Of a stretch of 64,000 nucleotides of DNA, positions 1 to 64,000 are shown piece after piece. The translations under genes and the position numbers were made by a program. The notes beneath the pieces were generated by a model, which did not search any database, was not told the DNA's origin, and saw nothing but the letters and a program-made list of their open reading frames with translations. This DNA is from Leptotrichia sp. OH3620_COT-345 (GTDB lineage Bacteria; Fusobacteriota; Fusobacteriia; Fusobacteriales; Leptotrichiaceae): NCBI RefSeq assembly GCF_003932895.1, contig NZ_RQYW01000005.1, forward strand, positions 1-64,000, written 5' to 3'. The number at the start of each line of letters is the position of its first letter. The first letter of the stretch is position 1.

Positions 1-42
1 AAACAGAAGAAAATATCAGTCTGTAAATATAAGGTGATAAAA

Positions 43-855
43 ATGAAATATATTAATATTATAGAGTCATTTTATCCTTCTTTAAGTAAACAGGAAAAAA
101 AAGTGGCTGACTACATTTTTGAAAAAAAAGGTCAAATAAGTTATCAATCTTTACAGGAAATTGCAAAACAGATAAAAGTAGGAGAAGCTACCATTGTAAG
201 ATTTGTAAAAAAAATAGGATTTAACGGATTTCAAGATTTAAAACTGCATATTGCAAAAGAAGATTTTCCTATAATAGAAACAGGATATGAGGATTATATT
301 GACAATATTCAGGCTAATATAAATAATACAATAACAAATACAAAATCTCTGATTAACAGAAAACAATTGGATAAATCAATATCTGTCATAGGGAAATGTG
401 AAAGATTATTTTTTTACGGAGTGGGAGCTTCAGGAATTGTTGCAAGAGAATTACAGAATAAATTTTTAAGATTCGGAAAAGCCGGAACAGCTTATACGGA
501 TAGTCATTTTCAAATAATGAATGCAGCGATAACTACATCGAAAGATGTAATAATAGCAATCAGCTTATCAGGTTCAACAAATGATATTATAGAATCTCTG
601 GAAATAGCTAAAAAAAATAAGGTGAAAATAATTGCAATTACAAACCATATTCTATCTCCAATAGCTCAACTTGCAGATTATGTTCTTCTTACTGCAGGAA
701 GGGAAACATTGTTGGACGGGGGTTCTCTTATTGCTAAAATATCACAGCTTTATGTTGCTGATATACTTTGTACAGGTTATGCTTTGAAAAATAAGGAAGA
801 AGCTTTAAAAATGAAGCATAATACCGCACAGGCAGTATTGTCAAAAAATAAATAA
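43..855 (+). CDS. MurR/RpiR family transcriptional regulator
   Basis: A transcription factor of the RpiR type, 270 residues: an N-terminal helix-turn-helix (about residues 1-75, with the family pattern around EIAKQIKVGEATIVRFVKK) followed by a sugar-phosphate-binding SIS domain (about 120-250, with ISLSGSTNDI and an AITN strand). Family members sense phosphosugars and control amino-sugar or murein-sugar operons. ATG 43 is preferred over GTG 34 because AAGGTGAT at 31-38 sits directly upstream of it as ribosome binding site. The gene is near the murein/amino-sugar genes ldcA, dipeptidase and nanE, so it is a plausible regulator of them; that is inference from position. The family is certain, the ligand is not. 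Confidence 0.9.
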   Translation: MKYINIIESFYPSLSKQEKKVADYIFEKKGQISYQSLQEIAKQIKVGEATIVRFVKKIGFNGFQDLKLHIAKEDFPIIETGYEDYIDNIQANINNTITNTKSLINRKQLDKSISVIGKCERLFFYGVGASGIVARELQNKFLRFGKAGTAYTDSHFQIMNAAITTSKDVIIAISLSGSTNDIIESLEIAKKNKVKIIAITNHILSPIAQLADYVLLTAGRETLLDGGSLIAKISQLYVADILCTGYALKNKEEALKMKHNTAQAVLSKNK

Positions 856-864
856 GGGAATGTC

Positions 865-894
865 TCCAATCTTTTTTGTAAAAAAGCGGTTAGA
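865..894. repeat. Intergenic hairpin repeat (copy 1 of a small family)
   Basis: A perfect 7-bp stem CTTTTTT-GT-AAAAAAG lies ten bases after the RpiR stop codon. The surrounding TCCAA...GTTAGA resembles two hairpins in the glgP-malQ gap (47483-47505 and 47867-47890, the latter compared as its complement). It may serve as the terminator of the RpiR gene, but it lacks GC pairs in the stem other than the closing one. Confidence 0.45.
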
Positions 895-1131
895 TAAAAA
901 AATTTAACTTAAATTTTATATATATATTCAAAAAACATCTATTTATTGTAAAAATAAAAAGAATGTTTTTTCGGTATTTATTTTTGTATTTTTTCATATT
1001 GAAAAATTTGAATGTCGAAAGTCAGATAGAAAAATTGTAATAATTAATTGAAATAATTCTTTATGGGAAAAAATAAACTGAATCAAACAGTTTTATTAAA
1101 TTAATAAATTCGGATTAAGTAAATAATAAAA
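895..1131. other. AT-rich gap with no gene seen
   Basis: This is the middle of the 319-base gap between the RpiR gene and the dipeptidase. I see no reading frame, RNA gene or convincing promoter here. Confidence 0.5.
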
Positions 1132-1165
1132 TTATGAGGGTAATATAAGCCCTCATAAATTTTTA
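1132..1165. terminator. Intrinsic terminator of the ldcA-dipeptidase operon, probably bidirectional
   Basis: Arms TTATGAGGG (1132-1140) and CCCTCATAA (1150-1158) form a perfect 9-bp stem with a 9-base loop. It lies 16 bases beyond the minus-strand dipeptidase stop codon. Both flanks are T-rich in the relevant direction. Confidence 0.75.
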
Positions 1166-1174
1166 TAAAATTTT

Positions 1175-2134
1175 TTATTTTCCTCTCACTCTTTTAAAAA
1201 AAGAAAAGAAGTTTTTATAAGCTATGTTTTCGATTTCTTCTTTTGAATATCCACGCTTTTCCAAAGCAGATTTTACATTTTTAATTTGAGTTACATCGTA
1301 GATTCCATTTAATCCTTCATCTTCGTCATCAGGGGTATTGTAGTATTCGGCGAAATCAAAACCGAATCCAACTTTATCGAGACCTATTTTCTCTGCAATA
1401 TATTCCATATGATTTAAAAGCATATCCAGATTTTTTTCATTTTCATTTTTACTGACAAATCCATGATAACTGTTTAATCCAATCATTCCGTTTCTTTCTC
1501 CGATACATAAAATCTGCTCATCATTTAAATTTCTCATCGAAGAACAAAGAGTTCTGGAATTGGAATGGGAAGCAAAAAATGGTTTTTTTGAGTATTTTGC
1601 AATGTCCCAGAAAGTTTTATCATTAGCATGAGAGACATCAAGTAGAATACCTAAGTTCTCAATAATTTCAACAGCTTTTATTCCTAAGTTTGTCAATCCT
1701 CTATTTTCATCGCCGCGCTGACCTGTAGCAAAAGCGTTTTGTTCATTCCATGTCATACCGATATGTCTTACACCTAATCTTTCCAAAAGATATAAATAAT
1801 CAAGATTTGAACCTATACCGGGCAGTCCTTCTATTCCTAAAATAATTCCGAATTTATTTAAAGTTTGGGCTTTTTCAAAATCTTCTGTATTTTTTATAAT
1901 ATGAACAATATCCTTTGAATAATAAAGTTCTTCACTCATTGAACATAGGTTTTGAAAAAAAAGTTCTTCAGGATCAGAGGTTTTAAAGACATCTATATAA
2001 ATAACGAAAATTCCGCCTGAGAGACCTCCTTTTATAAATCTGTTCTTATATTTTTTTCTTATTATGTCCTTATTTCCTTTTATATATTCCCGATGATTAT
2101 CAGTCCATACATCAGCGTGCATATCAAAAAACAT
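1175..2134 (-). CDS. Membrane dipeptidase family (peptidase M19)
   Basis: A zinc dipeptidase of the renal dipeptidase/M19 family, 319 residues (usual for the family). Visible metal-site signatures: HxD at His6-Asp8 near the N-terminus, a Glu in IEGLPG near residue 102, SHAND and ASHSNSR histidines in the middle, and the late FGFDF aspartate. No signal peptide, so it is probably cytoplasmic. The family cleaves dipeptides, including D-amino-acid-containing ones. It is the second gene of a minus-strand pair, 19 bases after ldcA. The pairing with an LD-carboxypeptidase suggests murein-peptide or unusual-dipeptide breakdown (inference). Confidence 0.9.
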   Translation of the reverse strand: MFFDMHADVWTDNHREYIKGNKDIIRKKYKNRFIKGGLSGGIFVIYIDVFKTSDPEELFFQNLCSMSEELYYSKDIVHIIKNTEDFEKAQTLNKFGIILGIEGLPGIGSNLDYLYLLERLGVRHIGMTWNEQNAFATGQRGDENRGLTNLGIKAVEIIENLGILLDVSHANDKTFWDIAKYSKKPFFASHSNSRTLCSSMRNLNDEQILCIGERNGMIGLNSYHGFVSKNENEKNLDMLLNHMEYIAEKIGLDKVGFGFDFAEYYNTPDDEDEGLNGIYDVTQIKNVKSALEKRGYSKEEIENIAYKNFFSFFKRVRGK

Positions 2135-2153
2135 TGTATATCACCTTTCTTTT

Positions 2154-3107
2154 TTAAATTTTTTCAAAAAATATTTCTTTAGTTTGAGTATTTATAGTAC
2201 ATACAGAGCCTAAAGGTAATGTCGCCATAAAAGGCTTACCGTGTCCTGACTCTATTCCGTAAATAACAGGTTTGTCATAATCTTTAAAAAAATCATTAAA
2301 TAATTCATTCAGTTCGTATATTTCATCATTTGAAGTTTTGTAGGTATTGCTACAGTCAGCAAAATTTCCGAGTATAATTCCATGGCAATCGTCTAATTTT
2401 CCGGAATATTTCAAATGTGTCAACATCCTATCAATAGAGCCTGTTTTTTCATCAACATCTTCAAGAAAGAGAATTTTCCCTTTAGTATCTATCTCATACG
2501 GGGTTCCTAAAGTGGAAACGGAAATAGCCAAATTTCCTCCAATAAGTGGACCTTTTACTGTTAATGATGAATTAGTCAGATTGTTTTCATTCAGTAAATG
2601 AAGTTTTTTGTTTTCAGGTTCTTTATATTTCCACTTTTCTTTTTCTAAGGCTTCAAAAAGAGAAATTTCAGTGTAACTGTTAAAATCATTGAACATATTT
2701 GATTTTACCATAGGGCCGTGGTATGTCCCCAAGTTGCATTTCTGATTAAAAACAATATGTAAATTTGTAATATCGCTGTATCCTACAAATACTTTCGGAT
2801 TGTTTTTTATAAGATTGTAATCAATTTTATCTAAAAGCTGTGAAGCTGAATAGCCGCCTTTTACACAAAAAATACCTTTAATATCGTTTCTTGAAAATGC
2901 TTCATGTAAATCTTGTACACGAACTTCAGGATTTCCGGCCATATAGCCTCCATAATTTTCATAGAGACTTTTTCCCATTATAGGAAAAAATCCTAATTTT
3001 TCGATTACTTTACAGCATTTTTTTATATCTTCATCAGCAATTATAGGTGAAGAAGGGCAAAGTAGGAATACTTTATCTCCTTTTTTTAAAGAATTCGGGA
3101 AATTCAT
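2154..3107 (-). CDS. ldcA: LD-carboxypeptidase family protein (peptidase S66)
   Basis: A serine peptidase of family S66 (LdcA/MccF), which removes the terminal D-Ala from murein tetrapeptides during recycling or hydrolyses related amide substrates. The S66 triad is visible: the nucleophile in VGYSDIT, the Glu in LFLEDVDE, and the His in ESGHGKP near the C-terminus. I chose the ATG at 3107 (317 residues) because AAGGAG lies 9 bases upstream of it. The more distal ATG at 3131 would place that ribosome binding site inside the gene. It has no signal peptide, consistent with a cytoplasmic recycling role. It forms an operon with the M19 dipeptidase. LdcA versus MccF specificity cannot be told from sequence alone. 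Confidence 0.88.
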   Translation of the reverse strand: MNFPNSLKKGDKVFLLCPSSPIIADEDIKKCCKVIEKLGFFPIMGKSLYENYGGYMAGNPEVRVQDLHEAFSRNDIKGIFCVKGGYSASQLLDKIDYNLIKNNPKVFVGYSDITNLHIVFNQKCNLGTYHGPMVKSNMFNDFNSYTEISLFEALEKEKWKYKEPENKKLHLLNENNLTNSSLTVKGPLIGGNLAISVSTLGTPYEIDTKGKILFLEDVDEKTGSIDRMLTHLKYSGKLDDCHGIILGNFADCSNTYKTSNDEIYELNELFNDFFKDYDKPVIYGIESGHGKPFMATLPLGSVCTINTQTKEIFFEKI

Positions 3108-3157
3108 ATGTTTTTTCTCCTTTTTGTACATTTTCAGTAATCATAATAAATCATTTT

Positions 3158-3186
3158 ATTATACATTATTTTAAGTGAGTTTTAAA
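3158..3186 (-). promoter_or_regulatory. Candidate promoter for ldcA-dipeptidase
   Basis: On the minus strand a perfect TATAAT (-10, plus-strand ATTATA at 3158-3163) lies about 50 bases upstream of ldcA. A weak TTTAAA is placed 17 bases further upstream. Confidence 0.45.
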
Positions 3187-3301
3187 TATGTAAAATATTT
3201 TTCTTTTATAAAAATTATTACTGTACCTAGAATCTTATTATCAATTGTAAAATTTTTTTTTAAAAAAAATATAAAAAATGAAATTTTTTTCTGTTTTTCT
3301 A

Positions 3302-3329
3302 TTTACAAAATCAAAAAATGAGGTAAAAT
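3302..3329 (+). promoter_or_regulatory. Candidate promoter for nanE
   Basis: TTTACA (3302-3307), a 16-base spacer and TAAAAT (3324-3329), 36 bases before the nanE start. It is arranged divergently to the ldcA promoter, so the 3132-3365 interval is a shared control region. Confidence 0.45.
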
Positions 3330-3365
3330 AATGGTATATAAAGTGAAAGGTGTAAAAGGTGCGAA

Positions 3366-4061
3366 ATGAGTAAAAAAGAAATATTTCAAAAAATAAAAAG
3401 AAAATTGATAGTTTCCTGTCAAGCATTACCTGAAGAACCGTTATATATTGAAAATGGAACAATTATGCCTTTAATGGCACTTGCAGCAAAACAGGCGGGA
3501 GCGGCAGGAATAAGGACAAATGGAAAAAGAGATGTGGAAGAAATAAAAAAACTTGTAGATTTACCAATTATAGGATTGATAAAAAAGAAATATGAGGGAT
3601 TTGAACAATATATAACCGTTACAATGAAAGAAATAGAAGATTTAATAGAAGCTAAATCCGATATAATTGCTTTAGATTGTACTATGAGAAAGAGAGTTGA
3701 CCGAAAAACGATAAATGAATTTATAGCGGAAATAAAAGAAAAGTATCCTGAAATAATATTAATGGCTGATATATCCACTTTTGAAGAAGGGATAAACGCT
3801 GAAAAAGCGGGAGCTGACTTAATCGGAACTACATTGAGCGGGTATACTCCATATAGTAAAAAAATTGAGGGACCGGATTTTGAACTGGTGGAAAGATTAG
3901 TAAAGGAAGTAAAAATCCCTGTGATAGCGGAAGGAAGAATACATGAACCAAAACAGGCAAAGCAAATGCTAGATATAGGGGCTTATGCAGTAGTAGTAGG
4001 AGGAGCTATAACGAGACCTTTTGAAATAGCATCAAGATTTGTTGCGGAAATAGAAAAATAA
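3366..4061 (+). CDS. nanE: N-acetylmannosamine-6-phosphate 2-epimerase
   Basis: NanE converts ManNAc-6-P to GlcNAc-6-P, the entry to the common amino-sugar pathway. The 231-residue length and a TIM-barrel NanE pattern are clear: [11 protein letters not shown] near the N-terminus, [15 protein letters not shown], a LDCTMRKR strand, [17 protein letters not shown] and a C-terminal [10 protein letters not shown] phosphate-binding strand. It is followed 406 bases later by a PTS EIICB and a YhcH-type protein, giving a plausible ManNAc route (uptake as ManNAc-6-P, then epimerisation). No nanA or nanK lies in the window, so full sialic-acid catabolism is not shown here. Confidence 0.95.
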
Positions 4062-4467
4062 AAAATTTCTGAAAATATCTCATAAATTATAAAATAGATT
4101 TATTTTATAATTATACTTTTAAAAAAATTTCAATGTAGGAAAATAATAAAATGATAAATAAGCGAAATAAATACAAAATTAAAATATTGAATAAAAATCT
4201 GATATTAAAATTATTTTAATAGAAAAGACACAAAAGAAGCATTAAAAAATTGTTGCCCGGATGAAAAAAATCTTTGATTTTTTAACTAAGTAAAATATTT
4301 TTAAGTATAAGACAGTTTATATTGAATAGTGAAAAATAAAGAAAATAATAAAATTTCATAAAAATTAAAAATAAGTTTGCAAAGAAAGGAGAAAAGATTA
4401 TTTTATAAAAATTGTAAAAAATAAGTACAATAAAAGTTTTTAAAAATAATCTTAAATGTAGGAAATT
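4062..4467. other. 406-base AT-rich gap with one hairpin
   Basis: Just after nanE lies a perfect 11-bp inverted repeat, ATTATAAAATA-gatt-TATTTTATAAT (4086-4111). It contains only A-T pairs apart from the loop. I see no gene in the rest and no promoter I would trust for the PTS gene, although one must lie here or nanE reads through. Confidence 0.5.
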
Positions 4468-6084
4468 ATGAAAAATAATTTTTTTTCAGTATTACAGAAG
4501 ATAGGGAGAGCTTTTATGTTGCCTATAGCTGTATTACCAATGGCGGGAATACTTTTAGGGGTGGGAGGTTCATTCACAAATCCTGTACTGATACAGACAT
4601 ATAATCTTACTTTTTTAAAAGAAGGAACCATTTTAAACTATATAATGCAATTATTTTCCAATACGGGATTATTTGTATTTGCAAATCTTCCTTTGCTGTT
4701 TGCAGTGGGCGTAGCTATAGGTCTTGCCAACAAAAACAAAGAAACAGCGGCTTTATCAGCAGTTCTCGGATTTTTACTTTTCCATACAATAATAGGAACT
4801 ATTTTAACATTTCAGGGAATAACTCCTGAAGCAATGACTTATGAGACCCTTATATCTAAAGGACTTAGTGAAGCTGCAGCAAGAGGAACGGCGGCACTTT
4901 ATTCAAGAGAACTGGGAATATTTACATTACAGACGGGAGTATTTGGAGGAATAATCTGCGGTATAGTTGCAGCAGGAATTACAAATAAATTTTCAGGTAA
5001 AGTATTACCCGACTATTTGGCATTTTTTAGCGGAAACAGACTTGTTCCTGTTATGACAATCATACTATTTATACCTGTGGCGGCAATATTTCCGTTTATA
5101 TGGCCGACTGTATTTATGGGAATTGTAAAAGCCGGAGAAATATTTGCGGCAACAGGAGCTGTAGGAACATTCTTTTACGGATTTACAATGAGAATACTCA
5201 ATGTATTCGGATTACATCATGCCATATATCCATTATTCTGGTATACACAGCTTGGAGGATATGAGGAAGTTGCAGGTAAAATGGTTGCAGGAGGACAGAA
5301 TATATTTTTTGCCCAACTTGCCGATCCTACAATAAAACACTTCAGTGCAGCAGCCACAAAAACAATGACGGGAGGATTTTTACCTATGATGTTCGGACTG
5401 CCTGCTGCAGCTCTGGCAATGTACAAAACAGCAGAAAATAAAAATAAGGCTGCAATAAAAGGTATACTTATATCAGCAGCATTAACATCATTTCTGACAG
5501 GTATAACAGAACCTATAGAATTCACATTTTTATTTGTTGCTCCGATATTATATGTGATTCATGCATTACTTGAAGGATTGGCATATATGCTGATGTATGT
5601 GTTGAACGTTGCTGTGGGAATTACATTTTCAAGGGGAATAATAGACTTTACGTTTTTTGGGCTTTTGCAGGGGACTGCTAAGACCTCTTATTACTGGATT
5701 CTTATATTAGGTCCTGTGTATGCGGTTATTTATTATTTTGTATTTAAAGTTTTAATATTGAAATTTAATATTTCGACTCCCGGAAGAGGCGAAGGAGAAA
5801 ATAAGCTTTATACAAGAAAAGATTATGATGCTTCCAAAGAAAAAAATGAATTTATAGATGAGATTGTACTATCACTGGGAGGAGTCGAAAATATAGAAAA
5901 TATAGATGCCTGTATTACAAGACTGAGGGTTACTGTAAAGGATTCTGATAAAGTGTCGGAGGATATCAGATGGAAAGAGTTGAATGCCAAAGGAGTTATA
6001 AGATCAGGGAATGGAATACAGATAGTATATGGAACACAGGCTGAAATATATAAAAATAAAATAAGGGAGAAATATAAAATATGA
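4468..6084 (+). CDS. PTS transporter EIICB, glucose/N-acetylglucosamine family
   Basis: A fused phosphotransferase permease of 538 residues. The EIIC membrane domain covers about residues 1-410, with the family hallmark GITEPIEFTFLF near 350. An EIIB domain occupies about 450-538, with the phosphorylated cysteine at Cys482 in IDACITRLRV. No EIIA domain is attached, so EIIA must come from another locus. It imports and phosphorylates a hexose or amino sugar. The neighbouring nanE and YhcH-type genes point to ManNAc or a related amino sugar, but glucose or GlcNAc cannot be excluded from sequence. A TAGGAA-type ribosome binding site precedes the ATG. It is translationally coupled (4-base overlap) to the next gene. 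Confidence 0.92.
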   Translation: MKNNFFSVLQKIGRAFMLPIAVLPMAGILLGVGGSFTNPVLIQTYNLTFLKEGTILNYIMQLFSNTGLFVFANLPLLFAVGVAIGLANKNKETAALSAVLGFLLFHTIIGTILTFQGITPEAMTYETLISKGLSEAAARGTAALYSRELGIFTLQTGVFGGIICGIVAAGITNKFSGKVLPDYLAFFSGNRLVPVMTIILFIPVAAIFPFIWPTVFMGIVKAGEIFAATGAVGTFFYGFTMRILNVFGLHHAIYPLFWYTQLGGYEEVAGKMVAGGQNIFFAQLADPTIKHFSAAATKTMTGGFLPMMFGLPAAALAMYKTAENKNKAAIKGILISAALTSFLTGITEPIEFTFLFVAPILYVIHALLEGLAYMLMYVLNVAVGITFSRGIIDFTFFGLLQGTAKTSYYWILILGPVYAVIYYFVFKVLILKFNISTPGRGEGENKLYTRKDYDASKEKNEFIDEIVLSLGGVENIENIDACITRLRVTVKDSDKVSEDIRWKELNAKGVIRSGNGIQIVYGTQAEIYKNKIREKYKI

Positions 6085-6539
6085 TTTTTACAAATTTAAA
6101 AGACAGTCTTCAAAATGAAAGTCTTTCAAAAGAAATAAAAAAATGTATTGAATTTACAAATAAAAATAAAATTGAAGAGTATGAAGCAGGAGTTTATGAG
6201 GTTCCCGGAACTGATATGAAAATGAATGTAGGACATTATACTACAAAAGCGGAAAGTGAATGTTTTTGGGAAACTCATCTGAAATATATTGATGTTCAGG
6301 TCATGCTTAAAGGAGAAGAATATATAGCCTTTAATAATGTCCATAATCTCAAAAAAATTAAGACGGATGAGAAAAATGACCTTATAGAACACGAAGGAGA
6401 TGAACTATTCAGAGTTTTAATGAAGGAAGGAGATGTTCTTATTCTTTATCCTGAAGATGCACATATGCCCGGAGTAAAAGTCAATGAGCCTATTTCTGTT
6501 AAAAAAGTTGTATTTAAAATAAAAGCGGAAAAAATTTAA
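6081..6539 (+). CDS. YhcH/YjgK/YiaL family protein (possible sugar anomerase)
   Basis: A 152-residue cupin-like protein of the YhcH/YjgK/YiaL family, some of which (NanQ) speed anomer interconversion of sialic acid or ManNAc sugars. Visible signatures include the EAGVYEVPGTDMKMNV region, the metal-site-like ECFWETHLKYIDVQVM block, and a late LYPEDAHMPG histidine. Its ATG overlaps the PTS stop codon by four bases, so it is probably translated together with the transporter. That supports a role in handling the sugar the PTS imports. The family assignment is firm; the anomerase role is inferred from characterised relatives. Confidence 0.85.
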   Translation: MIFTNLKDSLQNESLSKEIKKCIEFTNKNKIEEYEAGVYEVPGTDMKMNVGHYTTKAESECFWETHLKYIDVQVMLKGEEYIAFNNVHNLKKIKTDEKNDLIEHEGDELFRVLMKEGDVLILYPEDAHMPGVKVNEPISVKKVVFKIKAEKI

Positions 6540-6582
6540 GATTTAAAAAAGTTATTTCATTAAAAATAAAAATAGAAATATA

Positions 6583-6640
6583 AAAAGAGGCAATTTTTTG
6601 ATAAGTTAAATTATCATTTTAAAATTGTCTCTTTCTTTCT
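6583..6640 (+). terminator. Intrinsic terminator after the PTS operon
   Basis: GAGGCAATTTTT (6587-6598) pairs with AAAATTGTCTC (6621-6631), with one G-T pair. A T-rich tail follows. Confidence 0.7.
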
Positions 6641-6673
6641 TGAATGTTTTTATAAAAAATATTATTTTTAGTC

Positions 6674-6701
6674 TTGACTTTTTGAAATTTTAGGGTATAA
6701 T
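6674..6701 (+). promoter_or_regulatory. Promoter of the yhf operon
   Basis: TTGACT (6674-6679), a 16-base spacer and a perfect TATAAT (6696-6701), 61 bases upstream of yhfZ. It is one of the clearest sigma-70-type promoters in the window. Confidence 0.8.
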
Positions 6702-6714
6702 CTAATTAAATATA

Positions 6715-6736
6715 AATTTTCAAAAAAATGAAAATT
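6715..6736 (+). promoter_or_regulatory. Candidate operator of YhfZ
   Basis: A perfect inverted repeat AATTTTCA-N6-TGAAAATT lies just downstream of the expected transcription start and 26 bases before yhfZ. The position suits autorepression by the GntR-like YhfZ. Binding is inferred only. Confidence 0.4.
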
Positions 6737-6762
6737 AAAAAAAATAAGGAAAAGGTGGAATT

Positions 6763-7689
6763 ATGAAAAAAGAAAAAGAGAAAAAAGAAAAAAAAATGAG
6801 CAAAAATAATCGCGCCATTTTATCAATCGCAAGAGAACTTTTATTTTCCAAAGTAGGGGAAAGAATTCCGTCAGTAATTGATTATTCACAAAAGTATGAA
6901 ATTTCTGTGGGACTTATTCAGAAAGCATTTGTCTATTTACAGGATGAAGGAGCTGTAGAATTTGAAAAAAGAGGGGTTCTAGGTTCATTTGTAAAAAAAA
7001 TAAACAATGATATTCTTTTAGAAAAGAGTGACCTTGATATCCTTGTAGGAGTTATGCCGTTACCTTATTCAAAAAGATATGAAGGGCTTGCAACAGGTAT
7101 AAAGAATAATTTCCAGAACAATAATCTGGATTATTACTTTGCATATATGAGCGGTTCAAAAATAAGAATGGATTTACTTAGAAAAGGAGTTTATGATTTT
7201 GCTGTAGTATCTAAACTTGCATACAAGCTTGAAAGAGAGAAAAATAAGGATATTGAAGCTATATTTGAATTCGGAGAAAACAGCTATGCTTCAAAACATG
7301 TTCTTTTTAAAGCACCGGGCGTAAAAAAAATACAAAAAGTGGGAATAGATAGAAACTCTGAGGATCAGAAATATTTAACTAAAAAATGTCTTGAAGGTTC
7401 TGACTACATTTATGTAGAAATAGATTATAATGAAACTGCAAAATTACTTAAAAATAAAGTTGTAGATGCAATTATATGGAATTTTGACAAAATTGAAGAA
7501 AAACAGATTGACATAGACTATGAAGAACTCCCTCAAAATAAAATGTTAAGACATGCAAGTGAAGCGGTACTCATAGTAAACAGCAATAATGAAAATCTGA
7601 AAAGATTGGCAAAAAAAATAATAGACATGAACTATATTAAAGAAATACAGAAAAGTGTAATGGATAATAGAATGTTACCTACTTACTAA
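6763..7689 (+). CDS. yhfZ: YhfZ-type GntR-like transcriptional regulator
   Basis: A 308-residue regulator that begins the yhf operon. A lysine-rich start (KKEKEKKEKKMSKNNR) leads into a winged helix-turn-helix (about residues 18-85: ERIPSVIDYSQKYEISVGLIQKAFVYL, here in parts). The C-terminal half (95-305) looks like a periplasmic-binding-type effector domain (DILVGVMPLPYSKRYEGL). AGGTGG precedes the ATG. The domain layout and operon company match E. coli YhfZ. It probably controls its own operon in response to the substrate taken up by YhfT; this is inference. The effector is unknown. Confidence 0.85.
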   Translation: MKKEKEKKEKKMSKNNRAILSIARELLFSKVGERIPSVIDYSQKYEISVGLIQKAFVYLQDEGAVEFEKRGVLGSFVKKINNDILLEKSDLDILVGVMPLPYSKRYEGLATGIKNNFQNNNLDYYFAYMSGSKIRMDLLRKGVYDFAVVSKLAYKLEREKNKDIEAIFEFGENSYASKHVLFKAPGVKKIQKVGIDRNSEDQKYLTKKCLEGSDYIYVEIDYNETAKLLKNKVVDAIIWNFDKIEEKQIDIDYEELPQNKMLRHASEAVLIVNSNNENLKRLAKKIIDMNYIKEIQKSVMDNRMLPTY

Positions 7690-7741
7690 TTTTTAGTACT
7701 TTTAAAAATTTAGAAAAACGTATAAAGAGGTTTCATAGAGA

Positions 7742-8104
7742 ATGGAAAAATTAAAATTTAGACTGGAAATATTGAAAAATTCCGGTGTAATAGATGAAGA
7801 AATATACAGAACAGTGACAGATTTAATAATATATTTGAATGAAAAATGGGGAATCATACTAACTGAAGATAATGGGGCAATGTTTATAACTCACTTGTCA
7901 ATGGCGTTAAAAAGAATAAAGAAAGGTGAAAGTGTAAATAATGTTGATTATGAAGTGTTTCAGGAAATATTAATGTCAGATAAAATTACGGAAATTGAAA
8001 AAATTTATGAAGATATTGAAAAAAATATTTTTAATAAAAAATTACCTGAAGAAGAGAAAAAATATATTCTGATAAATTTGCTGCTGATTGAAGAGAATAA
8101 ATAA
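7742..8104 (+). CDS. yhfY: Stand-alone PRD domain protein (YhfY-type)
   Basis: A 120-residue protein consisting of a single PTS regulation domain (PRD) with no DNA-binding part. Its only histidine, His51 in FITHLSMALKRIKKGE, sits where PRD proteins carry the conserved, often phosphorylated His. PRDs are normally phosphorylated by HPr or EIIB proteins, yet no EIIB is encoded in this operon. The small glycine-rich YhfU, encoded 19 bases downstream, is a candidate partner. E. coli yhfY is the named counterpart by size and context. Confidence 0.8.
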   Translation: MEKLKFRLEILKNSGVIDEEIYRTVTDLIIYLNEKWGIILTEDNGAMFITHLSMALKRIKKGESVNNVDYEVFQEILMSDKITEIEKIYEDIEKNIFNKKLPEEEKKYILINLLLIEENK

Positions 8105-8123
8105 CTTAAGTCAGGAGGAATAA

Positions 8124-8483
8124 ATGAAAATAACAGTAGGAGGGCAAATAGATAAGGAAAATGTTGCGGAATTGCTGAAAAAGTATTTTCCCGAAGGGGA
8201 AATAACTATAAAAAGTGATATCGATGCAGCAATGGATATAAAACTGGGAAATGCTGATTATTACTTTGGAGCATGTAATACAGGAGGGGGAGGAGCACTG
8301 GCAATGGCTATTGCACTTATAGGAGCAGATAAGTGTGCGACTCTTGCAATGCCCGGAAATGTACTGTCCGAAGAAAAAATAAAAGAAGAAGTGGACAAAG
8401 GAAAAATTGCTTTTGGATTTACTCCTCAATCAGCGGAAGAAATTATAAAAACTGTTGCAAGTTTTTTAAAAATAAAAAGCTGA
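8124..8483 (+). CDS. yhfU: YhfU, DUF2620 family glycine-rich small protein
   Basis: A 119-residue soluble protein of the DUF2620/YhfU family. It starts with an ITVGGQID strand and carries a glycine-rich loop at residues 49-60 (GACNTGGGGALA) containing a single Cys51. The rest looks like alternating strands and helices in a Rossmann-like or EIIB-like arrangement. It is always of interest next to the membrane protein YhfT, encoded 29 bases downstream. I recall glycine-rich 'SFCGS' proteins with a similar role beside DUF4310-4312 membrane proteins, which suggests a shared kind of transporter. Function not established. Confidence 0.85.
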   Translation: MKITVGGQIDKENVAELLKKYFPEGEITIKSDIDAAMDIKLGNADYYFGACNTGGGGALAMAIALIGADKCATLAMPGNVLSEEKIKEEVDKGKIAFGFTPQSAEEIIKTVASFLKIKS

Positions 8484-8512
8484 TAAATATTCAAAAATGA
8501 AGGAGGATAAAA

Positions 8513-9847
8513 ATGGAGAGATTTTTAATAAGTGGAATATTGAGCGGTTTTGCTTCAGTATTGGCGAATTTGGGGGTAGCAGTATTTAACGACGGGCTTA
8601 GACCTATGGTTCCGGAATTTTTAGAAGGCAGAATAGACAGAAAAGCATTGGCTGCAACAAGCTTTGCATTGTCATTCGGTCTTGTAATTGGATTTGGGAT
8701 TCCTTTTTCAATAGGTTCTGCAATTATACTTATACACAGTATTTTACTTGGAACTGATATAATAGGCGTATCTACTCCAAGAAATAAAACAGGCACGGTA
8801 ATGGCGGGGATAATAGGTGCTTTATACGGAATAGGATTAGTATTCGGACTTGAGAAAATAGTGGAACTGTTCAGTAAAATGCCTATTGATTTTTTGCCGA
8901 GTCTGGCTAAAGTAGGAGCTCCGATAATAGTCGGATTTTCCGTATTCCCTGCATTAGTAGTAGGATATCAGTACGGAGCTAAAAAGGGAGCATTTACACT
9001 TATAACTGCATTACTTGTAAGACAGATTACAACAGTTTTCGGTAAAATACCTGTTTCTCAAAATGTGAATATTACTTTAAATTCTGACGGAATGGCTCTT
9101 CTTATAAGTGTCATTATAATGCTTGTTTTTGCAATAAGTGATAAAGAAACTGAAAAAACGGATTCTAATAAAATGTTAGTTGGGATTTTTTCAGCAAGAG
9201 TCGCCAGAGTCAAAAAAAATATAATTCCTCTTTCAATAATGGGTGGACTTATAGCAGCTGCATGTAGTCTGAGAATTGTCGCAGGAGATCCCATATCTCT
9301 AAAACTATTAACGGAAACATTGAAAGGTATGGCAGCAGGAGATATCCGGAACTTTGAAGCAGGTCTTGTAGCTTTAGCAAGGAGTATAGGATTTGTACCG
9401 TTAGTGGCTACTACTGCGATAACGACAGGAGTATATGGGCCGGCAGGAATGACCCTTGTTTTTGCAGTAGGAATATTTATTAAAAATCCGATTATTGCTT
9501 TTTTTGTAGGAACATTAATTCTTGCATTGGAAATATTTCTTCTTGAGTTTATAGCTAAAACTCTTGATAAATTTCCGGGAGTAAAAGCTTGTGGAGACCA
9601 TATAAGAACATCAATGACGAAAGTTCTCGAAATTTCTTTATTGGTGGGAGGAATGATTGCTGCAAATGAAATGGCAGGAGGAAACGGATTAGGTTTTCTT
9701 TTTGTCAGCGGATTCTATTTATTAAACAAAACTTCAAAAAAACCTCTTGTAGATATGGCTGTAGGTCCTGTTGCTACTATACTTTTCGGAATAATATTAA
9801 ATATACTGTATGTGCTTCAGTTATACGTACCTGTTGCAGTGAAATAG
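8513..9847 (+). CDS. yhfT: YhfT family integral membrane protein (probable transporter)
   Basis: A 444-residue polytopic membrane protein with around ten or more hydrophobic segments and glycine-rich turns (for example SGFASVLANLG, GIPFSIGSAI, GIIGALYGIG). A hydrophilic loop near residues 205-230 (SDKETEKTDSNK) separates two membrane halves. The match is to E. coli YhfT. It is presumably the uptake permease for the operon's substrate, with YhfU as a soluble partner. AGGAGG precedes the ATG. The substrate is unknown and no phosphorylation site typical of a PTS EIIC is evident. Confidence 0.88.
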   Translation: MERFLISGILSGFASVLANLGVAVFNDGLRPMVPEFLEGRIDRKALAATSFALSFGLVIGFGIPFSIGSAIILIHSILLGTDIIGVSTPRNKTGTVMAGIIGALYGIGLVFGLEKIVELFSKMPIDFLPSLAKVGAPIIVGFSVFPALVVGYQYGAKKGAFTLITALLVRQITTVFGKIPVSQNVNITLNSDGMALLISVIIMLVFAISDKETEKTDSNKMLVGIFSARVARVKKNIIPLSIMGGLIAAACSLRIVAGDPISLKLLTETLKGMAAGDIRNFEAGLVALARSIGFVPLVATTAITTGVYGPAGMTLVFAVGIFIKNPIIAFFVGTLILALEIFLLEFIAKTLDKFPGVKACGDHIRTSMTKVLEISLLVGGMIAANEMAGGNGLGFLFVSGFYLLNKTSKKPLVDMAVGPVATILFGIILNILYVLQLYVPVAVK

Positions 9848-9881
9848 TAAATATAAAAATATTGACAAAAGGAGCGGAAAT

Positions 9882-10754
9882 ATGTTGAAAGACGGTTATA
9901 CTCTGATGCATGAACATATTTTTATAGATTTGTCGGGGATAAAAAAACTTGATGATTGCAGATTGGACTGTAAAAATGAGACAATAGACGAATTTAAAGA
10001 GCTATATAAAAACGGAGTAAGAAATATAGTAGATGTGACTAATATAGGAATGGGAAGAAATATAGATTATATAAAAGAAGTTTCTGAAAAGTCTGGGATA
10101 AACATAATATGTGCAACAGGATTTTATAAAGAGCCTTTTTATCCTGATTTTGTTTATGAAAAAAGTGAGAAAGAACTGTCTGAGATAATGAAAAAGGAAA
10201 TTTTGGAAGGAATAGATGAAACAGACGTTAAAGCGGGAATAATCGGGGAAATAGGTTCAAGTAAAGATAAAATAACAGATACGGAATTAAAAGTTTTTAA
10301 AGCTGCGATAATTACTCATTTGGAAACGGGAATCCCAATAACTACTCATACTTCTTTAGGTACAATGGGACATGAACAGATTAAATTGTTTAAAGAATAC
10401 AATGTAAATCTTGATAAAGTTGTAATAGGACATACAGATTTGAGCGGAAATATCGAATATGTTTTAAAAATGTTATATGAAGGAGCATATATAGAATTTG
10501 ACACAATAGGTAAAAATAATTATATGTCTGATGATATGCGGGTTGAAATTTTAAAAGAAATAGAAAAAAGAGATTTGGAAGATAGAGTTTTCTTATCGTT
10601 GGATATTACAAGAAAGTCGAATATGAAGTATAATGGAGGAATAGGTTATAATTATATATTTGATGTATTTATTCCTAAACTGAAAAAAAATGGAATAAAA
10701 GACAATTCTATTGAAAAAATGCTGAAAACTAATCCGGAAAAATTTTTTGAATAA
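9882..10754 (+). CDS. php: Phosphotriesterase-homology protein (Php)
   Basis: A binuclear-metal hydrolase of the amidohydrolase superfamily, 290 residues. Metal ligands visible: HEH in LMHEHIFIDL near the N-terminus, two histidines in ITTHTSLGTMGH and VIGHTDLSG, and the late aspartate in LSLDITRKS. Where true phosphotriesterases have a carbamylated lysine, this protein has Glu in IIGEIGSSKDK, as described for E. coli Php. Family members tend to be lactonases or esterases rather than organophosphate hydrolases. It is the first enzyme gene after the transporter, so it may open a lactone or ester in the imported compound (inference). Confidence 0.9.
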   Translation: MLKDGYTLMHEHIFIDLSGIKKLDDCRLDCKNETIDEFKELYKNGVRNIVDVTNIGMGRNIDYIKEVSEKSGINIICATGFYKEPFYPDFVYEKSEKELSEIMKKEILEGIDETDVKAGIIGEIGSSKDKITDTELKVFKAAIITHLETGIPITTHTSLGTMGHEQIKLFKEYNVNLDKVVIGHTDLSGNIEYVLKMLYEGAYIEFDTIGKNNYMSDDMRVEILKEIEKRDLEDRVFLSLDITRKSNMKYNGGIGYNYIFDVFIPKLKKNGIKDNSIEKMLKTNPEKFFE

Positions 10755-10834
10755 ATTTAAAATCTAAAAAAGAAATTATAAATTAAGAAAAGTTTATAAA
10801 AATCGGACTATAAAAACAATCAGGAGAAAATAAA

Positions 10835-11938
10835 ATGAAAATGTATCCGTTAAATTCTCTTTCAGTTTTAGAAGCTCAAGAAAAGCAGTTCAGATTAGTA
10901 GATATTATTACCAAACATATGACAGGAAGTGAATTTCTGGAATTAGGGGATTTAGGGCTGAACAAAGAAATAAATAAACCTGTGAAAACGGAAAAAGTGG
11001 AAAAAATCATTGCTAGCTTTTTTAATGCTGAAGATTGTATACTTACAAGAGGGGCAGGAACTCAGGCAATAAGGTGGGGAATTTTATCATCTGTTAAACC
11101 GAATGGAAAAATTTTGGTCCATGATGCTCCGATTTATCCCACAACTGAAGTAAATATAAAAAGTATGAACTTAAGTATTATAAAATATAACTTTAATAAT
11201 TTAAAAGGACTTTCAGAAATTTTAGATGATAAAGAACTGACATTTTGTCTTTTACAACATACTAGACAGAAGCCGGATGACAGCTATGATTTAGGAGAAA
11301 TTATAAAAAAAATAAAAGAAATAAGAAAAAATATAATAATTCTTACAGATGACAATTATGCAGTAATGAAAGTGGATAAAATAGGCTGTGAGTTAGGAGC
11401 AGATCTTTCAGCTTTTTCAACTTTTAAGTTATTAGGTCCTGTAGGGATAGGATGCTTGACAGGAAAAAAAGAGTTTATTGAAAAAGTAAAAAAGATGAAT
11501 TATTCAGGAGGAGTACAGGTACAAGGATACGAAGCTATGGAAGTACTGAGAGGACTTGTGTATGCACCTGTAAGCCTGGCAATACAGGCACAGGAAAATG
11601 AGACATTAGTTAAAGAACTCACTGATAGGAAAAAATATCCTTATATAAAAAATGTATTTCTGGGAAATGCACAATCAAAAGTAGTGTTAGTGGAATTTAA
11701 AGAAAATATAGCTGAAAAACTGATAAAATATGCTGAAGAGTTAGGAGCATTACCGAATCCTGTAGGAGCAGAGTCAAAATATGAAATTCCTCCTTTATTT
11801 TACAAGGTTTCAGGCACATTCTTAAAAAATGATCCGACTTTAAAAGAAAAAATGATAAGAATAAATCCAAATAGAAGCGGTTCAAAAACTGTTATAAGAA
11901 TATTGGAACAAGCATACACTAAAATAATGAAGGAGTGA
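10835..11938 (+). CDS. yhfS: YhfS family PLP-dependent aminotransferase-like enzyme
   Basis: A fold-type I PLP enzyme of 367 residues, similar to the Cys/Met metabolism and aromatic aminotransferase superfamily. The cofactor-binding lysine is most likely Lys198 in FSTFKLLGPVG, after the TDDNYAV aspartate that would contact the pyridine nitrogen. A TRGAGTQA segment near residue 71 forms the phosphate-binding turn. It sits 6 bases upstream of yhfX, a second PLP enzyme, so the two reactions are probably consecutive on an amino-acid-like substrate. The reaction is unknown. Confidence 0.87.
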   Translation: MKMYPLNSLSVLEAQEKQFRLVDIITKHMTGSEFLELGDLGLNKEINKPVKTEKVEKIIASFFNAEDCILTRGAGTQAIRWGILSSVKPNGKILVHDAPIYPTTEVNIKSMNLSIIKYNFNNLKGLSEILDDKELTFCLLQHTRQKPDDSYDLGEIIKKIKEIRKNIIILTDDNYAVMKVDKIGCELGADLSAFSTFKLLGPVGIGCLTGKKEFIEKVKKMNYSGGVQVQGYEAMEVLRGLVYAPVSLAIQAQENETLVKELTDRKKYPYIKNVFLGNAQSKVVLVEFKENIAEKLIKYAEELGALPNPVGAESKYEIPPLFYKVSGTFLKNDPTLKEKMIRINPNRSGSKTVIRILEQAYTKIMKE

Positions 11939-11944
11939 TACAAC

Positions 11945-13105
11945 TTGTTTTTGGATGTATTAAGTGAGAAGAATGAGAAACTTATAAATGCGGCATTTGA
12001 ATTGCATCAGAAAGGATATGTTATGCCTGATAGCTATATAATTGATGTGGATGTATTTTTGGAAAATGCCGGAAAAATACTTAGAGAAGCTGAAAAGTAT
12101 GATATTAAACTTTATTATATGACAAAACAGATAGGAAGAAATCCTTATCTGGCACGTAAGCTTGAAGAAATGGGATATGCGGGAGCAGTTGTTGTTGATT
12201 TTAAAGAAGCTGAATTGTTTATAAATAACGGCTTAAAAATAGGGAATGTCGGACATTTGGTACAGATACCTAAAAGTATGATGAGAAAAATTGTCGAAAA
12301 TAATCCTGAAATAATAACAGTGTACTCTTATGAAAAAATAAGAGAAGTTTCTGAAACTGCTTTAGAATTGGGAAAAGTTCAGGATGTTATGCTGAGAGTG
12401 ATAGATAGCAATTCTAAAATTTATCCGGGACAGGAAGCAGGTTTTGAAATAAACGATATAGAGAAAAGTATAGAAAAAATACAAAAATTGAAAGGAATAA
12501 ATATAAATGGATTGACTTCATTTCCATGCTTTCTCTATGATAATGAAAGTAAAAAAATAAAATATACTGAAAATTTAAAAACAGTAATGAAAGTAAAAAA
12601 TATTTTAAAGGAGAAATTTAATCAGGAAGTAAAGGAAATTAATATTCCGTCAGCCACATCAATAGAGAATATAAAGCTGATTGCTGAAGCGGGGGGAACA
12701 CACGGAGAACCCGGACATGCACTGACAGGAACGATTCCTATGGGAGAAAATGGACAAACTATTGAAATACCCGCTTATGTCTATGTATCTGAAATTTCTC
12801 ATAATTTCAGAGGAAAGGGATATTTTTATGGAGGAGGATACTATAGGCGTTCCAATATAAAGAATGTTTTAGTAGGTAGGAATTTTTCAGAAAGTCATAA
12901 AATAGGTGTAAATAAAATAGAACCCGACAATATCGACTATTATTTGGAAATGGAAAAAGAAGGAATCATAAATGATACTGTTTTGAGTTGTTTCAGAACT
13001 CAAATGTTTGTGACAAGGTCAACAGTAGTTCTTGTTAACGGTATTCAGAACGGAAAAATTGAAATTATAGGGAAATATACATCTCTCGGAGAAAAAATAC
13101 AATAA
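11945..13105 (+). CDS. yhfX: YhfX family PLP enzyme, alanine-racemase fold
   Basis: A fold-type III PLP protein of 386 residues. The N-terminal barrel carries Lys61 in YYMTKQIGRNP as likely PLP lysine. A C-terminal beta domain begins near residue 265 with AYVYVSEISHNFRGKG. The start is TTG at 11945: AGGAG (11931-11935) is 9 bases upstream and the first in-frame ATG would cut off 26 conserved-looking residues including the DSYIIDVDV strand. Relatives include racemases and decarboxylases, so a racemisation or D-amino-acid step is possible. It follows yhfS by only 6 bases. Confidence 0.87.
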   Translation: MFLDVLSEKNEKLINAAFELHQKGYVMPDSYIIDVDVFLENAGKILREAEKYDIKLYYMTKQIGRNPYLARKLEEMGYAGAVVVDFKEAELFINNGLKIGNVGHLVQIPKSMMRKIVENNPEIITVYSYEKIREVSETALELGKVQDVMLRVIDSNSKIYPGQEAGFEINDIEKSIEKIQKLKGININGLTSFPCFLYDNESKKIKYTENLKTVMKVKNILKEKFNQEVKEINIPSATSIENIKLIAEAGGTHGEPGHALTGTIPMGENGQTIEIPAYVYVSEISHNFRGKGYFYGGGYYRRSNIKNVLVGRNFSESHKIGVNKIEPDNIDYYLEMEKEGIINDTVLSCFRTQMFVTRSTVVLVNGIQNGKIEIIGKYTSLGEKIQ

Positions 13106-13143
13106 TTACAATGTATACAGATAAAGAGTAAAGAGGTGGAAAA

Positions 13144-14358
13144 ATGGAACAGGGACGATTTATAGTAATAGTATTGGACAGTTACGGGATTGGATATATG
13201 GAGGATGTATCTGAAGTAAGACCGGCAGATTTAGGTGCAAATACTTGTAAACACATAATAGATAGTATACCTGAGCTGAAACTTGAAAATCTTGAAAAAT
13301 TAGGTCTGATGAATGCACTTGGAGAAAACTATGGAAAAATGAAGATAAATCCCAAAGCTGTGTTTGGAAAATCTGAACTTATGCACTATGGAGGAGATAC
13401 TTTTTTAGGTCATCAGGAAATAATGGGGACATATCCTGTGAAACCGTTAACAGCCCCTTTCAGTTATTATATAGATACTGTTTATGAAGCCCTTGTAAAG
13501 GAAGATTATAAAGTTGAAAAAATAGGAGAAAAACTTCAATACTTATGGGTGAATGACTGTGTAGCTATTGGGGATAATCTGGAAACGGATTTAGGTCAAG
13601 TTTATAATGTGACAGCAACTTTTCAGAATATTTCTTTTGAAGAAGAGCTGAAAATAGGTCAAATTGTAAGAAAAATTGTAGAAACTGAAAGAGTGATAGT
13701 GTTTGGAGGAACTGAGGCTACAGTGGAAAGCATAAAAGCTGCAAAAGAGGAAAAAAAAGGAAAGTATATAGGAATAAATGCTCCAAAATCAAAAGTTTAT
13801 GAAAAAGGATATATGGTTCGGCATTTAGGTTATGGAATAAACCCTGAAACACAGGTTCCAACAATTCTAGGAAAAGAAAATATACCTGTAATACTTGTAG
13901 GAAAAGTTGCCGACATTGTATTCAATGAGCAGGGGAAAAATTTTATGAACCTTGTAGATACTGATGAAATATTTAGTATTACCCTTTCGGAAATAGATAA
14001 ACTTAAAAAAGGTTTTATATGTGTCAATATTCAGGAAACAGACCTTGCAGGACATGCTGAAAATCCCCGAAAATATGCCGAAGTACTTAAAATAAGTGAC
14101 GAATATATAGGAAAAATAATTGAAAAATTAAATGAAAATGATATATTGATAATCACAGCAGATCACGGAAATGATCCGACAATAGGTCATTCCCAACATA
14201 CAAGGGAAAATGTACCTATACTTATTTATAAAAAAGGTTTGGAAAATGTGAATATCGGTCATAGGAAAACTATGTCCGATATAGGAGCAACAGTAGCGGA
14301 ATATTTTAAAACGGAAAATCCTGAAAATGGAAAAAGCTTTTTGAATATATTAAAATAA
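13144..14358 (+). CDS. yhfW: YhfW family phosphopentomutase-like metalloenzyme
   Basis: A 404-residue alkaline-phosphatase-superfamily enzyme related to phosphopentomutase (DeoB). Metal-binding signatures are visible at both ends: IVIVLDSYGIG near residue 12, LGHQEIMGTYP near 97 (Thr as probable nucleophile), and ITADHGNDPTIGHSQHTREN near 338. It differs from DeoB in the middle cap and in its operon, and matches E. coli YhfW. It may move or remove a phosphate on a sugar-like intermediate of the pathway (inference). It is the last gene of the operon, followed by a strong terminator. Confidence 0.87.
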   Translation: MEQGRFIVIVLDSYGIGYMEDVSEVRPADLGANTCKHIIDSIPELKLENLEKLGLMNALGENYGKMKINPKAVFGKSELMHYGGDTFLGHQEIMGTYPVKPLTAPFSYYIDTVYEALVKEDYKVEKIGEKLQYLWVNDCVAIGDNLETDLGQVYNVTATFQNISFEEELKIGQIVRKIVETERVIVFGGTEATVESIKAAKEEKKGKYIGINAPKSKVYEKGYMVRHLGYGINPETQVPTILGKENIPVILVGKVADIVFNEQGKNFMNLVDTDEIFSITLSEIDKLKKGFICVNIQETDLAGHAENPRKYAEVLKISDEYIGKIIEKLNENDILIITADHGNDPTIGHSQHTRENVPILIYKKGLENVNIGHRKTMSDIGATVAEYFKTENPENGKSFLNILK

Positions 14359-14381
14359 ATGGTAAAATAGAATTAAAAATC

Positions 14382-14424
14382 AAATCTGTCCTTAGTTATT
14401 GTTAAATAAGGACAGATTTTTATT
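14382..14424 (+). terminator. Strong terminator of the yhf operon
   Basis: A perfect 13-bp stem, AAATCTGTCCTTA (14382-14394) with TAAGGACAGATTT (14407-14419). It has a 12-base loop and a T-rich tail, 24 bases after yhfW. Confidence 0.9.
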
Positions 14425-14567
14425 TATTAAAGAAATAAATCTGAAGTTAATAATAAATATAATTAAAATTCCATAAAAATTTTAGAATTTATTACAAACA
14501 AGAAAAATAAATTAATTTATAAATATTGGGACTATTATTTTAAATTTAATGTATACTTTACATATTC

Positions 14568-14669
14568 CTATGCACTTTTTTTAATTTCTTTATCACTTAA
14601 TTCGTATTCCGCTCTGAACAAAGCAAAGTGAGGAAGTAGTTTGAAATGTGCTAAAGTTACGGAAGGTCC
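14568..14669 (-). pseudogene. Orphan C-terminal gene remnant
   Basis: Minus-strand codons 14669 down to the TAG at 14568-14570 read as 33 well-formed residues (GPSVTLAHFKLLPHFALF, then RAEYELSDKEIKKSA). The composition is typical of a real protein C-terminus, but there is no start codon or upstream part. The preceding bases belong to the stop region of the neighbouring SDR gene. I do not recognise the family. It looks like the tail of a gene deleted when this junction formed. The rest of the 323-base gap 14359-14681 holds only the yhf terminator. Confidence 0.5.
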
Positions 14670-14681
14670 CAAAATTTTTTT

Positions 14682-15311
14682 CTATTTTCTTAGAACAGAT
14701 ATTCTTTTTTTAATATTATTGCCTTTTTCGATTTCATCAAGCATAGCTGAAGCATAATCATTATAGCTTATCTGGCTTTCGCCTTTGTCGTTAACAGTAA
14801 ATTCTTCTCCTGCTATAATATATTTTCCTGTTTTTTTACCATTTTCGTTAAAATCAGCTGCAGGGCTTATATATGTCCACTGAACGTTATTTCTTTTTCT
14901 TAGTTCTGCCAGTCCCTCTGCCATGGCATTTGCTACAGGCTTGTACTCTTCAGGGAAATCAGGAGTATTCAATAATTGGAGTTTATGTTCCTTGTCCATG
15001 TATAGACTTCCTGCTCCACCTACTACCAGTAAACGTGTATTTTTTCCTGACAGAAGATTACTTAAATGTTGTAGAGATGTAGTGTGCTGAACCAGCATTT
15101 CAAGAGTCCATGCTGAAAATGCCGTAATTACTATATCAAAATTTTCTAAATCCTTTTCTGTAAGGTGAAATAAATCTTTAAGAATAGCATCTCCTGCCAC
15201 ACTTTTATTTTCGTTACGAACTATTGCCGTTACTTTATGTCCTCTATTTACCGCTTCTTTAACAATACGGCTTCCTACTTTTCCATTAGCACCTATAACT
15301 GCTATTTTCAT
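14682..15311 (-). CDS. NAD(P)-binding SDR/NmrA-like oxidoreductase (YwnB-type)
   Basis: A 209-residue atypical short-chain dehydrogenase of the NAD(P)H-binding family. The N-terminal Rossmann motif is plain: MKIAVIGANGKVGSRIV. Further family marks are TAIVRNE, LLVVGGAGSLYMD and a WTYISPAADF strand near residue 148. Such proteins act as quinone or small-molecule reductases or as redox sensors. It is divergent from an HxlR regulator 286 bases away, the usual arrangement for an HxlR-controlled reductase in electrophile or oxidant response. A remnant of another gene lies right behind its stop codon. Confidence 0.85.
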   Translation of the reverse strand: MKIAVIGANGKVGSRIVKEAVNRGHKVTAIVRNENKSVAGDAILKDLFHLTEKDLENFDIVITAFSAWTLEMLVQHTTSLQHLSNLLSGKNTRLLVVGGAGSLYMDKEHKLQLLNTPDFPEEYKPVANAMAEGLAELRKRNNVQWTYISPAADFNENGKKTGKYIIAGEEFTVNDKGESQISYNDYASAMLDEIEKGNNIKKRISVLRK

Positions 15312-15346
15312 ATAATTTTATCCTCTCTATTTTTTTATATAAATAA

Positions 15347-15375
15347 ATTATATATTGTTCAGTTTCAAATGTAAA
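15347..15375 (-). promoter_or_regulatory. Promoter of the SDR-family gene
   Basis: On the minus strand TTTACA (plus 15370-15375), a 17-base spacer and TATAAT (plus 15347-15352), about 35 bases upstream of the start codon. A regulator site for the divergent HxlR protein probably lies nearby, but I cannot define it. Confidence 0.7.
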
Positions 15376-15597
15376 GTATGCACTTTTTAGTAGTATAGTT
15401 TCATTTAAGAAACTTTTAAGTAAAAATAGTATTTATAGAGAAAAAATATTTATTATAGTATTTATATTTATAATTTATTTAGAAAATTTATTATTTATAA
15501 AGTTAAAAAATATAGTATAATATCTATAAGTATCTTTTTGTAAGTTAGTATATTTATAAAAGATACAGAAATTTTAAAATAGAAAGAAGGAATATAT

Positions 15598-15924
15598 ATG
15601 GATAAAAAAGCATTCCCTTTATGCCCTGTTGAAATAACACTGATGATGATTTCAAATAAATGGAAAGCACTTATTATAAGAGAGTTGCTTGGAGGGACAA
15701 AGAGATTCAATGAACTGAAAAAAAATATAAATAATATTTCTCAGAAAGTTTTGACTTCAAATTTAAGGGAAATGGAAAAAAGCGGATTACTGACAAGAAA
15801 AGTATATCCTGAAGTACCTCCGAAAGTGGAATATACATTGACGGAAATAGGAAAAAGTCTAAACTCCGTGTTGGGAGAAATGTACAAATGGGGAGAGAAT
15901 TATAAAAGTGACCAAAGTCAGTGA
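15598..15924 (+). CDS. HxlR family winged-helix regulator
   Basis: A 108-residue HxlR-type regulator. The hallmark N-terminal region FPLCPVEITLMMISNKW contains Cys9 (numbering from the ATG), equivalent to the redox-active cysteine used by several HxlR sensors. It is followed by the helix-turn-helix (RFNELKKNINNISQKVLTSN) and the wing (PPKVEYTLTEIG). A TATAAT at 15516-15521 lies about 76 bases upstream of the ATG, without a good -35. It is expected to control the divergent SDR gene. The decayed sugar operon begins 115 bases downstream. Confidence 0.9.
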   Translation: MDKKAFPLCPVEITLMMISNKWKALIIRELLGGTKRFNELKKNINNISQKVLTSNLREMEKSGLLTRKVYPEVPPKVEYTLTEIGKSLNSVLGEMYKWGENYKSDQSQ

Positions 15925-15977
15925 AAATGACTAAAATACTTTGAAATGTATAAACGAAATAAAAACGGCAAGTAGTA

Positions 15978-16006
15978 TTGAAAAAGTAGAAATAATGTAG
16001 TATACA
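15978..16006 (+). promoter_or_regulatory. Promoter of the decayed PTS operon
   Basis: TTGAAA (15978-15983), a 17-base spacer and TATACA (16001-16006), 33 bases before the start of the broken PTS gene. The promoter and ribosome binding site (GGGAGG) still look functional although all four genes behind them are broken. Confidence 0.6.
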
Positions 16007-16039
16007 ATAGTAATTAATATAAATAGGGAGGAGATTTTA

Positions 16040-17590
16040 ATGGAAAAAGGAAAAATTTCTGAAGAAGTACAAAGATTTGGAAGATTACTGTTACTGCCTA
16101 TTGCGGTCATGGCACCTGTAGGGATGTTACTGGGAATTGTCAATGTTTTTACTCAATCTTACCTGATTTCCAAGATCCCCATATTAGGAACTCTCGGAAT
16201 CAAACTGTTTCTATCATCTATAAAAGATTCTCTGGGAATAATTTTCAGTAATATCCCTGTCCTGTTTGCAATGGGAGCGACTTACGGTGTTTCAAGAAAA
16301 GAAAAAGGAATAGCTGTATTTTCTATGGTAATTTCTTATTTTGTATTAATTGCAAGAACAAATGTATACTTGAAAGTCAGCGGAACTTTAGTCGAAGATA
16401 AGAGTTTAATGGAAAGAGCGGGTCAGACAATAGTGTTAGGGATACAGGCAGTCAGAATGGATGTTTTCGGAGGAATCCTGAGCGGACTTACCGCAGCCAT
16501 ACTTACTGACAGATTTTATAAAACTCAGTTGCCTACTGCCTTTGCTTTTTTTCCGGGAAAAAATTAGTACCGATATTATCAATATTCATATCTGCAATAT
16601 TATCACTCATAATAACTCCTGTTTGGGGACTGTTCAATAAACTTCTGGCAGGAATGTCAGTCGTTCTGCTTAATCCTTTAGGTTCTTTTATAAATATAAT
16701 AATGGTAAGACTGATGATTCCGTTCAGTCTACATCATACATGGAGTTCTCTCCTCAGACTTACCGAGGCGGGGGGGAGTATATGAAATTGGAGGAAAAAC
16801 ATATATCGGAGTACTTCCTGCCGCAAATAAAATCATATTCAAACTGGGACCTAACAGTGCTGAATGGGCAATGATGCCTCAATTGTCAAGATTTTTGGCA
16901 CAGAATCAGATGATAGTCACATTATTTATGTTTCCGGGGATAGCTTATGCAATGTATAAGACAGCCTATGTAAAAAACCGGCCTTTTGTGAAAGGAATAT
17001 TGACAACAATGGTATTGACGGCTTTTTTAGGAAATATCACCGAACCAATGGAATTTTCATTTTTATTTATATCGCCTGTTTTATATATAATATATATTCT
17101 GATAGGAGCGACAGGCTCATTAGCTCTATACTTTATGGGGACGGCAGTAGGATATATAAGAGGAACCACATTTGACTTTATAATATTTGGAGTTATGTAT
17201 GAAAATAGCAAATTTTACAATGTCATAATAGTCGGTTTGATAACAATGTTTTTAAGCTACTTCATCTTTAAATGGTATATAGAAAAAAGAAATCTTGCAA
17301 CTCTGGGAAGAGAAGAGGAAATAAGTGACAGTAAACTTTTGAGTGAAAAAAAATATAAGGAAATAGCGGAAATAGTAATTGAAGCATTGGGGGGAAGAGA
17401 TAACATAGTACATGTGGATAACTGTATATCAAGATTAAGAATAGATTTGAAAAGTATGGATGTGATAAATAGAGAAAAGTTGAAAAAAAGTGGAACTTTA
17501 GGAATATTTTCTCCAAGTAAGAATCACATACATGTAGTATTTGGATCACATGTGGAATTTGTAAGAAATGAAATAGATGAATTAATATAA
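16040..17590 (+). pseudogene. Frameshifted PTS EIICB, alpha-glucoside type
   Basis: This was a fused PTS permease: EIIC from the start, then an EIIB domain near the end with its phosphorylatable cysteine in HVDNCISRLRID. Two indels break it. In the A-run near 16559-16564 one base is missing, so the frame ends at TAG 16565-16567; the lost continuation would read KLVPILSIFIS. In a G7 run at 16770-16776 one base is extra, which returns the reading to the original frame before 16871. The two changes cancel, so all domains remain but 100 internal residues would be misread. It resembles alpha-glucoside PTS permeases. It heads an operon with RpiR, GH4 and nagA genes, all broken. Confidence 0.85.
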
Positions 17591-17600
17591 GAGATTAAAA

Positions 17601-18369
17601 ATGAATAATGTATTCAGAAATTATGACAAACTGAATGCAACTGATATAAAAATTTTGCAATACATAATTAAAAATACTGAGGAAATTCAAAAAACGACCG
17701 TTAAGGAGCTGTCATAGAAATTATATGTTTCAAAAATTACAATAATAAATCTTGCAAAAAAAATTAGGATACGAAGGTTATTCCGAATTAAGGTTCTCCT
17801 TAAAGAGAATTTCAGAAAAAATTATTGAAAGGGAAGAAAGAGAGTGTAAAACAGATGAGAACAATGACCCTTTTGAAGAAATTTCTCACGAAGTAAACAG
17901 GACATTGATGATACAAGACAGAGAGAAAATCAGAGAAGTTGTAAATAAAATATTGAAATCAAAAATTGTTTATGTAGTCTCAAGAGTTTCGTCAATACAT
18001 GCTGGAGAATATTTAACTTCAAGATTAAGAATTTGTAAAATAAAAACTATATTCATTTCTGATGTAAATTTATTGGATACGATAATTGAACATATGACTT
18101 CAGAAGAAGTAATAATTTTTCTGTCCCAATCAGGGGGGAGACGAAAATAATAGTCAAAACGGCTAAGAAAGCTAATCTGTTAAGTCTTGAAACAATAGCC
18201 GTTACTTCATTCGGAGAAAACGAACTTCATAAACATTGTGTAAACAACTTGTATTTTATGCCAATAAAATTAACACGAAAAATGACGACTTAGTTTGAGA
18301 ATAGGAATGAATATAGTAACTTAGCTTTTAATTGAATATATTAAAAAGGAAGTGTTTAAAAATGGATAG
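17601..18369 (+). pseudogene. Degraded MurR/RpiR family regulator
   Basis: The frames pieced together give a full RpiR regulator: helix-turn-helix (ATDIKILQYIIKNTEE, then VSKITIINLAKKLGYEGYSE) and SIS domain. Lesions I can see: TAG at 17715-17717; one extra A in the A8 run near 17756-17763; one extra G in the G6 run near 18133-18138; one extra A near 18156; a shift near 18290; and TAG at 18322-18324. The final stop at 18367-18369 overlaps the start of the next gene. It was presumably the regulator of the PTS-GH4 operon. Confidence 0.85.
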
Positions 18370-19685
18370 AAAATCTATGAAAGTGGTTATTGTAGGGGCA
18401 GGAAGTACAAGAACACCCGCACTGATAGGAAGTATCATAAAATTGAAAGATAGATTTCCGTTGAAAAAGCTTGGATTTTATGATATTGATATGAACAGGG
18501 TAGAGAAAATACGAGTTTATATGGAGCTAATGATGAAAACTTACTCTCCTGAAACAGAACTTTTATTTACAGTAAATAAAGCTGAAGCATATTAAAGATA
18601 TTGATTTTGTATTTTGTCAGATAAGGTCGGGAGGAAGCGAATATAGAAGCTACGATGAAAAGATACCTTTAAAATACGGAGTTATAGGTCAGGAAACTTG
18701 CGGACCGGGAGGATTTGCTTATGGAATGAGGTCCATAAACGATATGATAGAAATGGTAAAAGATGTGAGAAAACATTCTGAAAAGGCATGGATTCTGGAC
18801 TATACCAATCCCGCCGCAATAGTGGGTCTTGCTTTGCAAACTGTTTTTCCCGATGACACAAGAATGATGAGTATATGTGATCAACCTTATTCCATGCTGA
18901 AAACTTTTGCCAAAATTTTAGAAGTACCTCAGAAAGAGCTGAAGCCCAGATACTTCGGACTTAATCATTTTGGATGGTTTACAAATCTTTATTACAGGGA
19001 AAAGGACTTACTGCCTAAATTGAAGGAGGATATAAAAGTTCACAATTTTAAGCCTTATAATGCTGAATAGAGAGATAAATCATGGCTTGAGACTTATCTG
19101 AATGTAAATAAAATGATGAAGTATTTTGATGATTATATCCCGAATACATATTTACAATATTATTTTTTCGGAAATGAACTTGCAAAAAAAGAAAATCCTG
19201 AATATACAAGAGTAGACGAAGCTAAAAACGGACGTGAAAAGAAAGTTTATGAAATATGCAGAAAAGCTGAAGAACAGGGAACATTGGGAAATCTCCCGTT
19301 TTTAATAGGTGAAATTCATGGAAATATGATGGTAGAAATAGCTGAAAGCATTGCTTATGATTTAAATAACGAATTTGTACTTATGATGAAAAACGAAGGA
19401 ATAATAAAAAATCTTGACAGAAATATGCTTGTAGAAGTGGGAGCGAAGCTTGGAAAAGACGGAGCAGCTCCTTATGGCTATGATAAAATCGGAGATTTTT
19501 ACAAAGCTCTTATAGACAATCAGTATATGTATGAAAAACTTACAGTTGAGGCATGTTTTGAAAATAACTATAAAAAAGCTTTGCAGGCACTTACATTAAA
19601 CAGAACTGTCATAAATCCCGAAACAGCAGAGCTGATACTAAATGATTTAACGGAAGTCAATAAAAAATACTGGAATTTAAAATAG
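18362..19685 (+). pseudogene. Broken glycoside hydrolase family 4 (6-phospho-alpha-glucosidase type)
   Basis: A GH4 enzyme uses NAD and Mn2+ to hydrolyse phosphorylated disaccharides delivered by a PTS. The Rossmann start VVIVGAGSTRTPAL, the GQETCGPGGFAYGMRS block typical of 6-phospho-alpha-glucosidases, the metal-site cysteine in SICDQP and the histidine in LNHFGWF are all still present. The reading is broken by one extra base near 18590 and by TAG at 19068-19070, after which the same frame continues to the natural C-terminus. AAGGAAG precedes the ATG at 18362. It is the third broken gene in a row. Confidence 0.88.
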
Positions 19686-19730
19686 AAAAGTATTCTGTAG
19701 GAAATATTAATTTAAGGAGACGAACTTATA

Positions 19731-20942
19731 ATGTTTATATATTCTGAAAATATTTATACTCCTGAAGGAATAAGAAAAGGGTATATTAAGATAAAAGATA
19801 AAAAGATTACGAGTATTCAGGAAAAAATAAACATAAACGAAAATATCGGTGAAGAAATCCTTGATTATAAAGACTGTTATGTTATTCCCGGCTTTATAGA
19901 CAATCATATACACGGCTGGGGAACCGGTTCGTTCTGGAAAGACGGAACGGTAGAAGCAATCTATAATATGAAAAAGGATCTTGTAAAAGAAGGAACGACT
20001 TCCTTTTTAGGAACAACGGGAGCCAGTTCCATTCAAAAAATAAGTAACACACTGAGAGCGGCTAAGGAAGTTTTGGACAGGGAAAATTTGAAAATAATCG
20101 GAGCGGAACTCATAGGAGTTCATCTTAAAGGGCCTTTTATAGGAAAAGAGTACAAAGGAATGCAGAAAGAGGAATGTTGCATAGAGCCGGATATTAATAT
20201 TTTAAAGGAATTTTCAGATATTATAGGAGAAGAAAATATAAGACTTATTACCCTTGCACCTGAATTAAAAGGTGCTGAAGAAATGATAAGATATTGTAGG
20301 AGAAAAAATATTGCCTTGCAGGCAGGACATACTTCAGCTACTTTTGATGATATGAATAAAGCGGTAGAGGCGGGGATTAACGGTGTTACCCATACATATT
20401 CGGCAATGAGGGGATTTCATCATAGGGAGTTTGGAGTGGTCGGAGCAGCTATGTATTTTGATGAACTGTATACGGAATTTTCAAAGTAGACAGGATTGAC
20501 AGTAAAGCCCGAAGCTTTTGATATTATGTATAAATTAAAAGGTGCTGATAAAATGTTGCTTACGACAGATGCAGTAGGGCTTTCAAGAGGTGAAAAGGAA
20601 TTTTACCATTATATAAGAAAGGTCAAATTCATACCCGAAAGAGAAAATATAAGAATAATGTATGATGACGGCTGGGAAGAAGTAAGAAGCAGAACCGATT
20701 ATGAAAGTATAAAAGACTTGGAATTGGGATTTTTAGGTTCAGTAAAAAATATTTTGAAAAGAAAAAAGTATTCCCTTGAAGAAATAGTCAAAATGTCTTC
20801 CTACAATGCTTCAAAATATATAGGAATATATGACAGAAAAGGAAGTATAGAAATAGGAAAAGATGTAGACATTGTAGTTTTGGATGAAAATTATGATTTG
20901 GAATGTACTGTATGCAGAGGAAAAATAGAATTCAAAAAGTAA
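19731..20942 (+). pseudogene. nagA: N-acetylglucosamine-6-phosphate deacetylase with internal stop
   Basis: NagA removes the acetyl group from GlcNAc-6-P. The metal-binding HIHG motif follows PGFIDN near residue 60. The central AGHTSATF and GVTHTYSAM histidines are present, as is the catalytic aspartate in LLTTDAVGL. A TAG at 20487-20489 interrupts the frame between YTEFSK and TGLTVKPEAF. The sequence around it does not align well to the family's usual short linker, so a small insertion/deletion is as likely as a point change. Both halves are otherwise intact. Readthrough aside, the gene should be inactive. Confidence 0.85.
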
Positions 20943-20969
20943 ATGTTATTATTAAATTTTGTAAAAATA

Positions 20970-21020
20970 ACAAAGGTCATTGGAGAAATCCGTATGACCT
21001 TTTGTTGAATTTTTGTCTTT
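20970..21020 (+). terminator. Terminator after nagA
   Basis: AAAGGTCAT (20972-20980) pairs with ATGACCTTT (20994-21002), followed by an interrupted T-rich tail. It is the end of the decayed operon. Confidence 0.6.
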
Positions 21021-21076
21021 TATTTTTATGACTTATAAAAAGTGTATCATAAGTTACATTTTTCAATTGAAAAATA

Positions 21077-21085
21077 TGGTATAAT
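21077..21085 (+). promoter_or_regulatory. Extended -10 promoter of the DUF438 gene
   Basis: TGG directly followed by TATAAT (21080-21085) gives an extended -10 element. No good -35 box is visible at the usual distance. Confidence 0.5.
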
Positions 21086-21175
21086 TAGATTAAAATAAAA
21101 CTTTTATAATCAAATAATTTTATTGTTAAATGATATTGTTGATTATAAAAAAATAATAAAGGCGGTGCATTTTAA

Positions 21176-23008
21176 ATGGCAAGGGATATGAAAGAACATT
21201 TGAATATTGATTTTGAAATGATCAAAAAAATGACTGAAATAAAAAAAAATTATATTGAAGGAAAAACTGATTATGAAACAACAAAAAGACTTATAAAACA
21301 GAATTTTACAAAAATTACTCCTGAAGAGTTTGCTTATTCTGAACAGAAGATAAAAGATCTTGGATTTGATGATAATACCGTGCATGATAAAATGAATGAT
21401 GTTCTAGGTTTATTTGAAGAAGTAATGGTAAGGGAAACTCCGGACTTACCTGAAGGTCATCCGATAAATACTTATCTTATGGAAAATTTTGTCATAAAAG
21501 AACTAATTGCTGAAATGAAAGATGAAGCCGATAATAAATTTATAAAAAATAAATGGCTTGAATTTTATGAAAAGCTTTACGAATTCAATAAACATCTTTC
21601 AAGAAAACAACACCAGCTATTTTCAATGCTTGAAAAAAAAGGATTTGATAGACCGTCAAGAATAATGTGGAGCTTTGATAATGCAGTAAGAGATAGCATA
21701 AGTGAAGCGAGAAGGCTTTTAAATGAAGACAGAGTGGAAGAGTTTATGGAGCAACAGAAACTTGTATGGGAACTCACACTTGATATAATGAATAAAGAAG
21801 AGGAAGTTCTTTACCCGACATCATTAAAGCTGATTACTGAAGATGAGTTTAAGGAAATGAGGATAGGTGACGATGAGATCGGATATTGTTTAATTGATAA
21901 GCCCAAAGGATTTTATCCTGAAAGTAAAGAAATCAAAATTGAAAATCTGAACATGGAAGAAAATAAATCCAAGTTTATGAATGATTTGGTAAATCTTCTT
22001 TCTAAATATAATGTGGGAGAAACCGATAATTCAAAAAATGCGAATGAAGTTTTTGATGTGAGACAGGGTAAATTGACATTGGAACAGATAAATTTGATTT
22101 TCCGTCATATGCCTGTGGATCTATCCTTTGTAGATGAAAATGAAATAGTAAAATTTTATACTGATACAAAACATAGAGTGTTTCCAAGAAGTGCAGGAGT
22201 TATAGGACGAGATGTAAAAAACTGCCATCCGAGGGAGAGTGTATCTACTGTACAGGAAATAATAGAAGCATTCAAAAATGGGGAACAGGATGAAACTGAT
22301 TTCTGGTTGGAAATAAACGGGAAATTCATATATATTACTTATGTAGCAGTAAGAAATGAAAAGGGAGAATTTAAAGGTGTTCTTGAAATGATGCAGGATG
22401 TTACAAAAATAAGAAGTCTGACAGGAAATCGAAAACTTCTTACGTGGGAAAATCCTGTAAAGAAAACAAAGGAAGAAGATAGCGGCATACAGTCTGTAAA
22501 AATAGAAAATATCAGTAAGTTTGGCTTTGATGAAAATTCTGTAATAGGTGACATAATAGACAGATATCCATATATAAAGGAATTCATGCCTACATTGGCA
22601 CCTGAATATACAAAACTTCTTGATCCTGTCCAGTATATGATAATGTCCAAAGTAGCAACTCTCGATATGATAGCTGAGCGTGGGGGCTTTAAAGTTTCCG
22701 AGCTGATAGGGAAAATAGAAGAAAGAATAAAAAGAGAAAACGATAAATCCGAAGAAAAGTCTGTTAATAAAGGAAAATATGGATTTACGGAAAAAACTGT
22801 AATAAGTGACATAATAGACAGATATCCATATATAAAAGAGTTTATGCCCACACTGTCTCCTGTTTATAAAAGACTTCTGAATCCTGTCCAGTATATGATA
22901 ATGTCCAAAGTAGCGACCCTTGATATGATAGCTGCACGCGGAGGTTTTGAAGTTTCTGAATTTATTGAAAAAATAGAAGGAAAAATAATCGAAGAAGAAA
23001 ATAAGTAA
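21176..23008 (+). CDS. DUF438/PAS multidomain protein with duplicated C-terminal module
   Basis: A 610-residue soluble protein. An N-terminal DUF438 domain covers about 1-80. A helical, hemerythrin-like region covers about 85-220 (EGHPINTYLMENFVIKEL; KHLSRKQHQLFSMLEKKGF; EEEVLYPTSL). A PAS domain covers about 300-415 (LTLEQINLIFRHMPVDLSFVD, in parts; GRDVKNCHPRES). The C-terminus has two DUF1858-like copies, about 445-525 and 531-607. Relatives are thought to bind O2, NO or heme, but no function is shown. Unlike the small DUF1858 protein at 51237, these copies contain no cysteine. It may pair functionally with that small protein (inference). It is the only intact gene between two decayed stretches. 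Confidence 0.85.
   Translation: MARDMKEHLNIDFEMIKKMTEIKKNYIEGKTDYETTKRLIKQNFTKITPEEFAYSEQKIKDLGFDDNTVHDKMNDVLGLFEEVMVRETPDLPEGHPINTYLMENFVIKELIAEMKDEADNKFIKNKWLEFYEKLYEFNKHLSRKQHQLFSMLEKKGFDRPSRIMWSFDNAVRDSISEARRLLNEDRVEEFMEQQKLVWELTLDIMNKEEEVLYPTSLKLITEDEFKEMRIGDDEIGYCLIDKPKGFYPESKEIKIENLNMEENKSKFMNDLVNLLSKYNVGETDNSKNANEVFDVRQGKLTLEQINLIFRHMPVDLSFVDENEIVKFYTDTKHRVFPRSAGVIGRDVKNCHPRESVSTVQEIIEAFKNGEQDETDFWLEINGKFIYITYVAVRNEKGEFKGVLEMMQDVTKIRSLTGNRKLLTWENPVKKTKEEDSGIQSVKIENISKFGFDENSVIGDIIDRYPYIKEFMPTLAPEYTKLLDPVQYMIMSKVATLDMIAERGGFKVSELIGKIEERIKRENDKSEEKSVNKGKYGFTEKTVISDIIDRYPYIKEFMPTLSPVYKRLLNPVQYMIMSKVATLDMIAARGGFEVSEFIEKIEGKIIEEENK
22513..22998 (+). repeat. Two tandem 258-bp coding repeats
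   Basis: The two C-terminal modules of the DUF438 protein repeat with an offset of 258 bases (86 codons). For example, GTGACATAATAGACAGATAT starts at 22548 and again at 22806. Several stretches, also around CCTGTCCAGTATATGATAAT, are identical at the DNA level, so the duplication is recent or kept similar by gene conversion. Confidence 0.9.
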
Positions 23009-23089
23009 ATATGTTATAATAAATAACTGAATCATATAAACGATATTCGGAAAAATATTATAAAACCTGAAAACAAGGGGAATTTACAT

Positions 23090-23664
23090 ATGAAAGTCTA
23101 TACTAAATATGGAGACGAGACAAAGGATTTACAAGACTGTATGGAGGATCGTGTCAGTTAGACACATGTACGTGTGGAAGCATACGGAACTATGGACGAA
23201 GTTTCTTCCATGCTAGGCTTGGTTATTGCCAAAATGCGGAATTATCTTGAATTAAAAGACATTAAGGAAGAATGTGAACATATACAGCAGCAGCTTTTTG
23301 ACTGTGGAAGCGATCCGGCCATTCCCTGTGAGTTAAGCCCTTATAAGCAGACCGAAGAAGATACCCGATGGTTGGAAGAATGTATGGATAAACATATTCC
23401 TTTATTACCTAAACTGGAATATTTTATTATATCCGGAGAAAGTAAAATTTCAGCCGAATTTCATATGCTGAGGACTGCCGTAAGAAGACTGGAGTGAGAA
23501 TGGTAGCGGTAATAGAAGCCGATGAGGCTGTGAATGAAACGGGACTGATATATATAAACAGACTTTCAGATTATTTCTTTGTAACTGCATGCTTAATAAA
23601 TCTCAGATTGGGAGTAAATGAAACCGTGTATAAACGAAGTGGGAAAGTATTTAAAAATAAATAA
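23090..23664 (+). pseudogene. Broken PduO-type cob(I)alamin adenosyltransferase
   Basis: The pieces add up to a PduO-type ATP:cob(I)alamin adenosyltransferase: MKVYTKYGDE at the start, RVEAYGTMDEVSSMLG, then FHMLRTAVRRLE, then INRLSDYFFVTACLINLR at the C-terminus. The signature segment after YGDE is scrambled, TAG at 23159-23161 falls in the conserved RVS-x-THVRVEA motif, and a frameshift follows RRLE at 23497, beyond which the correct frame resumes to a stop at 23662-23664. A terminator at 23734 remains. The cell presumably lost this B12 cofactor function or has another copy. Confidence 0.85.
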
Positions 23665-23733
23665 AAGTTTCTGCTTAAGTGTTTTTATAAGATTGTTTTG
23701 TATAAAATTTATAAAATTAACGAAAAATAGTTG

Positions 23734-23766
23734 AAAAATAGGGGATTGTTATTACCCCTATTTTTT
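23734..23766 (+). terminator. Intrinsic terminator after the adenosyltransferase pseudogene
   Basis: AAAAATAGGGG (23734-23744) pairs with CCCCTATTTTT (23755-23765), with a 10-base loop and a T-run. The stretch 23767-23996 beyond it is AT-rich and I see nothing else in it. Confidence 0.85.
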
Positions 23767-23996
23767 GTGGTGAAATCATAAACAGATACAAAAAAATTTT
23801 TAATCATCAGTTTACCGTTATATTAAAAAATTAATAACGAAAATAAAATTATTTTATAAGTTGGAGACAGTTTTTAAATTAGAATTTATATTTTTATCAG
23901 TTTTATAAAAAATAGATTGTATATTAGAGAATTTTTATTAGATTTAATAGATATTAAATCTAATATTTTAATGTAATATAAATTTTCATAATTTCC

Positions 23997-24037
23997 TTGA
24001 CAAAATTAATTCTATATAGTAATATTCTATATAGAAT
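23997..24037 (+). promoter_or_regulatory. Promoter with palindromic operator before the flavin oxidoreductase
   Basis: TTGACA (23997-24002), a 17-base spacer and TAATAT (24020-24025). A near-palindrome ATTCTATATAGTAA (24009-24022) and a perfect palindrome ATTCTATATAGAAT (24024-24037) flank or overlap the -10 box. This is a classic layout for repression by the MarR protein encoded one gene downstream. Binding is inferred. Confidence 0.7.
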
Positions 24038-24090
24038 TATATTGTAGAAAATTATAAAAATAAGTTTATCAAAATAGGAAGGAGTATCAA

Positions 24091-25212
24091 ATGAATAAAA
24101 ATTATGAAAAATTATTTGAAACTTATAAGTTCAAATCAGGAGCAACTCTTGAAAACAGAATTTTAATTGCTCCGATGACAACTACATCAGGATTTGAAAA
24201 CGGAATGACAACCATAGATGAACTGAATTATTACAGTAGACGCTCAGGAGGTGTGGGAGGATTTATAACCGCTTGTGCTTATGTTGAACGTATAGGAAAA
24301 TGTTTTCCCGGAGGAATTGCAGCTGATGATGATGCCTACATTTTAAGTCTTGAAAAAATAGCAAATACAATAAAATCAAAAGGAAGTAAAGCTATATTGC
24401 AAATTTTTCATGGAGGAAGAATGGTACGCCAAGATACAATCGGAAATAAACAACCTGTAAGTGCAAGCAATATACCGGCAGAATATTTGCCGGATGTTAT
24501 ACCGAGGGAAATGACAGAGATAGAAGTTGAAAATGCTGTTAAAGCCTTTGGAAAAGCCACAAAACGTGCTATTCAGGCAGGCTTTGACGGAATTGAAATT
24601 CATGGAGCAAATACTTATCTACTTCAGCAATTTTTTTCACCGCATTCAAACAGACGTCAGGATAAATGGGGCGGAACTTTGGAAAAGCGTATGGAATTTC
24701 CGTTAGCTGTGACGGACAAAGTTTTGAAGACTGTAAAAAAATATGCGGATAAGCCATTTATTACGGGATATCGTTTTTCTCCTGAAGAAAATGAAAATCC
24801 GGGAATTACCTTAAAGGATACATTTGAACTTATTGACAATCTTGCAAATACAGAATTGGATTATTTACATGTTTCTCTACAAAACTATCGTCAAGGTTCA
24901 ATACGCAATTCCGAAGACAGTAAACCGGTACTTTTGAGAATAAACAATATAGTTAAAAATCGTATTGCTGTAATAGGAGTAGGAGGGGTAAAAACTCCTG
25001 AAGATGCATTGGATATGCTTTCAATGGGGATTCCTCTTGTAGCTTTGGGCAGAGAAATAATTGTAGAACCTGAATGGGTACAGAAAATAAAAAACGGACA
25101 TGAAAGTGAACTGAAATATTTCCTTGATTTAAACAGAAAAGAAGAACTGTCTATTCCTGATCCTATGTGGAACTACATTCTCAGACGTCAGGGATGGATA
25201 CCTGTAAAATAA
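24091..25212 (+). CDS. NADH:flavin oxidoreductase, Old Yellow Enzyme family
   Basis: A 373-residue FMN-dependent TIM-barrel oxidoreductase of the OYE family. Family marks: NRILIAPMTT near the N-terminus, LQIFHGGRM, the IEIHGANTYLLQQFFSPHS block with the substrate-contacting His and Asn, NRRQDKWGG, and VIGVGGVKTPEDA then VALGREIIVEP for FMN phosphate binding. It lacks the C-terminal FAD/NAD domains of the larger 2,4-dienoyl-CoA reductases. Such enzymes reduce activated alkenes or electrophiles. The MarR gene behind it and the palindromes at its promoter suggest inducible control by a toxic or aromatic compound. Confidence 0.92.
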   Translation: MNKNYEKLFETYKFKSGATLENRILIAPMTTTSGFENGMTTIDELNYYSRRSGGVGGFITACAYVERIGKCFPGGIAADDDAYILSLEKIANTIKSKGSKAILQIFHGGRMVRQDTIGNKQPVSASNIPAEYLPDVIPREMTEIEVENAVKAFGKATKRAIQAGFDGIEIHGANTYLLQQFFSPHSNRRQDKWGGTLEKRMEFPLAVTDKVLKTVKKYADKPFITGYRFSPEENENPGITLKDTFELIDNLANTELDYLHVSLQNYRQGSIRNSEDSKPVLLRINNIVKNRIAVIGVGGVKTPEDALDMLSMGIPLVALGREIIVEPEWVQKIKNGHESELKYFLDLNRKEELSIPDPMWNYILRRQGWIPVK

Positions 25213-25260
25213 AGAGAAGATATTAAAATTACTAAAAATAGGAAAGGAGAGAATATCCGG

Positions 25261-25704
25261 ATGAAATATAACGGAGGTTTTCTAATAAGTAGAATTAAAC
25301 AAGTACACGGAAGACTACTTAATAATTTTCTTTCCTGTAAAAATGTAAGAGCATTTAATGCCGAACAGGGCAGAATTTTACATATTTTGTGGGCAAAAGA
25401 AAATATAAGTATAAAAGAATTGTCGGTACAAACAGGATTAGCAATTAATACTTTGACTGTTATGCTTGAAAGAATGGAACAAACAGGTCTCATTTATAAA
25501 AAGTCCGATGAAAGGGACAGGCGTAAAACTTTGATAAATCTGACAGAATACGCCTACTCTCTGAAAAAAGAGTATAGTTTAATTTCAGAGGAGATAACAG
25601 AGATATTTTATAAAGACTTTTCAGATAATGAAGTGGAACAGTTTGAAATATATCTTATGAGAATTTTGAAAAATCTTGAAAATGTAAATAATTGTAAAAA
25701 ATAA
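25261..25704 (+). CDS. MarR family transcriptional regulator
   Basis: A 147-residue winged-helix regulator with the MarR layout: N-terminal dimer helix, recognition helix (ISIKELSVQTGLAINTLTVML), wing with the conserved KSDERDRRKTLINLT pattern, and a C-terminal dimer helix. It follows the oxidoreductase by 48 bases with its own GGAAAGGAG ribosome binding site. It probably represses the promoter at 23997-24037. The opuC-type genes start only 23 bases later, so they may be in the same transcript. Confidence 0.92.
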   Translation: MKYNGGFLISRIKQVHGRLLNNFLSCKNVRAFNAEQGRILHILWAKENISIKELSVQTGLAINTLTVMLERMEQTGLIYKKSDERDRRKTLINLTEYAYSLKKEYSLISEEITEIFYKDFSDNEVEQFEIYLMRILKNLENVNNCKK

Positions 25705-25727
25705 ATTTAAGGAAAAGAGATATTGAA

Positions 25728-26576
25728 ATGATAGAATTTTTAAATATAGAAAAAGTTTATCCTAATGGTAATAAAGCTATAAAGAATATGAATCTTTCCA
25801 TAGAAGAAGGAAAATTTGTCGTTTTCATAGGGCCTAGCGGAAGCGGAAAAACGACAGCCCTTAAAATGATAAACAGACTGGAAGACTCAACATCAGGAGA
25901 AATAAAAATATTTGGGAAAAATATTATGGAATATAATATTCATGAGTTACGATGGGATATGGGGTATGTTCTTCAGCAGGTAGCACTGTTTCCTCATATG
26001 AATGTGGAAAAAAATATTTCAATAGTACCGGAATTGAAAGGCTGGTCTAAAGAAAGGATAAATAAAAAAATAGACGAGTTACTTAATATGGTAGGGCTTC
26101 AACCTGAAAAATATAGAAAAAGAATGCCTGAAGAGCTTTCAGGAGGAGAGGCACAGAGGATAGGAATTGCAAGAGCATTGGCAGCTAATCCTAAATTCAT
26201 ACTTATGGACGAACCTTTCAGTGCATTGGATCCTGTTACAAGGGTCGGATTACAGACTGATATAAAAAAGTTACAGGAAAAAATAAGTAAAACTGTAGTT
26301 TTTGTAACTCATGATATAGAGGAAGCACTTCTATTGGGGGATAAAATATGTATTATAAAAGATGGTGAAATAATCCAGTATGGTACTAAAGAAGATCTTC
26401 TGTATAGACCCGTAAATAATTTTGTGAGAGAATTTATAAGCTCAAGGACAAGTCACGACTCTAAAAAGGAAAGTGAATATGTTCGTGTTATTAAAGATGA
26501 CGGAGAAGAATTTGTTATAAAGAGAAAAAATATTTATCCTTACTATGAAAATAAGGAGGGGAGTTTCAATGAATAA
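25728..26576 (+). CDS. OpuC/ProV-type osmolyte ABC transporter, ATPase subunit
   Basis: ATP-binding subunit of a quaternary-amine (glycine betaine, carnitine or choline) importer, 282 residues. Walker A is GPSGSGKTT near residue 36, the signature motif LSGGEAQRIGIARAL near 140, Walker B ILMDEPFSALD near 160, and the switch histidine follows in VFVTHD. It lacks the tandem CBS domains that many OpuCA/ProV ATPases use to sense ionic strength, being about 100 residues shorter. It overlaps the permease gene by 8 bases from the chosen start. Confidence 0.9.
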   Translation: MIEFLNIEKVYPNGNKAIKNMNLSIEEGKFVVFIGPSGSGKTTALKMINRLEDSTSGEIKIFGKNIMEYNIHELRWDMGYVLQQVALFPHMNVEKNISIVPELKGWSKERINKKIDELLNMVGLQPEKYRKRMPEELSGGEAQRIGIARALAANPKFILMDEPFSALDPVTRVGLQTDIKKLQEKISKTVVFVTHDIEEALLLGDKICIIKDGEIIQYGTKEDLLYRPVNNFVREFISSRTSHDSKKESEYVRVIKDDGEEFVIKRKNIYPYYENKEGSFNE

Positions 26577-28083
26577 AATATTAATGACTTTTTTTGAAAG
26601 AAGGGAAGAACTTTTTAAAGCTCTAGGAGAACATATTCAGATTTCATTTTTGTCTCTTGTTATTGCACTTATAATAGCTGTACCGTTGGGAATATATTTA
26701 AGTTATCATAAAAAAGTTGCGGAAATAGTAATAGGGATAACGGCGGTTTTGCAGACTGTCCCTTCTCTTGCATTACTGGGATTATTAATTCCTTTTGTAG
26801 GGATAGGAACTACGCCTGCAATTATAGCTCTTGTAATTTACGCTTTACTCCCCATACTGAGAAATACTTATACGGGAATAGGCGGAGTGGACCCTGTATA
26901 CCTTCTTGCTTCAAAAGCAATGGGAATGAATAAGTTTCAGCAACTTTTCAAAGTACAGCTGCCACTTGCAATGCCGGTAATAATGGCGGGGATACGTACA
27001 GCGACGGTACTTATTATCGGCACTGCCACATTAGCATCATTGATAGGTGCGGGAGGATTAGGAAACCTTATTTTACTTGGTCTTGATAGAAATAATAACA
27101 GTCTGATACTTTTGGGAGCGATTCCTGCTGCATTTTTGGCAGTTCTGTTTGACTATATTTTAAAAAAGATGGAAAAACAGAATTGGAAAAAAATATTGAT
27201 TTGCTTTTTTGTAATTATAGGACTGTTTTTCGGAATAGATGCGGGAAAAGATAAGATAATGAGAAAAGACAAACTTGTAATAGCTGGAAAACTTGGAACT
27301 GAACCTGAAATACTTATAAATATATACAAAATACTTATACAGGAAAATATGAATATAGATGTGGAACTGAAGTCAGGTTTCGGTAAAACGAGTTTTGTAT
27401 TTAATGCTTTGAAAGCCGGAGAAATAGATATATATCCTGAATTTACAGGAACAGCGGTATTTACTTTTCTTGAAGAACAACCTGTAAGTAACGGTGCAAA
27501 AGCTGTTTATAATCAGGCAAAAGAAGGTCTGATGAAAAAATACGGTATGGTGTTTTTAAGTTCAATGAAATTTAATAATACTTATGCTCTTGCAGTACCG
27601 AGAAAATTTGCAGAAGAGAATAATTTAATGAAAATTTCGGATCTTGAAAAGGTAAAAGATAAGATAAAGGCAGGATTTACAAGAGAATTTAACGACAGAG
27701 AAGACGGATATAAGGGGATGAAAAAATTATACGGATTTGAATTACCTGATATAAAGGAACTTGAGCCGAAATTAAGATATATTGCAGTTCAAAGTGGAGA
27801 TATTAACTTAATAGATGCATATTCTACAGACAGCGAACTTGAAAAATATGATTTATCTGTATTGGAAGATGACAGAAATTTATTTCCGCCATATCAGGGA
27901 GCACCGCTGCTCAAAGAAAAAACTTTGAAAAAATACCCTCAACTTGAAGAAGTTTTAGGAAAACTTAAAGATAGAATAACCGATGCCGAAATGAGGAAAA
28001 TGAATTATGAAGTAGGAGTAAATAATAAAAGAGCTGAAGATGTTGCAAAAGAATATTTGAAAAAAAGCGGATTAATAAAGTAA
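26569..28083 (+). CDS. Fused permease and substrate-binding protein of an OpuC-type osmolyte importer
   Basis: A 504-residue fusion. The N-terminal ABC permease domain (about 1-200) carries the EAA-type loop in SKAMGMNKFQQLFKVQLPLA. After a further membrane segment (KILICFFVIIGLFFGID) comes an OpuAC-like substrate-binding domain (about 230-504: VIAGKLGTEPEILINIY; AGEIDIYPEFTGTA). The binding domain is thereby tethered to the membrane and faces outward. I chose ATG 26569 because AAGGAGGGG lies 8 bases upstream; the earlier ATG 26545 would put that site inside the gene. Together with the ATPase this is a complete two-gene importer. Confidence 0.9.
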   Translation: MNKILMTFFERREELFKALGEHIQISFLSLVIALIIAVPLGIYLSYHKKVAEIVIGITAVLQTVPSLALLGLLIPFVGIGTTPAIIALVIYALLPILRNTYTGIGGVDPVYLLASKAMGMNKFQQLFKVQLPLAMPVIMAGIRTATVLIIGTATLASLIGAGGLGNLILLGLDRNNNSLILLGAIPAAFLAVLFDYILKKMEKQNWKKILICFFVIIGLFFGIDAGKDKIMRKDKLVIAGKLGTEPEILINIYKILIQENMNIDVELKSGFGKTSFVFNALKAGEIDIYPEFTGTAVFTFLEEQPVSNGAKAVYNQAKEGLMKKYGMVFLSSMKFNNTYALAVPRKFAEENNLMKISDLEKVKDKIKAGFTREFNDREDGYKGMKKLYGFELPDIKELEPKLRYIAVQSGDINLIDAYSTDSELEKYDLSVLEDDRNLFPPYQGAPLLKEKTLKKYPQLEEVLGKLKDRITDAEMRKMNYEVGVNNKRAEDVAKEYLKKSGLIK

Positions 28084-28244
28084 AAATATTTAGGTCAATT
28101 AATTTTGGAATTTTAGATTTAAAATCGAAACAAAAAAGATTTTTAAGTCATTAAAATAAAAGAAAATATGATTAAATGTATTTATATAAAATAAATTAAA
28201 ATATTAAAATAATGAATGTTTTTTAAAAAATCTTAAATCTGATA

Positions 28245-28272
28245 TTGACTTTGAATGAAAGTAGAGTATAAT
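28245..28272 (+). promoter_or_regulatory. Promoter of a candidate small RNA
   Basis: TTGACT (28245-28250), a 16-base spacer and TATAAT (28267-28272). No reading frame follows; a strong terminator lies about 90 bases downstream. Confidence 0.7.
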
Positions 28273-28279
28273 ACTATTG

Positions 28280-28393
28280 GGATTATAATTGTAATATAAA
28301 AATATTAAATTGATTATAAAAAGTCAAGGTATCAGATAAATTATACTAAAATGAAAATAACAGAAAAAGAGCCTTGAAAAGGGCTCTTTTTTT
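28280..28393 (+). ncRNA. Candidate small RNA of about 114 nt
   Basis: The stretch starts about 8 bases after a good -10 box and ends with a strong intrinsic terminator: a 10-bp stem AAAAAGAGCC (28364-28373) with GGCTCTTTTT (28382-28391), then further Ts. The only AUG (28351) opens an 8-codon frame. TCAAGG (28324-28329) can pair with CCTTGA (28372-28377), which includes two bases of the terminator stem, so two alternative folds compete. It could be a free regulatory RNA, or a conditional terminator for the csm operon more than 500 bases downstream. No known RNA family is recognised. Confidence 0.5.
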
Positions 28394-28951
28394 GAAGTTT
28401 GAGTAAAGTGAAAACATACTAAATATAAAATCAGTTGTATATTTTTCAAAGTTTTCAAAAAATATATAAATTAGGAACTGTTTTATAAATTAAAAATAGC
28501 ACATATTTAAAAAATTTCAAAGATATTACTTTCGTCGAAGATTATATAAAAAACAGAAATATGTAAAATTTATGATTTAGCACATTTTTGTGTTTTATAA
28601 GACAAAGTTAAAAGATTCAAATGAAATTCAATAACTACATTTCTTACAATATGGTTTATAACAGAACAGAGTTAAAATTTTTTTAACTTTAGTTTGTATA
28701 GAACTTCTATCTTTTAAGTTAAATAAATAATTACTTTATAAGATAAAATTACATAGAATAAAATAAAAAATATCATATCATCTAAAAAATAATAATAATT
28801 TAATATAAATAATTTGGAAATAATAAAAATAAATATAGTAAAATATTTTGTTAAAAAAATGAGGAAAAGAAAAAATTATAGGAGGTTAAAAAAACTTACA
28901 TATTATTTCTGAATTAATATAAATAAACTATATAAAGGAGGATTAAGAAAA
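28394..28951. other. Gap before the CRISPR operon, no array
   Basis: An AT-rich 558-base stretch. No regularly spaced direct repeats (CRISPR) are present. It contains a degenerate repeat at 28479-28579. A weak promoter for cas10 (TTGGAA 28814, TAAAAT 28839, 19-base spacer) is possible. Confidence 0.5.
28479..28579 (+). repeat. Degenerate dispersed repeat, copy upstream of the csm operon
   Basis: Its first end (GTTTTATAAATTAAAAATA) also occurs at 36297-36315. Its last part (TATAAAAAACAGAAATATGT, then AAAATTTATG) resembles the end of the 36297-36410 copy. The middle is not alike. Low-complexity AT sequence makes this uncertain. Confidence 0.35.
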
Positions 28952-31465
28952 GTGTATAAGTTTGAAAATATGGAACAAGTTGTCAGTTTAGCAGGATTAC
29001 TTCATGACTTGTACAAATCTGTAGATATGAACTGGAATTTTACTCACGTAGGTATAGAACAAAATAATAAAAATTCTGCTTCATCTGAAAAAATTATTTC
29101 TTTTTTAGAAAAAAAGATAGAGCCTTCAGATTTTCTTGAAAAGTTAAAAATAATTGTTTCGGACTATTATGAAGACATTGGTTTTAAAAATAAAAATTTA
29201 AAACAAATAAAAGGTATAATTTTAAAAGCAAGTGAATATTCTGCAAATGAAAGAAAAAAAGAACAGATGAAAGAAACTGATTTAAGAAGTAAACAGTTAA
29301 ATTCTATCTTTGAATCAATTTCAATAAGGGATAATAAAAGAAAAACAGCATCAGAAATGAAATACATGTATAAATTAGGAATAATATCTCCTGAAAACAT
29401 ATTTCCTGAAGAAGTAAAAAATGAAGGAAATATGAACTTTGAAGAAGATTTACATAAGCATATAGAAAACTTTTTTAAGGAAATGGAGGAAATTAAAGTA
29501 GAGAACTACTCCGCTTTTTATTCACAAATTTATACATTACTTGAAAAATATACATGGTGCATAGCTTTAGATACTCAGAATAAATCGTCAGATATTTCTT
29601 TATTTGATCATTTAAGAAATACTTCCGCATTAGCTCTTGCATCATATAAATATTATAAAGAGAAAGGATTACTCGATAAAGAAGAATGTTCTGAAGAAGA
29701 AAATCAATTTTTAGTAATAATAGGAGATATAAACGGAATACAGGACTTTATTTACGATGAAATGGAAATAGACGGAGCTGCAAAACTTTTAAGAGGAAGA
29801 TCATTTTTTGTTAAAATATTAAGTGACGTAATTTCATTATATTTAATTAAAGAACTGGAGCTTAACATTTCAAATATAGTGTTGACAGCGGGAGGCAAAT
29901 TTTATGTAATAGCCCCTAATACTCAAGAAACAAATGAGAAAATAAAAAAAATAAAGAAAAAATTAAATGATTATCTCTATAGAAGATTTTTCGGACAGTT
30001 ATTCGTAAATATAGTGACAGTTGAGTCAAACGGAAATGAAATATCTAAAAATTTTAATAAAATAATAGAATATTCAAATATTTTATTAGATGAAAATAAA
30101 AGTACAAAATTTTCAGAACAGATAATGGAAAATCCGGTATTTAATGTTGATTATTATGAGAGTGACGGAAGAAAAAGTACTGCAATAGACAGGTTAAATG
30201 AAGAATTGAAAAAAATGGGAGAAAAAATACCTAAATCTGAGTATATCGGTGTTATCTTTGACTCAGAAAAACTCAGTGAAGAAAGAAAAGAAACTTTTGA
30301 GATAATAGAAAATCTAAATATTAAATTCTTTAATAGAATAGAAATTAAAGAATACAAAGAAAAAGAGAAAATTGATATGTTGCTTTCATTGAATAACACT
30401 GAAATAATAAAGGGATATCCTATGATTTTCAGATTTACAAATAATTATACTCCAATGGAAAATAAAGTAATAAAAAGTTTTGATGATATATCCAAATCAG
30501 CAAAAGGGAATCAAAAAATAGCTGTTTATAAAGCTGATGTGGATAATTTGGGTATGATTTTCAGTATAGGACTGAAAGGGAATACTGAGTTAGACAAAGA
30601 ATATAATAAAAAAGTGAATTCTGAAAAAAAAGGAAAAACTGATTACAATTCACTTTCCAGAATAGCTACATTAAGCAGAAATATGGAATATTTTTTCTCG
30701 TATTGGCTAAATCAGGAGTTATCTAAACAAAATGAAGAAATTAAAATTAACGGGACTGAATATCTATTAGATTTTAAAGACATTTATGTTCTGTATTCAG
30801 GCGGAGACGATTTGATATTAATCGGATCTTGGGATAAAATTATATTTACAGCTTATTACATAAGAAAAAAATTTGAAGAGTATACTACAGAAAACGATAA
30901 TATAACTATTTCAGGAGGAATAGCGATAGTTCATCCTAAAATACAGATATCCCGTGGAGTTGATATTGCAAATGAACTTGAAGAAAAAGCCAAAGAAAGT
31001 AATGAAGATAAAGATTCATTGGCAATCTTCAATAAAGCTTTTAAATGGGAAAAATTTGAGGAGATATTCGGTTTTGCAGAACAATTGTTTAATATTGCAG
31101 TAAAAGAAGAAAATAATGCTCAGGAAAGTGATGTCCAGAATAAAAAAATATTAAGTCAGGGATTTCTATATAGAAATTATAGATATGTTAAAATGGCAGA
31201 AAAATTTTGGGAACAGTCAGAAAAAGGTAATCCGGATTTCAGATTACTGACATATATTTCAAAATTTGAATATGATTACGGAAGAAATATAAGAGAAAAA
31301 TTGGAAAAATTAAAAAAAGAAGAAATAAAAGAATTGATGAAAGTATACAAAGAACATTTTAATGAAGAAATAACAGAAAAAGCATTTATTAATAATTATA
31401 TGGGTATAGTGCTTAATTACGTATTAAATGCTAATCGGAAAAATAATAATAGAGAGGTGGAATAA
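28952..31465 (+). CDS. cas10: Type III-A CRISPR effector large subunit Cas10/Csm1
   Basis: The signature subunit of the Csm complex, 837 residues. An HD nuclease motif lies at His18-Asp19 (LAGLLHDLYK). The first palm domain begins around residue 258 (GDINGIQDFIYD). The catalytic GGDD is intact at 617-620 in LYSGGDDLILIG, so synthesis of cyclic oligoadenylates is expected when target RNA is bound. The C-terminal helical domain follows. The start is GTG 28952, with AAGGAGG 10 bases upstream. Its stop overlaps the csm2 start by one base. No csm6 or other CARF effector is seen in the window to receive the second messenger. Confidence 0.95.
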   Translation: MYKFENMEQVVSLAGLLHDLYKSVDMNWNFTHVGIEQNNKNSASSEKIISFLEKKIEPSDFLEKLKIIVSDYYEDIGFKNKNLKQIKGIILKASEYSANERKKEQMKETDLRSKQLNSIFESISIRDNKRKTASEMKYMYKLGIISPENIFPEEVKNEGNMNFEEDLHKHIENFFKEMEEIKVENYSAFYSQIYTLLEKYTWCIALDTQNKSSDISLFDHLRNTSALALASYKYYKEKGLLDKEECSEEENQFLVIIGDINGIQDFIYDEMEIDGAAKLLRGRSFFVKILSDVISLYLIKELELNISNIVLTAGGKFYVIAPNTQETNEKIKKIKKKLNDYLYRRFFGQLFVNIVTVESNGNEISKNFNKIIEYSNILLDENKSTKFSEQIMENPVFNVDYYESDGRKSTAIDRLNEELKKMGEKIPKSEYIGVIFDSEKLSEERKETFEIIENLNIKFFNRIEIKEYKEKEKIDMLLSLNNTEIIKGYPMIFRFTNNYTPMENKVIKSFDDISKSAKGNQKIAVYKADVDNLGMIFSIGLKGNTELDKEYNKKVNSEKKGKTDYNSLSRIATLSRNMEYFFSYWLNQELSKQNEEIKINGTEYLLDFKDIYVLYSGGDDLILIGSWDKIIFTAYYIRKKFEEYTTENDNITISGGIAIVHPKIQISRGVDIANELEEKAKESNEDKDSLAIFNKAFKWEKFEEIFGFAEQLFNIAVKEENNAQESDVQNKKILSQGFLYRNYRYVKMAEKFWEQSEKGNPDFRLLTYISKFEYDYGRNIREKLEKLKKEEIKELMKVYKEHFNEEITEKAFINNYMGIVLNYVLNANRKNNNREVE

Positions 31466-32049
31466 TGGATTTAAAAGGAAAAGGGAAAATAGATTTTAGA
31501 ACTTTAAACATTGAGAACTCTAATAATCAGAAAAATTTTCAACAAAATAAAAATAAACAACAACATTCAAATAATTCTGATAAAATTAGGAAAGAAATAG
31601 AAAATATAATACAAAAAATAAAAAAAGGGGGTTACAGAGATAAAGAAAAAGATATACTAAGAAAAGAATTGGTTTCAGAATATGCAAAAGAAATTGCTGA
31701 AAATTTGAAAATATCTACAAGCCAATTAAGAATATTTTTCAATGAATTAAAAAGGATAGAACTAAAATGTGAAACTAAAAATTCAGAAAATGATGAAAAT
31801 CTTAAAATTGATAAATTACATATAGAGTTATATATACTGAAGTCGAAATTAAAATATAAGGAAGGGACCAGAGAGAAAAAAGATGAAAAAAACTTTAAAG
31901 ACTTTTCTTATTTTATTCAGGAAAATATAGAAATAATAATAAAAGAAGAAGATATACAAAGTTTCAAAGATTTTATGGTTTTTTTTGAAACTGTAATTGG
32001 ATATATATACGGATTATCAAATAATCCCAAAAATAAACAAAAAAATTAG
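31465..32049 (+). CDS. csm2: Csm2 small subunit of the type III-A complex
   Basis: The alpha-helical small subunit that lines the crRNA-target duplex. It has 194 residues, longer than the common 120-160, because of a Lys/Asn/Gln-rich N-terminus (residues 18-40). The Csm2 core appears in AKEIAENLKISTSQLRIFF and in the later helices. AGAGGTGG precedes the ATG, and start and stop overlap with cas10. The identification rests on the core motif and its position between cas10 and csm3. Confidence 0.85.
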   Translation: MDLKGKGKIDFRTLNIENSNNQKNFQQNKNKQQHSNNSDKIRKEIENIIQKIKKGGYRDKEKDILRKELVSEYAKEIAENLKISTSQLRIFFNELKRIELKCETKNSENDENLKIDKLHIELYILKSKLKYKEGTREKKDEKNFKDFSYFIQENIEIIIKEEDIQSFKDFMVFFETVIGYIYGLSNNPKNKQKN

Positions 32050-32057
32050 GAGGAAAT

Positions 32058-32765
32058 ATGTCAGAATATAAATTAGAATCAATATATAAATTAAACGGAA
32101 AAATAAAGTTATTATCAGGGCTTCATATAGGAGGAAATGAAGCGGTAATAGAAATAGGAGGAAATGATAATCCTATTATAAGGGATATTTCAACAGGCGA
32201 TCCTTATATTCCGGGAAGCAGTTTAAAAGGAAAAATAAGATATCTGTTAGAATGGTATACAGGAAATATTAATTCTGACGGTTCGGTATTTTCTTCATTA
32301 AAAGAAGGAGAAAATATTAATATACTTTTAAACGTATTTGGAGGAACAGCAGGAGGAAATGGGAAAAATGGGCCTACAAGAATAACAGTTAAGGACAGCT
32401 TTCTATCCAATGAAGCACAAGGAAAATTAAAAGAAATAAAAGAAAGAACAGGGACTGATACTGAATTAAAAACAGAAAATAGTATAAATCGACTTAACTC
32501 ATCTGCAGTACCGAGATCTTTGGAAAGAGTTCCAAGAAATCTTGAGTTTGATTTTGAAATAGTTTATAAAGTTTTAAATATTGATGATAAAGAAAAAGTG
32601 AAAGAGTTGATTCTTAAAGGATTGAAACTTTTAGAAATTGAAGGAATAGGCGGCTCTGTTTCAAGGGGAAGCGGACAGATAGAAATAAAAGAGTTAAAAG
32701 TTACAAATCTATATGAAGGAACAGATGAAAAAATATCATTAAACAATATAAAGCTTGGAAAGTGA
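32058..32765 (+). CDS. csm3: Csm3 RAMP backbone subunit and target-RNA nuclease
   Basis: The repeated backbone subunit of the Csm complex, 235 residues. It carries the RAMP features SGLHIGGNEAVIEIGG and PYIPGSSLKGKIRYLLEW. The catalytic aspartate for target-RNA cleavage is most likely Asp37, in GGNDNPIIRD, so slicing every 6 nt is expected. A glycine-rich C-terminal loop (GIGGSVSRGSGQIE) is present. AGGAGG precedes the ATG. Confidence 0.95.
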   Translation: MSEYKLESIYKLNGKIKLLSGLHIGGNEAVIEIGGNDNPIIRDISTGDPYIPGSSLKGKIRYLLEWYTGNINSDGSVFSSLKEGENINILLNVFGGTAGGNGKNGPTRITVKDSFLSNEAQGKLKEIKERTGTDTELKTENSINRLNSSAVPRSLERVPRNLEFDFEIVYKVLNIDDKEKVKELILKGLKLLEIEGIGGSVSRGSGQIEIKELKVTNLYEGTDEKISLNNIKLGK

Positions 32766-32772
32766 GAGAGAG

Positions 32773-33828
32773 ATGACATATAAAATATGGAAAATAACGA
32801 TAGAGCCGAAAAGTTCCTTTGTTACTCCCTTACAGTCTGATACTTTGTTTGGAAGCATGATTTGGTCATTGAAAATACTATTCGGAAATGAAGTTGCTGA
32901 AAAAGCTGTTGCAGACACTAAAAATTATAATCCTCCATTTATATTTTCAAATGCTATTATAAATAATCAGTTTCCAATTTTTGGAAAATTAAGTGAAGAA
33001 TTTTATAGGAAAATTGATAATGAAATATTAAATGGTTATGATGTTGAAAAAATAGAATTTTATAAAGTAATTAGGAAGAAAAGTACGGTAGATAAAAAAG
33101 TATTCGGAGAACTTTTAAACGGAGTAAAACTGGAACAAATGTATTTTGATGTTTTAGAAGGAAAGAGAAAACTTTCTACATTGGAAAAAACTGATAAAAA
33201 AATTTCAGAGGGACAATATAGAAAATTTTTAAAAGAGATGTTTAAAGAAAATAAAGAAGAAGATTCAGTTAATAGACTTTTTGTAAAAACTTCAAGACTG
33301 AGAAACAGTATAAACAGATTAGGTAAATTGGATGAAGTAGAAAATGATACGAGACTGTTTGAACAAACAGAAATAGAGTATGGAAAAGAAACCAAAATTA
33401 CTATTTATGTAAAAATTAATGAAGAGTTTAATATGGACTATTTTGAAAAAGCTTTAGAATACATTGAACTTAATGGATATGGAGGAAAATCAAGCATAGG
33501 AAAAGGTCAGTTTAAAATAATTGAATTTAAAGAAGAAAAAGATTTTGAAGCAAGTAAAAATTCAAATGAATTTGTTGTTTTGTCCAATTATATACCGAAT
33601 ATTGAAGATAAAGTAAAAGTTTTAAATTCAAATATTTTTACAAAAAAGCCTAAAGCTTATATGACGGAAAATCCTTTTAAAGATTATTTTATATGTTACA
33701 AGGAAGGTTCTTATTTTGAAGGAAATTCTGAGAATATAAAAGGAAGAGTTTTAGATAATTTAAAAAAGGATGATAAAAAAAATATACAGTGTCTGATTCC
33801 ATTTGTACTGGGGGTGAAAAATCAATGA
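32773..33828 (+). CDS. csm4: Csm4 RAMP subunit
   Basis: The Csm4 subunit, 351 residues, binds the 5' tag of crRNA and contacts Cas10. The N-terminal FVTPLQSDTLFGSMIWSLK motif and the glycine-rich loop LNGYGGKSSIGKGQF are typical. I chose ATG 32773, eight bases after csm3, rather than TTG 32755, which overlaps csm3. The stop overlaps the csm5 start (ATGA). Confidence 0.88.
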   Translation: MTYKIWKITIEPKSSFVTPLQSDTLFGSMIWSLKILFGNEVAEKAVADTKNYNPPFIFSNAIINNQFPIFGKLSEEFYRKIDNEILNGYDVEKIEFYKVIRKKSTVDKKVFGELLNGVKLEQMYFDVLEGKRKLSTLEKTDKKISEGQYRKFLKEMFKENKEEDSVNRLFVKTSRLRNSINRLGKLDEVENDTRLFEQTEIEYGKETKITIYVKINEEFNMDYFEKALEYIELNGYGGKSSIGKGQFKIIEFKEEKDFEASKNSNEFVVLSNYIPNIEDKVKVLNSNIFTKKPKAYMTENPFKDYFICYKEGSYFEGNSENIKGRVLDNLKKDDKKNIQCLIPFVLGVKNQ

Positions 33829-35300
33829 GAAATGTAGCAGCAAGATATAATATTACACTGTATCCTCTAACTGATATATATATCGGAAGTGGAGAAGATA
33901 TAGAAGCATATGAATATACAGTAAAAAACGGATATTTATATAAGTTTGATATGTACAGCATTTATGATAAAATGTCCTCAGAAGAACAAAAAAATTTTAT
34001 TAATACAATAAAAAAAGAAAATTTTGTTCATATAAGAAGCTGGATTTATAAAAATTATGATGAAAAATGGGGATATATATATAAAGAAAAAGTATCGGAA
34101 GATTTTAAAAAGCTCTATTGCGAGAAAGTAACAGGAAAAGTTAAACAGAATGAAGGAAATCAGTTAAAAATAGCAAAATTTATCGAAGAACAAAGTGGAA
34201 AATATATTCCGGGAAGCAGTATAAAAGGTGCATTAAGGACAGCTTATATTTATGAAGAAATATTGAAATTATATAAAAATCAGAGATTAGAAAAAATTTA
34301 TGAAGAATACAATAGTACGATTAAAAATATTGAATATGAAGAATTTACAGAAATTACAGAAAATTTTATAAAAAGGGTAACTGAAAATGATAAGGAATTA
34401 AAAAAATATGAGAATATTTTTAGGGTACTTTTGTTATTATTCAAAGAAAATGAATATTTAAAAGAAATAGAAAAATTAAAAAAGGAAAAAGAAACTAAAC
34501 TAGAAGAAATACAGAATGAAAAAGATTTCAAAAATAGAAAATTGAAAATAGAAGAAATAAAAAATAAATTTACAGAAAAGGAAAAAGAAATAAAGAAAAA
34601 AATTTTAAATCTCAATTTAAAAAAATCGAAAAAATTATTTGAAGCTGAAATTCTAAAAGCCCGAAAAAAAGACGGGAAATTAGGATTAGAACCTAAAAAA
34701 GACCCATTTAGAATGTTAAAAATTACAGATTCGAATACAATTGATTTAGAAAATTTTAAAGTTGTAATAGAAAAAGCAAACTTAAAACAGAATGAAAGTA
34801 GTAATGATACTATAAATATTGCATTGGAAATCTTAAACGGTAAAATGAGTATTTTATTCAATAGAGAATATGAATTAGTTAAAGATGATAAATTCATTGA
34901 AATAATAAATGATAAAACTGTTTTATTTAGTATGGTTTTATCCAATTATTTATTTAAACCGGAAGATAAAGCAAAAAACAAAATTGAAAAAAATATAAAT
35001 AAAAATAATTTGTTTCGTTCTTTAAGAAGAAAGTATGTTCAGTTTATTTCAAAAATAATAGAAGAAATTAAAGATGATGATTTAAAAAAATTTTATTTAA
35101 AATTACAGAAAATACAGGAAAAAATAGAAAAATTCGAAAATATTTATTTAATAAGATTAGGAAAGTATACAAAATACAATGATAAAACAATAAATTTTTT
35201 AACGAATAATCCGTTAATAAAGTTAGGAGAGACTAAAGACAGCAATGGTTGTCCTATGGGTTGGGCATTAATAAAAGTGGAAGAGGTTAAAGATGAATAG
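33825..35300 (+). CDS. csm5: Csm5 RAMP subunit with a long charged insertion
   Basis: Csm5 caps the 3' side of the crRNA and recruits trimming nucleases. RAMP features: LTDIYIGSGEDIEAYEY near the N-terminus, KYIPGSSIKGALRTAYIYEE near residue 125, and the C-terminal GCPMGWALIKVEE. It has 491 residues, well above the usual 340-390. The excess is a Lys/Glu-rich, coiled-coil-like block at about 195-275 (EIEKLKKEKETKLEEI and following). ATG 33825 overlaps the csm4 stop by four bases and has a GGGGGTGA ribosome binding site. The earlier in-frame codon at 33789 lies inside csm4. Confidence 0.9.
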   Translation: MRNVAARYNITLYPLTDIYIGSGEDIEAYEYTVKNGYLYKFDMYSIYDKMSSEEQKNFINTIKKENFVHIRSWIYKNYDEKWGYIYKEKVSEDFKKLYCEKVTGKVKQNEGNQLKIAKFIEEQSGKYIPGSSIKGALRTAYIYEEILKLYKNQRLEKIYEEYNSTIKNIEYEEFTEITENFIKRVTENDKELKKYENIFRVLLLLFKENEYLKEIEKLKKEKETKLEEIQNEKDFKNRKLKIEEIKNKFTEKEKEIKKKILNLNLKKSKKLFEAEILKARKKDGKLGLEPKKDPFRMLKITDSNTIDLENFKVVIEKANLKQNESSNDTINIALEILNGKMSILFNREYELVKDDKFIEIINDKTVLFSMVLSNYLFKPEDKAKNKIEKNINKNNLFRSLRRKYVQFISKIIEEIKDDDLKKFYLKLQKIQEKIEKFENIYLIRLGKYTKYNDKTINFLTNNPLIKLGETKDSNGCPMGWALIKVEEVKDE

Positions 35301-36039
35301 CTTTTTAATATCTTTATCTCCAATACAGGATATCTATATAAAAGAAGAAGTATACGGTAAAAAGATATATCAGGCTTTAAATGATATTTTTCCTGATATA
35401 CACGGAGTTTTCAGAGTTTCTTCTTTTTTCGGATATTTTTTTGAAAATGAATTTATGCTTGAAAAAGAAAAAAGTTATAAAATAATGATGACAATAAAAG
35501 CTCCGGAATATTTTCCTTCTTTAATTCAGAAATTGTTTAGAAAAGCTTTGAATAAGGAAACAATTATTATTGGTGAAAATGAATTTATAATTAAAGGAAT
35601 AGTTTCAAGTGACAAAACATGGACAGGACATTATAATTTTAAAAATATTATGGAACAGGAAACAGAAGATTTAAAAGATAATCTTAAAATAAAAATATTG
35701 ACTCCGATACTTTCAGAAAAAAAAATTGAAAATAAATTTGTATTCGGGTTTGATGAAATATTTTTTGAAATTTTAAGTAATTTTGAAAAATACAGTAGTG
35801 AGAATTTTAATTATTTGAAAAATGAAAAAAATGAAATATTTTTAGTAAAGCAGGAAAAATATTATACGAAAAAAATAATAATTGAAAACGTATTGAAAAA
35901 TTCTTATTTAGGAGAAATTGATATTTTTATTCAGGAAAATGAGTATAAAAATTTAATACATTCTATTTTTCAATTTTCAAGATTTAATGGGATAGGAAAA
36001 ATGGCAGAATACGGATTTGGTCAGATATTACTGTTATAA
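35293..36039 (+). CDS. cas6: Cas6 crRNA endonuclease of the type III-A operon
   Basis: A 248-residue Cas6-family RAMP protein that cuts precursor crRNA within the repeat. The glycine-rich C-terminal loop FNGIGKMAEYGFG is diagnostic. His37 in DIFPDIHGVFRVSSFF is a candidate catalytic residue by position. It overlaps csm5 by eight bases and ends the main effector operon. No repeat-spacer array lies nearby, so it must act on arrays encoded elsewhere. Confidence 0.88.
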   Translation: MNSFLISLSPIQDIYIKEEVYGKKIYQALNDIFPDIHGVFRVSSFFGYFFENEFMLEKEKSYKIMMTIKAPEYFPSLIQKLFRKALNKETIIIGENEFIIKGIVSSDKTWTGHYNFKNIMEQETEDLKDNLKIKILTPILSEKKIENKFVFGFDEIFFEILSNFEKYSSENFNYLKNEKNEIFLVKQEKYYTKKIIIENVLKNSYLGEIDIFIQENEYKNLIHSIFQFSRFNGIGKMAEYGFGQILLL

Positions 36040-36112
36040 TTTAATGGTATAACAGATTTAGGAACATAAAATCGCTATAGAGGAAAAAGTAAATTTAATG
36101 TACAAAGAATTA

Positions 36113-36261
36113 GGGTGTGTCTGAAAACTGTCAAAATAAGGAATTTTAACGAATATTCTAGAATTTTTAAATAACAGGGTAGCAGTTTTATTATAATTCT
36201 GCTAATTTAAAAAGTAAAAAAATATTGAAAATATCGCAAATTTTAACTTTTCAGACGTATT
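36113..36261 (+). mobile_element. MITE-like element, copy 1 (right end degraded)
   Basis: It begins GGGTGTGTCTGAAAACTGTC and ends TTTTAACTTTTCAGACG, where the last bases of the terminal repeat are lost. The interior matches the reverse complement of the copy at 37237-37391, including AAATAACAG and AATTT(T)AAAAAGTAAAAAAATATT. No transposase is encoded. Confidence 0.75.
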
Positions 36262-36296
36262 TTAATTAAAAACTTTAAAAAGCGGCAGTTGCGGCA

Positions 36297-36410
36297 GTTT
36301 TATAAATTAAAAATAAATCTTTGACCATAATGAAATACATATTTTTAAAAATTATAAGATGCTATTTTTATTGGTTTTATAAAAAAGAAAATATTTAAAA
36401 TTTATGTTTT
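36297..36410 (+). repeat. Degenerate dispersed repeat, copy downstream of the csm operon
   Basis: It starts GTTTTATAAATTAAAAATA and ends with ATAAAAAAGAAAATATTTAA then AATTTATG, as does the copy at 28479-28579. The csm operon lies between the two copies, which have the same orientation. Confidence 0.35.
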
Positions 36411-36455
36411 TTCCTATTTTAATTAAGAGAATACAGCTATAAAACAGGAGTTAAA

Positions 36456-37100
36456 ATGAAATATTCTATTTTGAAGTTTAAAGGAAACAAAAAATATAAA
36501 ATAAAAGATTTGGAGAAACTGAAAGAATTTTTATCCTTAAAATATAAGGAAAAAGCAGAAATTTATAATTATCTGTCAGAAAAATCTGAAGTTTCGCATG
36601 ATAAATTACAGTATAAACTGATAAAAAATAATTTGTCGGTTATGACTGTTGGAGAAGCAGTTAAAATAAATATGAAACTATTTGAAGAAGCTGAATATCC
36701 GGATATTGACGGAAATATTTACTCTGATGCGGAAAAGGAAATTCAGATAATAAATGAAGAAATTTCATATTCTCAGGATATAATGTATAATTATAAATTT
36801 GTTACTCCGTATCTGCCTTTAAACGAAGATAATTTTAGAAAATATTTGAGAGGAGAATATACTTTAAATGAAGTTATCAGAGAAAATATAACGGAAGTTT
36901 TAAAAGAGTTTGCAATAAATCTTGAAGAAAATCAGAAAATATACATTGAACAGAGTCTCTGGATAACTTCGGAAAATTTAAGAAATTTTGATATGATAAC
37001 TTTTTTGGGAGAATTTTCGACCAATGTAAAACTTCCTGATTATTTTTCATTGGGAAGAAAGAAAGACATAGGATATGGGACATTTATAAACATTATATAA
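36456..37100 (+). CDS. Cas6b-like RAMP endonuclease, second Cas6
   Basis: A 214-residue protein I assign to the Cas6b type. The N-terminal half has the pattern SHDKLQYKLIKNNLSVMTVG with a following EA, as in Cas6b proteins. The C-terminus has LPDYFSLGRKKDIGYGTF, the glycine-rich end of the family. His48 is the only histidine in the protein and lies where Cas6b has a conserved one, so it is the likely catalytic residue. It is 416 bases beyond cas6 and bracketed by two inverted MITE copies. It probably processes repeats of a different CRISPR type. The family call is from memory of the motif. Confidence 0.6.
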   Translation: MKYSILKFKGNKKYKIKDLEKLKEFLSLKYKEKAEIYNYLSEKSEVSHDKLQYKLIKNNLSVMTVGEAVKINMKLFEEAEYPDIDGNIYSDAEKEIQIINEEISYSQDIMYNYKFVTPYLPLNEDNFRKYLRGEYTLNEVIRENITEVLKEFAINLEENQKIYIEQSLWITSENLRNFDMITFLGEFSTNVKLPDYFSLGRKKDIGYGTFINII

Positions 37101-37236
37101 TATTGAATTAAATAATATATACCAAACATACCAAAACTATGTAAAACTTCAATATGAAAAGGAGCTGTCTTAATATTTAAGTAAAAATAAATAAGTGAAA
37201 ACAACTCTTAAAACTAAAAACAATATATTTTTATTA

Positions 37237-37391
37237 GGGTGTGTCTGACAACTTAAAATTTATGATATTTTAAATATTTTTTTACTTTTTAAAATTAACG
37301 GAGCTATGATAAAACTAATATTCTGTTATTTATAACTTTTAAGATGTTTTTTTAAATTTATCATTTTGAGAGTTTTCAGACACACCCCAGC
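37237..37391 (-). mobile_element. MITE-like element, copy 2 (inverted)
   Basis: An approximately 151-bp element with terminal inverted repeats: GGGTGTGTCTGA at the left and TTTTCAGACACACCC at the right. A 7-bp direct repeat TTTATTA flanks it (37230-37236 and 37392-37398), a possible target-site duplication, although in AT-rich DNA chance is not excluded. It is oriented opposite to copy 1. The rest of the gap 37101-37719 holds the pnp promoter and leader. Confidence 0.8.
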
Positions 37392-37553
37392 TTTATTAAA
37401 ATAATAAAACTATATAAATTTATTTTAATATACTTTTTATTTTATAGGCAGCTTCGATATTAATATTTAAATGTTGAATTTTAAAAGATAAAACAACAGT
37501 TTTAAACTATACGATATGTCAAACTTGATAACAGGCAATATTTATATAATATA

Positions 37554-37582
37554 TTGTAAAAGTCCTTTAAAAATGCTATAAT
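37554..37582 (+). promoter_or_regulatory. Promoter of pnp
   Basis: TTGTAA (37554-37559), a 17-base spacer and a perfect TATAAT (37577-37582). It would give a leader of about 130 nt before pnp. Confidence 0.75.
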
Positions 37583-37591
37583 CATTAAAGA

Positions 37592-37690
37592 TTTCAGGGA
37601 GGTATCAGAGTAAGTAATTGTAAAGATTTTTATTTATATCAGTTAAAAATTGAGTAGAAGTTTTTACTATTATTTGCTCCCTTCCTGAAA
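37592..37690 (+). promoter_or_regulatory. 5' leader hairpin of pnp
   Basis: TTTCAGGGAGG (37592-37602) pairs over 11 positions (one G-U) with CCTTCCTGAAA (37680-37690), closing a loop of about 77 nt just upstream of the pnp ribosome binding site. In E. coli a comparable long leader stem lets PNPase and RNase III control pnp mRNA. The same role here is inference. Confidence 0.6.
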
Positions 37691-37719
37691 TAGTCAAAAG
37701 AAAACTTTAGGAGGAGAAA

Positions 37720-39855
37720 ATGTTTAATGAAAGAACTTACGGGTTCAATTTAGGAACACAGCAGGTTAAATTAAGTACGGGAAAAATAGCAAGACAGGCA
37801 GGAGGTTCTGTAATAGTAAGATGCGGTGGTACCGTATTGCTAGTTACTGCCACAAGAAGTAAAGATGTAAAAGAAGGTCAGGACTTTTTTCCGCTGACTG
37901 TAGATTATATTGAAAAATTTTATGCTTCGGGAAAATTTCCGGGAGGATTTATAAAGAGAGAATCAAGACCTTCAACAGACGAAATTTTAATATCAAGACT
38001 GGTAGACAGACCGATAAGACCTTTATTTCCGGAAGGATTTTTAAATGCCGTTCATATTGTTATTACCGTAGTTTCATATGATGAAATAAATCAGCCTGAA
38101 AATCTGGCAACAATAGGAGTTTCGACTGCATTGGGATTATCTGATATTCCTTTTGCGGGGACAGTGGCAGGAGTGACTGTGGGGTACATTGACGGAAAGT
38201 ATATTTTAAATCCAACTGCCGAAGAACTGGAAAAAAGTGAAATACATTTGTCAGTTGCAGGGACCAAAGATGCAGTTACAATGGTTGAAGCAGGGGCAAA
38301 GGAAGTATCCGAAGAAATTATGCTTGAAGGGATAATGTTCGGTCATGAGAAAATAAAGGAAATATGTGCTGAACAGGATAAATTCCTGTCTCAGTTTGAT
38401 GTCCAGAAATATGAGTTTGAGAAAAAGGAAGTGGATACCGAAATCAAATCATTTATAGATGAATTTGAAAAAACAGTGGAAGAAGCGGTTATGACTCCGG
38501 GGAAATTGGAAAAATATGAAGCTATTGATAATCTTGAAACGGAGCTTTTGGAAAAATATATTGTCAAACTTGAAAGTGAAGGAAAAGAAACAGATGAAAG
38601 CCTGGAAAAGGAATTTAAAAATTATTATAGGGAAATAGAGAAAAAAGTTGTAAGAGATGCCATTCTATATAAAAAATACAGAGTTGACGGAAGAAATACA
38701 ACAGAAATAAGACCTCTTGATGTGGAAATAGACACTTTGCCTATACCTCACGGTTCGGCACTATTTACAAGGGGAGAAACACAGGCGTTAGTAACGGTGA
38801 CCCTAGGAAGTAAGACAGATGAGCAGATTGTAGATGGTATGGAAGATGAATCCAGAAAAAAATTCTTTTTACATTATAATTTTCCTCCTTATTCAGTAGG
38901 AGAAGCAGGATTTTTAAGAGCTCCGGGAAGAAGAGAATTGGGACATGGGAATCTTGCCGAAAGAGCATTAAAGTATGTAATGCCTGATCAGGAAGTGTTT
39001 CCTTATACTGTCAGACTGGTTTCGGAAATTACCGAGTCAAACGGTTCATCTTCTCAAGCAAGTATATGTGGCGGCTCTCTTGCACTTATGGCGGCGGGAG
39101 TCCCTATAAAATCCACGGTAGCAGGAATTGCTATGGGATTAATAAAAGAAGGGGATACATTTACAGTATTGACTGATATTCAAGGGCTTGAAGACCATCT
39201 GGGGGATATGGACTTCAAGGTTGCAGGGACAAAAAAAGGGATAACTGCTATCCAGATGGATATTAAAATAGAAGGAATTACAAAGGATATAATGGAAGTA
39301 GCTTTAAAACAGGCATTACAGGGAAGATATTTTATAATTGAAAAAATGGAAGAAGTGATAAGTGAACCGAGACCTGAAGTTGCAGAAAATGCACCGAAAA
39401 TTGAATTGATGAAAATAGATCCTTCAAAAATAGCAGGATTGATAGGTCCTGCAGGAAAAGTTATAAAAGCAATAATTGAAGAAACAGGAGTTTCCATTGA
39501 TATAGAAGATGATGGAAGCGTGTCAATATTCGGAAAAGATCCTGAAATGATGAGAAAAGCTATAGAGCTTGTAAAAAGACAGACACAATCTGTTGAAATG
39601 AATGAAACATATAACGGGAAAGTTACAAAACTGACTAAATTCGGAGCATTTGTGGAAGTTCTTCCGGGGAAAGAAGGACTGCTTCATATTTCTGAAATAA
39701 GTCATAAAAGAGTAGGAAAAGTAGAAGATGTGCTAAAAGAGGGTCAGGAGGTAAAAGTAAAAGTAATATCAATGGAAGACGAAAATAAGTTTAACCTCAG
39801 TATGAAAGCTTTAATTTCCAAAGAAGAAGGTGTTAAAAATGAATCTACCAAATAA
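37720..39855 (+). CDS. pnp: Polyribonucleotide nucleotidyltransferase (PNPase)
   Basis: A 3'-to-5' phosphorolytic exoribonuclease of the RNA degradosome, 711 residues, the usual length. Domain order: first RNase PH domain (about 10-145), an all-helical linker (about 150-300), second RNase PH domain (about 310-540, with [15 protein letters not shown]), KH domain (about 560-615, [15 protein letters not shown]), and S1 domain (about 622-692, [16 protein letters not shown]). GGAGGAG precedes the ATG. It overlaps pgsA by 17 bases. Confidence 0.98.
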
Positions 39856-40384
39856 ACTTGCTATGTTAAGAATGATATTGGTAATTCCGTTTGTCATTAT
39901 ACTTGGAATTGCTTTATCCACTGAAAATACAGTTTTATCGGTATTAATGAGAATATCCGCTTTTCTCATATTTGCGGGAGCTTCGATAACTGATTATTTT
40001 GACGGTCAGATTGCGAGAAAATACAATCTTGTAACAAACTTGGGGAAATTAATTGATCCTTTAGCTGATAAAATTTTAGTTATATCAGCTTTAACAGTAT
40101 TGACAAAATACGATCAGATAAGTTTATGGATAGTTCTTGTAATAATATTCAGAGAACTTATGATAACGGGACTTAGAGCAATAGTTTCTTCTGAAGGAAC
40201 TATTATTGTTGCTGAAACTCTCGGGAAATGGAAAACGGTTACGCAGATGGCAGCACTGTCAATAATTATACTTTTTCCTTTAGGTTATATAATGAATAAT
40301 ATTTTGCTGGTAATACCTCTTATTTTAACAGTAATATCAGGTTTGGAATATATCCTGAAATCGAAAGATGTTTTAAATAAATAA
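39839..40384 (+). CDS. pgsA: CDP-diacylglycerol-glycerol-3-phosphate 3-phosphatidyltransferase
   Basis: PgsA makes phosphatidylglycerol-phosphate in the cytoplasmic membrane. The CDP-alcohol phosphotransferase signature is present in [20 protein letters not shown], continuing to DPLADK, with the expected aspartates. It has 181 residues from ATG 39839, which has AGAAGG at a spacing of about 9 bases; the GTG at 39830 is less likely. About four to five membrane segments. It starts inside the last codons of pnp and is probably translationally coupled. Confidence 0.95.
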
Positions 40385-40401
40385 ATTTTAGAGGAGAAAA
40401 G

Positions 40402-40683
40402 ATGTTTATAACAGTTTTATTATCTACAATAGATAGATTAATACATTTGTGTTATCTTATTTTATTAATAAATATTTTAGGTTCATGGCTTGATCCGTTT
40501 AGACGTTCACCTTTTTTTAACTTTATAAGAAGGATGACGGATCCTTTTTTAAGTAAACTTAGAATAATTATACCTTTAGGAGGAATGTCTCTTGATATTT
40601 CTCCCATAATAGCGATGATGCTTTTAAGATTAATAAGAGAAATATTGTTCGGAATAATATATTTATTTGTTCCGTTCATATAA
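40402..40683 (+). CDS. YggT family membrane protein
   Basis: A 93-residue YggT-family protein: two hydrophobic segments separated by the conserved loop (LINILGSWLDPFRRSPFFNF, then RRMTDPFLSKLR). Family members are linked to membrane and cell-division or osmotic functions but have no firm biochemical role. It follows pgsA by 17 bases with a GAGGAG ribosome binding site. Confidence 0.85.
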   Translation: MFITVLLSTIDRLIHLCYLILLINILGSWLDPFRRSPFFNFIRRMTDPFLSKLRIIIPLGGMSLDISPIIAMMLLRLIREILFGIIYLFVPFI

Positions 40684-40687
40684 ATAT

Positions 40688-40837
40688 GAAGGGCTGTCCT
40701 GTAAGTTCGAGAAATACTCTAGTCTATAAATTTCAGATGTTCAATCATTTTTGTAAAGTCAATAAAGACAATAACTTATAATTTTGAAGAATAAATTTAT
40801 AGTTTACAGATTATTTTTTAGCTTATGAGACAGCTTC
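40688..40837. mobile_element. Hairpin-forming MITE-like element
   Basis: A 150-bp sequence that folds back on itself. Outer arms: GAAG-gg-CTGTC-ctg-TAAG at the left and CTTATgaGACAGCTTC at the right. An inner pair CTATAAATTT / AAATTTATAG is also present. The right arm read outward (GAAGCTGTCTCATAAG) looks like an insertion-sequence end. No coding capacity. A T-run follows, so it could double as a terminator between yggT and dgt. Confidence 0.6.
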
Positions 40838-40868
40838 TTTTTCATGTAATCTCAAAAGGAGAAAAAAT

Positions 40869-42416
40869 ATGCCAAAATATAAAATGAATTGGAAAAATTT
40901 ACTATCGGTAAATAGTCAAAGACCAAGAAGTAGTAAAAATTTTAAGGGACAGGAGCCTGAAGAAGATTTTACAAAAAGTGGAAAAAAAAAGTACAGTGAT
41001 TTAAGAAGTGATTTTGAAAGAGATTATCATAGAATACTAAGTAGCGCTTCTTTTAGGCGTTTGCAAGATAAAACACAGGTTTTTCCACTCGAAAAAAATG
41101 ACTTTATACGTACGAGACTTACTCATTCAATAGAAGTTTCATCTTTTGCCAGATCTCTTGCACAGTCTGTCGCCAATGAAATCATAAGAAGGGAATTGGA
41201 TGAAGATTTCGGTCATGAAGAAGCGACAGGAATAACTAATATATTAGCAAGCTCAGGACTTTTACATGATATAGGCAATCCTCCGTTCGGACATTTTGGG
41301 GAAGATACTATAAGAGCATGGTTTATAAAACATCTGGAAGAAATAAAGCTGAAGGATGTTACAGGAAAAGAAAAAAAATTAAATGAGATATTAAATAAAC
41401 AGATGTGTAATGATTTTATAAATTTTGAAGGAAATGCCCAAGCCATAAGGGTAGCTTCAAAACTTCATTTTTTAGTAGATGAAAATGGAATGAACCTTAC
41501 TTTCGCATTATTGAATACACTAATAAAATATCCTGTAGATTCACTGCACATTAATAAAAACAGCGGTGATATAAAAACAAAAAAGATGGGCTATTATTAT
41601 TCGGAAAAAGAGTTATTTGAAAATATAGTGAACAGTACGGGAACTTATAATAATGAAACAGGAGAAATATACAGACATCCTCTGACTTTTCTTCTTGAAG
41701 CCGCTGATGACATAGCTTACTGTACTGCAGATATTGAAGATGGAATGAAGAAGGGGTTTATTTCATTTGAAAATTTAATAGAAAATTTGAAGGAAAATGT
41801 TCCTGAAGATGAGAGATTATATAAAAATCTTATAAAATATAAAGAAGATGCTAAAAGAAAAAAGTATGACAGTCCTGAATTATATGCGGTACAAAGATGG
41901 ATAGTTTCCATACAAGGAATATTTATAAGTTCTGTTGTAAATTCATTTATTGAAAATTATAATTTAATAATGAACGGAGAATTGAAAAATGACTTGTTTA
42001 AAGGAACGGAAGCTGAAAAACTGTTGAAAGTTCTTAAAAAAATAGCTTTTAAGGAAGTATTCGAGTCGAAAGCTATTTTGAAAATGGAAATAGCTGCAAA
42101 TAATATAATAAATTATTTTTTAACGAACTTTGTAAATTCAGTTTTATACTGGGATACTCCTTATGAGAAGAAAATGGCAGGAATTGATATGAAATATATC
42201 GCAATTATATCTGAAAATCAGAGACATATTTATAAATATTATAGTGAATTGTTTGAAAAAAATATAAAACAGAAAAACTTAGATAAAAATACTGAAAAGG
42301 AAGAAATTTTCAGATATAAACTGTATTTGAGATTAATGCTTGTAACCGACTACATCTCAGGAATGACTGACAGCTTTATAAAAACATTGTATCAGGAATT
42401 GATAGGAATTAATTAG
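40869..42416 (+). CDS. dgt: Deoxyguanosinetriphosphate triphosphohydrolase family (HD dNTPase)
   Basis: Hydrolyses dGTP (or other dNTPs) to deoxynucleoside and triphosphate. It has 515 residues. HD-domain metal ligands: His in RTRLTHSIEVS, HD in LLHDIGNPPFGH, and Asp in AADDIAYCTADIEDG. The N-terminal SSASFRRLQDKTQVFPLE pattern is typical of long dGTPases. AAGGAG precedes the ATG. It may belong to the same transcript as the following TrmB-like regulator (12-base gap). Confidence 0.93.
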   Translation: MPKYKMNWKNLLSVNSQRPRSSKNFKGQEPEEDFTKSGKKKYSDLRSDFERDYHRILSSASFRRLQDKTQVFPLEKNDFIRTRLTHSIEVSSFARSLAQSVANEIIRRELDEDFGHEEATGITNILASSGLLHDIGNPPFGHFGEDTIRAWFIKHLEEIKLKDVTGKEKKLNEILNKQMCNDFINFEGNAQAIRVASKLHFLVDENGMNLTFALLNTLIKYPVDSLHINKNSGDIKTKKMGYYYSEKELFENIVNSTGTYNNETGEIYRHPLTFLLEAADDIAYCTADIEDGMKKGFISFENLIENLKENVPEDERLYKNLIKYKEDAKRKKYDSPELYAVQRWIVSIQGIFISSVVNSFIENYNLIMNGELKNDLFKGTEAEKLLKVLKKIAFKEVFESKAILKMEIAANNIINYFLTNFVNSVLYWDTPYEKKMAGIDMKYIAIISENQRHIYKYYSELFEKNIKQKNLDKNTEKEEIFRYKLYLRLMLVTDYISGMTDSFIKTLYQELIGIN

Positions 42417-42428
42417 AAAGGAAAAGTT

Positions 42429-43274
42429 ATGGATATAATATCAGAGTTACAACAATTCGGTTTTTCAAAAATTGAAGCGAAAGTTTATATGGAAGTTTTA
42501 AATGCTCCCATGTCAAACGGTACTCAGATTTCAAAAAAAAGAGATATTTCAAGAAGTGCCGTTTATAATGCTCTCGAAAAATTATGTGATAACGGTTATA
42601 TTTATATAGTTCCTACTGAAGAAGACAAAAAAAATTATATAGCAGCCGATCCGATGGAGATAATTTCAAAGTTAAAGGAAGAGTGGGACAGTAAAGCTGA
42701 ATTTCTTGAAAAAGAATTTTTAAAAATAAGAGGTAAGATGGAAAAAACAAGAAGTTATGAACTGTACACTGAAAAAAGTCTTATTTTAAAAATAAAGGAA
42801 ATGATAGAACATACTTCCGGTGAAATATATATAAGTACAAATATTGACCTTTATTTACTTAGAGAAGAAATTTTAAAAGCAATAAAAACAGGGATAAAAA
42901 TATTTATTTTTAATCATGGCGAAATAGTAGTCGATTTTAATAAGGAAATAAGCAAATCCGGAAATATATTTGAAAACTACAATATGTATAACCTTAAAAT
43001 ATATAATGCAAATAGCAAATTTTATCCAAAAAATGAACAAAAAGAAATAATTATAGTGTCCGATATGGTAACAGGATTTTCTTGTGAAGAAACAGGAGAA
43101 AATTTTGCAGGACTGTTTACAGAAAATAAATTTCTCGTAAAAATAATGGCGGAAAACATTCATGATAATATATATATCAATAAAATAGAAAGAATATATG
43201 GAGATGAAATATTTGATGAAACGGTTCTGGATACGTTTTTTGAAAAGTATAGAAGGAATAAGAAAGAACAGTAA
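42429..43274 (+). CDS. TrmB family transcriptional regulator
   Basis: A 281-residue TrmB-like regulator: N-terminal winged helix (about 1-75: LQQFGFSKIEAKVYMEVL, then ISRSAVYNALEKL), a coiled linker, and a C-terminal phospholipase-D-like/TrmB effector domain (TSGEIYISTNIDLYLLREEI; IIIVSDMVTGF). TrmB proteins usually sense sugars such as maltose or glucose. It is 12 bases after dgt, yet glgP and malQ lie within 6 kb and are possible targets (inference). A short hairpin (AATGGAAA/TTTCCATT, 43285-43303) follows without a T-run. Confidence 0.85.
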   Translation: MDIISELQQFGFSKIEAKVYMEVLNAPMSNGTQISKKRDISRSAVYNALEKLCDNGYIYIVPTEEDKKNYIAADPMEIISKLKEEWDSKAEFLEKEFLKIRGKMEKTRSYELYTEKSLILKIKEMIEHTSGEIYISTNIDLYLLREEILKAIKTGIKIFIFNHGEIVVDFNKEISKSGNIFENYNMYNLKIYNANSKFYPKNEQKEIIIVSDMVTGFSCEETGENFAGLFTENKFLVKIMAENIHDNIYINKIERIYGDEIFDETVLDTFFEKYRRNKKEQ

Positions 43275-43340
43275 GAATATTCAAAATGGAAAAAGTTTCC
43301 ATTACACTGTAAATTAATGATAAAAACATAATAATTTTAA

Positions 43341-43369
43341 TTGAAAAAATTAAAATTTAGCAATATAAT
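43341..43369 (+). promoter_or_regulatory. Promoter of pdxST
   Basis: TTGAAA (43341-43346), a 17-base spacer and TATAAT (43364-43369), 39 bases before the proposed first codon of pdxS. Confidence 0.75.
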
Positions 43370-43398
43370 AATATATAAAATCTATATTTATTAAGGAG

Positions 43399-44283
43399 TT
43401 GATTTTTATGTCTGAAACAAGATACGAATTAAACAAAAATCTTGCACAAATGCTGAAAGGTGGGGTTATTATGGATGTTTCCACACCGGAACAGGCTAAG
43501 ATTGCTGAAAGTGCAGGAGCAGCAGCAGTAATGGCATTAGAAAGGATTCCGGCAGATATAAGGGCAGCAGGAGGAGTTTCAAGAATGAGTGATCCTAAAA
43601 TGATTAAAAGTATACAGGAAGTTGTTTCAATTCCTGTAATGGCAAAAGTGAGAATAGGACACTTTGTAGAAGCCCAGATTTTGGAGGCTATTGAAATAGA
43701 TTATATTGATGAAAGTGAAGTTCTGTCTCCTGCTGACGACAGGTTTCATATTGATAAGAAAAAATTTAAAGTACCTTTCGTATGCGGTGCAAAAGATTTG
43801 GGAGAAGCATTAAGACGTATAGCTGAAGGGGCTTCGATGATAAGAACAAAGGGAGAACCGGGAACAGGGGATATTGTTCAGGCTGTCAGACATATGCGGA
43901 TGATGAATCAGGAAATTAGAAGGATACAGAATATGAGAGAAGATGAACTTTATTTTACTGCAAAGGAACTACAGATATCCCTTGATTTAATCCTTTTTGT
44001 ACATGAAAACGGCAAACTTCCTGTAGTAAATTTTGCTGCGGGAGGTGTGGCAACTCCTGCTGATGCTGCATTAATGATGCAACTTGGAGCTGAAGGTGTT
44101 TTTGTGGGTTCAGGTATTTTTAAATCAGGAGATCCTGAAAAAAGAGCTCAGGCTATTGTAAAAGCCGTGACAAATTATAATGATCCGAAAATACTGGCTG
44201 AAATTTCCGAAAATTTAGGAGAAGCTATGGTCGGTATTAATGAAAGTGAAATTCAATTACTGATGGCTGAAAGAGGGAAATAA
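43399..44283 (+). CDS. pdxS: Pyridoxal 5'-phosphate synthase subunit PdxS
   Basis: The synthase subunit of the DXP-independent PLP pathway. It builds PLP from ribose 5-phosphate, glyceraldehyde 3-phosphate and ammonia from PdxT. It has 294 residues as usual. Active-site features: Asp in [10 protein letters not shown], Lys in VMAKVRIGH, and the phosphate loop [12 protein letters not shown]. The proposed start lies 2-4 codons before ATG 43408 (SETRYELNK), which follows AAGGAG and is the probable true start. It overlaps pdxT by one base. It supplies PLP needed by, among others, YhfS, YhfX and GlgP. Confidence 0.97.
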
Positions 44284-44864
44284 TGAAAATAGGGATTTTG
44301 GCTTTACAGGGAGCTTTTATTGAGCATGAAAAAATTCTTAGAAGCTTAAATGTTGAAACAGTACAGATTAGGAAAAGAAAAGATTTGGAAGATAATAAAA
44401 TCGACGGTCTTATTTTACCCGGAGGAGAAAGTACGGTTATGGGAAAACTTCTCCATGATCTGAACTTATTTGAAAGTCTTAAAAAAATGATTGCAGAAGG
44501 ACTGCCTGTTTTTGGGACTTGTGCAGGTATGATATTACTTGCCCGTGAAATTGAAAATGATACTGCAAGATATTTCGGACTGATGAATATTAAAGTAAAG
44601 AGAAATGCGTATGGCAGACAACTCGGAAGTTTTTTTACTGAAAATGAATTTAAACATGTAGGTATTGTACCTATGACTTTTATTCGTGCCCCGTTTATTT
44701 CAGATGTAGGAGAAAATGTGGAAATTCTTTCTAAAGTTGATGGAAATATAGTAGCTGCAAGACAAAGTAGTATTTTAGTAACATCTTATCATCCTGAATT
44801 AAACAGCAACACAAAGATTCATGAATATTTTCTTGAAATATGTAAAAGTTATGTATTGAAATAG
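44283..44864 (+). CDS. pdxT: Pyridoxal 5'-phosphate synthase glutaminase subunit PdxT
   Basis: The glutaminase partner of PdxS, 193 residues. Class I glutamine-amidotransferase triad: Cys in VFGTCAGMILLA near residue 80, His and Glu in TSYHPELN near the C-terminus. The GLILPGGESTVMGKLL segment is a PdxT hallmark. Translationally coupled to pdxS. Confidence 0.97.
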   Translation: MKIGILALQGAFIEHEKILRSLNVETVQIRKRKDLEDNKIDGLILPGGESTVMGKLLHDLNLFESLKKMIAEGLPVFGTCAGMILLAREIENDTARYFGLMNIKVKRNAYGRQLGSFFTENEFKHVGIVPMTFIRAPFISDVGENVEILSKVDGNIVAARQSSILVTSYHPELNSNTKIHEYFLEICKSYVLK

Positions 44865-44982
44865 TTAAAAGAAAATCTTGAGTTTTGTGGATAAAAATAT
44901 GGAAAAAATTATGAAAAATGTGTATAATAACACGATAACAAAAAATATGTACAGAGGAAAGAAAAAATTTTAGGAGGAAAAG

Positions 44983-47445
44983 ATGAAGATTGATAAATCT
45001 CAATTAAAAGACAGTATTCTCAGAAAATTAAGGCGGCAGTACGGTAAAACAATAGAGGAAGCTCATGAATACGAGATATACTATGCAGTGTCAAGAGCTA
45101 TTCTCGACTATATAGTTGAAAACTGGTACAATACAAAAAAAACTTATGCAAAAAAGCAAGTGAAACAAATGTATTATTTTTCTGCTGAATTTCTTATGGG
45201 GAGATATTTGGGGAATAATCTGATTAATTTGCAGATAAATGATGCAGTAAGGGAAACACTCGAAGAGTTGGGAGTTGACATTAACAAAATAGAAGATCAG
45301 GAAACTGATGCGGGACTGGGAAATGGAGGATTAGGAAGATTGGCAGCATGTTTTCTCGATTCTCTTGCGACTCTTGAGCTTCCGGGAAATGGATACGGTC
45401 TGAGATATAAGTATGGAATGTTTGATCAGAGAATAGAAAACGGATTTCAGGTGGAATATCCCGATGACTGGACAAAATTCGGAGATCCATGGTCAATAAA
45501 AAGAATGGATAGGGTTTTTGAAGTTAAATTCGGAGGTCAGATAGAAGTACATAGAGATGAAGTGGGAAAAGAATACTTTAAAAGAGTCAATACTGAAAAT
45601 GTAAATGCTGTAGCTTATGACGTACCGATTATAGGTTACGGAAATGACACGGTAAATACATTAAGACTGTGGGAAGCAAGATCTCCTGAAGGTTTTGATT
45701 TGAAACTTTTCAATGATCAGAAATATCTGCTTGCATCTGAAAATGCGGTTCAAGCAGAAGATATATCCAGAGTTTTATACCCGAATGATACTGAAAAGGA
45801 CGGTAAGCTGTTAAGACTGAAGCAGCAGTTTTTCTTTACTTCGGCTTCATTACAGGATATAGTAAGAAGATACAAGTCACTTTATGGAAATGATTTTTCA
45901 AAGTTTCATGAAAAAGTGGCAATACAGCTGAATGATACTCATCCTGTGGTATCAATACCTGAATTAATGAGAATTTTCCTTGATTATGAAAAGTTAAATT
46001 GGGTAGAGGCATGGAATATCTGTAAGAATGTATTCTCATATACAAACCACACAATTTTATCTGAAGCATTGGAGAAATGGGAGATTTCATTATTCCAGCC
46101 TTTATTACCGAGAATATACCAGATTGTAGAAGAAATAAACAGAAGATTTATGGAAGAATTAAATGAAAAATATCCTGAAGATTGGCAGAAAAAACAGAAT
46201 ATGTCCATTATAGGAAACGGGCAAATAAGAATGGCATGGCTTGCAATAGTAGGTTCTCATACTGTAAACGGAGTGGCAGCTCTTCATACTGAAATTCTTA
46301 AAAATTCAGAGCTTAAAGAATGGTACGAGCTTTACCCTGAAAAATTTCAGAATAAGACAAACGGAATTACTCAGAGAAGATGGTTATTAAAATCAAATCC
46401 TGAACTGGCTGATTTAATTACAGGTCTTATAGGAGATAAATGGACTACTGATTTATACGAGCTAAAAAAATTGGAACAGTATATGGAAGATGACAGTGTG
46501 TTGAACAGGTTAAGTGAAATAAAACTGCATAATAAGCAAAAATTAGCTAAATATATAAAAGAGACAATGGGAATTGATGTAAATCCCGATTCGATATTCG
46601 ATGTACAGGTAAAAAGACTTCACGAATACAAAAGACAGCTGCTTAATATTTTGCACATAATGGATTTATACAATAAACTGAAAGAAAATCCTTTACTTGA
46701 TGTAGAGCCCAGAACATTTATCTTCGGTGCAAAAGCGGCGGCAGGATATAGAAGAGCAAAAGGAATAATAAAATTAATCAATTCAGTTGCAGAAAAGGTG
46801 AATAACGACTCGGATATTAACGGAAAGATAAAAGTGATATTTCTTGAAAATTACAGAGTATCTCTTGCTGAAAAAATATTCCCTGCTGCAGATGTTTCGG
46901 AGCAAATTTCTACTGCAAGTAAGGAAGCATCGGGTACTGGAAATATGAAGTTTATGTTGAACGGTGCGATAACTTTAGGAACTTTAGACGGTGCAAATGT
47001 AGAAATTGTCGAAGAAGCCGGAGAAGAGAATGCGTTTATATTCGGACTTAAGGCGGATGAAGTGGCAAGACTGGAAGTATACGGAAAGTATAATCCTCTG
47101 GAAGAATACAATGTAGTTGAAGGATTACAAAAAATTATAGATCAGCTTTCAGACGGAACGTATGATGATAATCATACAGGGATATTCAGAGAACTTCAGT
47201 CATCCTTATTATATGGAGCTGACGGAGGAAGACCTGATGTATATTTTGTGTTAAGAGACTTCTCATCATACAGAAATGCACAGGTAGAATTACAGAAAGC
47301 ATACAAAGATAAAAGAAAATGGGCACAAAAAATGCTTAAAAATATAGCAAATGCAGGTAAATTCAGCTCCGACAGAACAATAACGGAATATGCAAAAGAT
47401 ATATGGAATATACATCCTGTCAAAGTTGAAGATTATATAGACTAA
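44983..47445 (+). CDS. glgP: Glycogen/starch/maltodextrin phosphorylase
   Basis: Phosphorolyses alpha-1,4-glucan to glucose-1-phosphate, 820 residues. The PLP lysine is Lys656 in the signature SGTGNMKFMLNGAITLGTLD. N-terminal features DAGLGNGGLGRLAACFLDSL and the RRQYGK start are typical of the family. AGGAGG precedes the ATG. A strong terminator starts right behind the stop codon. It works with the convergent malQ in maltodextrin or glycogen breakdown. Confidence 0.97.
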   Translation: MKIDKSQLKDSILRKLRRQYGKTIEEAHEYEIYYAVSRAILDYIVENWYNTKKTYAKKQVKQMYYFSAEFLMGRYLGNNLINLQINDAVRETLEELGVDINKIEDQETDAGLGNGGLGRLAACFLDSLATLELPGNGYGLRYKYGMFDQRIENGFQVEYPDDWTKFGDPWSIKRMDRVFEVKFGGQIEVHRDEVGKEYFKRVNTENVNAVAYDVPIIGYGNDTVNTLRLWEARSPEGFDLKLFNDQKYLLASENAVQAEDISRVLYPNDTEKDGKLLRLKQQFFFTSASLQDIVRRYKSLYGNDFSKFHEKVAIQLNDTHPVVSIPELMRIFLDYEKLNWVEAWNICKNVFSYTNHTILSEALEKWEISLFQPLLPRIYQIVEEINRRFMEELNEKYPEDWQKKQNMSIIGNGQIRMAWLAIVGSHTVNGVAALHTEILKNSELKEWYELYPEKFQNKTNGITQRRWLLKSNPELADLITGLIGDKWTTDLYELKKLEQYMEDDSVLNRLSEIKLHNKQKLAKYIKETMGIDVNPDSIFDVQVKRLHEYKRQLLNILHIMDLYNKLKENPLLDVEPRTFIFGAKAAAGYRRAKGIIKLINSVAEKVNNDSDINGKIKVIFLENYRVSLAEKIFPAADVSEQISTASKEASGTGNMKFMLNGAITLGTLDGANVEIVEEAGEENAFIFGLKADEVARLEVYGKYNPLEEYNVVEGLQKIIDQLSDGTYDDNHTGIFRELQSSLLYGADGGRPDVYFVLRDFSSYRNAQVELQKAYKDKRKWAQKMLKNIANAGKFSSDRTITEYAKDIWNIHPVKVEDYID

Positions 47446-47446
47446 C

Positions 47447-47480
47447 AATATGAGGGCTCGTTATGCCCTCATATTATTTA
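47447..47480 (+). terminator. Terminator of glgP
   Basis: AATATGAGGG (47447-47456) pairs perfectly with CCCTCATATT (47466-47475). The TATGAGGG arm is the same as in the hairpin at 1132-1158. Confidence 0.85.
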
Positions 47481-47482
47481 TA

Positions 47483-47890
47483 CCAACTTTTTTCAAAAAA
47501 ATTTGATAAAAATTTTTTTATTCTTTTTAAAGAAGATTTGATCAAAAAACCATTCAATTCAAATTTTACTGAAGCTCAAAAATGACTACGCTCACTTTAT
47601 GCATTCTTCATGCAGTAAAATTTGAATGTTGAGGAGGAATTGAAAGATAAAGAGAGTGCTTTTAAATAAAAGCGCAGTTAAATTGTAACGGTAGTAGAAA
47701 TATATACTTGAATTGTAATTAAAAATCCAACATTCGAATTATTTCAACGAAAAAATACGGGAATAAACGTAAAGAAAAATCACTGTCTGAGCATAGCGAG
47801 TTTGTGATTTTTCAGTAAATGGAGTATTTTTGAGTTTGGAAATAATTTGAGTTGGGAGTTTTTTGTCAAACTTTTTTACAAAAAAGTTTG
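47483..47890. repeat. Composite of nested inverted repeats between glgP and malQ
   Basis: The outer ends CCAACTTTTTTCAAAAAAA (47483) and CAAACTTTTTTACAAAAAAG (47867) form two related hairpins in inverted arrangement. Inside lie a perfect 15-bp inverted repeat ATTCAAATTTTACTG (47557-47571) / 47613-47627; and a nested palindrome with arms CCAACATTCGAATTATTTC (47727-47745) / 47839-47855, enclosing AAAAATCAC (47775-47783) / GTGATTTTT (47804-47812). Both loops carry a TGAGC-x-TAG-like core (in the first on the opposite strand). No coding sequence was found. Confidence 0.7.
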
Positions 47891-47989
47891 GATTATTCCA
47901 AGTGTGAAGTGTGAAGGCAACTATGGAGCTCACACGGCTTTCAAAAAGTGTAGAAAAAAGTTTTGGCTCATTTTTTAATAAAATTTTAA

Positions 47990-48030
47990 AAGAGCTATTT
48001 CAATTTGTTATTTTTTGAAATAGCTCTTAT
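47990..48030. terminator. Terminator of malQ, probably bidirectional
   Basis: A perfect 14-bp stem, AAGAGCTATTTCAA (47990-48003) with TTGAAATAGCTCTT (48015-48028). It lies directly beyond the minus-strand malQ stop codon. Confidence 0.8.
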
Positions 48031-48032
48031 TT

Positions 48033-49523
48033 TTATCTTCCGTACATTTTAGTAATTTTAGCAATTTTTTCGGCAAGTTCATCAGTCAGCATATTTTCCT
48101 CCAGTCTCCATTGCCAATTTCCGGAAGCTATACCCGGAGTATTTATTCTCGCTTCACTTCCCAATCCGAGAAAATCCTGAATAGGAGCTATTGCCATATC
48201 GGCAACTGAACGCCATGCGCCTTTTATCATTCCCCAGTTCATTTGGGAATTATCACTTATATTCAAGTATTCCTTTGCAAAATTTCTGTCATTTTCATTT
48301 GCTTTGTCAAACCATCCTGCCAATGTGTCGTTATCATGTGTTCCTGTATAAACTACACAGTTTTTTACATACGTATGAGGCAAATAATCATTTTCTTCTC
48401 CCGAATCAAAAGCAAAACCTAAAATTTTCATTCCGGGAAATCCTGTTTCTTCTCTAAGGTTAATTACTTCAGGAGTCATAAAACCCAAATCTTCAGCAAT
48501 AATCGGTAATTCCCCCAATTGATTTTTAATAGCACTAAAAAGAGAAATTCCCGGTCCTTTCTGCCATTCTCCGTTTTGAGCTGTATCATCACCGAAAGGC
48601 ACAGCCCAGTATGATTCAAAACCTCTGAAATGATCAATTCTGATAATGTCGCATATTGATAAATTTGCTCTGACTCTCTCTATCCACCATTTGTAATTTG
48701 TTTCTGCAAGCTTATCCCAGTTATATAAAGGATTTCCCCAGAGCTGTCCCGTTTCACTGAAATAATCAGGTGGAACACCTGCTACTTTTACAGGGTTTAA
48801 ATTATGGTCAAACAGAAAAATTTCCGGATTTGCCCATGTATCGGCACTGTCAGCCGCCACAAATATAGGAATGTCTCCTATAATTTTTATTCCGTTTTCA
48901 TTGGCATATTTTTTTATTTCAAACCATTGTTTGAAAAACAGATATTGAATAAATTTCTGAAATTCAATTTCGTCATAAAGCTCTTCCCTGTATTTATTTA
49001 TTGCTTCAATATTTCTCAGCTTAATATCTTCAGGCCATTGTCCCCATTGCAGTCCGTTAAAACGGTTTTTTAAAGAAATGAACATTGAATAATCTTCAAG
49101 CCATGAGCTGTTTTCTTCCTTGAATTTATGAAATTCATTTTTCAATTCAGTGAAATCTCCTAACTTAAAGTTGTTAAAAGCTTTTTTGAGTAATGGAAAT
49201 TTCTGATTATATATTGCTCCGTAATCAATATATTCAGGATTTTCTCCCCAGAATGTATTGTCAAAATCTTCGTTTGGTAACAATCCGTACGAAATTAACG
49301 TATCAAAATCAATCAAATAAGGATTTCCTGCAAAAGATGAAAATGACTGATAAGGAGAATCTCCGTACCCCGTAGGACCTAAAGGAAATATCTGCCATAA
49401 TTTCTGATTTGATTTTTTCAGAAAATCAATAAATTTCATTGCTTCGTGTCCTAAAGTTCCTATCCCGTATTTTCCGGGCAAAGATCCAGGATGAAGCAGA
49501 ATTCCCGAACTTCGTTCAAACAT
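48033..49523 (-). CDS. malQ: 4-alpha-glucanotransferase (GH77, amylomaltase)
   Basis: Transfers maltodextrin segments between glucans, 496 residues. GH77 signatures: LLHPGSLPGKYGIGTLG at the N-terminus, YQSFSSFAGNPYLID, the nucleophile region IIRIDHFRGFESYWAVP, the acid/base region PIIAEDLGFMTPEV, and TGTHDNDTLAGWF. An AAGGAGG site precedes the ATG on the minus strand. It is convergent with glgP, with which it shares a pathway, across a repeat-rich gap of 587 bases. Confidence 0.96.
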   Translation of the reverse strand: MFERSSGILLHPGSLPGKYGIGTLGHEAMKFIDFLKKSNQKLWQIFPLGPTGYGDSPYQSFSSFAGNPYLIDFDTLISYGLLPNEDFDNTFWGENPEYIDYGAIYNQKFPLLKKAFNNFKLGDFTELKNEFHKFKEENSSWLEDYSMFISLKNRFNGLQWGQWPEDIKLRNIEAINKYREELYDEIEFQKFIQYLFFKQWFEIKKYANENGIKIIGDIPIFVAADSADTWANPEIFLFDHNLNPVKVAGVPPDYFSETGQLWGNPLYNWDKLAETNYKWWIERVRANLSICDIIRIDHFRGFESYWAVPFGDDTAQNGEWQKGPGISLFSAIKNQLGELPIIAEDLGFMTPEVINLREETGFPGMKILGFAFDSGEENDYLPHTYVKNCVVYTGTHDNDTLAGWFDKANENDRNFAKEYLNISDNSQMNWGMIKGAWRSVADMAIAPIQDFLGLGSEARINTPGIASGNWQWRLEENMLTDELAEKIAKITKMYGR

Positions 49524-49711
49524 ATTTTTCCTCCTTAATTAAAAATTATTTTATAACTATAATATACATTATATTTCTCAAAAAGTCTAATTAAGTTTTT
49601 AATTAAAAGCCGAATAATTTTATATAAGCAAATCAGTATTATGAAAATTTGACAAGCCTTCGTACTTGTTGTAAAATATATAATAAATGAAAAATTTGGG
49701 AGTTGATGTCG

Positions 49712-51126
49712 ATGTCAAATAAGCCGACTTGGAAAGAAGTTTTGAAAGAGTATCATTCCATAAAAAAGCGGAAATTGAAAAAATAAATAACAAAAATCTT
49801 AGCCGAAATCCTAATTACAAAGGGGAAAGAGATAATTTCAAATCGGAAGGCTACAAGTTCTACAATCCTAATAATTTTACAACAAAGCCTCAGGAAATTT
49901 ATAGAAATCTCGATGAAAAAGAAAGATTAAAAGAGATAAACCGGAGAAGAAAAGGTTGGACTATGGATGAAAAAAAAGAGGAATATAAAGTACTTCCTTT
50001 AAATGCCACTATTACTATAGGACAAGCTACTGAAAGCCGGAAAAGCTTGGATGACAGAACAGTAAAAGCGGAAGTGAGAAAGAGAACGGAAAACGGAAAA
50101 AATATCAATATGGCTATAAAGACATTAAAAAATTTCAATATTGACGATATGAAAAGTAAAATCGAAGTAATACAGGCATTTAACAGTGACACATATGTTT
50201 TAGAAAATTTTAATAACCTAAGAAATGGAATAATTAATAAAAGAAACGGAATGTTTGAAAAATTTCTGGAACGGTATGAAATACTTGAGTAACTTCATAT
50301 TGATTTAGAAGCGGGAATGTCCGCATTGGTAATAGGAAACAGAAAAACAAAAACTGTGGAAATAATATTCGGTGCAAGTCAGGATCCGAGCAATATATTC
50401 AGAAAAGATGAACCGAGAAAGCTAAAAAACTTTAAAGGGAGTGAAAAACTGAAAAGATATATAGAAAGAGGAGAGAATGCCAAATATGCCACTATGGATT
50501 GGGCTGGAAATAATTTGAAATCCCCCGTTGTAACGCCGCCCAATCAAAAAGCGGCTTTAAAGTTTGCTGAAGAAATACAGGGAAAATATAAAAACGGATA
50601 TAACGGCTATATAACATTGACAGATACAAACGGACACTCGGAAGGAGGAGGAGAGTCGGTATATACAGCTTCCGGACTTAATTTAAGGTGTTTTACGATA
50701 GATTCTACACCTGTCATTAATCCCGGAAGATATATAAATAATAATGAATTTTTAACTATAGTGCCTAATATGGGAAACGGAACATTAACTGCAACTGAAA
50801 AAGTGAAAGGAACGGCATTTCACATTGCAAAATTTAAAATAGGAACAAGCGGAAAAAGAGAATATAAATTTTTAAATACCCTTGCAATTCCTGTAGAATA
50901 TGATCGTGAAAGAGAACAAAGGATAAAAGAAATATTTAAAGACAATAAAACGGCACTGATATTTTTGGATAGTTTTAAACAGCATTGTCCCGATAATGAA
51001 CTGGATATAGAAAGGATTGAAGAGTTACAAAGATATGCAGAAAAAATAGCACCAGAATTTTATGAAAAATATAAAGCCGGTGGATATATTGACAGAAAAG
51101 AGCCTGAAAATGTATTTGTAAGATAA
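49712..51126 (+). pseudogene. Broken lipase-like alpha/beta hydrolase
   Basis: A protein of about 470 residues that I do not recognise by name. The N-terminal half is charged (NLSRNPNYKGERDNFKSEG). The C-terminal half has a nucleophile-elbow-like GHSEGGGES (within 50635-50661) followed by LNLRCFTIDSTPVINPG, as in lipase-like hydrolases of the Mbeg1/DUF2974 kind. ATG 49712 with GGGAG 9 bases upstream opens a frame that ends after 24 codons; the long frame only starts from TTG 49729, so a frameshift around 49735-49765 is likely. TAA at 50290-50292 interrupts the long frame between RYEILE and LHIDLEAGM. It could instead be two separate genes (49729-50292 and 50317-51126), but the second lacks a good ribosome binding site. 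Confidence 0.6.
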
Positions 51127-51177
51127 ATAAAAATTTTAATTTTTTTTTCTCCTGATTAGTTTTTTGTAGATGAAATA

Positions 51178-51206
51178 TTGACTTGAAATATTTTATCTGT
51201 TATACT
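51178..51206 (+). promoter_or_regulatory. Promoter of the small DUF1858 gene
   Basis: TTGACT (51178-51183), a 17-base spacer and TATACT (51201-51206), about 30 bases before the start. Confidence 0.75.
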
Positions 51207-51236
51207 TAAAATAGATGTTCGGGAGGTGTAGATATA

Positions 51237-51446
51237 ATGGCAAAAGTAGATAAAGATATGAATATAATGGAAGCTGTTGAAAGATATCCTATAATTGCAC
51301 AAGTTTTAATGAGATATGGATTAGGTTGTGTAGGATGTATAATTTCAAGTGCTGAAACATTAGGTGAAGGTATTGCGGCACATGGACTAAATCCTGATAT
51401 TATAATTGAAGAAGTAAATATGATATTGGAAAAACAGGAAGGATAA
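51237..51446 (+). CDS. DUF1858 / hybrid-cluster-associated redox disulfide protein
   Basis: A 69-residue single-domain DUF1858 protein. It carries the CxxC redox motif GLGCVGCIISSAETL of the 'hybrid cluster protein-associated redox disulfide' type. Such proteins accompany nitrosative-stress or iron-sulfur-repair genes, but their reaction is not established. It has its own promoter, a GGGAGGTG ribosome binding site and its own terminator, so it is monocistronic. It is related in fold to the two C-terminal copies in the DUF438 protein at 21176, which lack the cysteines. Confidence 0.88.
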   Translation: MAKVDKDMNIMEAVERYPIIAQVLMRYGLGCVGCIISSAETLGEGIAAHGLNPDIIIEEVNMILEKQEG

Positions 51447-51455
51447 ATCTAATAA

Positions 51456-51506
51456 CGACTGTTTTGAAGAAACTATAAAGTTTCTATTAAAACAGTTGTT
51501 TTTTTA
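51456..51506 (+). terminator. Terminator after the DUF1858 gene
   Basis: ACTGTTTT (51458-51465) pairs with AAAACAGT (51489-51496), with an inner AAACT/AGTTT pair and a run of seven Ts. The remaining gap to 51749 is AT-rich and holds the next promoter. Confidence 0.8.
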
Positions 51507-51659
51507 TGTTTCTTTGAATTAAAGAAATTTAATTAAATTATTCAGTTTTTTAAATTGGTAAAATTTATAGAAAATAATAATTAAAATATTTAAGAATAAC
51601 ATTTAATAAAAATTCTATTTTATTAAAGAGGATATATAAAAAAAATTTCAGAATTAAAA

Positions 51660-51688
51660 TTGACAAATAAAAAAACTGGTGTTATATT
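51660..51688 (+). promoter_or_regulatory. Promoter of the outer-membrane protein gene
   Basis: TTGACA (51660-51665), a 17-base spacer and TATATT (51683-51688). A perfect TATAAT 5 bases further on would give a 22-base spacer and is less likely. Confidence 0.65.
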
Positions 51689-51749
51689 ATAATGTGATCA
51701 ACATCAAGTTATTATAAAATGAAATATAAAGTAAAAGTAAAGGAGAAAT

Positions 51750-53042
51750 ATGAAATTAAAAATAGCTATTATGTCATTATTGGCAAGTACGATTTTAAGT
51801 GCGGCAAGTATTGATTACTTGTCAAATAATTCCGCCTCATTTTTTCAAAATCCATCACAGACGGGGAAAATAACTGTAGAAGGAGTATTTTATAACCCGG
51901 CGGGAACGGTATTTTTAGAGGATGGGATATATCTCAATGCAAATATGCAAAATTCTTTAATTGAAGAATCGATGATATTAAAAGGAAAGAAATACGGTTC
52001 AAAAACTTATGCAGGTGCACCATCCTTCAATGTTTTATATAAAAAGGATAATTTTTCAATATTTGGAAATGCAAGTGTTATAGCCGGTGGGGCTACATTA
52101 AAATATAAAGAAGGTGTAGCAGGAGTACAACTTGCCGGAGATGCTTTCAATCAACTTACAGGAGGACGTCTCGGAGCTAAACTTATTGAAAATAATTTCA
52201 AAGGACAAAACAGATATTACCAATTAATGACAGGAGGAGCTTATAGAATAAATGATAAGTTTTCAATAGCCGGAGGGCTGAAATATGTACTGGGAGTTAG
52301 AAAACTTAAAGGGAATGCATCATACAGCTACAATCCTCTTGTAGGAAGGGTGATAGGACTTAGCGGAAATGAGCTGCACCTTGATTCGGAAAGGACAGCG
52401 AGCGGTATAGGCGGAGTAATAGGATTTGATTATAAACCTACTGATACATTGAATTTCGGATTAAAATACGAAACTCCGGTAAAATTGAAGTTCAAGGCTA
52501 AGGCAAGTGAAGTAAAGGGAATGTCCGTAGCAGGAAAGCCTCTGGGAATTTCATTTTTTTATCCTGAGTATGCAGATGGAGCAAAATACAGAAGAGATTT
52601 ACCGGGAGTATTATCATTAGGAGTTTCTAAGGATATGGGGAAATTTACATATTCGGCAGGATATATCCATTATTTCAATAAAGCTGCAAAAATGGACAGA
52701 TTTAAATATAAAAACGGTCATGAACTAAATTTGGGTCTGGATTACAGAATAAACGATAAATTTATATGGCATGCAGGGTTTAACTATGCGGATACGGGAG
52801 CACCAAGAAATACATTTAATGATGTTGAATATGGAGTTAACTCTCAAATATATGCTACAGGGCTTACATATAAGCCTACTGAAAATTCTGAATGGAAATT
52901 CGGTATAGCACATGTTTCATATAATTCGGCAAACGGAGAAAAAGAAAAAACTTTACTTCCGGGAGTGTCTCTTGATAAATCCCAAGTAAAATATGATAAA
53001 TCTATAAATGTATTTACTGTAGGATATACACATAAATTTTAA
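51750..53042 (+). CDS. FadL/OMPP1/TodX family outer-membrane protein
   Basis: A 430-residue beta-barrel protein. The signal peptide (KLKIAIMSLLASTILSAAS) is followed by SIDYLSNNSASFFQNPSQTG and FYNPAGTVFLEDG, the FadL-type N-terminal hatch region with its NPAG motif. The sequence continues with alternating amphipathic strands and ends in Phe (VGYTHKF), the signal for outer-membrane assembly. FadL relatives let hydrophobic compounds such as fatty acids cross the outer membrane. It proves a diderm cell. Own promoter and terminator. Confidence 0.9.
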   Translation: MKLKIAIMSLLASTILSAASIDYLSNNSASFFQNPSQTGKITVEGVFYNPAGTVFLEDGIYLNANMQNSLIEESMILKGKKYGSKTYAGAPSFNVLYKKDNFSIFGNASVIAGGATLKYKEGVAGVQLAGDAFNQLTGGRLGAKLIENNFKGQNRYYQLMTGGAYRINDKFSIAGGLKYVLGVRKLKGNASYSYNPLVGRVIGLSGNELHLDSERTASGIGGVIGFDYKPTDTLNFGLKYETPVKLKFKAKASEVKGMSVAGKPLGISFFYPEYADGAKYRRDLPGVLSLGVSKDMGKFTYSAGYIHYFNKAAKMDRFKYKNGHELNLGLDYRINDKFIWHAGFNYADTGAPRNTFNDVEYGVNSQIYATGLTYKPTENSEWKFGIAHVSYNSANGEKEKTLLPGVSLDKSQVKYDKSINVFTVGYTHKF

Positions 53043-53053
53043 TAATATTTCAG

Positions 53054-53083
53054 AGGGACTTTTTAAATAAAGTCCCTTCTTTA
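53054..53083 (+). terminator. Terminator of the FadL-type gene
   Basis: AGGGACTTT (53054-53062) pairs with AAAGTCCCT (53069-53077), a 6-base loop, then TCTTT. Confidence 0.8.
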
Positions 53084-53096
53084 AAAAAAACAAGAA

Positions 53097-54179
53097 ATGG
53101 GGAATAGTCAATTGGAAAGAAATTCGGAAGAAATGAAAAATAAAGAAAAAATAAAAAATGGAATAGTTTTCGGGAAATTTTATCCTCTACACATCGGACA
53201 TGTGGATTTTATCCAAAAAGCAGTCGGCATGGTAGATAATTTGTATGTAACAGTGTGTACAGATAAAGAACGTGATATAAATTTGTTTAAAGAATCAAAA
53301 ATGAAAAAAATGCCTACAGCTCAGGATAGGATAAAATTTTTGGAACAAACTTTTAAATATCAGGACAATATTAAAATTCTTCATTTGAATGAAGAAGGAA
53401 TACCTTCTTATCCTAATGGATGGAAAGGATGGAGTGACAGGGTAAGAGAACTTCTTTTAAAGAATAATATAAAGATAGATACGATTTTCACTAATGAAAC
53501 ACAGGATGTAGAAAATTATAGAAAAAATTTTATAAACTTAAATGATGTCAAAGAGATTTTTAACAATGAACTTGAAATTATTACAACCGATATCGCGAGG
53601 AATAATTTTAGGATAAGTGCAACGGAAATAAGAAGAAATCCATATGAAAATTGGATTTTTATACCGAAATATGTAAGAAGATTTTTTGCTTTGAAAGTAG
53701 CGATAATAGGTTCTGAAAATGCGGGAAAAACTAATTTGACACATAAGTTGGCAAATTATTTTAACACTTCTTTTGCAAGAGAACACAGAAAAGAGTTTAT
53801 AAAAAATCATTCTAAAATTTTAGGATACGAGGATTACAATCAAATAGTGCATAAACAAAATCAGGAAATAATAAATTCAGTAAAAAATTCAAATAAAATA
53901 TCTATTATGGATACTGAATACCTGACATTACAAACATATTCTTTAATAGATACGGGAAAAGAAAATAAAGAGATACAAAAATTTATAAAAAACAGTAATT
54001 TTGATATAATAATTTATATAGATAAAAATAATAACAGCAGATTTGACAATCAATTAAAAAAATTACTTGAGAAATACAATATAAAATATTTTATTCTTCC
54101 TTTTAATAAGAAAAAAAATAATTTTACAGAAGTTTATAACAAAAGTACAGAAATAATAGAAAATTATATTGGAAAATAA
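53097..54179 (+). CDS. nadR: NadR: NMN adenylyltransferase and ribosylnicotinamide kinase
   Basis: A bifunctional NAD salvage enzyme. The nucleotidyltransferase domain (about 20-190) contains GKFYPLHIGHV with the HxGH motif and the late ISATEIRRNP. The kinase domain (about 200-360) has a P-loop in IGSENAGKTNL. It lacks the N-terminal helix-turn-helix repressor domain of enteric NadR. The start is uncertain: ATG 53097 has no good ribosome binding site, and ATG 53133 (MKNKEKIKNG) has GGAAG too close. Both leave the domains intact. Confidence 0.93.
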   Translation: MGNSQLERNSEEMKNKEKIKNGIVFGKFYPLHIGHVDFIQKAVGMVDNLYVTVCTDKERDINLFKESKMKKMPTAQDRIKFLEQTFKYQDNIKILHLNEEGIPSYPNGWKGWSDRVRELLLKNNIKIDTIFTNETQDVENYRKNFINLNDVKEIFNNELEIITTDIARNNFRISATEIRRNPYENWIFIPKYVRRFFALKVAIIGSENAGKTNLTHKLANYFNTSFAREHRKEFIKNHSKILGYEDYNQIVHKQNQEIINSVKNSNKISIMDTEYLTLQTYSLIDTGKENKEIQKFIKNSNFDIIIYIDKNNNSRFDNQLKKLLEKYNIKYFILPFNKKKNNFTEVYNKSTEIIENYIGK

Positions 54180-54347
54180 ATTTAAGATTTTACTTTTTAA
54201 TTTACGCAGTGATAAATATGTACTAAACGTCAGGTAAATGATTTCGGCTTAAAGCTGTAGAGATATTTAAAAAATAAATATTGACAATGATAGATAATTT
54301 TAAAAAAAGAGAAAGTGGGAGTATAATAAAACTATCAGAAAAAATAC

Positions 54348-54376
54348 TTGACAATGAAATATTCTTATGATAGAAT
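54348..54376 (+). promoter_or_regulatory. Promoter of the rpmG-tRNA-secE-nusG transcript
   Basis: TTGACA (54348-54353), a 17-base spacer and TAGAAT (54371-54376), 55 bases before rpmG. Confidence 0.75.
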
Positions 54377-54431
54377 GATCAAGCTAGTTTATTCTGGTAA
54401 TACCAATAATTTATTGGGAGGGATAGAAAAC

Positions 54432-54581
54432 ATGAGAGTACAAGTTATTTTAGAATGCACGGAAACAAAATTAAGACATTATGTTACAACTAAAAACAAA
54501 AAGACTCATCCTGAAAGACTGGAAATGAGAAAATATAATCCGGTGCTGAAAAGACATTCTCTATACAGAGAAGTTAAATAA
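54432..54581 (+). CDS. rpmG: 50S ribosomal protein L33
   Basis: L33, 49 residues, starting [23 protein letters not shown] precedes ATG 54432; an upstream in-frame extension from 54348 would run through the promoter and is rejected. It has a single Cys and no zinc-binding CxxC pairs, so it is the zinc-independent form. It sits in front of tRNA-Trp and secE, a common bacterial arrangement. Confidence 0.96.
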
Positions 54582-54608
54582 TAATTTAGAAATACACTAA
54601 TATGAAAT

Positions 54609-54684
54609 AGGTCAGTAGCTCAATTGGTAGAGCATCGGTCTCCAAAACCGAGGGTTACGGGTTCGATTCCTGTCTGACCTGCCA
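54609..54684 (+). tRNA. tRNA-Trp (CCA anticodon)
   Basis: A 76-nt cloverleaf. The acceptor arm AGGTCAG (54609-54615) pairs with CTGACCT (54674-54680), followed by G and an encoded CCA. The anticodon stem TCGGT/ACCGA encloses loop CTCCAAA with anticodon CCA. The T loop GGTTCGATTCC is standard. It lies between rpmG and secE, as in many bacteria. Confidence 0.97.
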
Positions 54685-54708
54685 TTTTAATTTTATGGAG
54701 ATGTTTTT

Positions 54709-54924
54709 ATGAGTAAATTTAATATATCGGAAACATTTAAAAACCTAATCACTGAATACAAAAAAATATACTGGCCAAATAAAAATGAAATTTTTCATGT
54801 AACTATAATAGTTCTGCTTATAACTTTGTTTGTTGCTTTATGTATATTGTTTTTCGATAATTCATTTGATTTTATACTTAATAGGTTGACTGCTATTTTA
54901 AAAAGTTTTTTAGGAGGCAGATAA
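54709..54924 (+). CDS. secE: Preprotein translocase subunit SecE
   Basis: A 71-residue SecE of the short, single-membrane-span type. The amphipathic helix region EYKKIYWPNKNEI precedes one transmembrane segment (about 30-53). It clamps SecY in the translocon. It is 24 bases after tRNA-Trp and directly before nusG. Confidence 0.95.
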   Translation: MSKFNISETFKNLITEYKKIYWPNKNEIFHVTIIVLLITLFVALCILFFDNSFDFILNRLTAILKSFLGGR

Positions 54925-54925
54925 A

Positions 54926-55543
54926 GTGAGTAATAAAATAAATGAAGAAGTTATGAATGAAGAGGTTATATATGAAAAAAAGTGGTATATAATCCACACT
55001 TATTCCGGTTATGAAAAAAAAGTGGCGACTGACCTGGAAAAAAGAATTGAGTCGCTAAATCTCACAGACAGAGTTTTCAGAATACTTGTTCCTGAAGAAG
55101 AAGTCCTTGAAGAAAAAAGAGGAAAGATGGTAAAAGTTCCCAGAAAGCTTTTTCCAAGTTATGTAATGGTAGAAATGCTGTCAATCAAGGAAGAAAATGA
55201 ATTGGGATTAGGATATCGTGTAGATAGTGAAGCGTGGTACATTATAAGAAATACAAACGGTGTTACGGGATTTGTAGGGGTAGGAAGTGATCCTATACCG
55301 TTATCAGATGAGGAAGCTGAAGAACTTCTGTCAAAAATAGGAATTACCGATGAAAATAAAGTGAAGTATAATATTGACTTTGAAATCGGTGAAAAAGTAA
55401 TAGTAAAAAAAGATTCATTCTTAGATCAGGAAGGAGAAGTGTCCGAAATAGATTATGAGCATGGAAGAGTAAAAGTTATGCTTGAAGTTTTTGGAAGGCT
55501 GACTCCTGTAGAATTTGAATATAATGAAATTGAAAAGAAATAA
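54926..55543 (+). CDS. nusG: Transcription termination/antitermination factor NusG
   Basis: NusG, 205 residues: NGN domain ([20 protein letters not shown]) and C-terminal KOW domain ([18 protein letters not shown]). The start is GTG 54926 with AGGAGG (54912-54917) 8 bases upstream, one base after the secE stop codon. Confidence 0.97.
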
Positions 55544-55595
55544 CAAACCAAGAGTATTTAAAGAATAATGTTAGCAAAACTTTAATTTTAAAGAA

Positions 55596-55635
55596 AAGTG
55601 GGAGATTTAAAAAATTCAATTACCACAGAGGAGGA
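55596..55635 (+). promoter_or_regulatory. L1-type translational operator before rplK
   Basis: AAGTGGGAGATTT (55596-55608) resembles the L1-binding part of 23S rRNA (I recall AGGTGGGAGGCTTTGAAG in E. coli). GTGG can pair with CCAC just before the AGAGGAGG ribosome binding site. A homologous segment precedes rplA. The role is inferred. Confidence 0.6.
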
Positions 55636-55638
55636 AAA

Positions 55639-56064
55639 ATGGCTAAAGAAGTAATCGGAAAGATTAAATTACAATTGGAAGCAGGGAAAGCAAATCCTGC
55701 ACCACCTGTAGGACCTGCATTAGGACAGCACGGAGTAAATATTCCTGAATTTTGTAAAGCATTTAATGCTCAAACTCAAGATAAAATCGGATTTGTAATT
55801 CCGGTGGAAATATCAGTTTATGCAGATAGAAGTTTTACATTTGTATTGAAAACACCACCTGCATCGGATCTTTTGAAAAAAGCTGCTAAAACTCAAAAAG
55901 GAGCTGCTAATTCAAAAAAAGATACAGCAGGAAAAATTACAAAGGAACAATTGAAAGAAATTGCTGAAACAAAGATGCCTGACTTAAATGCGGGAAGTCT
56001 AGAAGCAGCTATGAACATAATTGCCGGGACTGCAAGAAGTATGGGAATAAAAATAGAAGAATAA
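55639..56064 (+). CDS. rplK: 50S ribosomal protein L11
   Basis: L11, 141 residues, the usual length. The N-terminal [20 protein letters not shown] and C-terminal [13 protein letters not shown] are typical. Ribosome binding site AGAGGAGG. It is followed by 167 bases containing a second L1-type site before rplA. Confidence 0.98.
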
Positions 56065-56183
56065 GATTATATAGATTAAATATATAAATATATTCGAAAA
56101 GTTTTATATAAAATTAAAATATGAAACGGAATTGAAATCAAATAAATCAAATTTATTGTAAATATGTGAATAATTATTATATT

Positions 56184-56222
56184 AAGTGGAAGGTTTTTGA
56201 AAACCAATGACCACAGAGGAGG
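56184..56222 (+). promoter_or_regulatory. Second L1-type translational operator, before rplA
   Basis: AAGTGGAAGG followed by TTTTTGAAAACC (hairpin GGTTTT-TG-AAAACC), then ACCACAGAGGAGG-like sequence as in front of rplK. The order GTGG...CCAC and the ribosome binding site are the same as at 55596-55635. L1 could thereby repress its own synthesis (inference). Confidence 0.6.
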
Positions 56223-56231
56223 AAATAATAA

Positions 56232-56939
56232 ATGGCAAAAAGAGGAAAAAGATATAATGATATCTCTCAAAAAGTGGATAAAATGAAGGTTTATACTCCG
56301 GAGGAAGCACTTGAACTGGTTTTTGACACTAAAAGTGCTAAATTTACAGAAACTGTTGAACTGGCAATCAGACTTGGAGTAGATCCGAGACATGCTGATC
56401 AACAAGTAAGAGGTACAGTAGTATTACCGCATGGAACAGGAAAAACAATCAAAATACTTGTAATTACTTCAGGTGATAACATCCAGAAAGCATTGAATGC
56501 AGGAGCGGATTATGCCGGAGATGATGAATATATATCAAAAATTCAAGGCGGATGGATGGACTTTGACTTAGTAATAGCGACTCCCGATATGATGCCTAAA
56601 TTGGGGAAATTAGGGAAAACATTAGGGACTAAAGGATTAATGCCTAATCCTAAATCAGGAACGGTTACAACTGATGTTGAGAAAACAGTAGAAGAATTTA
56701 AAAAAGGTAAAGTAGCATTTAAAGTGGATAAATTAGGATCAATTCACCTTCCAATAGGAAAAGTAAATTTTGATAAGCAGGCTATAGTTGATAATTTTAA
56801 AGTAGCTTTAGATCAGATAATAAAATTAAAACCTGCAGCTTCAAAAGGACAATATTTAAGAACAGTTGCCATATCATTGACTATGGGGCCGGGAATTAAA
56901 ATTGATCCGCTATTGGCTGGGACTTTTGCTACAAAGTAA
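56232..56939 (+). CDS. rplA: 50S ribosomal protein L1
   Basis: L1, 235 residues. Hallmarks: [20 protein letters not shown], the [20 protein letters not shown] segment and [13 protein letters not shown]. Binds 23S rRNA at the L1 stalk and, in many bacteria, its own mRNA. Confidence 0.98.
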
Positions 56940-56950
56940 TTAAAAAAATC

Positions 56951-56979
56951 TTGACTTTTAAAAGAAAAAAAGTTATAAT
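56951..56979 (+). promoter_or_regulatory. Promoter of rplJL
   Basis: TTGACT (56951-56956), a 17-base spacer and TATAAT (56974-56979), shortly after the rplA stop codon. It starts a leader of about 200 nt. Confidence 0.85.
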
Positions 56980-57019
56980 TCTTTGTCAGGAAAATTTAAA
57001 GTAGTTTCAAATTTTTTTG

Positions 57020-57170
57020 AATAAATAACCAAAGACAGTAGGTAGACATGTTCTATAAACCCTACCGAGGTAATAATCATATACAGAATTTAAATATAAT
57101 TTTATTGTATTATACATTCGTTTTAGATATATACCTCTGGGCTTATTGTTTTTGTTTCAGAGGTTTTTAA
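57020..57170 (+). promoter_or_regulatory. L10 leader with attenuator-like hairpin
   Basis: The leader before rplJ has the layout of ribosomal-protein L10 leaders. ACCTCTGG (57133-57140) can pair with upstream CCGAGGT (57065-57071), or with downstream CAGAGGT (57158-57164), which is followed by TTTTT. The second fold is an intrinsic terminator. L10(L12)4 binding would choose between them. The leader class is known, its details here are inferred. Confidence 0.65.
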
Positions 57171-57188
57171 TATGAGGAGGTGAATAAA

Positions 57189-57731
57189 TTGCCGGCACAA
57201 TCAAAATTAGAAGCAGTTGAAAAGCTGACTGCCAAATTGAAAGATGCTAAAGCAATGGTTTTTGTTGATTATAGAGGAATCAGCGTAAATGAAGATACTG
57301 AACTGAGAAAACAAGCAAGAGAATCAGGAGTTGAATATTTTGTAGCTAAAAACAGACTTATGAAAATAGCTTTGAAATCAGTAGGTATTGACACGAACTT
57401 TGATGATTTATTAGAAGGTACAACATCATTTGCAATAGGTTATGAAGATGGAGTTGCACCATCCAAGTTGGTATTTAATTTCGGTAAAAAACTGAAAGAT
57501 AAATTGATTATCAAAGGCGGAATGTTAAGTGGAGACAGAGTTGATACTGATACTGTTGAAGCATTGGCTAAACTGCCGTCAAGAGAAGAGTTACTCGGTC
57601 AGATTGCGTATGGACTACTTTCTCCTGTCAGAATGTTAGCTGTAGGATTATCAAACTTAGCTGAAAAAATAGAGTCAGGTGAACCGTTAGAAGCAAAAAC
57701 TGAAGTGACAGAAGCTGTAGAAGCAAATTAA
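57189..57731 (+). CDS. rplJ: 50S ribosomal protein L10
   Basis: L10, 180 residues, base of the L7/L12 stalk. It begins (M)PAQSKLEAVEKLTAKLKDA; AMVFVDYRGI and FVAKNRLMKIAL are typical. The start is TTG 57189 because AGGAGG (57175-57180) is 8 bases upstream; a GTG at 57180 overlaps that site. Confidence 0.97.
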   Translation: MPAQSKLEAVEKLTAKLKDAKAMVFVDYRGISVNEDTELRKQARESGVEYFVAKNRLMKIALKSVGIDTNFDDLLEGTTSFAIGYEDGVAPSKLVFNFGKKLKDKLIIKGGMLSGDRVDTDTVEALAKLPSREELLGQIAYGLLSPVRMLAVGLSNLAEKIESGEPLEAKTEVTEAVEAN

Positions 57732-57775
57732 TTAAAAATAAAAAACATGAATAAATTATTAGGAGGATAGAAATA

Positions 57776-58150
57776 ATGGCATTTAATAAAGAACAATTTA
57801 TAGAAGATTTAAAAAGCATGTCTGTACTTGAATTAAAAGAAGTAGTAGAGGCAATCGAAGAAACGTTTGGAGTTTCTGCACAACCTGTAGCTGTCGCGGG
57901 AGGAGCTGCAGCAGGAGGAGCAGGAGCTGCTGAAGAAAAAACAGAATTTGATGTAATTCTTGTATCTGCAGGAGCTGCGAAACTTGCAGTTATTAAAGAA
58001 GTAAGAGGAATAACTGGATTAGGTCTGAAAGAAGCTAAAGAATTAGTTGAAGCCGGAGGAAAAGCAGTGAAAGAAGGGGTTTCCAAAGATGAAGCTGAAG
58101 CTTTAAAAGCACAGCTTGAAGGTGCAGGAGCAACTATAGAATTAAAATAG
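57776..58150 (+). CDS. rplL: 50S ribosomal protein L7/L12
   Basis: L7/L12, 124 residues: N-terminal dimer domain, Ala/Gly-rich hinge ([20 protein letters not shown]) and C-terminal factor-binding domain ([19 protein letters not shown]). Ribosome binding site TAGGAGG. Confidence 0.98.
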
Positions 58151-58168
58151 CAATAAACAATTTATAGT

Positions 58169-58203
58169 AAAGACACTCTTCTTAGAGAGAGTGTCTTTTT
58201 CCA
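58169..58203 (+). terminator. rplL-rpoB attenuator
   Basis: AAAGACACTCT (58169-58179) pairs with AGAGTGTCTTT (58188-58198), followed by Ts. It lies 18 bases after rplL. Partial readthrough at this position is known in other bacteria to set the ratio of ribosomal protein to RNA polymerase. Confidence 0.85.
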
Positions 58204-58354
58204 CTATAAAATTGAGTAGATTACCATAAAAGGCGGAAAGCCTTTGTTTATAAGTTGTTAAGATGTCGGAATTTATTCTTTGTTGTATTAATTTTTAAGT
58301 TAAAATTAAATTAATTCGAGGATATGTTCTTTAATATAGGGAGGAATTTTTTAA

Positions 58355-61300
58355 ATGAACAAACTTATTGAAAGATATAGTTTTGGGAAAATAATAGATA
58401 GAGGAGAAATGCCTCATTTTTTGGAATTTCAAATAAACTCTTATGAAGATTTTTTACAAGCTAAAGTAATACCGCAAAAAAGAGAAAATAAAGGCTTAGA
58501 GGGAATTTTCAATGAAATTTTTCCAATTGAATCAAGTAACGGTTTATTAAAACTGGAGTATTTATGGTATGAAATACATGATAACGACGAACCTCTGAAT
58601 GACGAACTGGAATGTAAAAAAAGAGGAAAAACATATTCAGGACAGTTAAAAGTAAGACTAAAACTGACAAATAAAAGAACTCAGGAAATACAGGAAACAT
58701 TAGTACATTTTGGAGATATACCGTTAATGACTGAGCAAGCTACATTTGTGATTAACGGAGCTGAAAGAGTCGTTGTTTCACAATTACATAGATCGCCGGG
58801 TGTCACTTTTAATAAAGAGTTAAATATTCAAACTGGTAAAGATGTGTTTATTGGGAAAATAATTCCGTATAAAGGAACATGGCTGGAGTTTGAAACTGAT
58901 AAAAACGATATTTTAAATGTAAAAATTGATAGAAGAAAGAAAGTATTAGCTACAGTGTTTTTAAAAGCTGTGGATTTTTTCAATGATAATGCGGAAATAA
59001 TGGATGAATTTTTTGAAGTGAAGGAAATAGAATTGACTCCTCTTTATAAAAAATATAAAGGTGAGGAGCTTGAAGATATACTTAGAAGCAAGCTTGAAGG
59101 AAGCTTTAATAAGGAAGACATTTTAGATGAAGAAACCGGGGAATTTATTTCTGAAGCTGAAGAACTTATAGATAGTGTAGTTGTTGAAAAATTGATTGAA
59201 AATAAAGTCGAAAAAATAAAAATGTGGGAAGTAAAACCTGAAGACAGAGTAATAGCTAATTCACTAATACATGATAGCACAAAGACTAATGATGAGGCAG
59301 TTATAGAAGTATTCAGAAAATTGAGACCGGGAGATTTGGTAACTGTAGAAAGTGCCAGATCACTTGTAAAACAGATGTTCTTTAATCCTCAAAGATATGA
59401 TTTGGCAAACGTGGGAAGATATAAAATAAACAAGCGCCTTAAACTTGACTTACCCGAAGATGAAATAGTACTGACGAAAGAGGATGTACTTCAGACAATA
59501 AATTATGTAAGAAACCTTGCAAACGGAGAAGGATATACAGATGATATTGACAATCTTTCCAACAGAAGGGTGAGAGGAGTTGGAGAATTGCTCTCTATAC
59601 AGGTTAAGGGTGGAATGATGAAAATGGCTAAAATGGTTAAGGAAAAAATGACTATTCAGGACATTACGACTCTAACACCTCAAAGTTTGCTAAACACAAA
59701 ACCTTTAAATGCTCTAATTCTTGAATTTTTTGGAAGCGGACAATTGTCTCAATTTATGGATCAATCGAATCCTCTTGCCGAACTGACACATAAAAGAAGA
59801 ATATCAGCATTGGGACCAGGGGGACTTTCAAGAGAAAGAGCGGGATTTGAAGTTCGTGACGTTCACAATTCACACTATGGAAGAATTTGTCCTATAGAAA
59901 CACCGGAAGGACCAAACATAGGTCTTATAGGGTCTCTTTCCACATATGGGAAAGTGAATAAATACGGATTTATAGAAACTCCGTTTGTAAAAATAGAAAA
60001 TGGAAAAGCAAATTTTAATGACATAGAATATTTAGGTGCGGATGAAGAAGAAGGGCTTTTTATTGCACAGGCTGATACACTTATTGATGAGGACGGGAAT
60101 TTTTTGACTGATGAAGTTGTATGTAGATATGGTGAAGAAATAGTTCATATTGAAAAATCAAAGGTAGATCTTCTGGATGTTTCGCCTAAGCAGCTTGTAT
60201 CAGTATCGGCAGGATTAATACCATTTCTTGAACATGATGATGCCAACAGGGCACTAATGGGATCAAATATGCAACGACAGGCTGTGCCTCTATTAAAAAC
60301 CGAAGCACCTTATGTAGGAACGGGGCTTGAAAGAAAAGTGGCAATAGATTCGGGAGCGGTAATAACTTCAAAAGCTACAGGAAAAGTTACATATGTCGAT
60401 GCAAATAAAATTATAGTGACTGATAAAACGGGTAAAGAATATACTCACAGATTACTGAACTTTGAAAAGTCAAATCAATCAATGTGTTTACATCAAAAGC
60501 CTATTACTGATGTAGGTGTAAAAGTAAAAAAAGGTGATATTATTGCAGACGGACCTTCAACAGCCGGAGGAGATTTGGCTCTCGGAAAAAATATACTTTT
60601 GGCATTTATGCCTTGGGAAGGGTATAATTTCGAGGATGCGATTTTAATATCTGAAAGACTGAGAAAAGATGATGTATTTACGTCACTCCACATAGAAGAA
60701 TTTGATATTGAAGCGAGAACTACAAAACTTGGAGATGAAGAAATAACAAGGGAAATTCCTAACGTTTCTGAAGAAGCATTGAGAAACCTTGACGAAAATG
60801 GAATAATAAGAATAGGTGCTCATGTAACTCCTGATGATATTCTTGTGGGAAAAGTAACACCTAAAGGTGAAAGTGAACCTCCTGCAGAAGAAAAACTTTT
60901 AAGGGCTATTTTCGGAGAAAAGGCAAAAGATGTTAGAGATACATCATTAAGATTGCCTCACGGAGTAAAAGGAACAGTTGTAGATGTCCTTGAATTATCT
61001 AAAGAAAATGGAGATGATTTAAAGGCAGGAGTAAATAAACTTGTAAGAGTATATATAGCAGAAAAAAGAAAAATAATGGTTGGAGATAAAATGTCCGGAC
61101 GTCATGGAAATAAAGGGGTTGTTTCAAGAGTATTGCCTATCGAAGATATGCCGCATTTGGAAAATGGAACTCCGATAGATGTATGTATAAATCCTCTTGG
61201 AGTACCGTCACGTATGAATATAGGGCAGGTATTGGAAGTGCATTTGGGGCTTGCCATAGGAGATATTGATAAATATGTAGCGACACCTGTATTTGACGGA

Positions 61301-61801
61301 GCGGGAGAAGAAGATGTGAAAGACTATCTGGAAGAAGCGGGATACAGCCGAACGGGTAAAGTAAAGCTTATAGACGGAAGAACGGGAGAACCTTTTGATA
61401 ATCCCGTAACAGTTGGAAGAATGTATATGCTGAAACTTCATCACCTTGTTGAAGATAAAATGCATGCAAGAGCAATAGGACCTTATTCACTGGTAACTCA
61501 ACAACCTTTGGGAGGAAAAGCACAGTTTGGAGGACAAAGATTGGGAGAAATGGAAGTATGGGCTCTTGAGGCATACGGAGCTTCAAATATACTTCAGGAA
61601 ATGCTTACTGTAAAATCTGACGATATAAGCGGAAGAACAAAAACATATGAAGCAATAGTAAAAGGACAATCGATGCCTGAAGCCGATGCACCTGAATCAT
61701 TTAAAGTATTAATAAAGGAATTTCAGTCTTTAGGACTTGATGTAACTCTTTACGATAAAGAAGGAGAAGCAATAGAACTGGATAAAAATACAGAACTGTA
61801 A
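58355..61801 (+). CDS. rpoB: DNA-directed RNA polymerase subunit beta
   Basis: The beta subunit, 1148 residues, close to the shorter bacterial forms (no large lineage inserts). Motifs: [20 protein letters not shown] (rifampicin region), [12 protein letters not shown], and [21 protein letters not shown] precedes the ATG. The following gene is not rpoC but a BPL_N-domain gene, which is unusual. Confidence 0.99.
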
Positions 61802-61910
61802 TTGCATTTAGGATAGAAATTGTAAATTTTAAAATTGATTTATAAGGTATATTAAAGTTTAAATTAGTATAAATTATAACTGAAATATTTTAAAAATAAT
61901 TCGGAGAAAA

Positions 61911-62693
61911 ATGAAAAGACGGATATTAATTTATGCAGATGAAGGAACAAGTGAAATCGGTGTTTCTTCTCTGCTTACGGCATGTAAAACTAAATTGGGA
62001 CTGGAAGCAAAGAGAGTCAGTTCAGAAGATATAAAAAACGGAATTTTAAAAACAACAGATATATTTGTAATCCCGGGAGGAGCAGACATACCTTACTGTA
62101 AAAAATTGAACGGTGAAGGAAATCGGAAAATAATCGAGTATGTAGATGCAGGAGGTCTATATATAGGTATTTGTGCAGGAGCTTATTATGCTTGCCGAAG
62201 AATAAATTTCAAAGGTGAGGAGTATACTATTAAAGGTGAAAGGGAACTCGGATTTTTTCAAGGAACTGCAAAAGGTTCTCTGGCTTCATTGACAAATGGG
62301 AATTATTTTAATGAAAAAAGCAATTCCAAGAAAATGGTTTCATTAAAATTCAAAGGAAAATCTGAAATATATAAAAACGAAGTGTATTATTATCATGGCG
62401 GACCTACATTTATTCCGGATAAGGAAGGGAAAATTGATAATAAATATAGCGAGAGAAATTATCAAATAATAGCCCGATTCAGAAATGGAATGCCTGCAAT
62501 AATAGCAGGTACAAAAGGTAAAGGAAAATATTTTTTATCAAGTATACATTTCGAATTACAGAAAAATATCTATGAGGAACTGGTTGTAAAAAAAACAGGT
62601 AAAGCTGACTATCCCATAGAAAAAGAAATATGCAAATATATGAAGAGTAACTACGGAGACAGAATTTGGGAAGAAATAAGAAAAATAATCTGA
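61911..62693 (+). CDS. BPL_N-domain (glutamine-amidotransferase-like) protein inserted between rpoB and rpoC
   Basis: A 260-residue protein of the type named after the N-terminal domain of fungal biotin-protein ligases (BPL_N), a class I amidotransferase-like fold. Features: ILIYADEGTSEIGVSS at the start, FVIPGGADIPYC, the nucleophile-elbow-like LYIGICAGAYYACRR with Cys near residue 87, and a late LSSIHFEL histidine. It contains no ligase domain. It lies 109 bases after rpoB and 174 before rpoC in the same direction; AGGAG-like CGGAGAA precedes the ATG. Reaction unknown. Confidence 0.8.
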   Translation: MKRRILIYADEGTSEIGVSSLLTACKTKLGLEAKRVSSEDIKNGILKTTDIFVIPGGADIPYCKKLNGEGNRKIIEYVDAGGLYIGICAGAYYACRRINFKGEEYTIKGERELGFFQGTAKGSLASLTNGNYFNEKSNSKKMVSLKFKGKSEIYKNEVYYYHGGPTFIPDKEGKIDNKYSERNYQIIARFRNGMPAIIAGTKGKGKYFLSSIHFELQKNIYEELVVKKTGKADYPIEKEICKYMKSNYGDRIWEEIRKII

Positions 62694-62831
62694 TAAAAAT
62701 TTAAAAATTATCAATTTTATAAAAAATATATCGAAAACATACTGTAAATAACAAATTCAAAATTATAAATTATTTAAAATTTACAAAAATTATTCAAACT
62801 TTAAAGATATAGTTTTGCCGTTTTTAATTAA

Positions 62832-64000
<1,169 letters not shown>

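Follow-up and report, generated by a model that had tools for sequence, protein, structure and literature searches.

Two IS5-type miniature elements probably inserted independently beside a native cas6b gene at a Leptotrichia type III-A CRISPR locus

Results

The window analysed here, a stretch of DNA of 64 kb, carries the effector genes of a type III-A CRISPR locus followed by two cas6 genes and pnp, with the second cas6 gene lying between two MITEs (Table 1). The first cas6 stands directly after csm5, and its product matches the CRISPR_Cas6 model at 1.9e-4, slightly under the curated cut-off. An earlier note on this DNA had described the gene between the elements as a second, Cas6b-like Cas6 and as the only gene there, and both descriptions hold. 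The only plus-strand open reading frame of at least 60 aa in the interval is cas6b, and a 68-aa minus-strand frame sits inside it. The predicted product is a clear Cas6b, with matches to Cas6b_C (1.5e-20) and Cas6b_N (2.3e-07) that are both over the cut-off, and a match to the Cas6b structure in PDB entry 4z7k (E 2.8e-11). The gene is single-copy in the window's genome.

Neither cas1 nor cas2 nor a CRISPR array was found in the window, and no type III-style repeat array was found in the assembly of 247 contigs when the repeat-end pattern of the array of a relative (G012) was used. Guide RNAs would therefore be provided in trans or from unassembled sequence. Arrays in the same genome (G000) adjoin cas1 genes on contigs C14 and C8 (loci L170 and L171). 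The C14 locus combines an array with an I-B-like gene order; the second cas1 locus, on C8, likewise has an array and neighbours a 1508-aa open reading frame the size of Cas9, the types being read from gene size and order only.

Table 1. Coordinates of the features at the locus, in window positions. A slash marks the boundary of an element.
Feature	Position	Strand	Remarks
csm1(cas10)-csm2-csm3-csm4-csm5	28952..35300	+	Type III-A effector genes
csm2	31465-32049	+	Assigned by position and homology to Leptotrichia operons
First cas6 (PF10040-like)	35293..36039	+	Final csm-operon gene before MITE1
MITE1 TA target duplication, left copy	36111..36112		Context TTA/GGG; matches the YTA/element/TAR setting of 19 G018 copies (IS and MITE)
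MITE1	36113..36262	-	150 bp; intact terminal repeat on the outer (left) side, decayed one on the inner (right)
MITE1 TA target duplication, right copy	36263..36264		Context /TAA
cas6b	36456..37100	+	214 aa, intact; motif IYNY in active-site region
Site of the sister species' separate MITE	37177..37180		Empty in the window, reads ATATTTAAGTAA
MITE2	37237..37387	+	151 bp; intact repeats at both ends, the inner with one A>C change
csm1-to-cas6b block plus both MITEs	28085..37543		Absent from congener G002, where the opuC-type gene and pnp remain
pnp	37720..39855	+	Conserved right-hand neighbour

The two inverted elements of about 150 bp with shared ends, as previously described, were found again at the limits given in Table 1. 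The sequence GGGTGTGTCTGA occurs in the window at 36113 (plus), 37237 (plus) and 37376-37387 (minus), all at MITE1 and MITE2, and these are the only three sites in the whole 2.5-Mb genome; 0.03 sites are expected by chance in the window with one mismatch permitted. The outer ends form inverted repeats, as claimed, with 17 identical bases (GGGTGTGTCTGAAAACT), and the outer ends of the whole MITE1-cas6b-MITE2 unit appear intact. The copy reported to have a decayed inner end is MITE1, which reads GACGTATTT where GACACACCC is expected and still continues into TAA, half a YTAR target. MITE2 is flanked by TTA/.../CAG, a target with one base changed, and is predicted to fold well above shuffled DNA (z -4.7). 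Over the full element length the two are 76% identical, with short identical runs; MITE2 and the reverse complement of MITE1 are 81% identical over the part aligned by BLAST. Best matches elsewhere reach 82% for MITE1 and 79% for MITE2, so that each is nearer other copies than its partner.

A DNA search recovered five clear copies of the family in the window's genome (C5:36113, C5:37237, C5:80933, C5:146837 and C11:43911), and the three outside the window are all intergenic. Members of the family turned up in 11 of 60 relatives, spanning two genera of the Leptotrichiaceae, with at least 14 copies each in G001 and G018. In G018, a relative from another genus, six elements of ~943 bp have ends in common with 13 short ones of 129-149 bp, the MITE and IS ends being ~85-88% identical over about 40-50 bp. 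All 19 copies printed lie in a YTA/element/TAR context, single-base variants of the outer letter allowed, and YTAR is the reported target site motif of IS5 (PMC10359306). The ~943-bp elements encode two adjoining open reading frames matching DUF4096 and DDE_Tnp_1, by which they are IS5-family elements with a transposase predicted to be intact. Dispersed copies, terminal inverted repeats, YTAR sites and this full-length partner all bear out the earlier identification of the elements as MITEs, and both things that the note had proposed to look for in genomes of the genus, the 150-bp element and a transposase with the same ends, were found in relatives.

No intact transposase of the IS5 type was found among the 247 contigs of the window's genome. 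Remnants at C2:160219-160467 comprise an ORFA fragment of ~41 aa and an ORFB fragment of 43 aa with stops. Since these fragments are broken, the MITE family is probably inactive and immobile in this genome now, as judged from an assembly of 247 contigs. A cognate transposase in the same genome is not essential for an old MITE.

The position of cas6b was compared across the family. In three other species (G024, G029 and G012) the order is csm1-csm2-csm3-csm4-csm5-cas6-cas6b, with a cas6-cas6b gap of about 63 bp and no MITE. A fourth species, G026, retains the csm1-5-cas6-cas6b order, also without a MITE, and its cas6b is broken by stops. In three further species, G031, G018 and G028, cas6b is the last gene behind a type III-D operon (Csx10-, Csx7- and TIGR03986-like genes). 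In this family, type III operons ancestrally end with cas6b, free of flanking MITEs. In the window, the cas6-cas6b gap measures 416 bp, widened by MITE1 and sequence near it. The gene cas6b points the same way as csm and pnp, an orientation that it has in all relatives. No cas6b was found on phages, and plasmids gave only two distant matches, from Runella (24% identity).

The sister species (L077, on G001:C104) encodes a Cas6b with 93% protein identity to that of the window. Its cas6b adjoins pnp, colinear with the window, and the window's MITE2 site is empty there while cas6b is in place. There cas6b closes a type III-D operon, with a III-D gene and no MITE upstream of it. A different MITE (about 2338-2454 of L077) is inserted 59 bp upstream of the MITE2 site, and the corresponding site of the window is empty. 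Because each of the two species holds an empty site for the insertion of the other, the cas6b-pnp adjacency predates both insertions. In G002, a further member of the genus, the opuC-type gene and pnp are both present, and the whole csm-cas6b block of ~9.4 kb is missing. These empty-site comparisons are between species. From the sequences compared, the variable unit at the opuC-pnp locus is evidently the whole CRISPR block and not the MITE-cas6b-MITE piece. The earlier note had proposed to look for strains with an empty site: the sister species lacks MITE2, but what G002 lacks is the block and not the exact unit.

Divergence between the window and the sister species is uneven, with dS values of 0.13 for cas6b, 0.36 for pnp and 1.0 for dgt. 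Identity at third codon positions stays high through cas6b and the 5' half of pnp, then falls off downstream. The stretch of low divergence, window positions 36426-38700, runs across MITE2 into pnp. Its low synonymous divergence suggests a recent recombination tract, which would fit homologous exchange anchored in pnp rather than a movement bounded by the MITEs, as far as one genome pair can indicate.

The Cas6b of the window (36564-36572, residues 37-39) and of the sister species reads IYNY, whereas FHNH or FHHH stands in all 14 other homologues that cover this region, with identities as low as about 28%; the sister species appears under two locus ids in this alignment, and the region lies outside the broken copy of G026. 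In the window's genus, tyrosines stand at both histidine positions of the active-site region (HNH to YNY). Y37 and Y39 of the window's Cas6b face H38 and H40 in the alignment with 4z7k, in agreement with what we take to be the catalytic histidines of Methanococcus maripaludis Cas6b (H38 and H40). Two histidines of the M. maripaludis protein have been implicated in catalysis (PMC3652601). Between the window and the sister species, dN/dS of cas6b is about 0.28, which suggests that the gene is still under constraint in this genus. The family assignment of the protein follows from its Cas6b_N and Cas6b_C domains and not from the histidines. The companion Cas6 has a tyrosine (KIYQAL) where most homologues have a histidine (KIHEAF), a position at which the histidine is not strictly conserved in its family.

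Discussion

We consider it highly probable (about 0.94) that the MITEs inserted independently beside a native cas6b, and that their position around it is coincidental rather than the mark of a jumping CRISPR cassette. Two non-autonomous IS5-family MITEs would have entered AT-rich intergenic YTAR sites flanking cas6b at different times, presumably mobilised in trans by a transposase of the IS5 family, such as the one that G018 retains intact. As its place in the operons of relatives shows, cas6b is the native last gene of the type III-A (csm) operon; the MITEs would neither have brought it nor carry it, and both would have decayed since. At the opuC-pnp locus, gain, loss and exchange would instead have affected the csm module and cas6b together, as one block.

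The proximity of the two elements invites other explanations. For five copies, the chance of a pair within 1.2 kb is ~0.017 if only intergenic YTAR sites are counted and ~0.010 if all YTAR sites are, in a rough model that tiles the 64-kb window. Clustering of this kind, in about 1-2% of genomes with five copies, is mildly unusual but not striking, and does not require a mechanism. Together with the third insertion, that of the sister species, in the same intergenic stretch, the close pair may reflect a local preference or tolerance.

It would also be compatible with MITEs that arrived separately and were then kept for effects on expression, MITE1 uncoupling cas6b from the csm transcript through a hairpin or promoter and MITE2 insulating pnp. 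The widening of the cas6-cas6b gap from about 63 to 416 bp and the predicted folding of MITE2 point in this direction. However, promoter-like matches have a high chance background, no terminator-like site was found, terminal repeats suffice to explain the folding, and the inner end of MITE1 is decayed. We therefore regard such a role as unlikely.

The earlier note had read the unit as a composite transposon carrying a CRISPR nuclease, that is, as a MITE-flanked mobile cassette of the TIME-driven composite or MIC-like kind that brought cas6b into the locus. As in TIME and MIC composites, two inverted miniature elements surround a single gene, and TIMEs have been shown to mobilise the DNA lying between them (PMC4133298). 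The outer ends share 17 identical bases and seem intact, so that later mobilisation by an incoming transposase may be physically possible. Unlike in those composites, the interior bears no sign of having moved with its ends and cas6b is native to the site. The gene occupies the same operon position in MITE-free species, its adjacency to pnp is older than MITE2, and G002 misses the whole block. Moreover, the two elements are unlike each other, and the genome holds one cas6b and no intact IS5-type transposase that we could find. Among the 60 relatives searched for the MITE family, no other genome examined has cas6b with MITEs on both sides, which by the earlier note's own test largely refutes the composite; the sole other linkage is the single MITE downstream of cas6b in the sister species, at a different site. 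Capture of cas6b by a composite transposon was rejected on operon conservation, the empty sites and the whole-block absence in G002, and we give this reading very little weight. The idea of a jumping cas6b is thereby cleared away. That inverted repeats 1 kb apart let homologous recombination flip or rearrange cas6b is less credible still, as the gene has the orientation found in all relatives and the repeats match at no more than 76%, sharing short identical stretches.

Seen as independent insertions, the MITEs of the window resemble known IS5-family systems in their terminal repeats, their YTAR target and their ~943-bp DUF4096 and DDE_Tnp_1 partner in G018. In contrast to such systems, the window's genome has transposase fragments only, and its MITE copies are old and have diverged. 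Both IS and MITEs have been reported to insert into cas loci (PMC10359306), and here MITEs likewise landed in a cas locus; however, those of the window are intergenic and the cas genes intact. As a mobile-element finding this is unremarkable: the Leptotrichiaceae have a MITE family that belongs to an IS5-type element. A literature search for MITEs in Leptotrichia gave no description.

The change in the active-site region of Cas6b in this genus may matter more than the mobile elements. A Sulfolobus Cas6 functions without the usual histidine (PMC3652601), so that a loss of activity cannot be assumed. Tentatively, and with somewhat less than even odds, the YNY Cas6b, together with a companion Cas6 that lacks a conserved histidine, could serve this type III locus, which has two Cas6 proteins, as a non-catalytic subunit for repeat binding and crRNA loading, or could have an active site built on tyrosine. 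The genus may offer a test of whether a second Cas6 needs catalysis.

Type III-A and III-D loci of Leptotrichia have been described (PMC6914741). The window shares the csm1-5 operon with them, and relatives have the alternative, a III-D operon; it differs in having no cas1, cas2 or array, in the MITEs around cas6b and in the changed active-site region of Cas6b. Of some value is the finding that III-A and III-D effector modules are interchangeable in front of cas6b, which itself keeps a fixed place as the last gene. In a comparison of the window (28085-37543) with L077 and L078-L084, III-A and III-D modules alternate upstream of cas6b in this family, also within the window's genus, where two species differ in this way at the opuC-pnp locus. 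Between the window and the sister species, the switch point from III-A to III-D lies ~30 bp before the start of cas6b.
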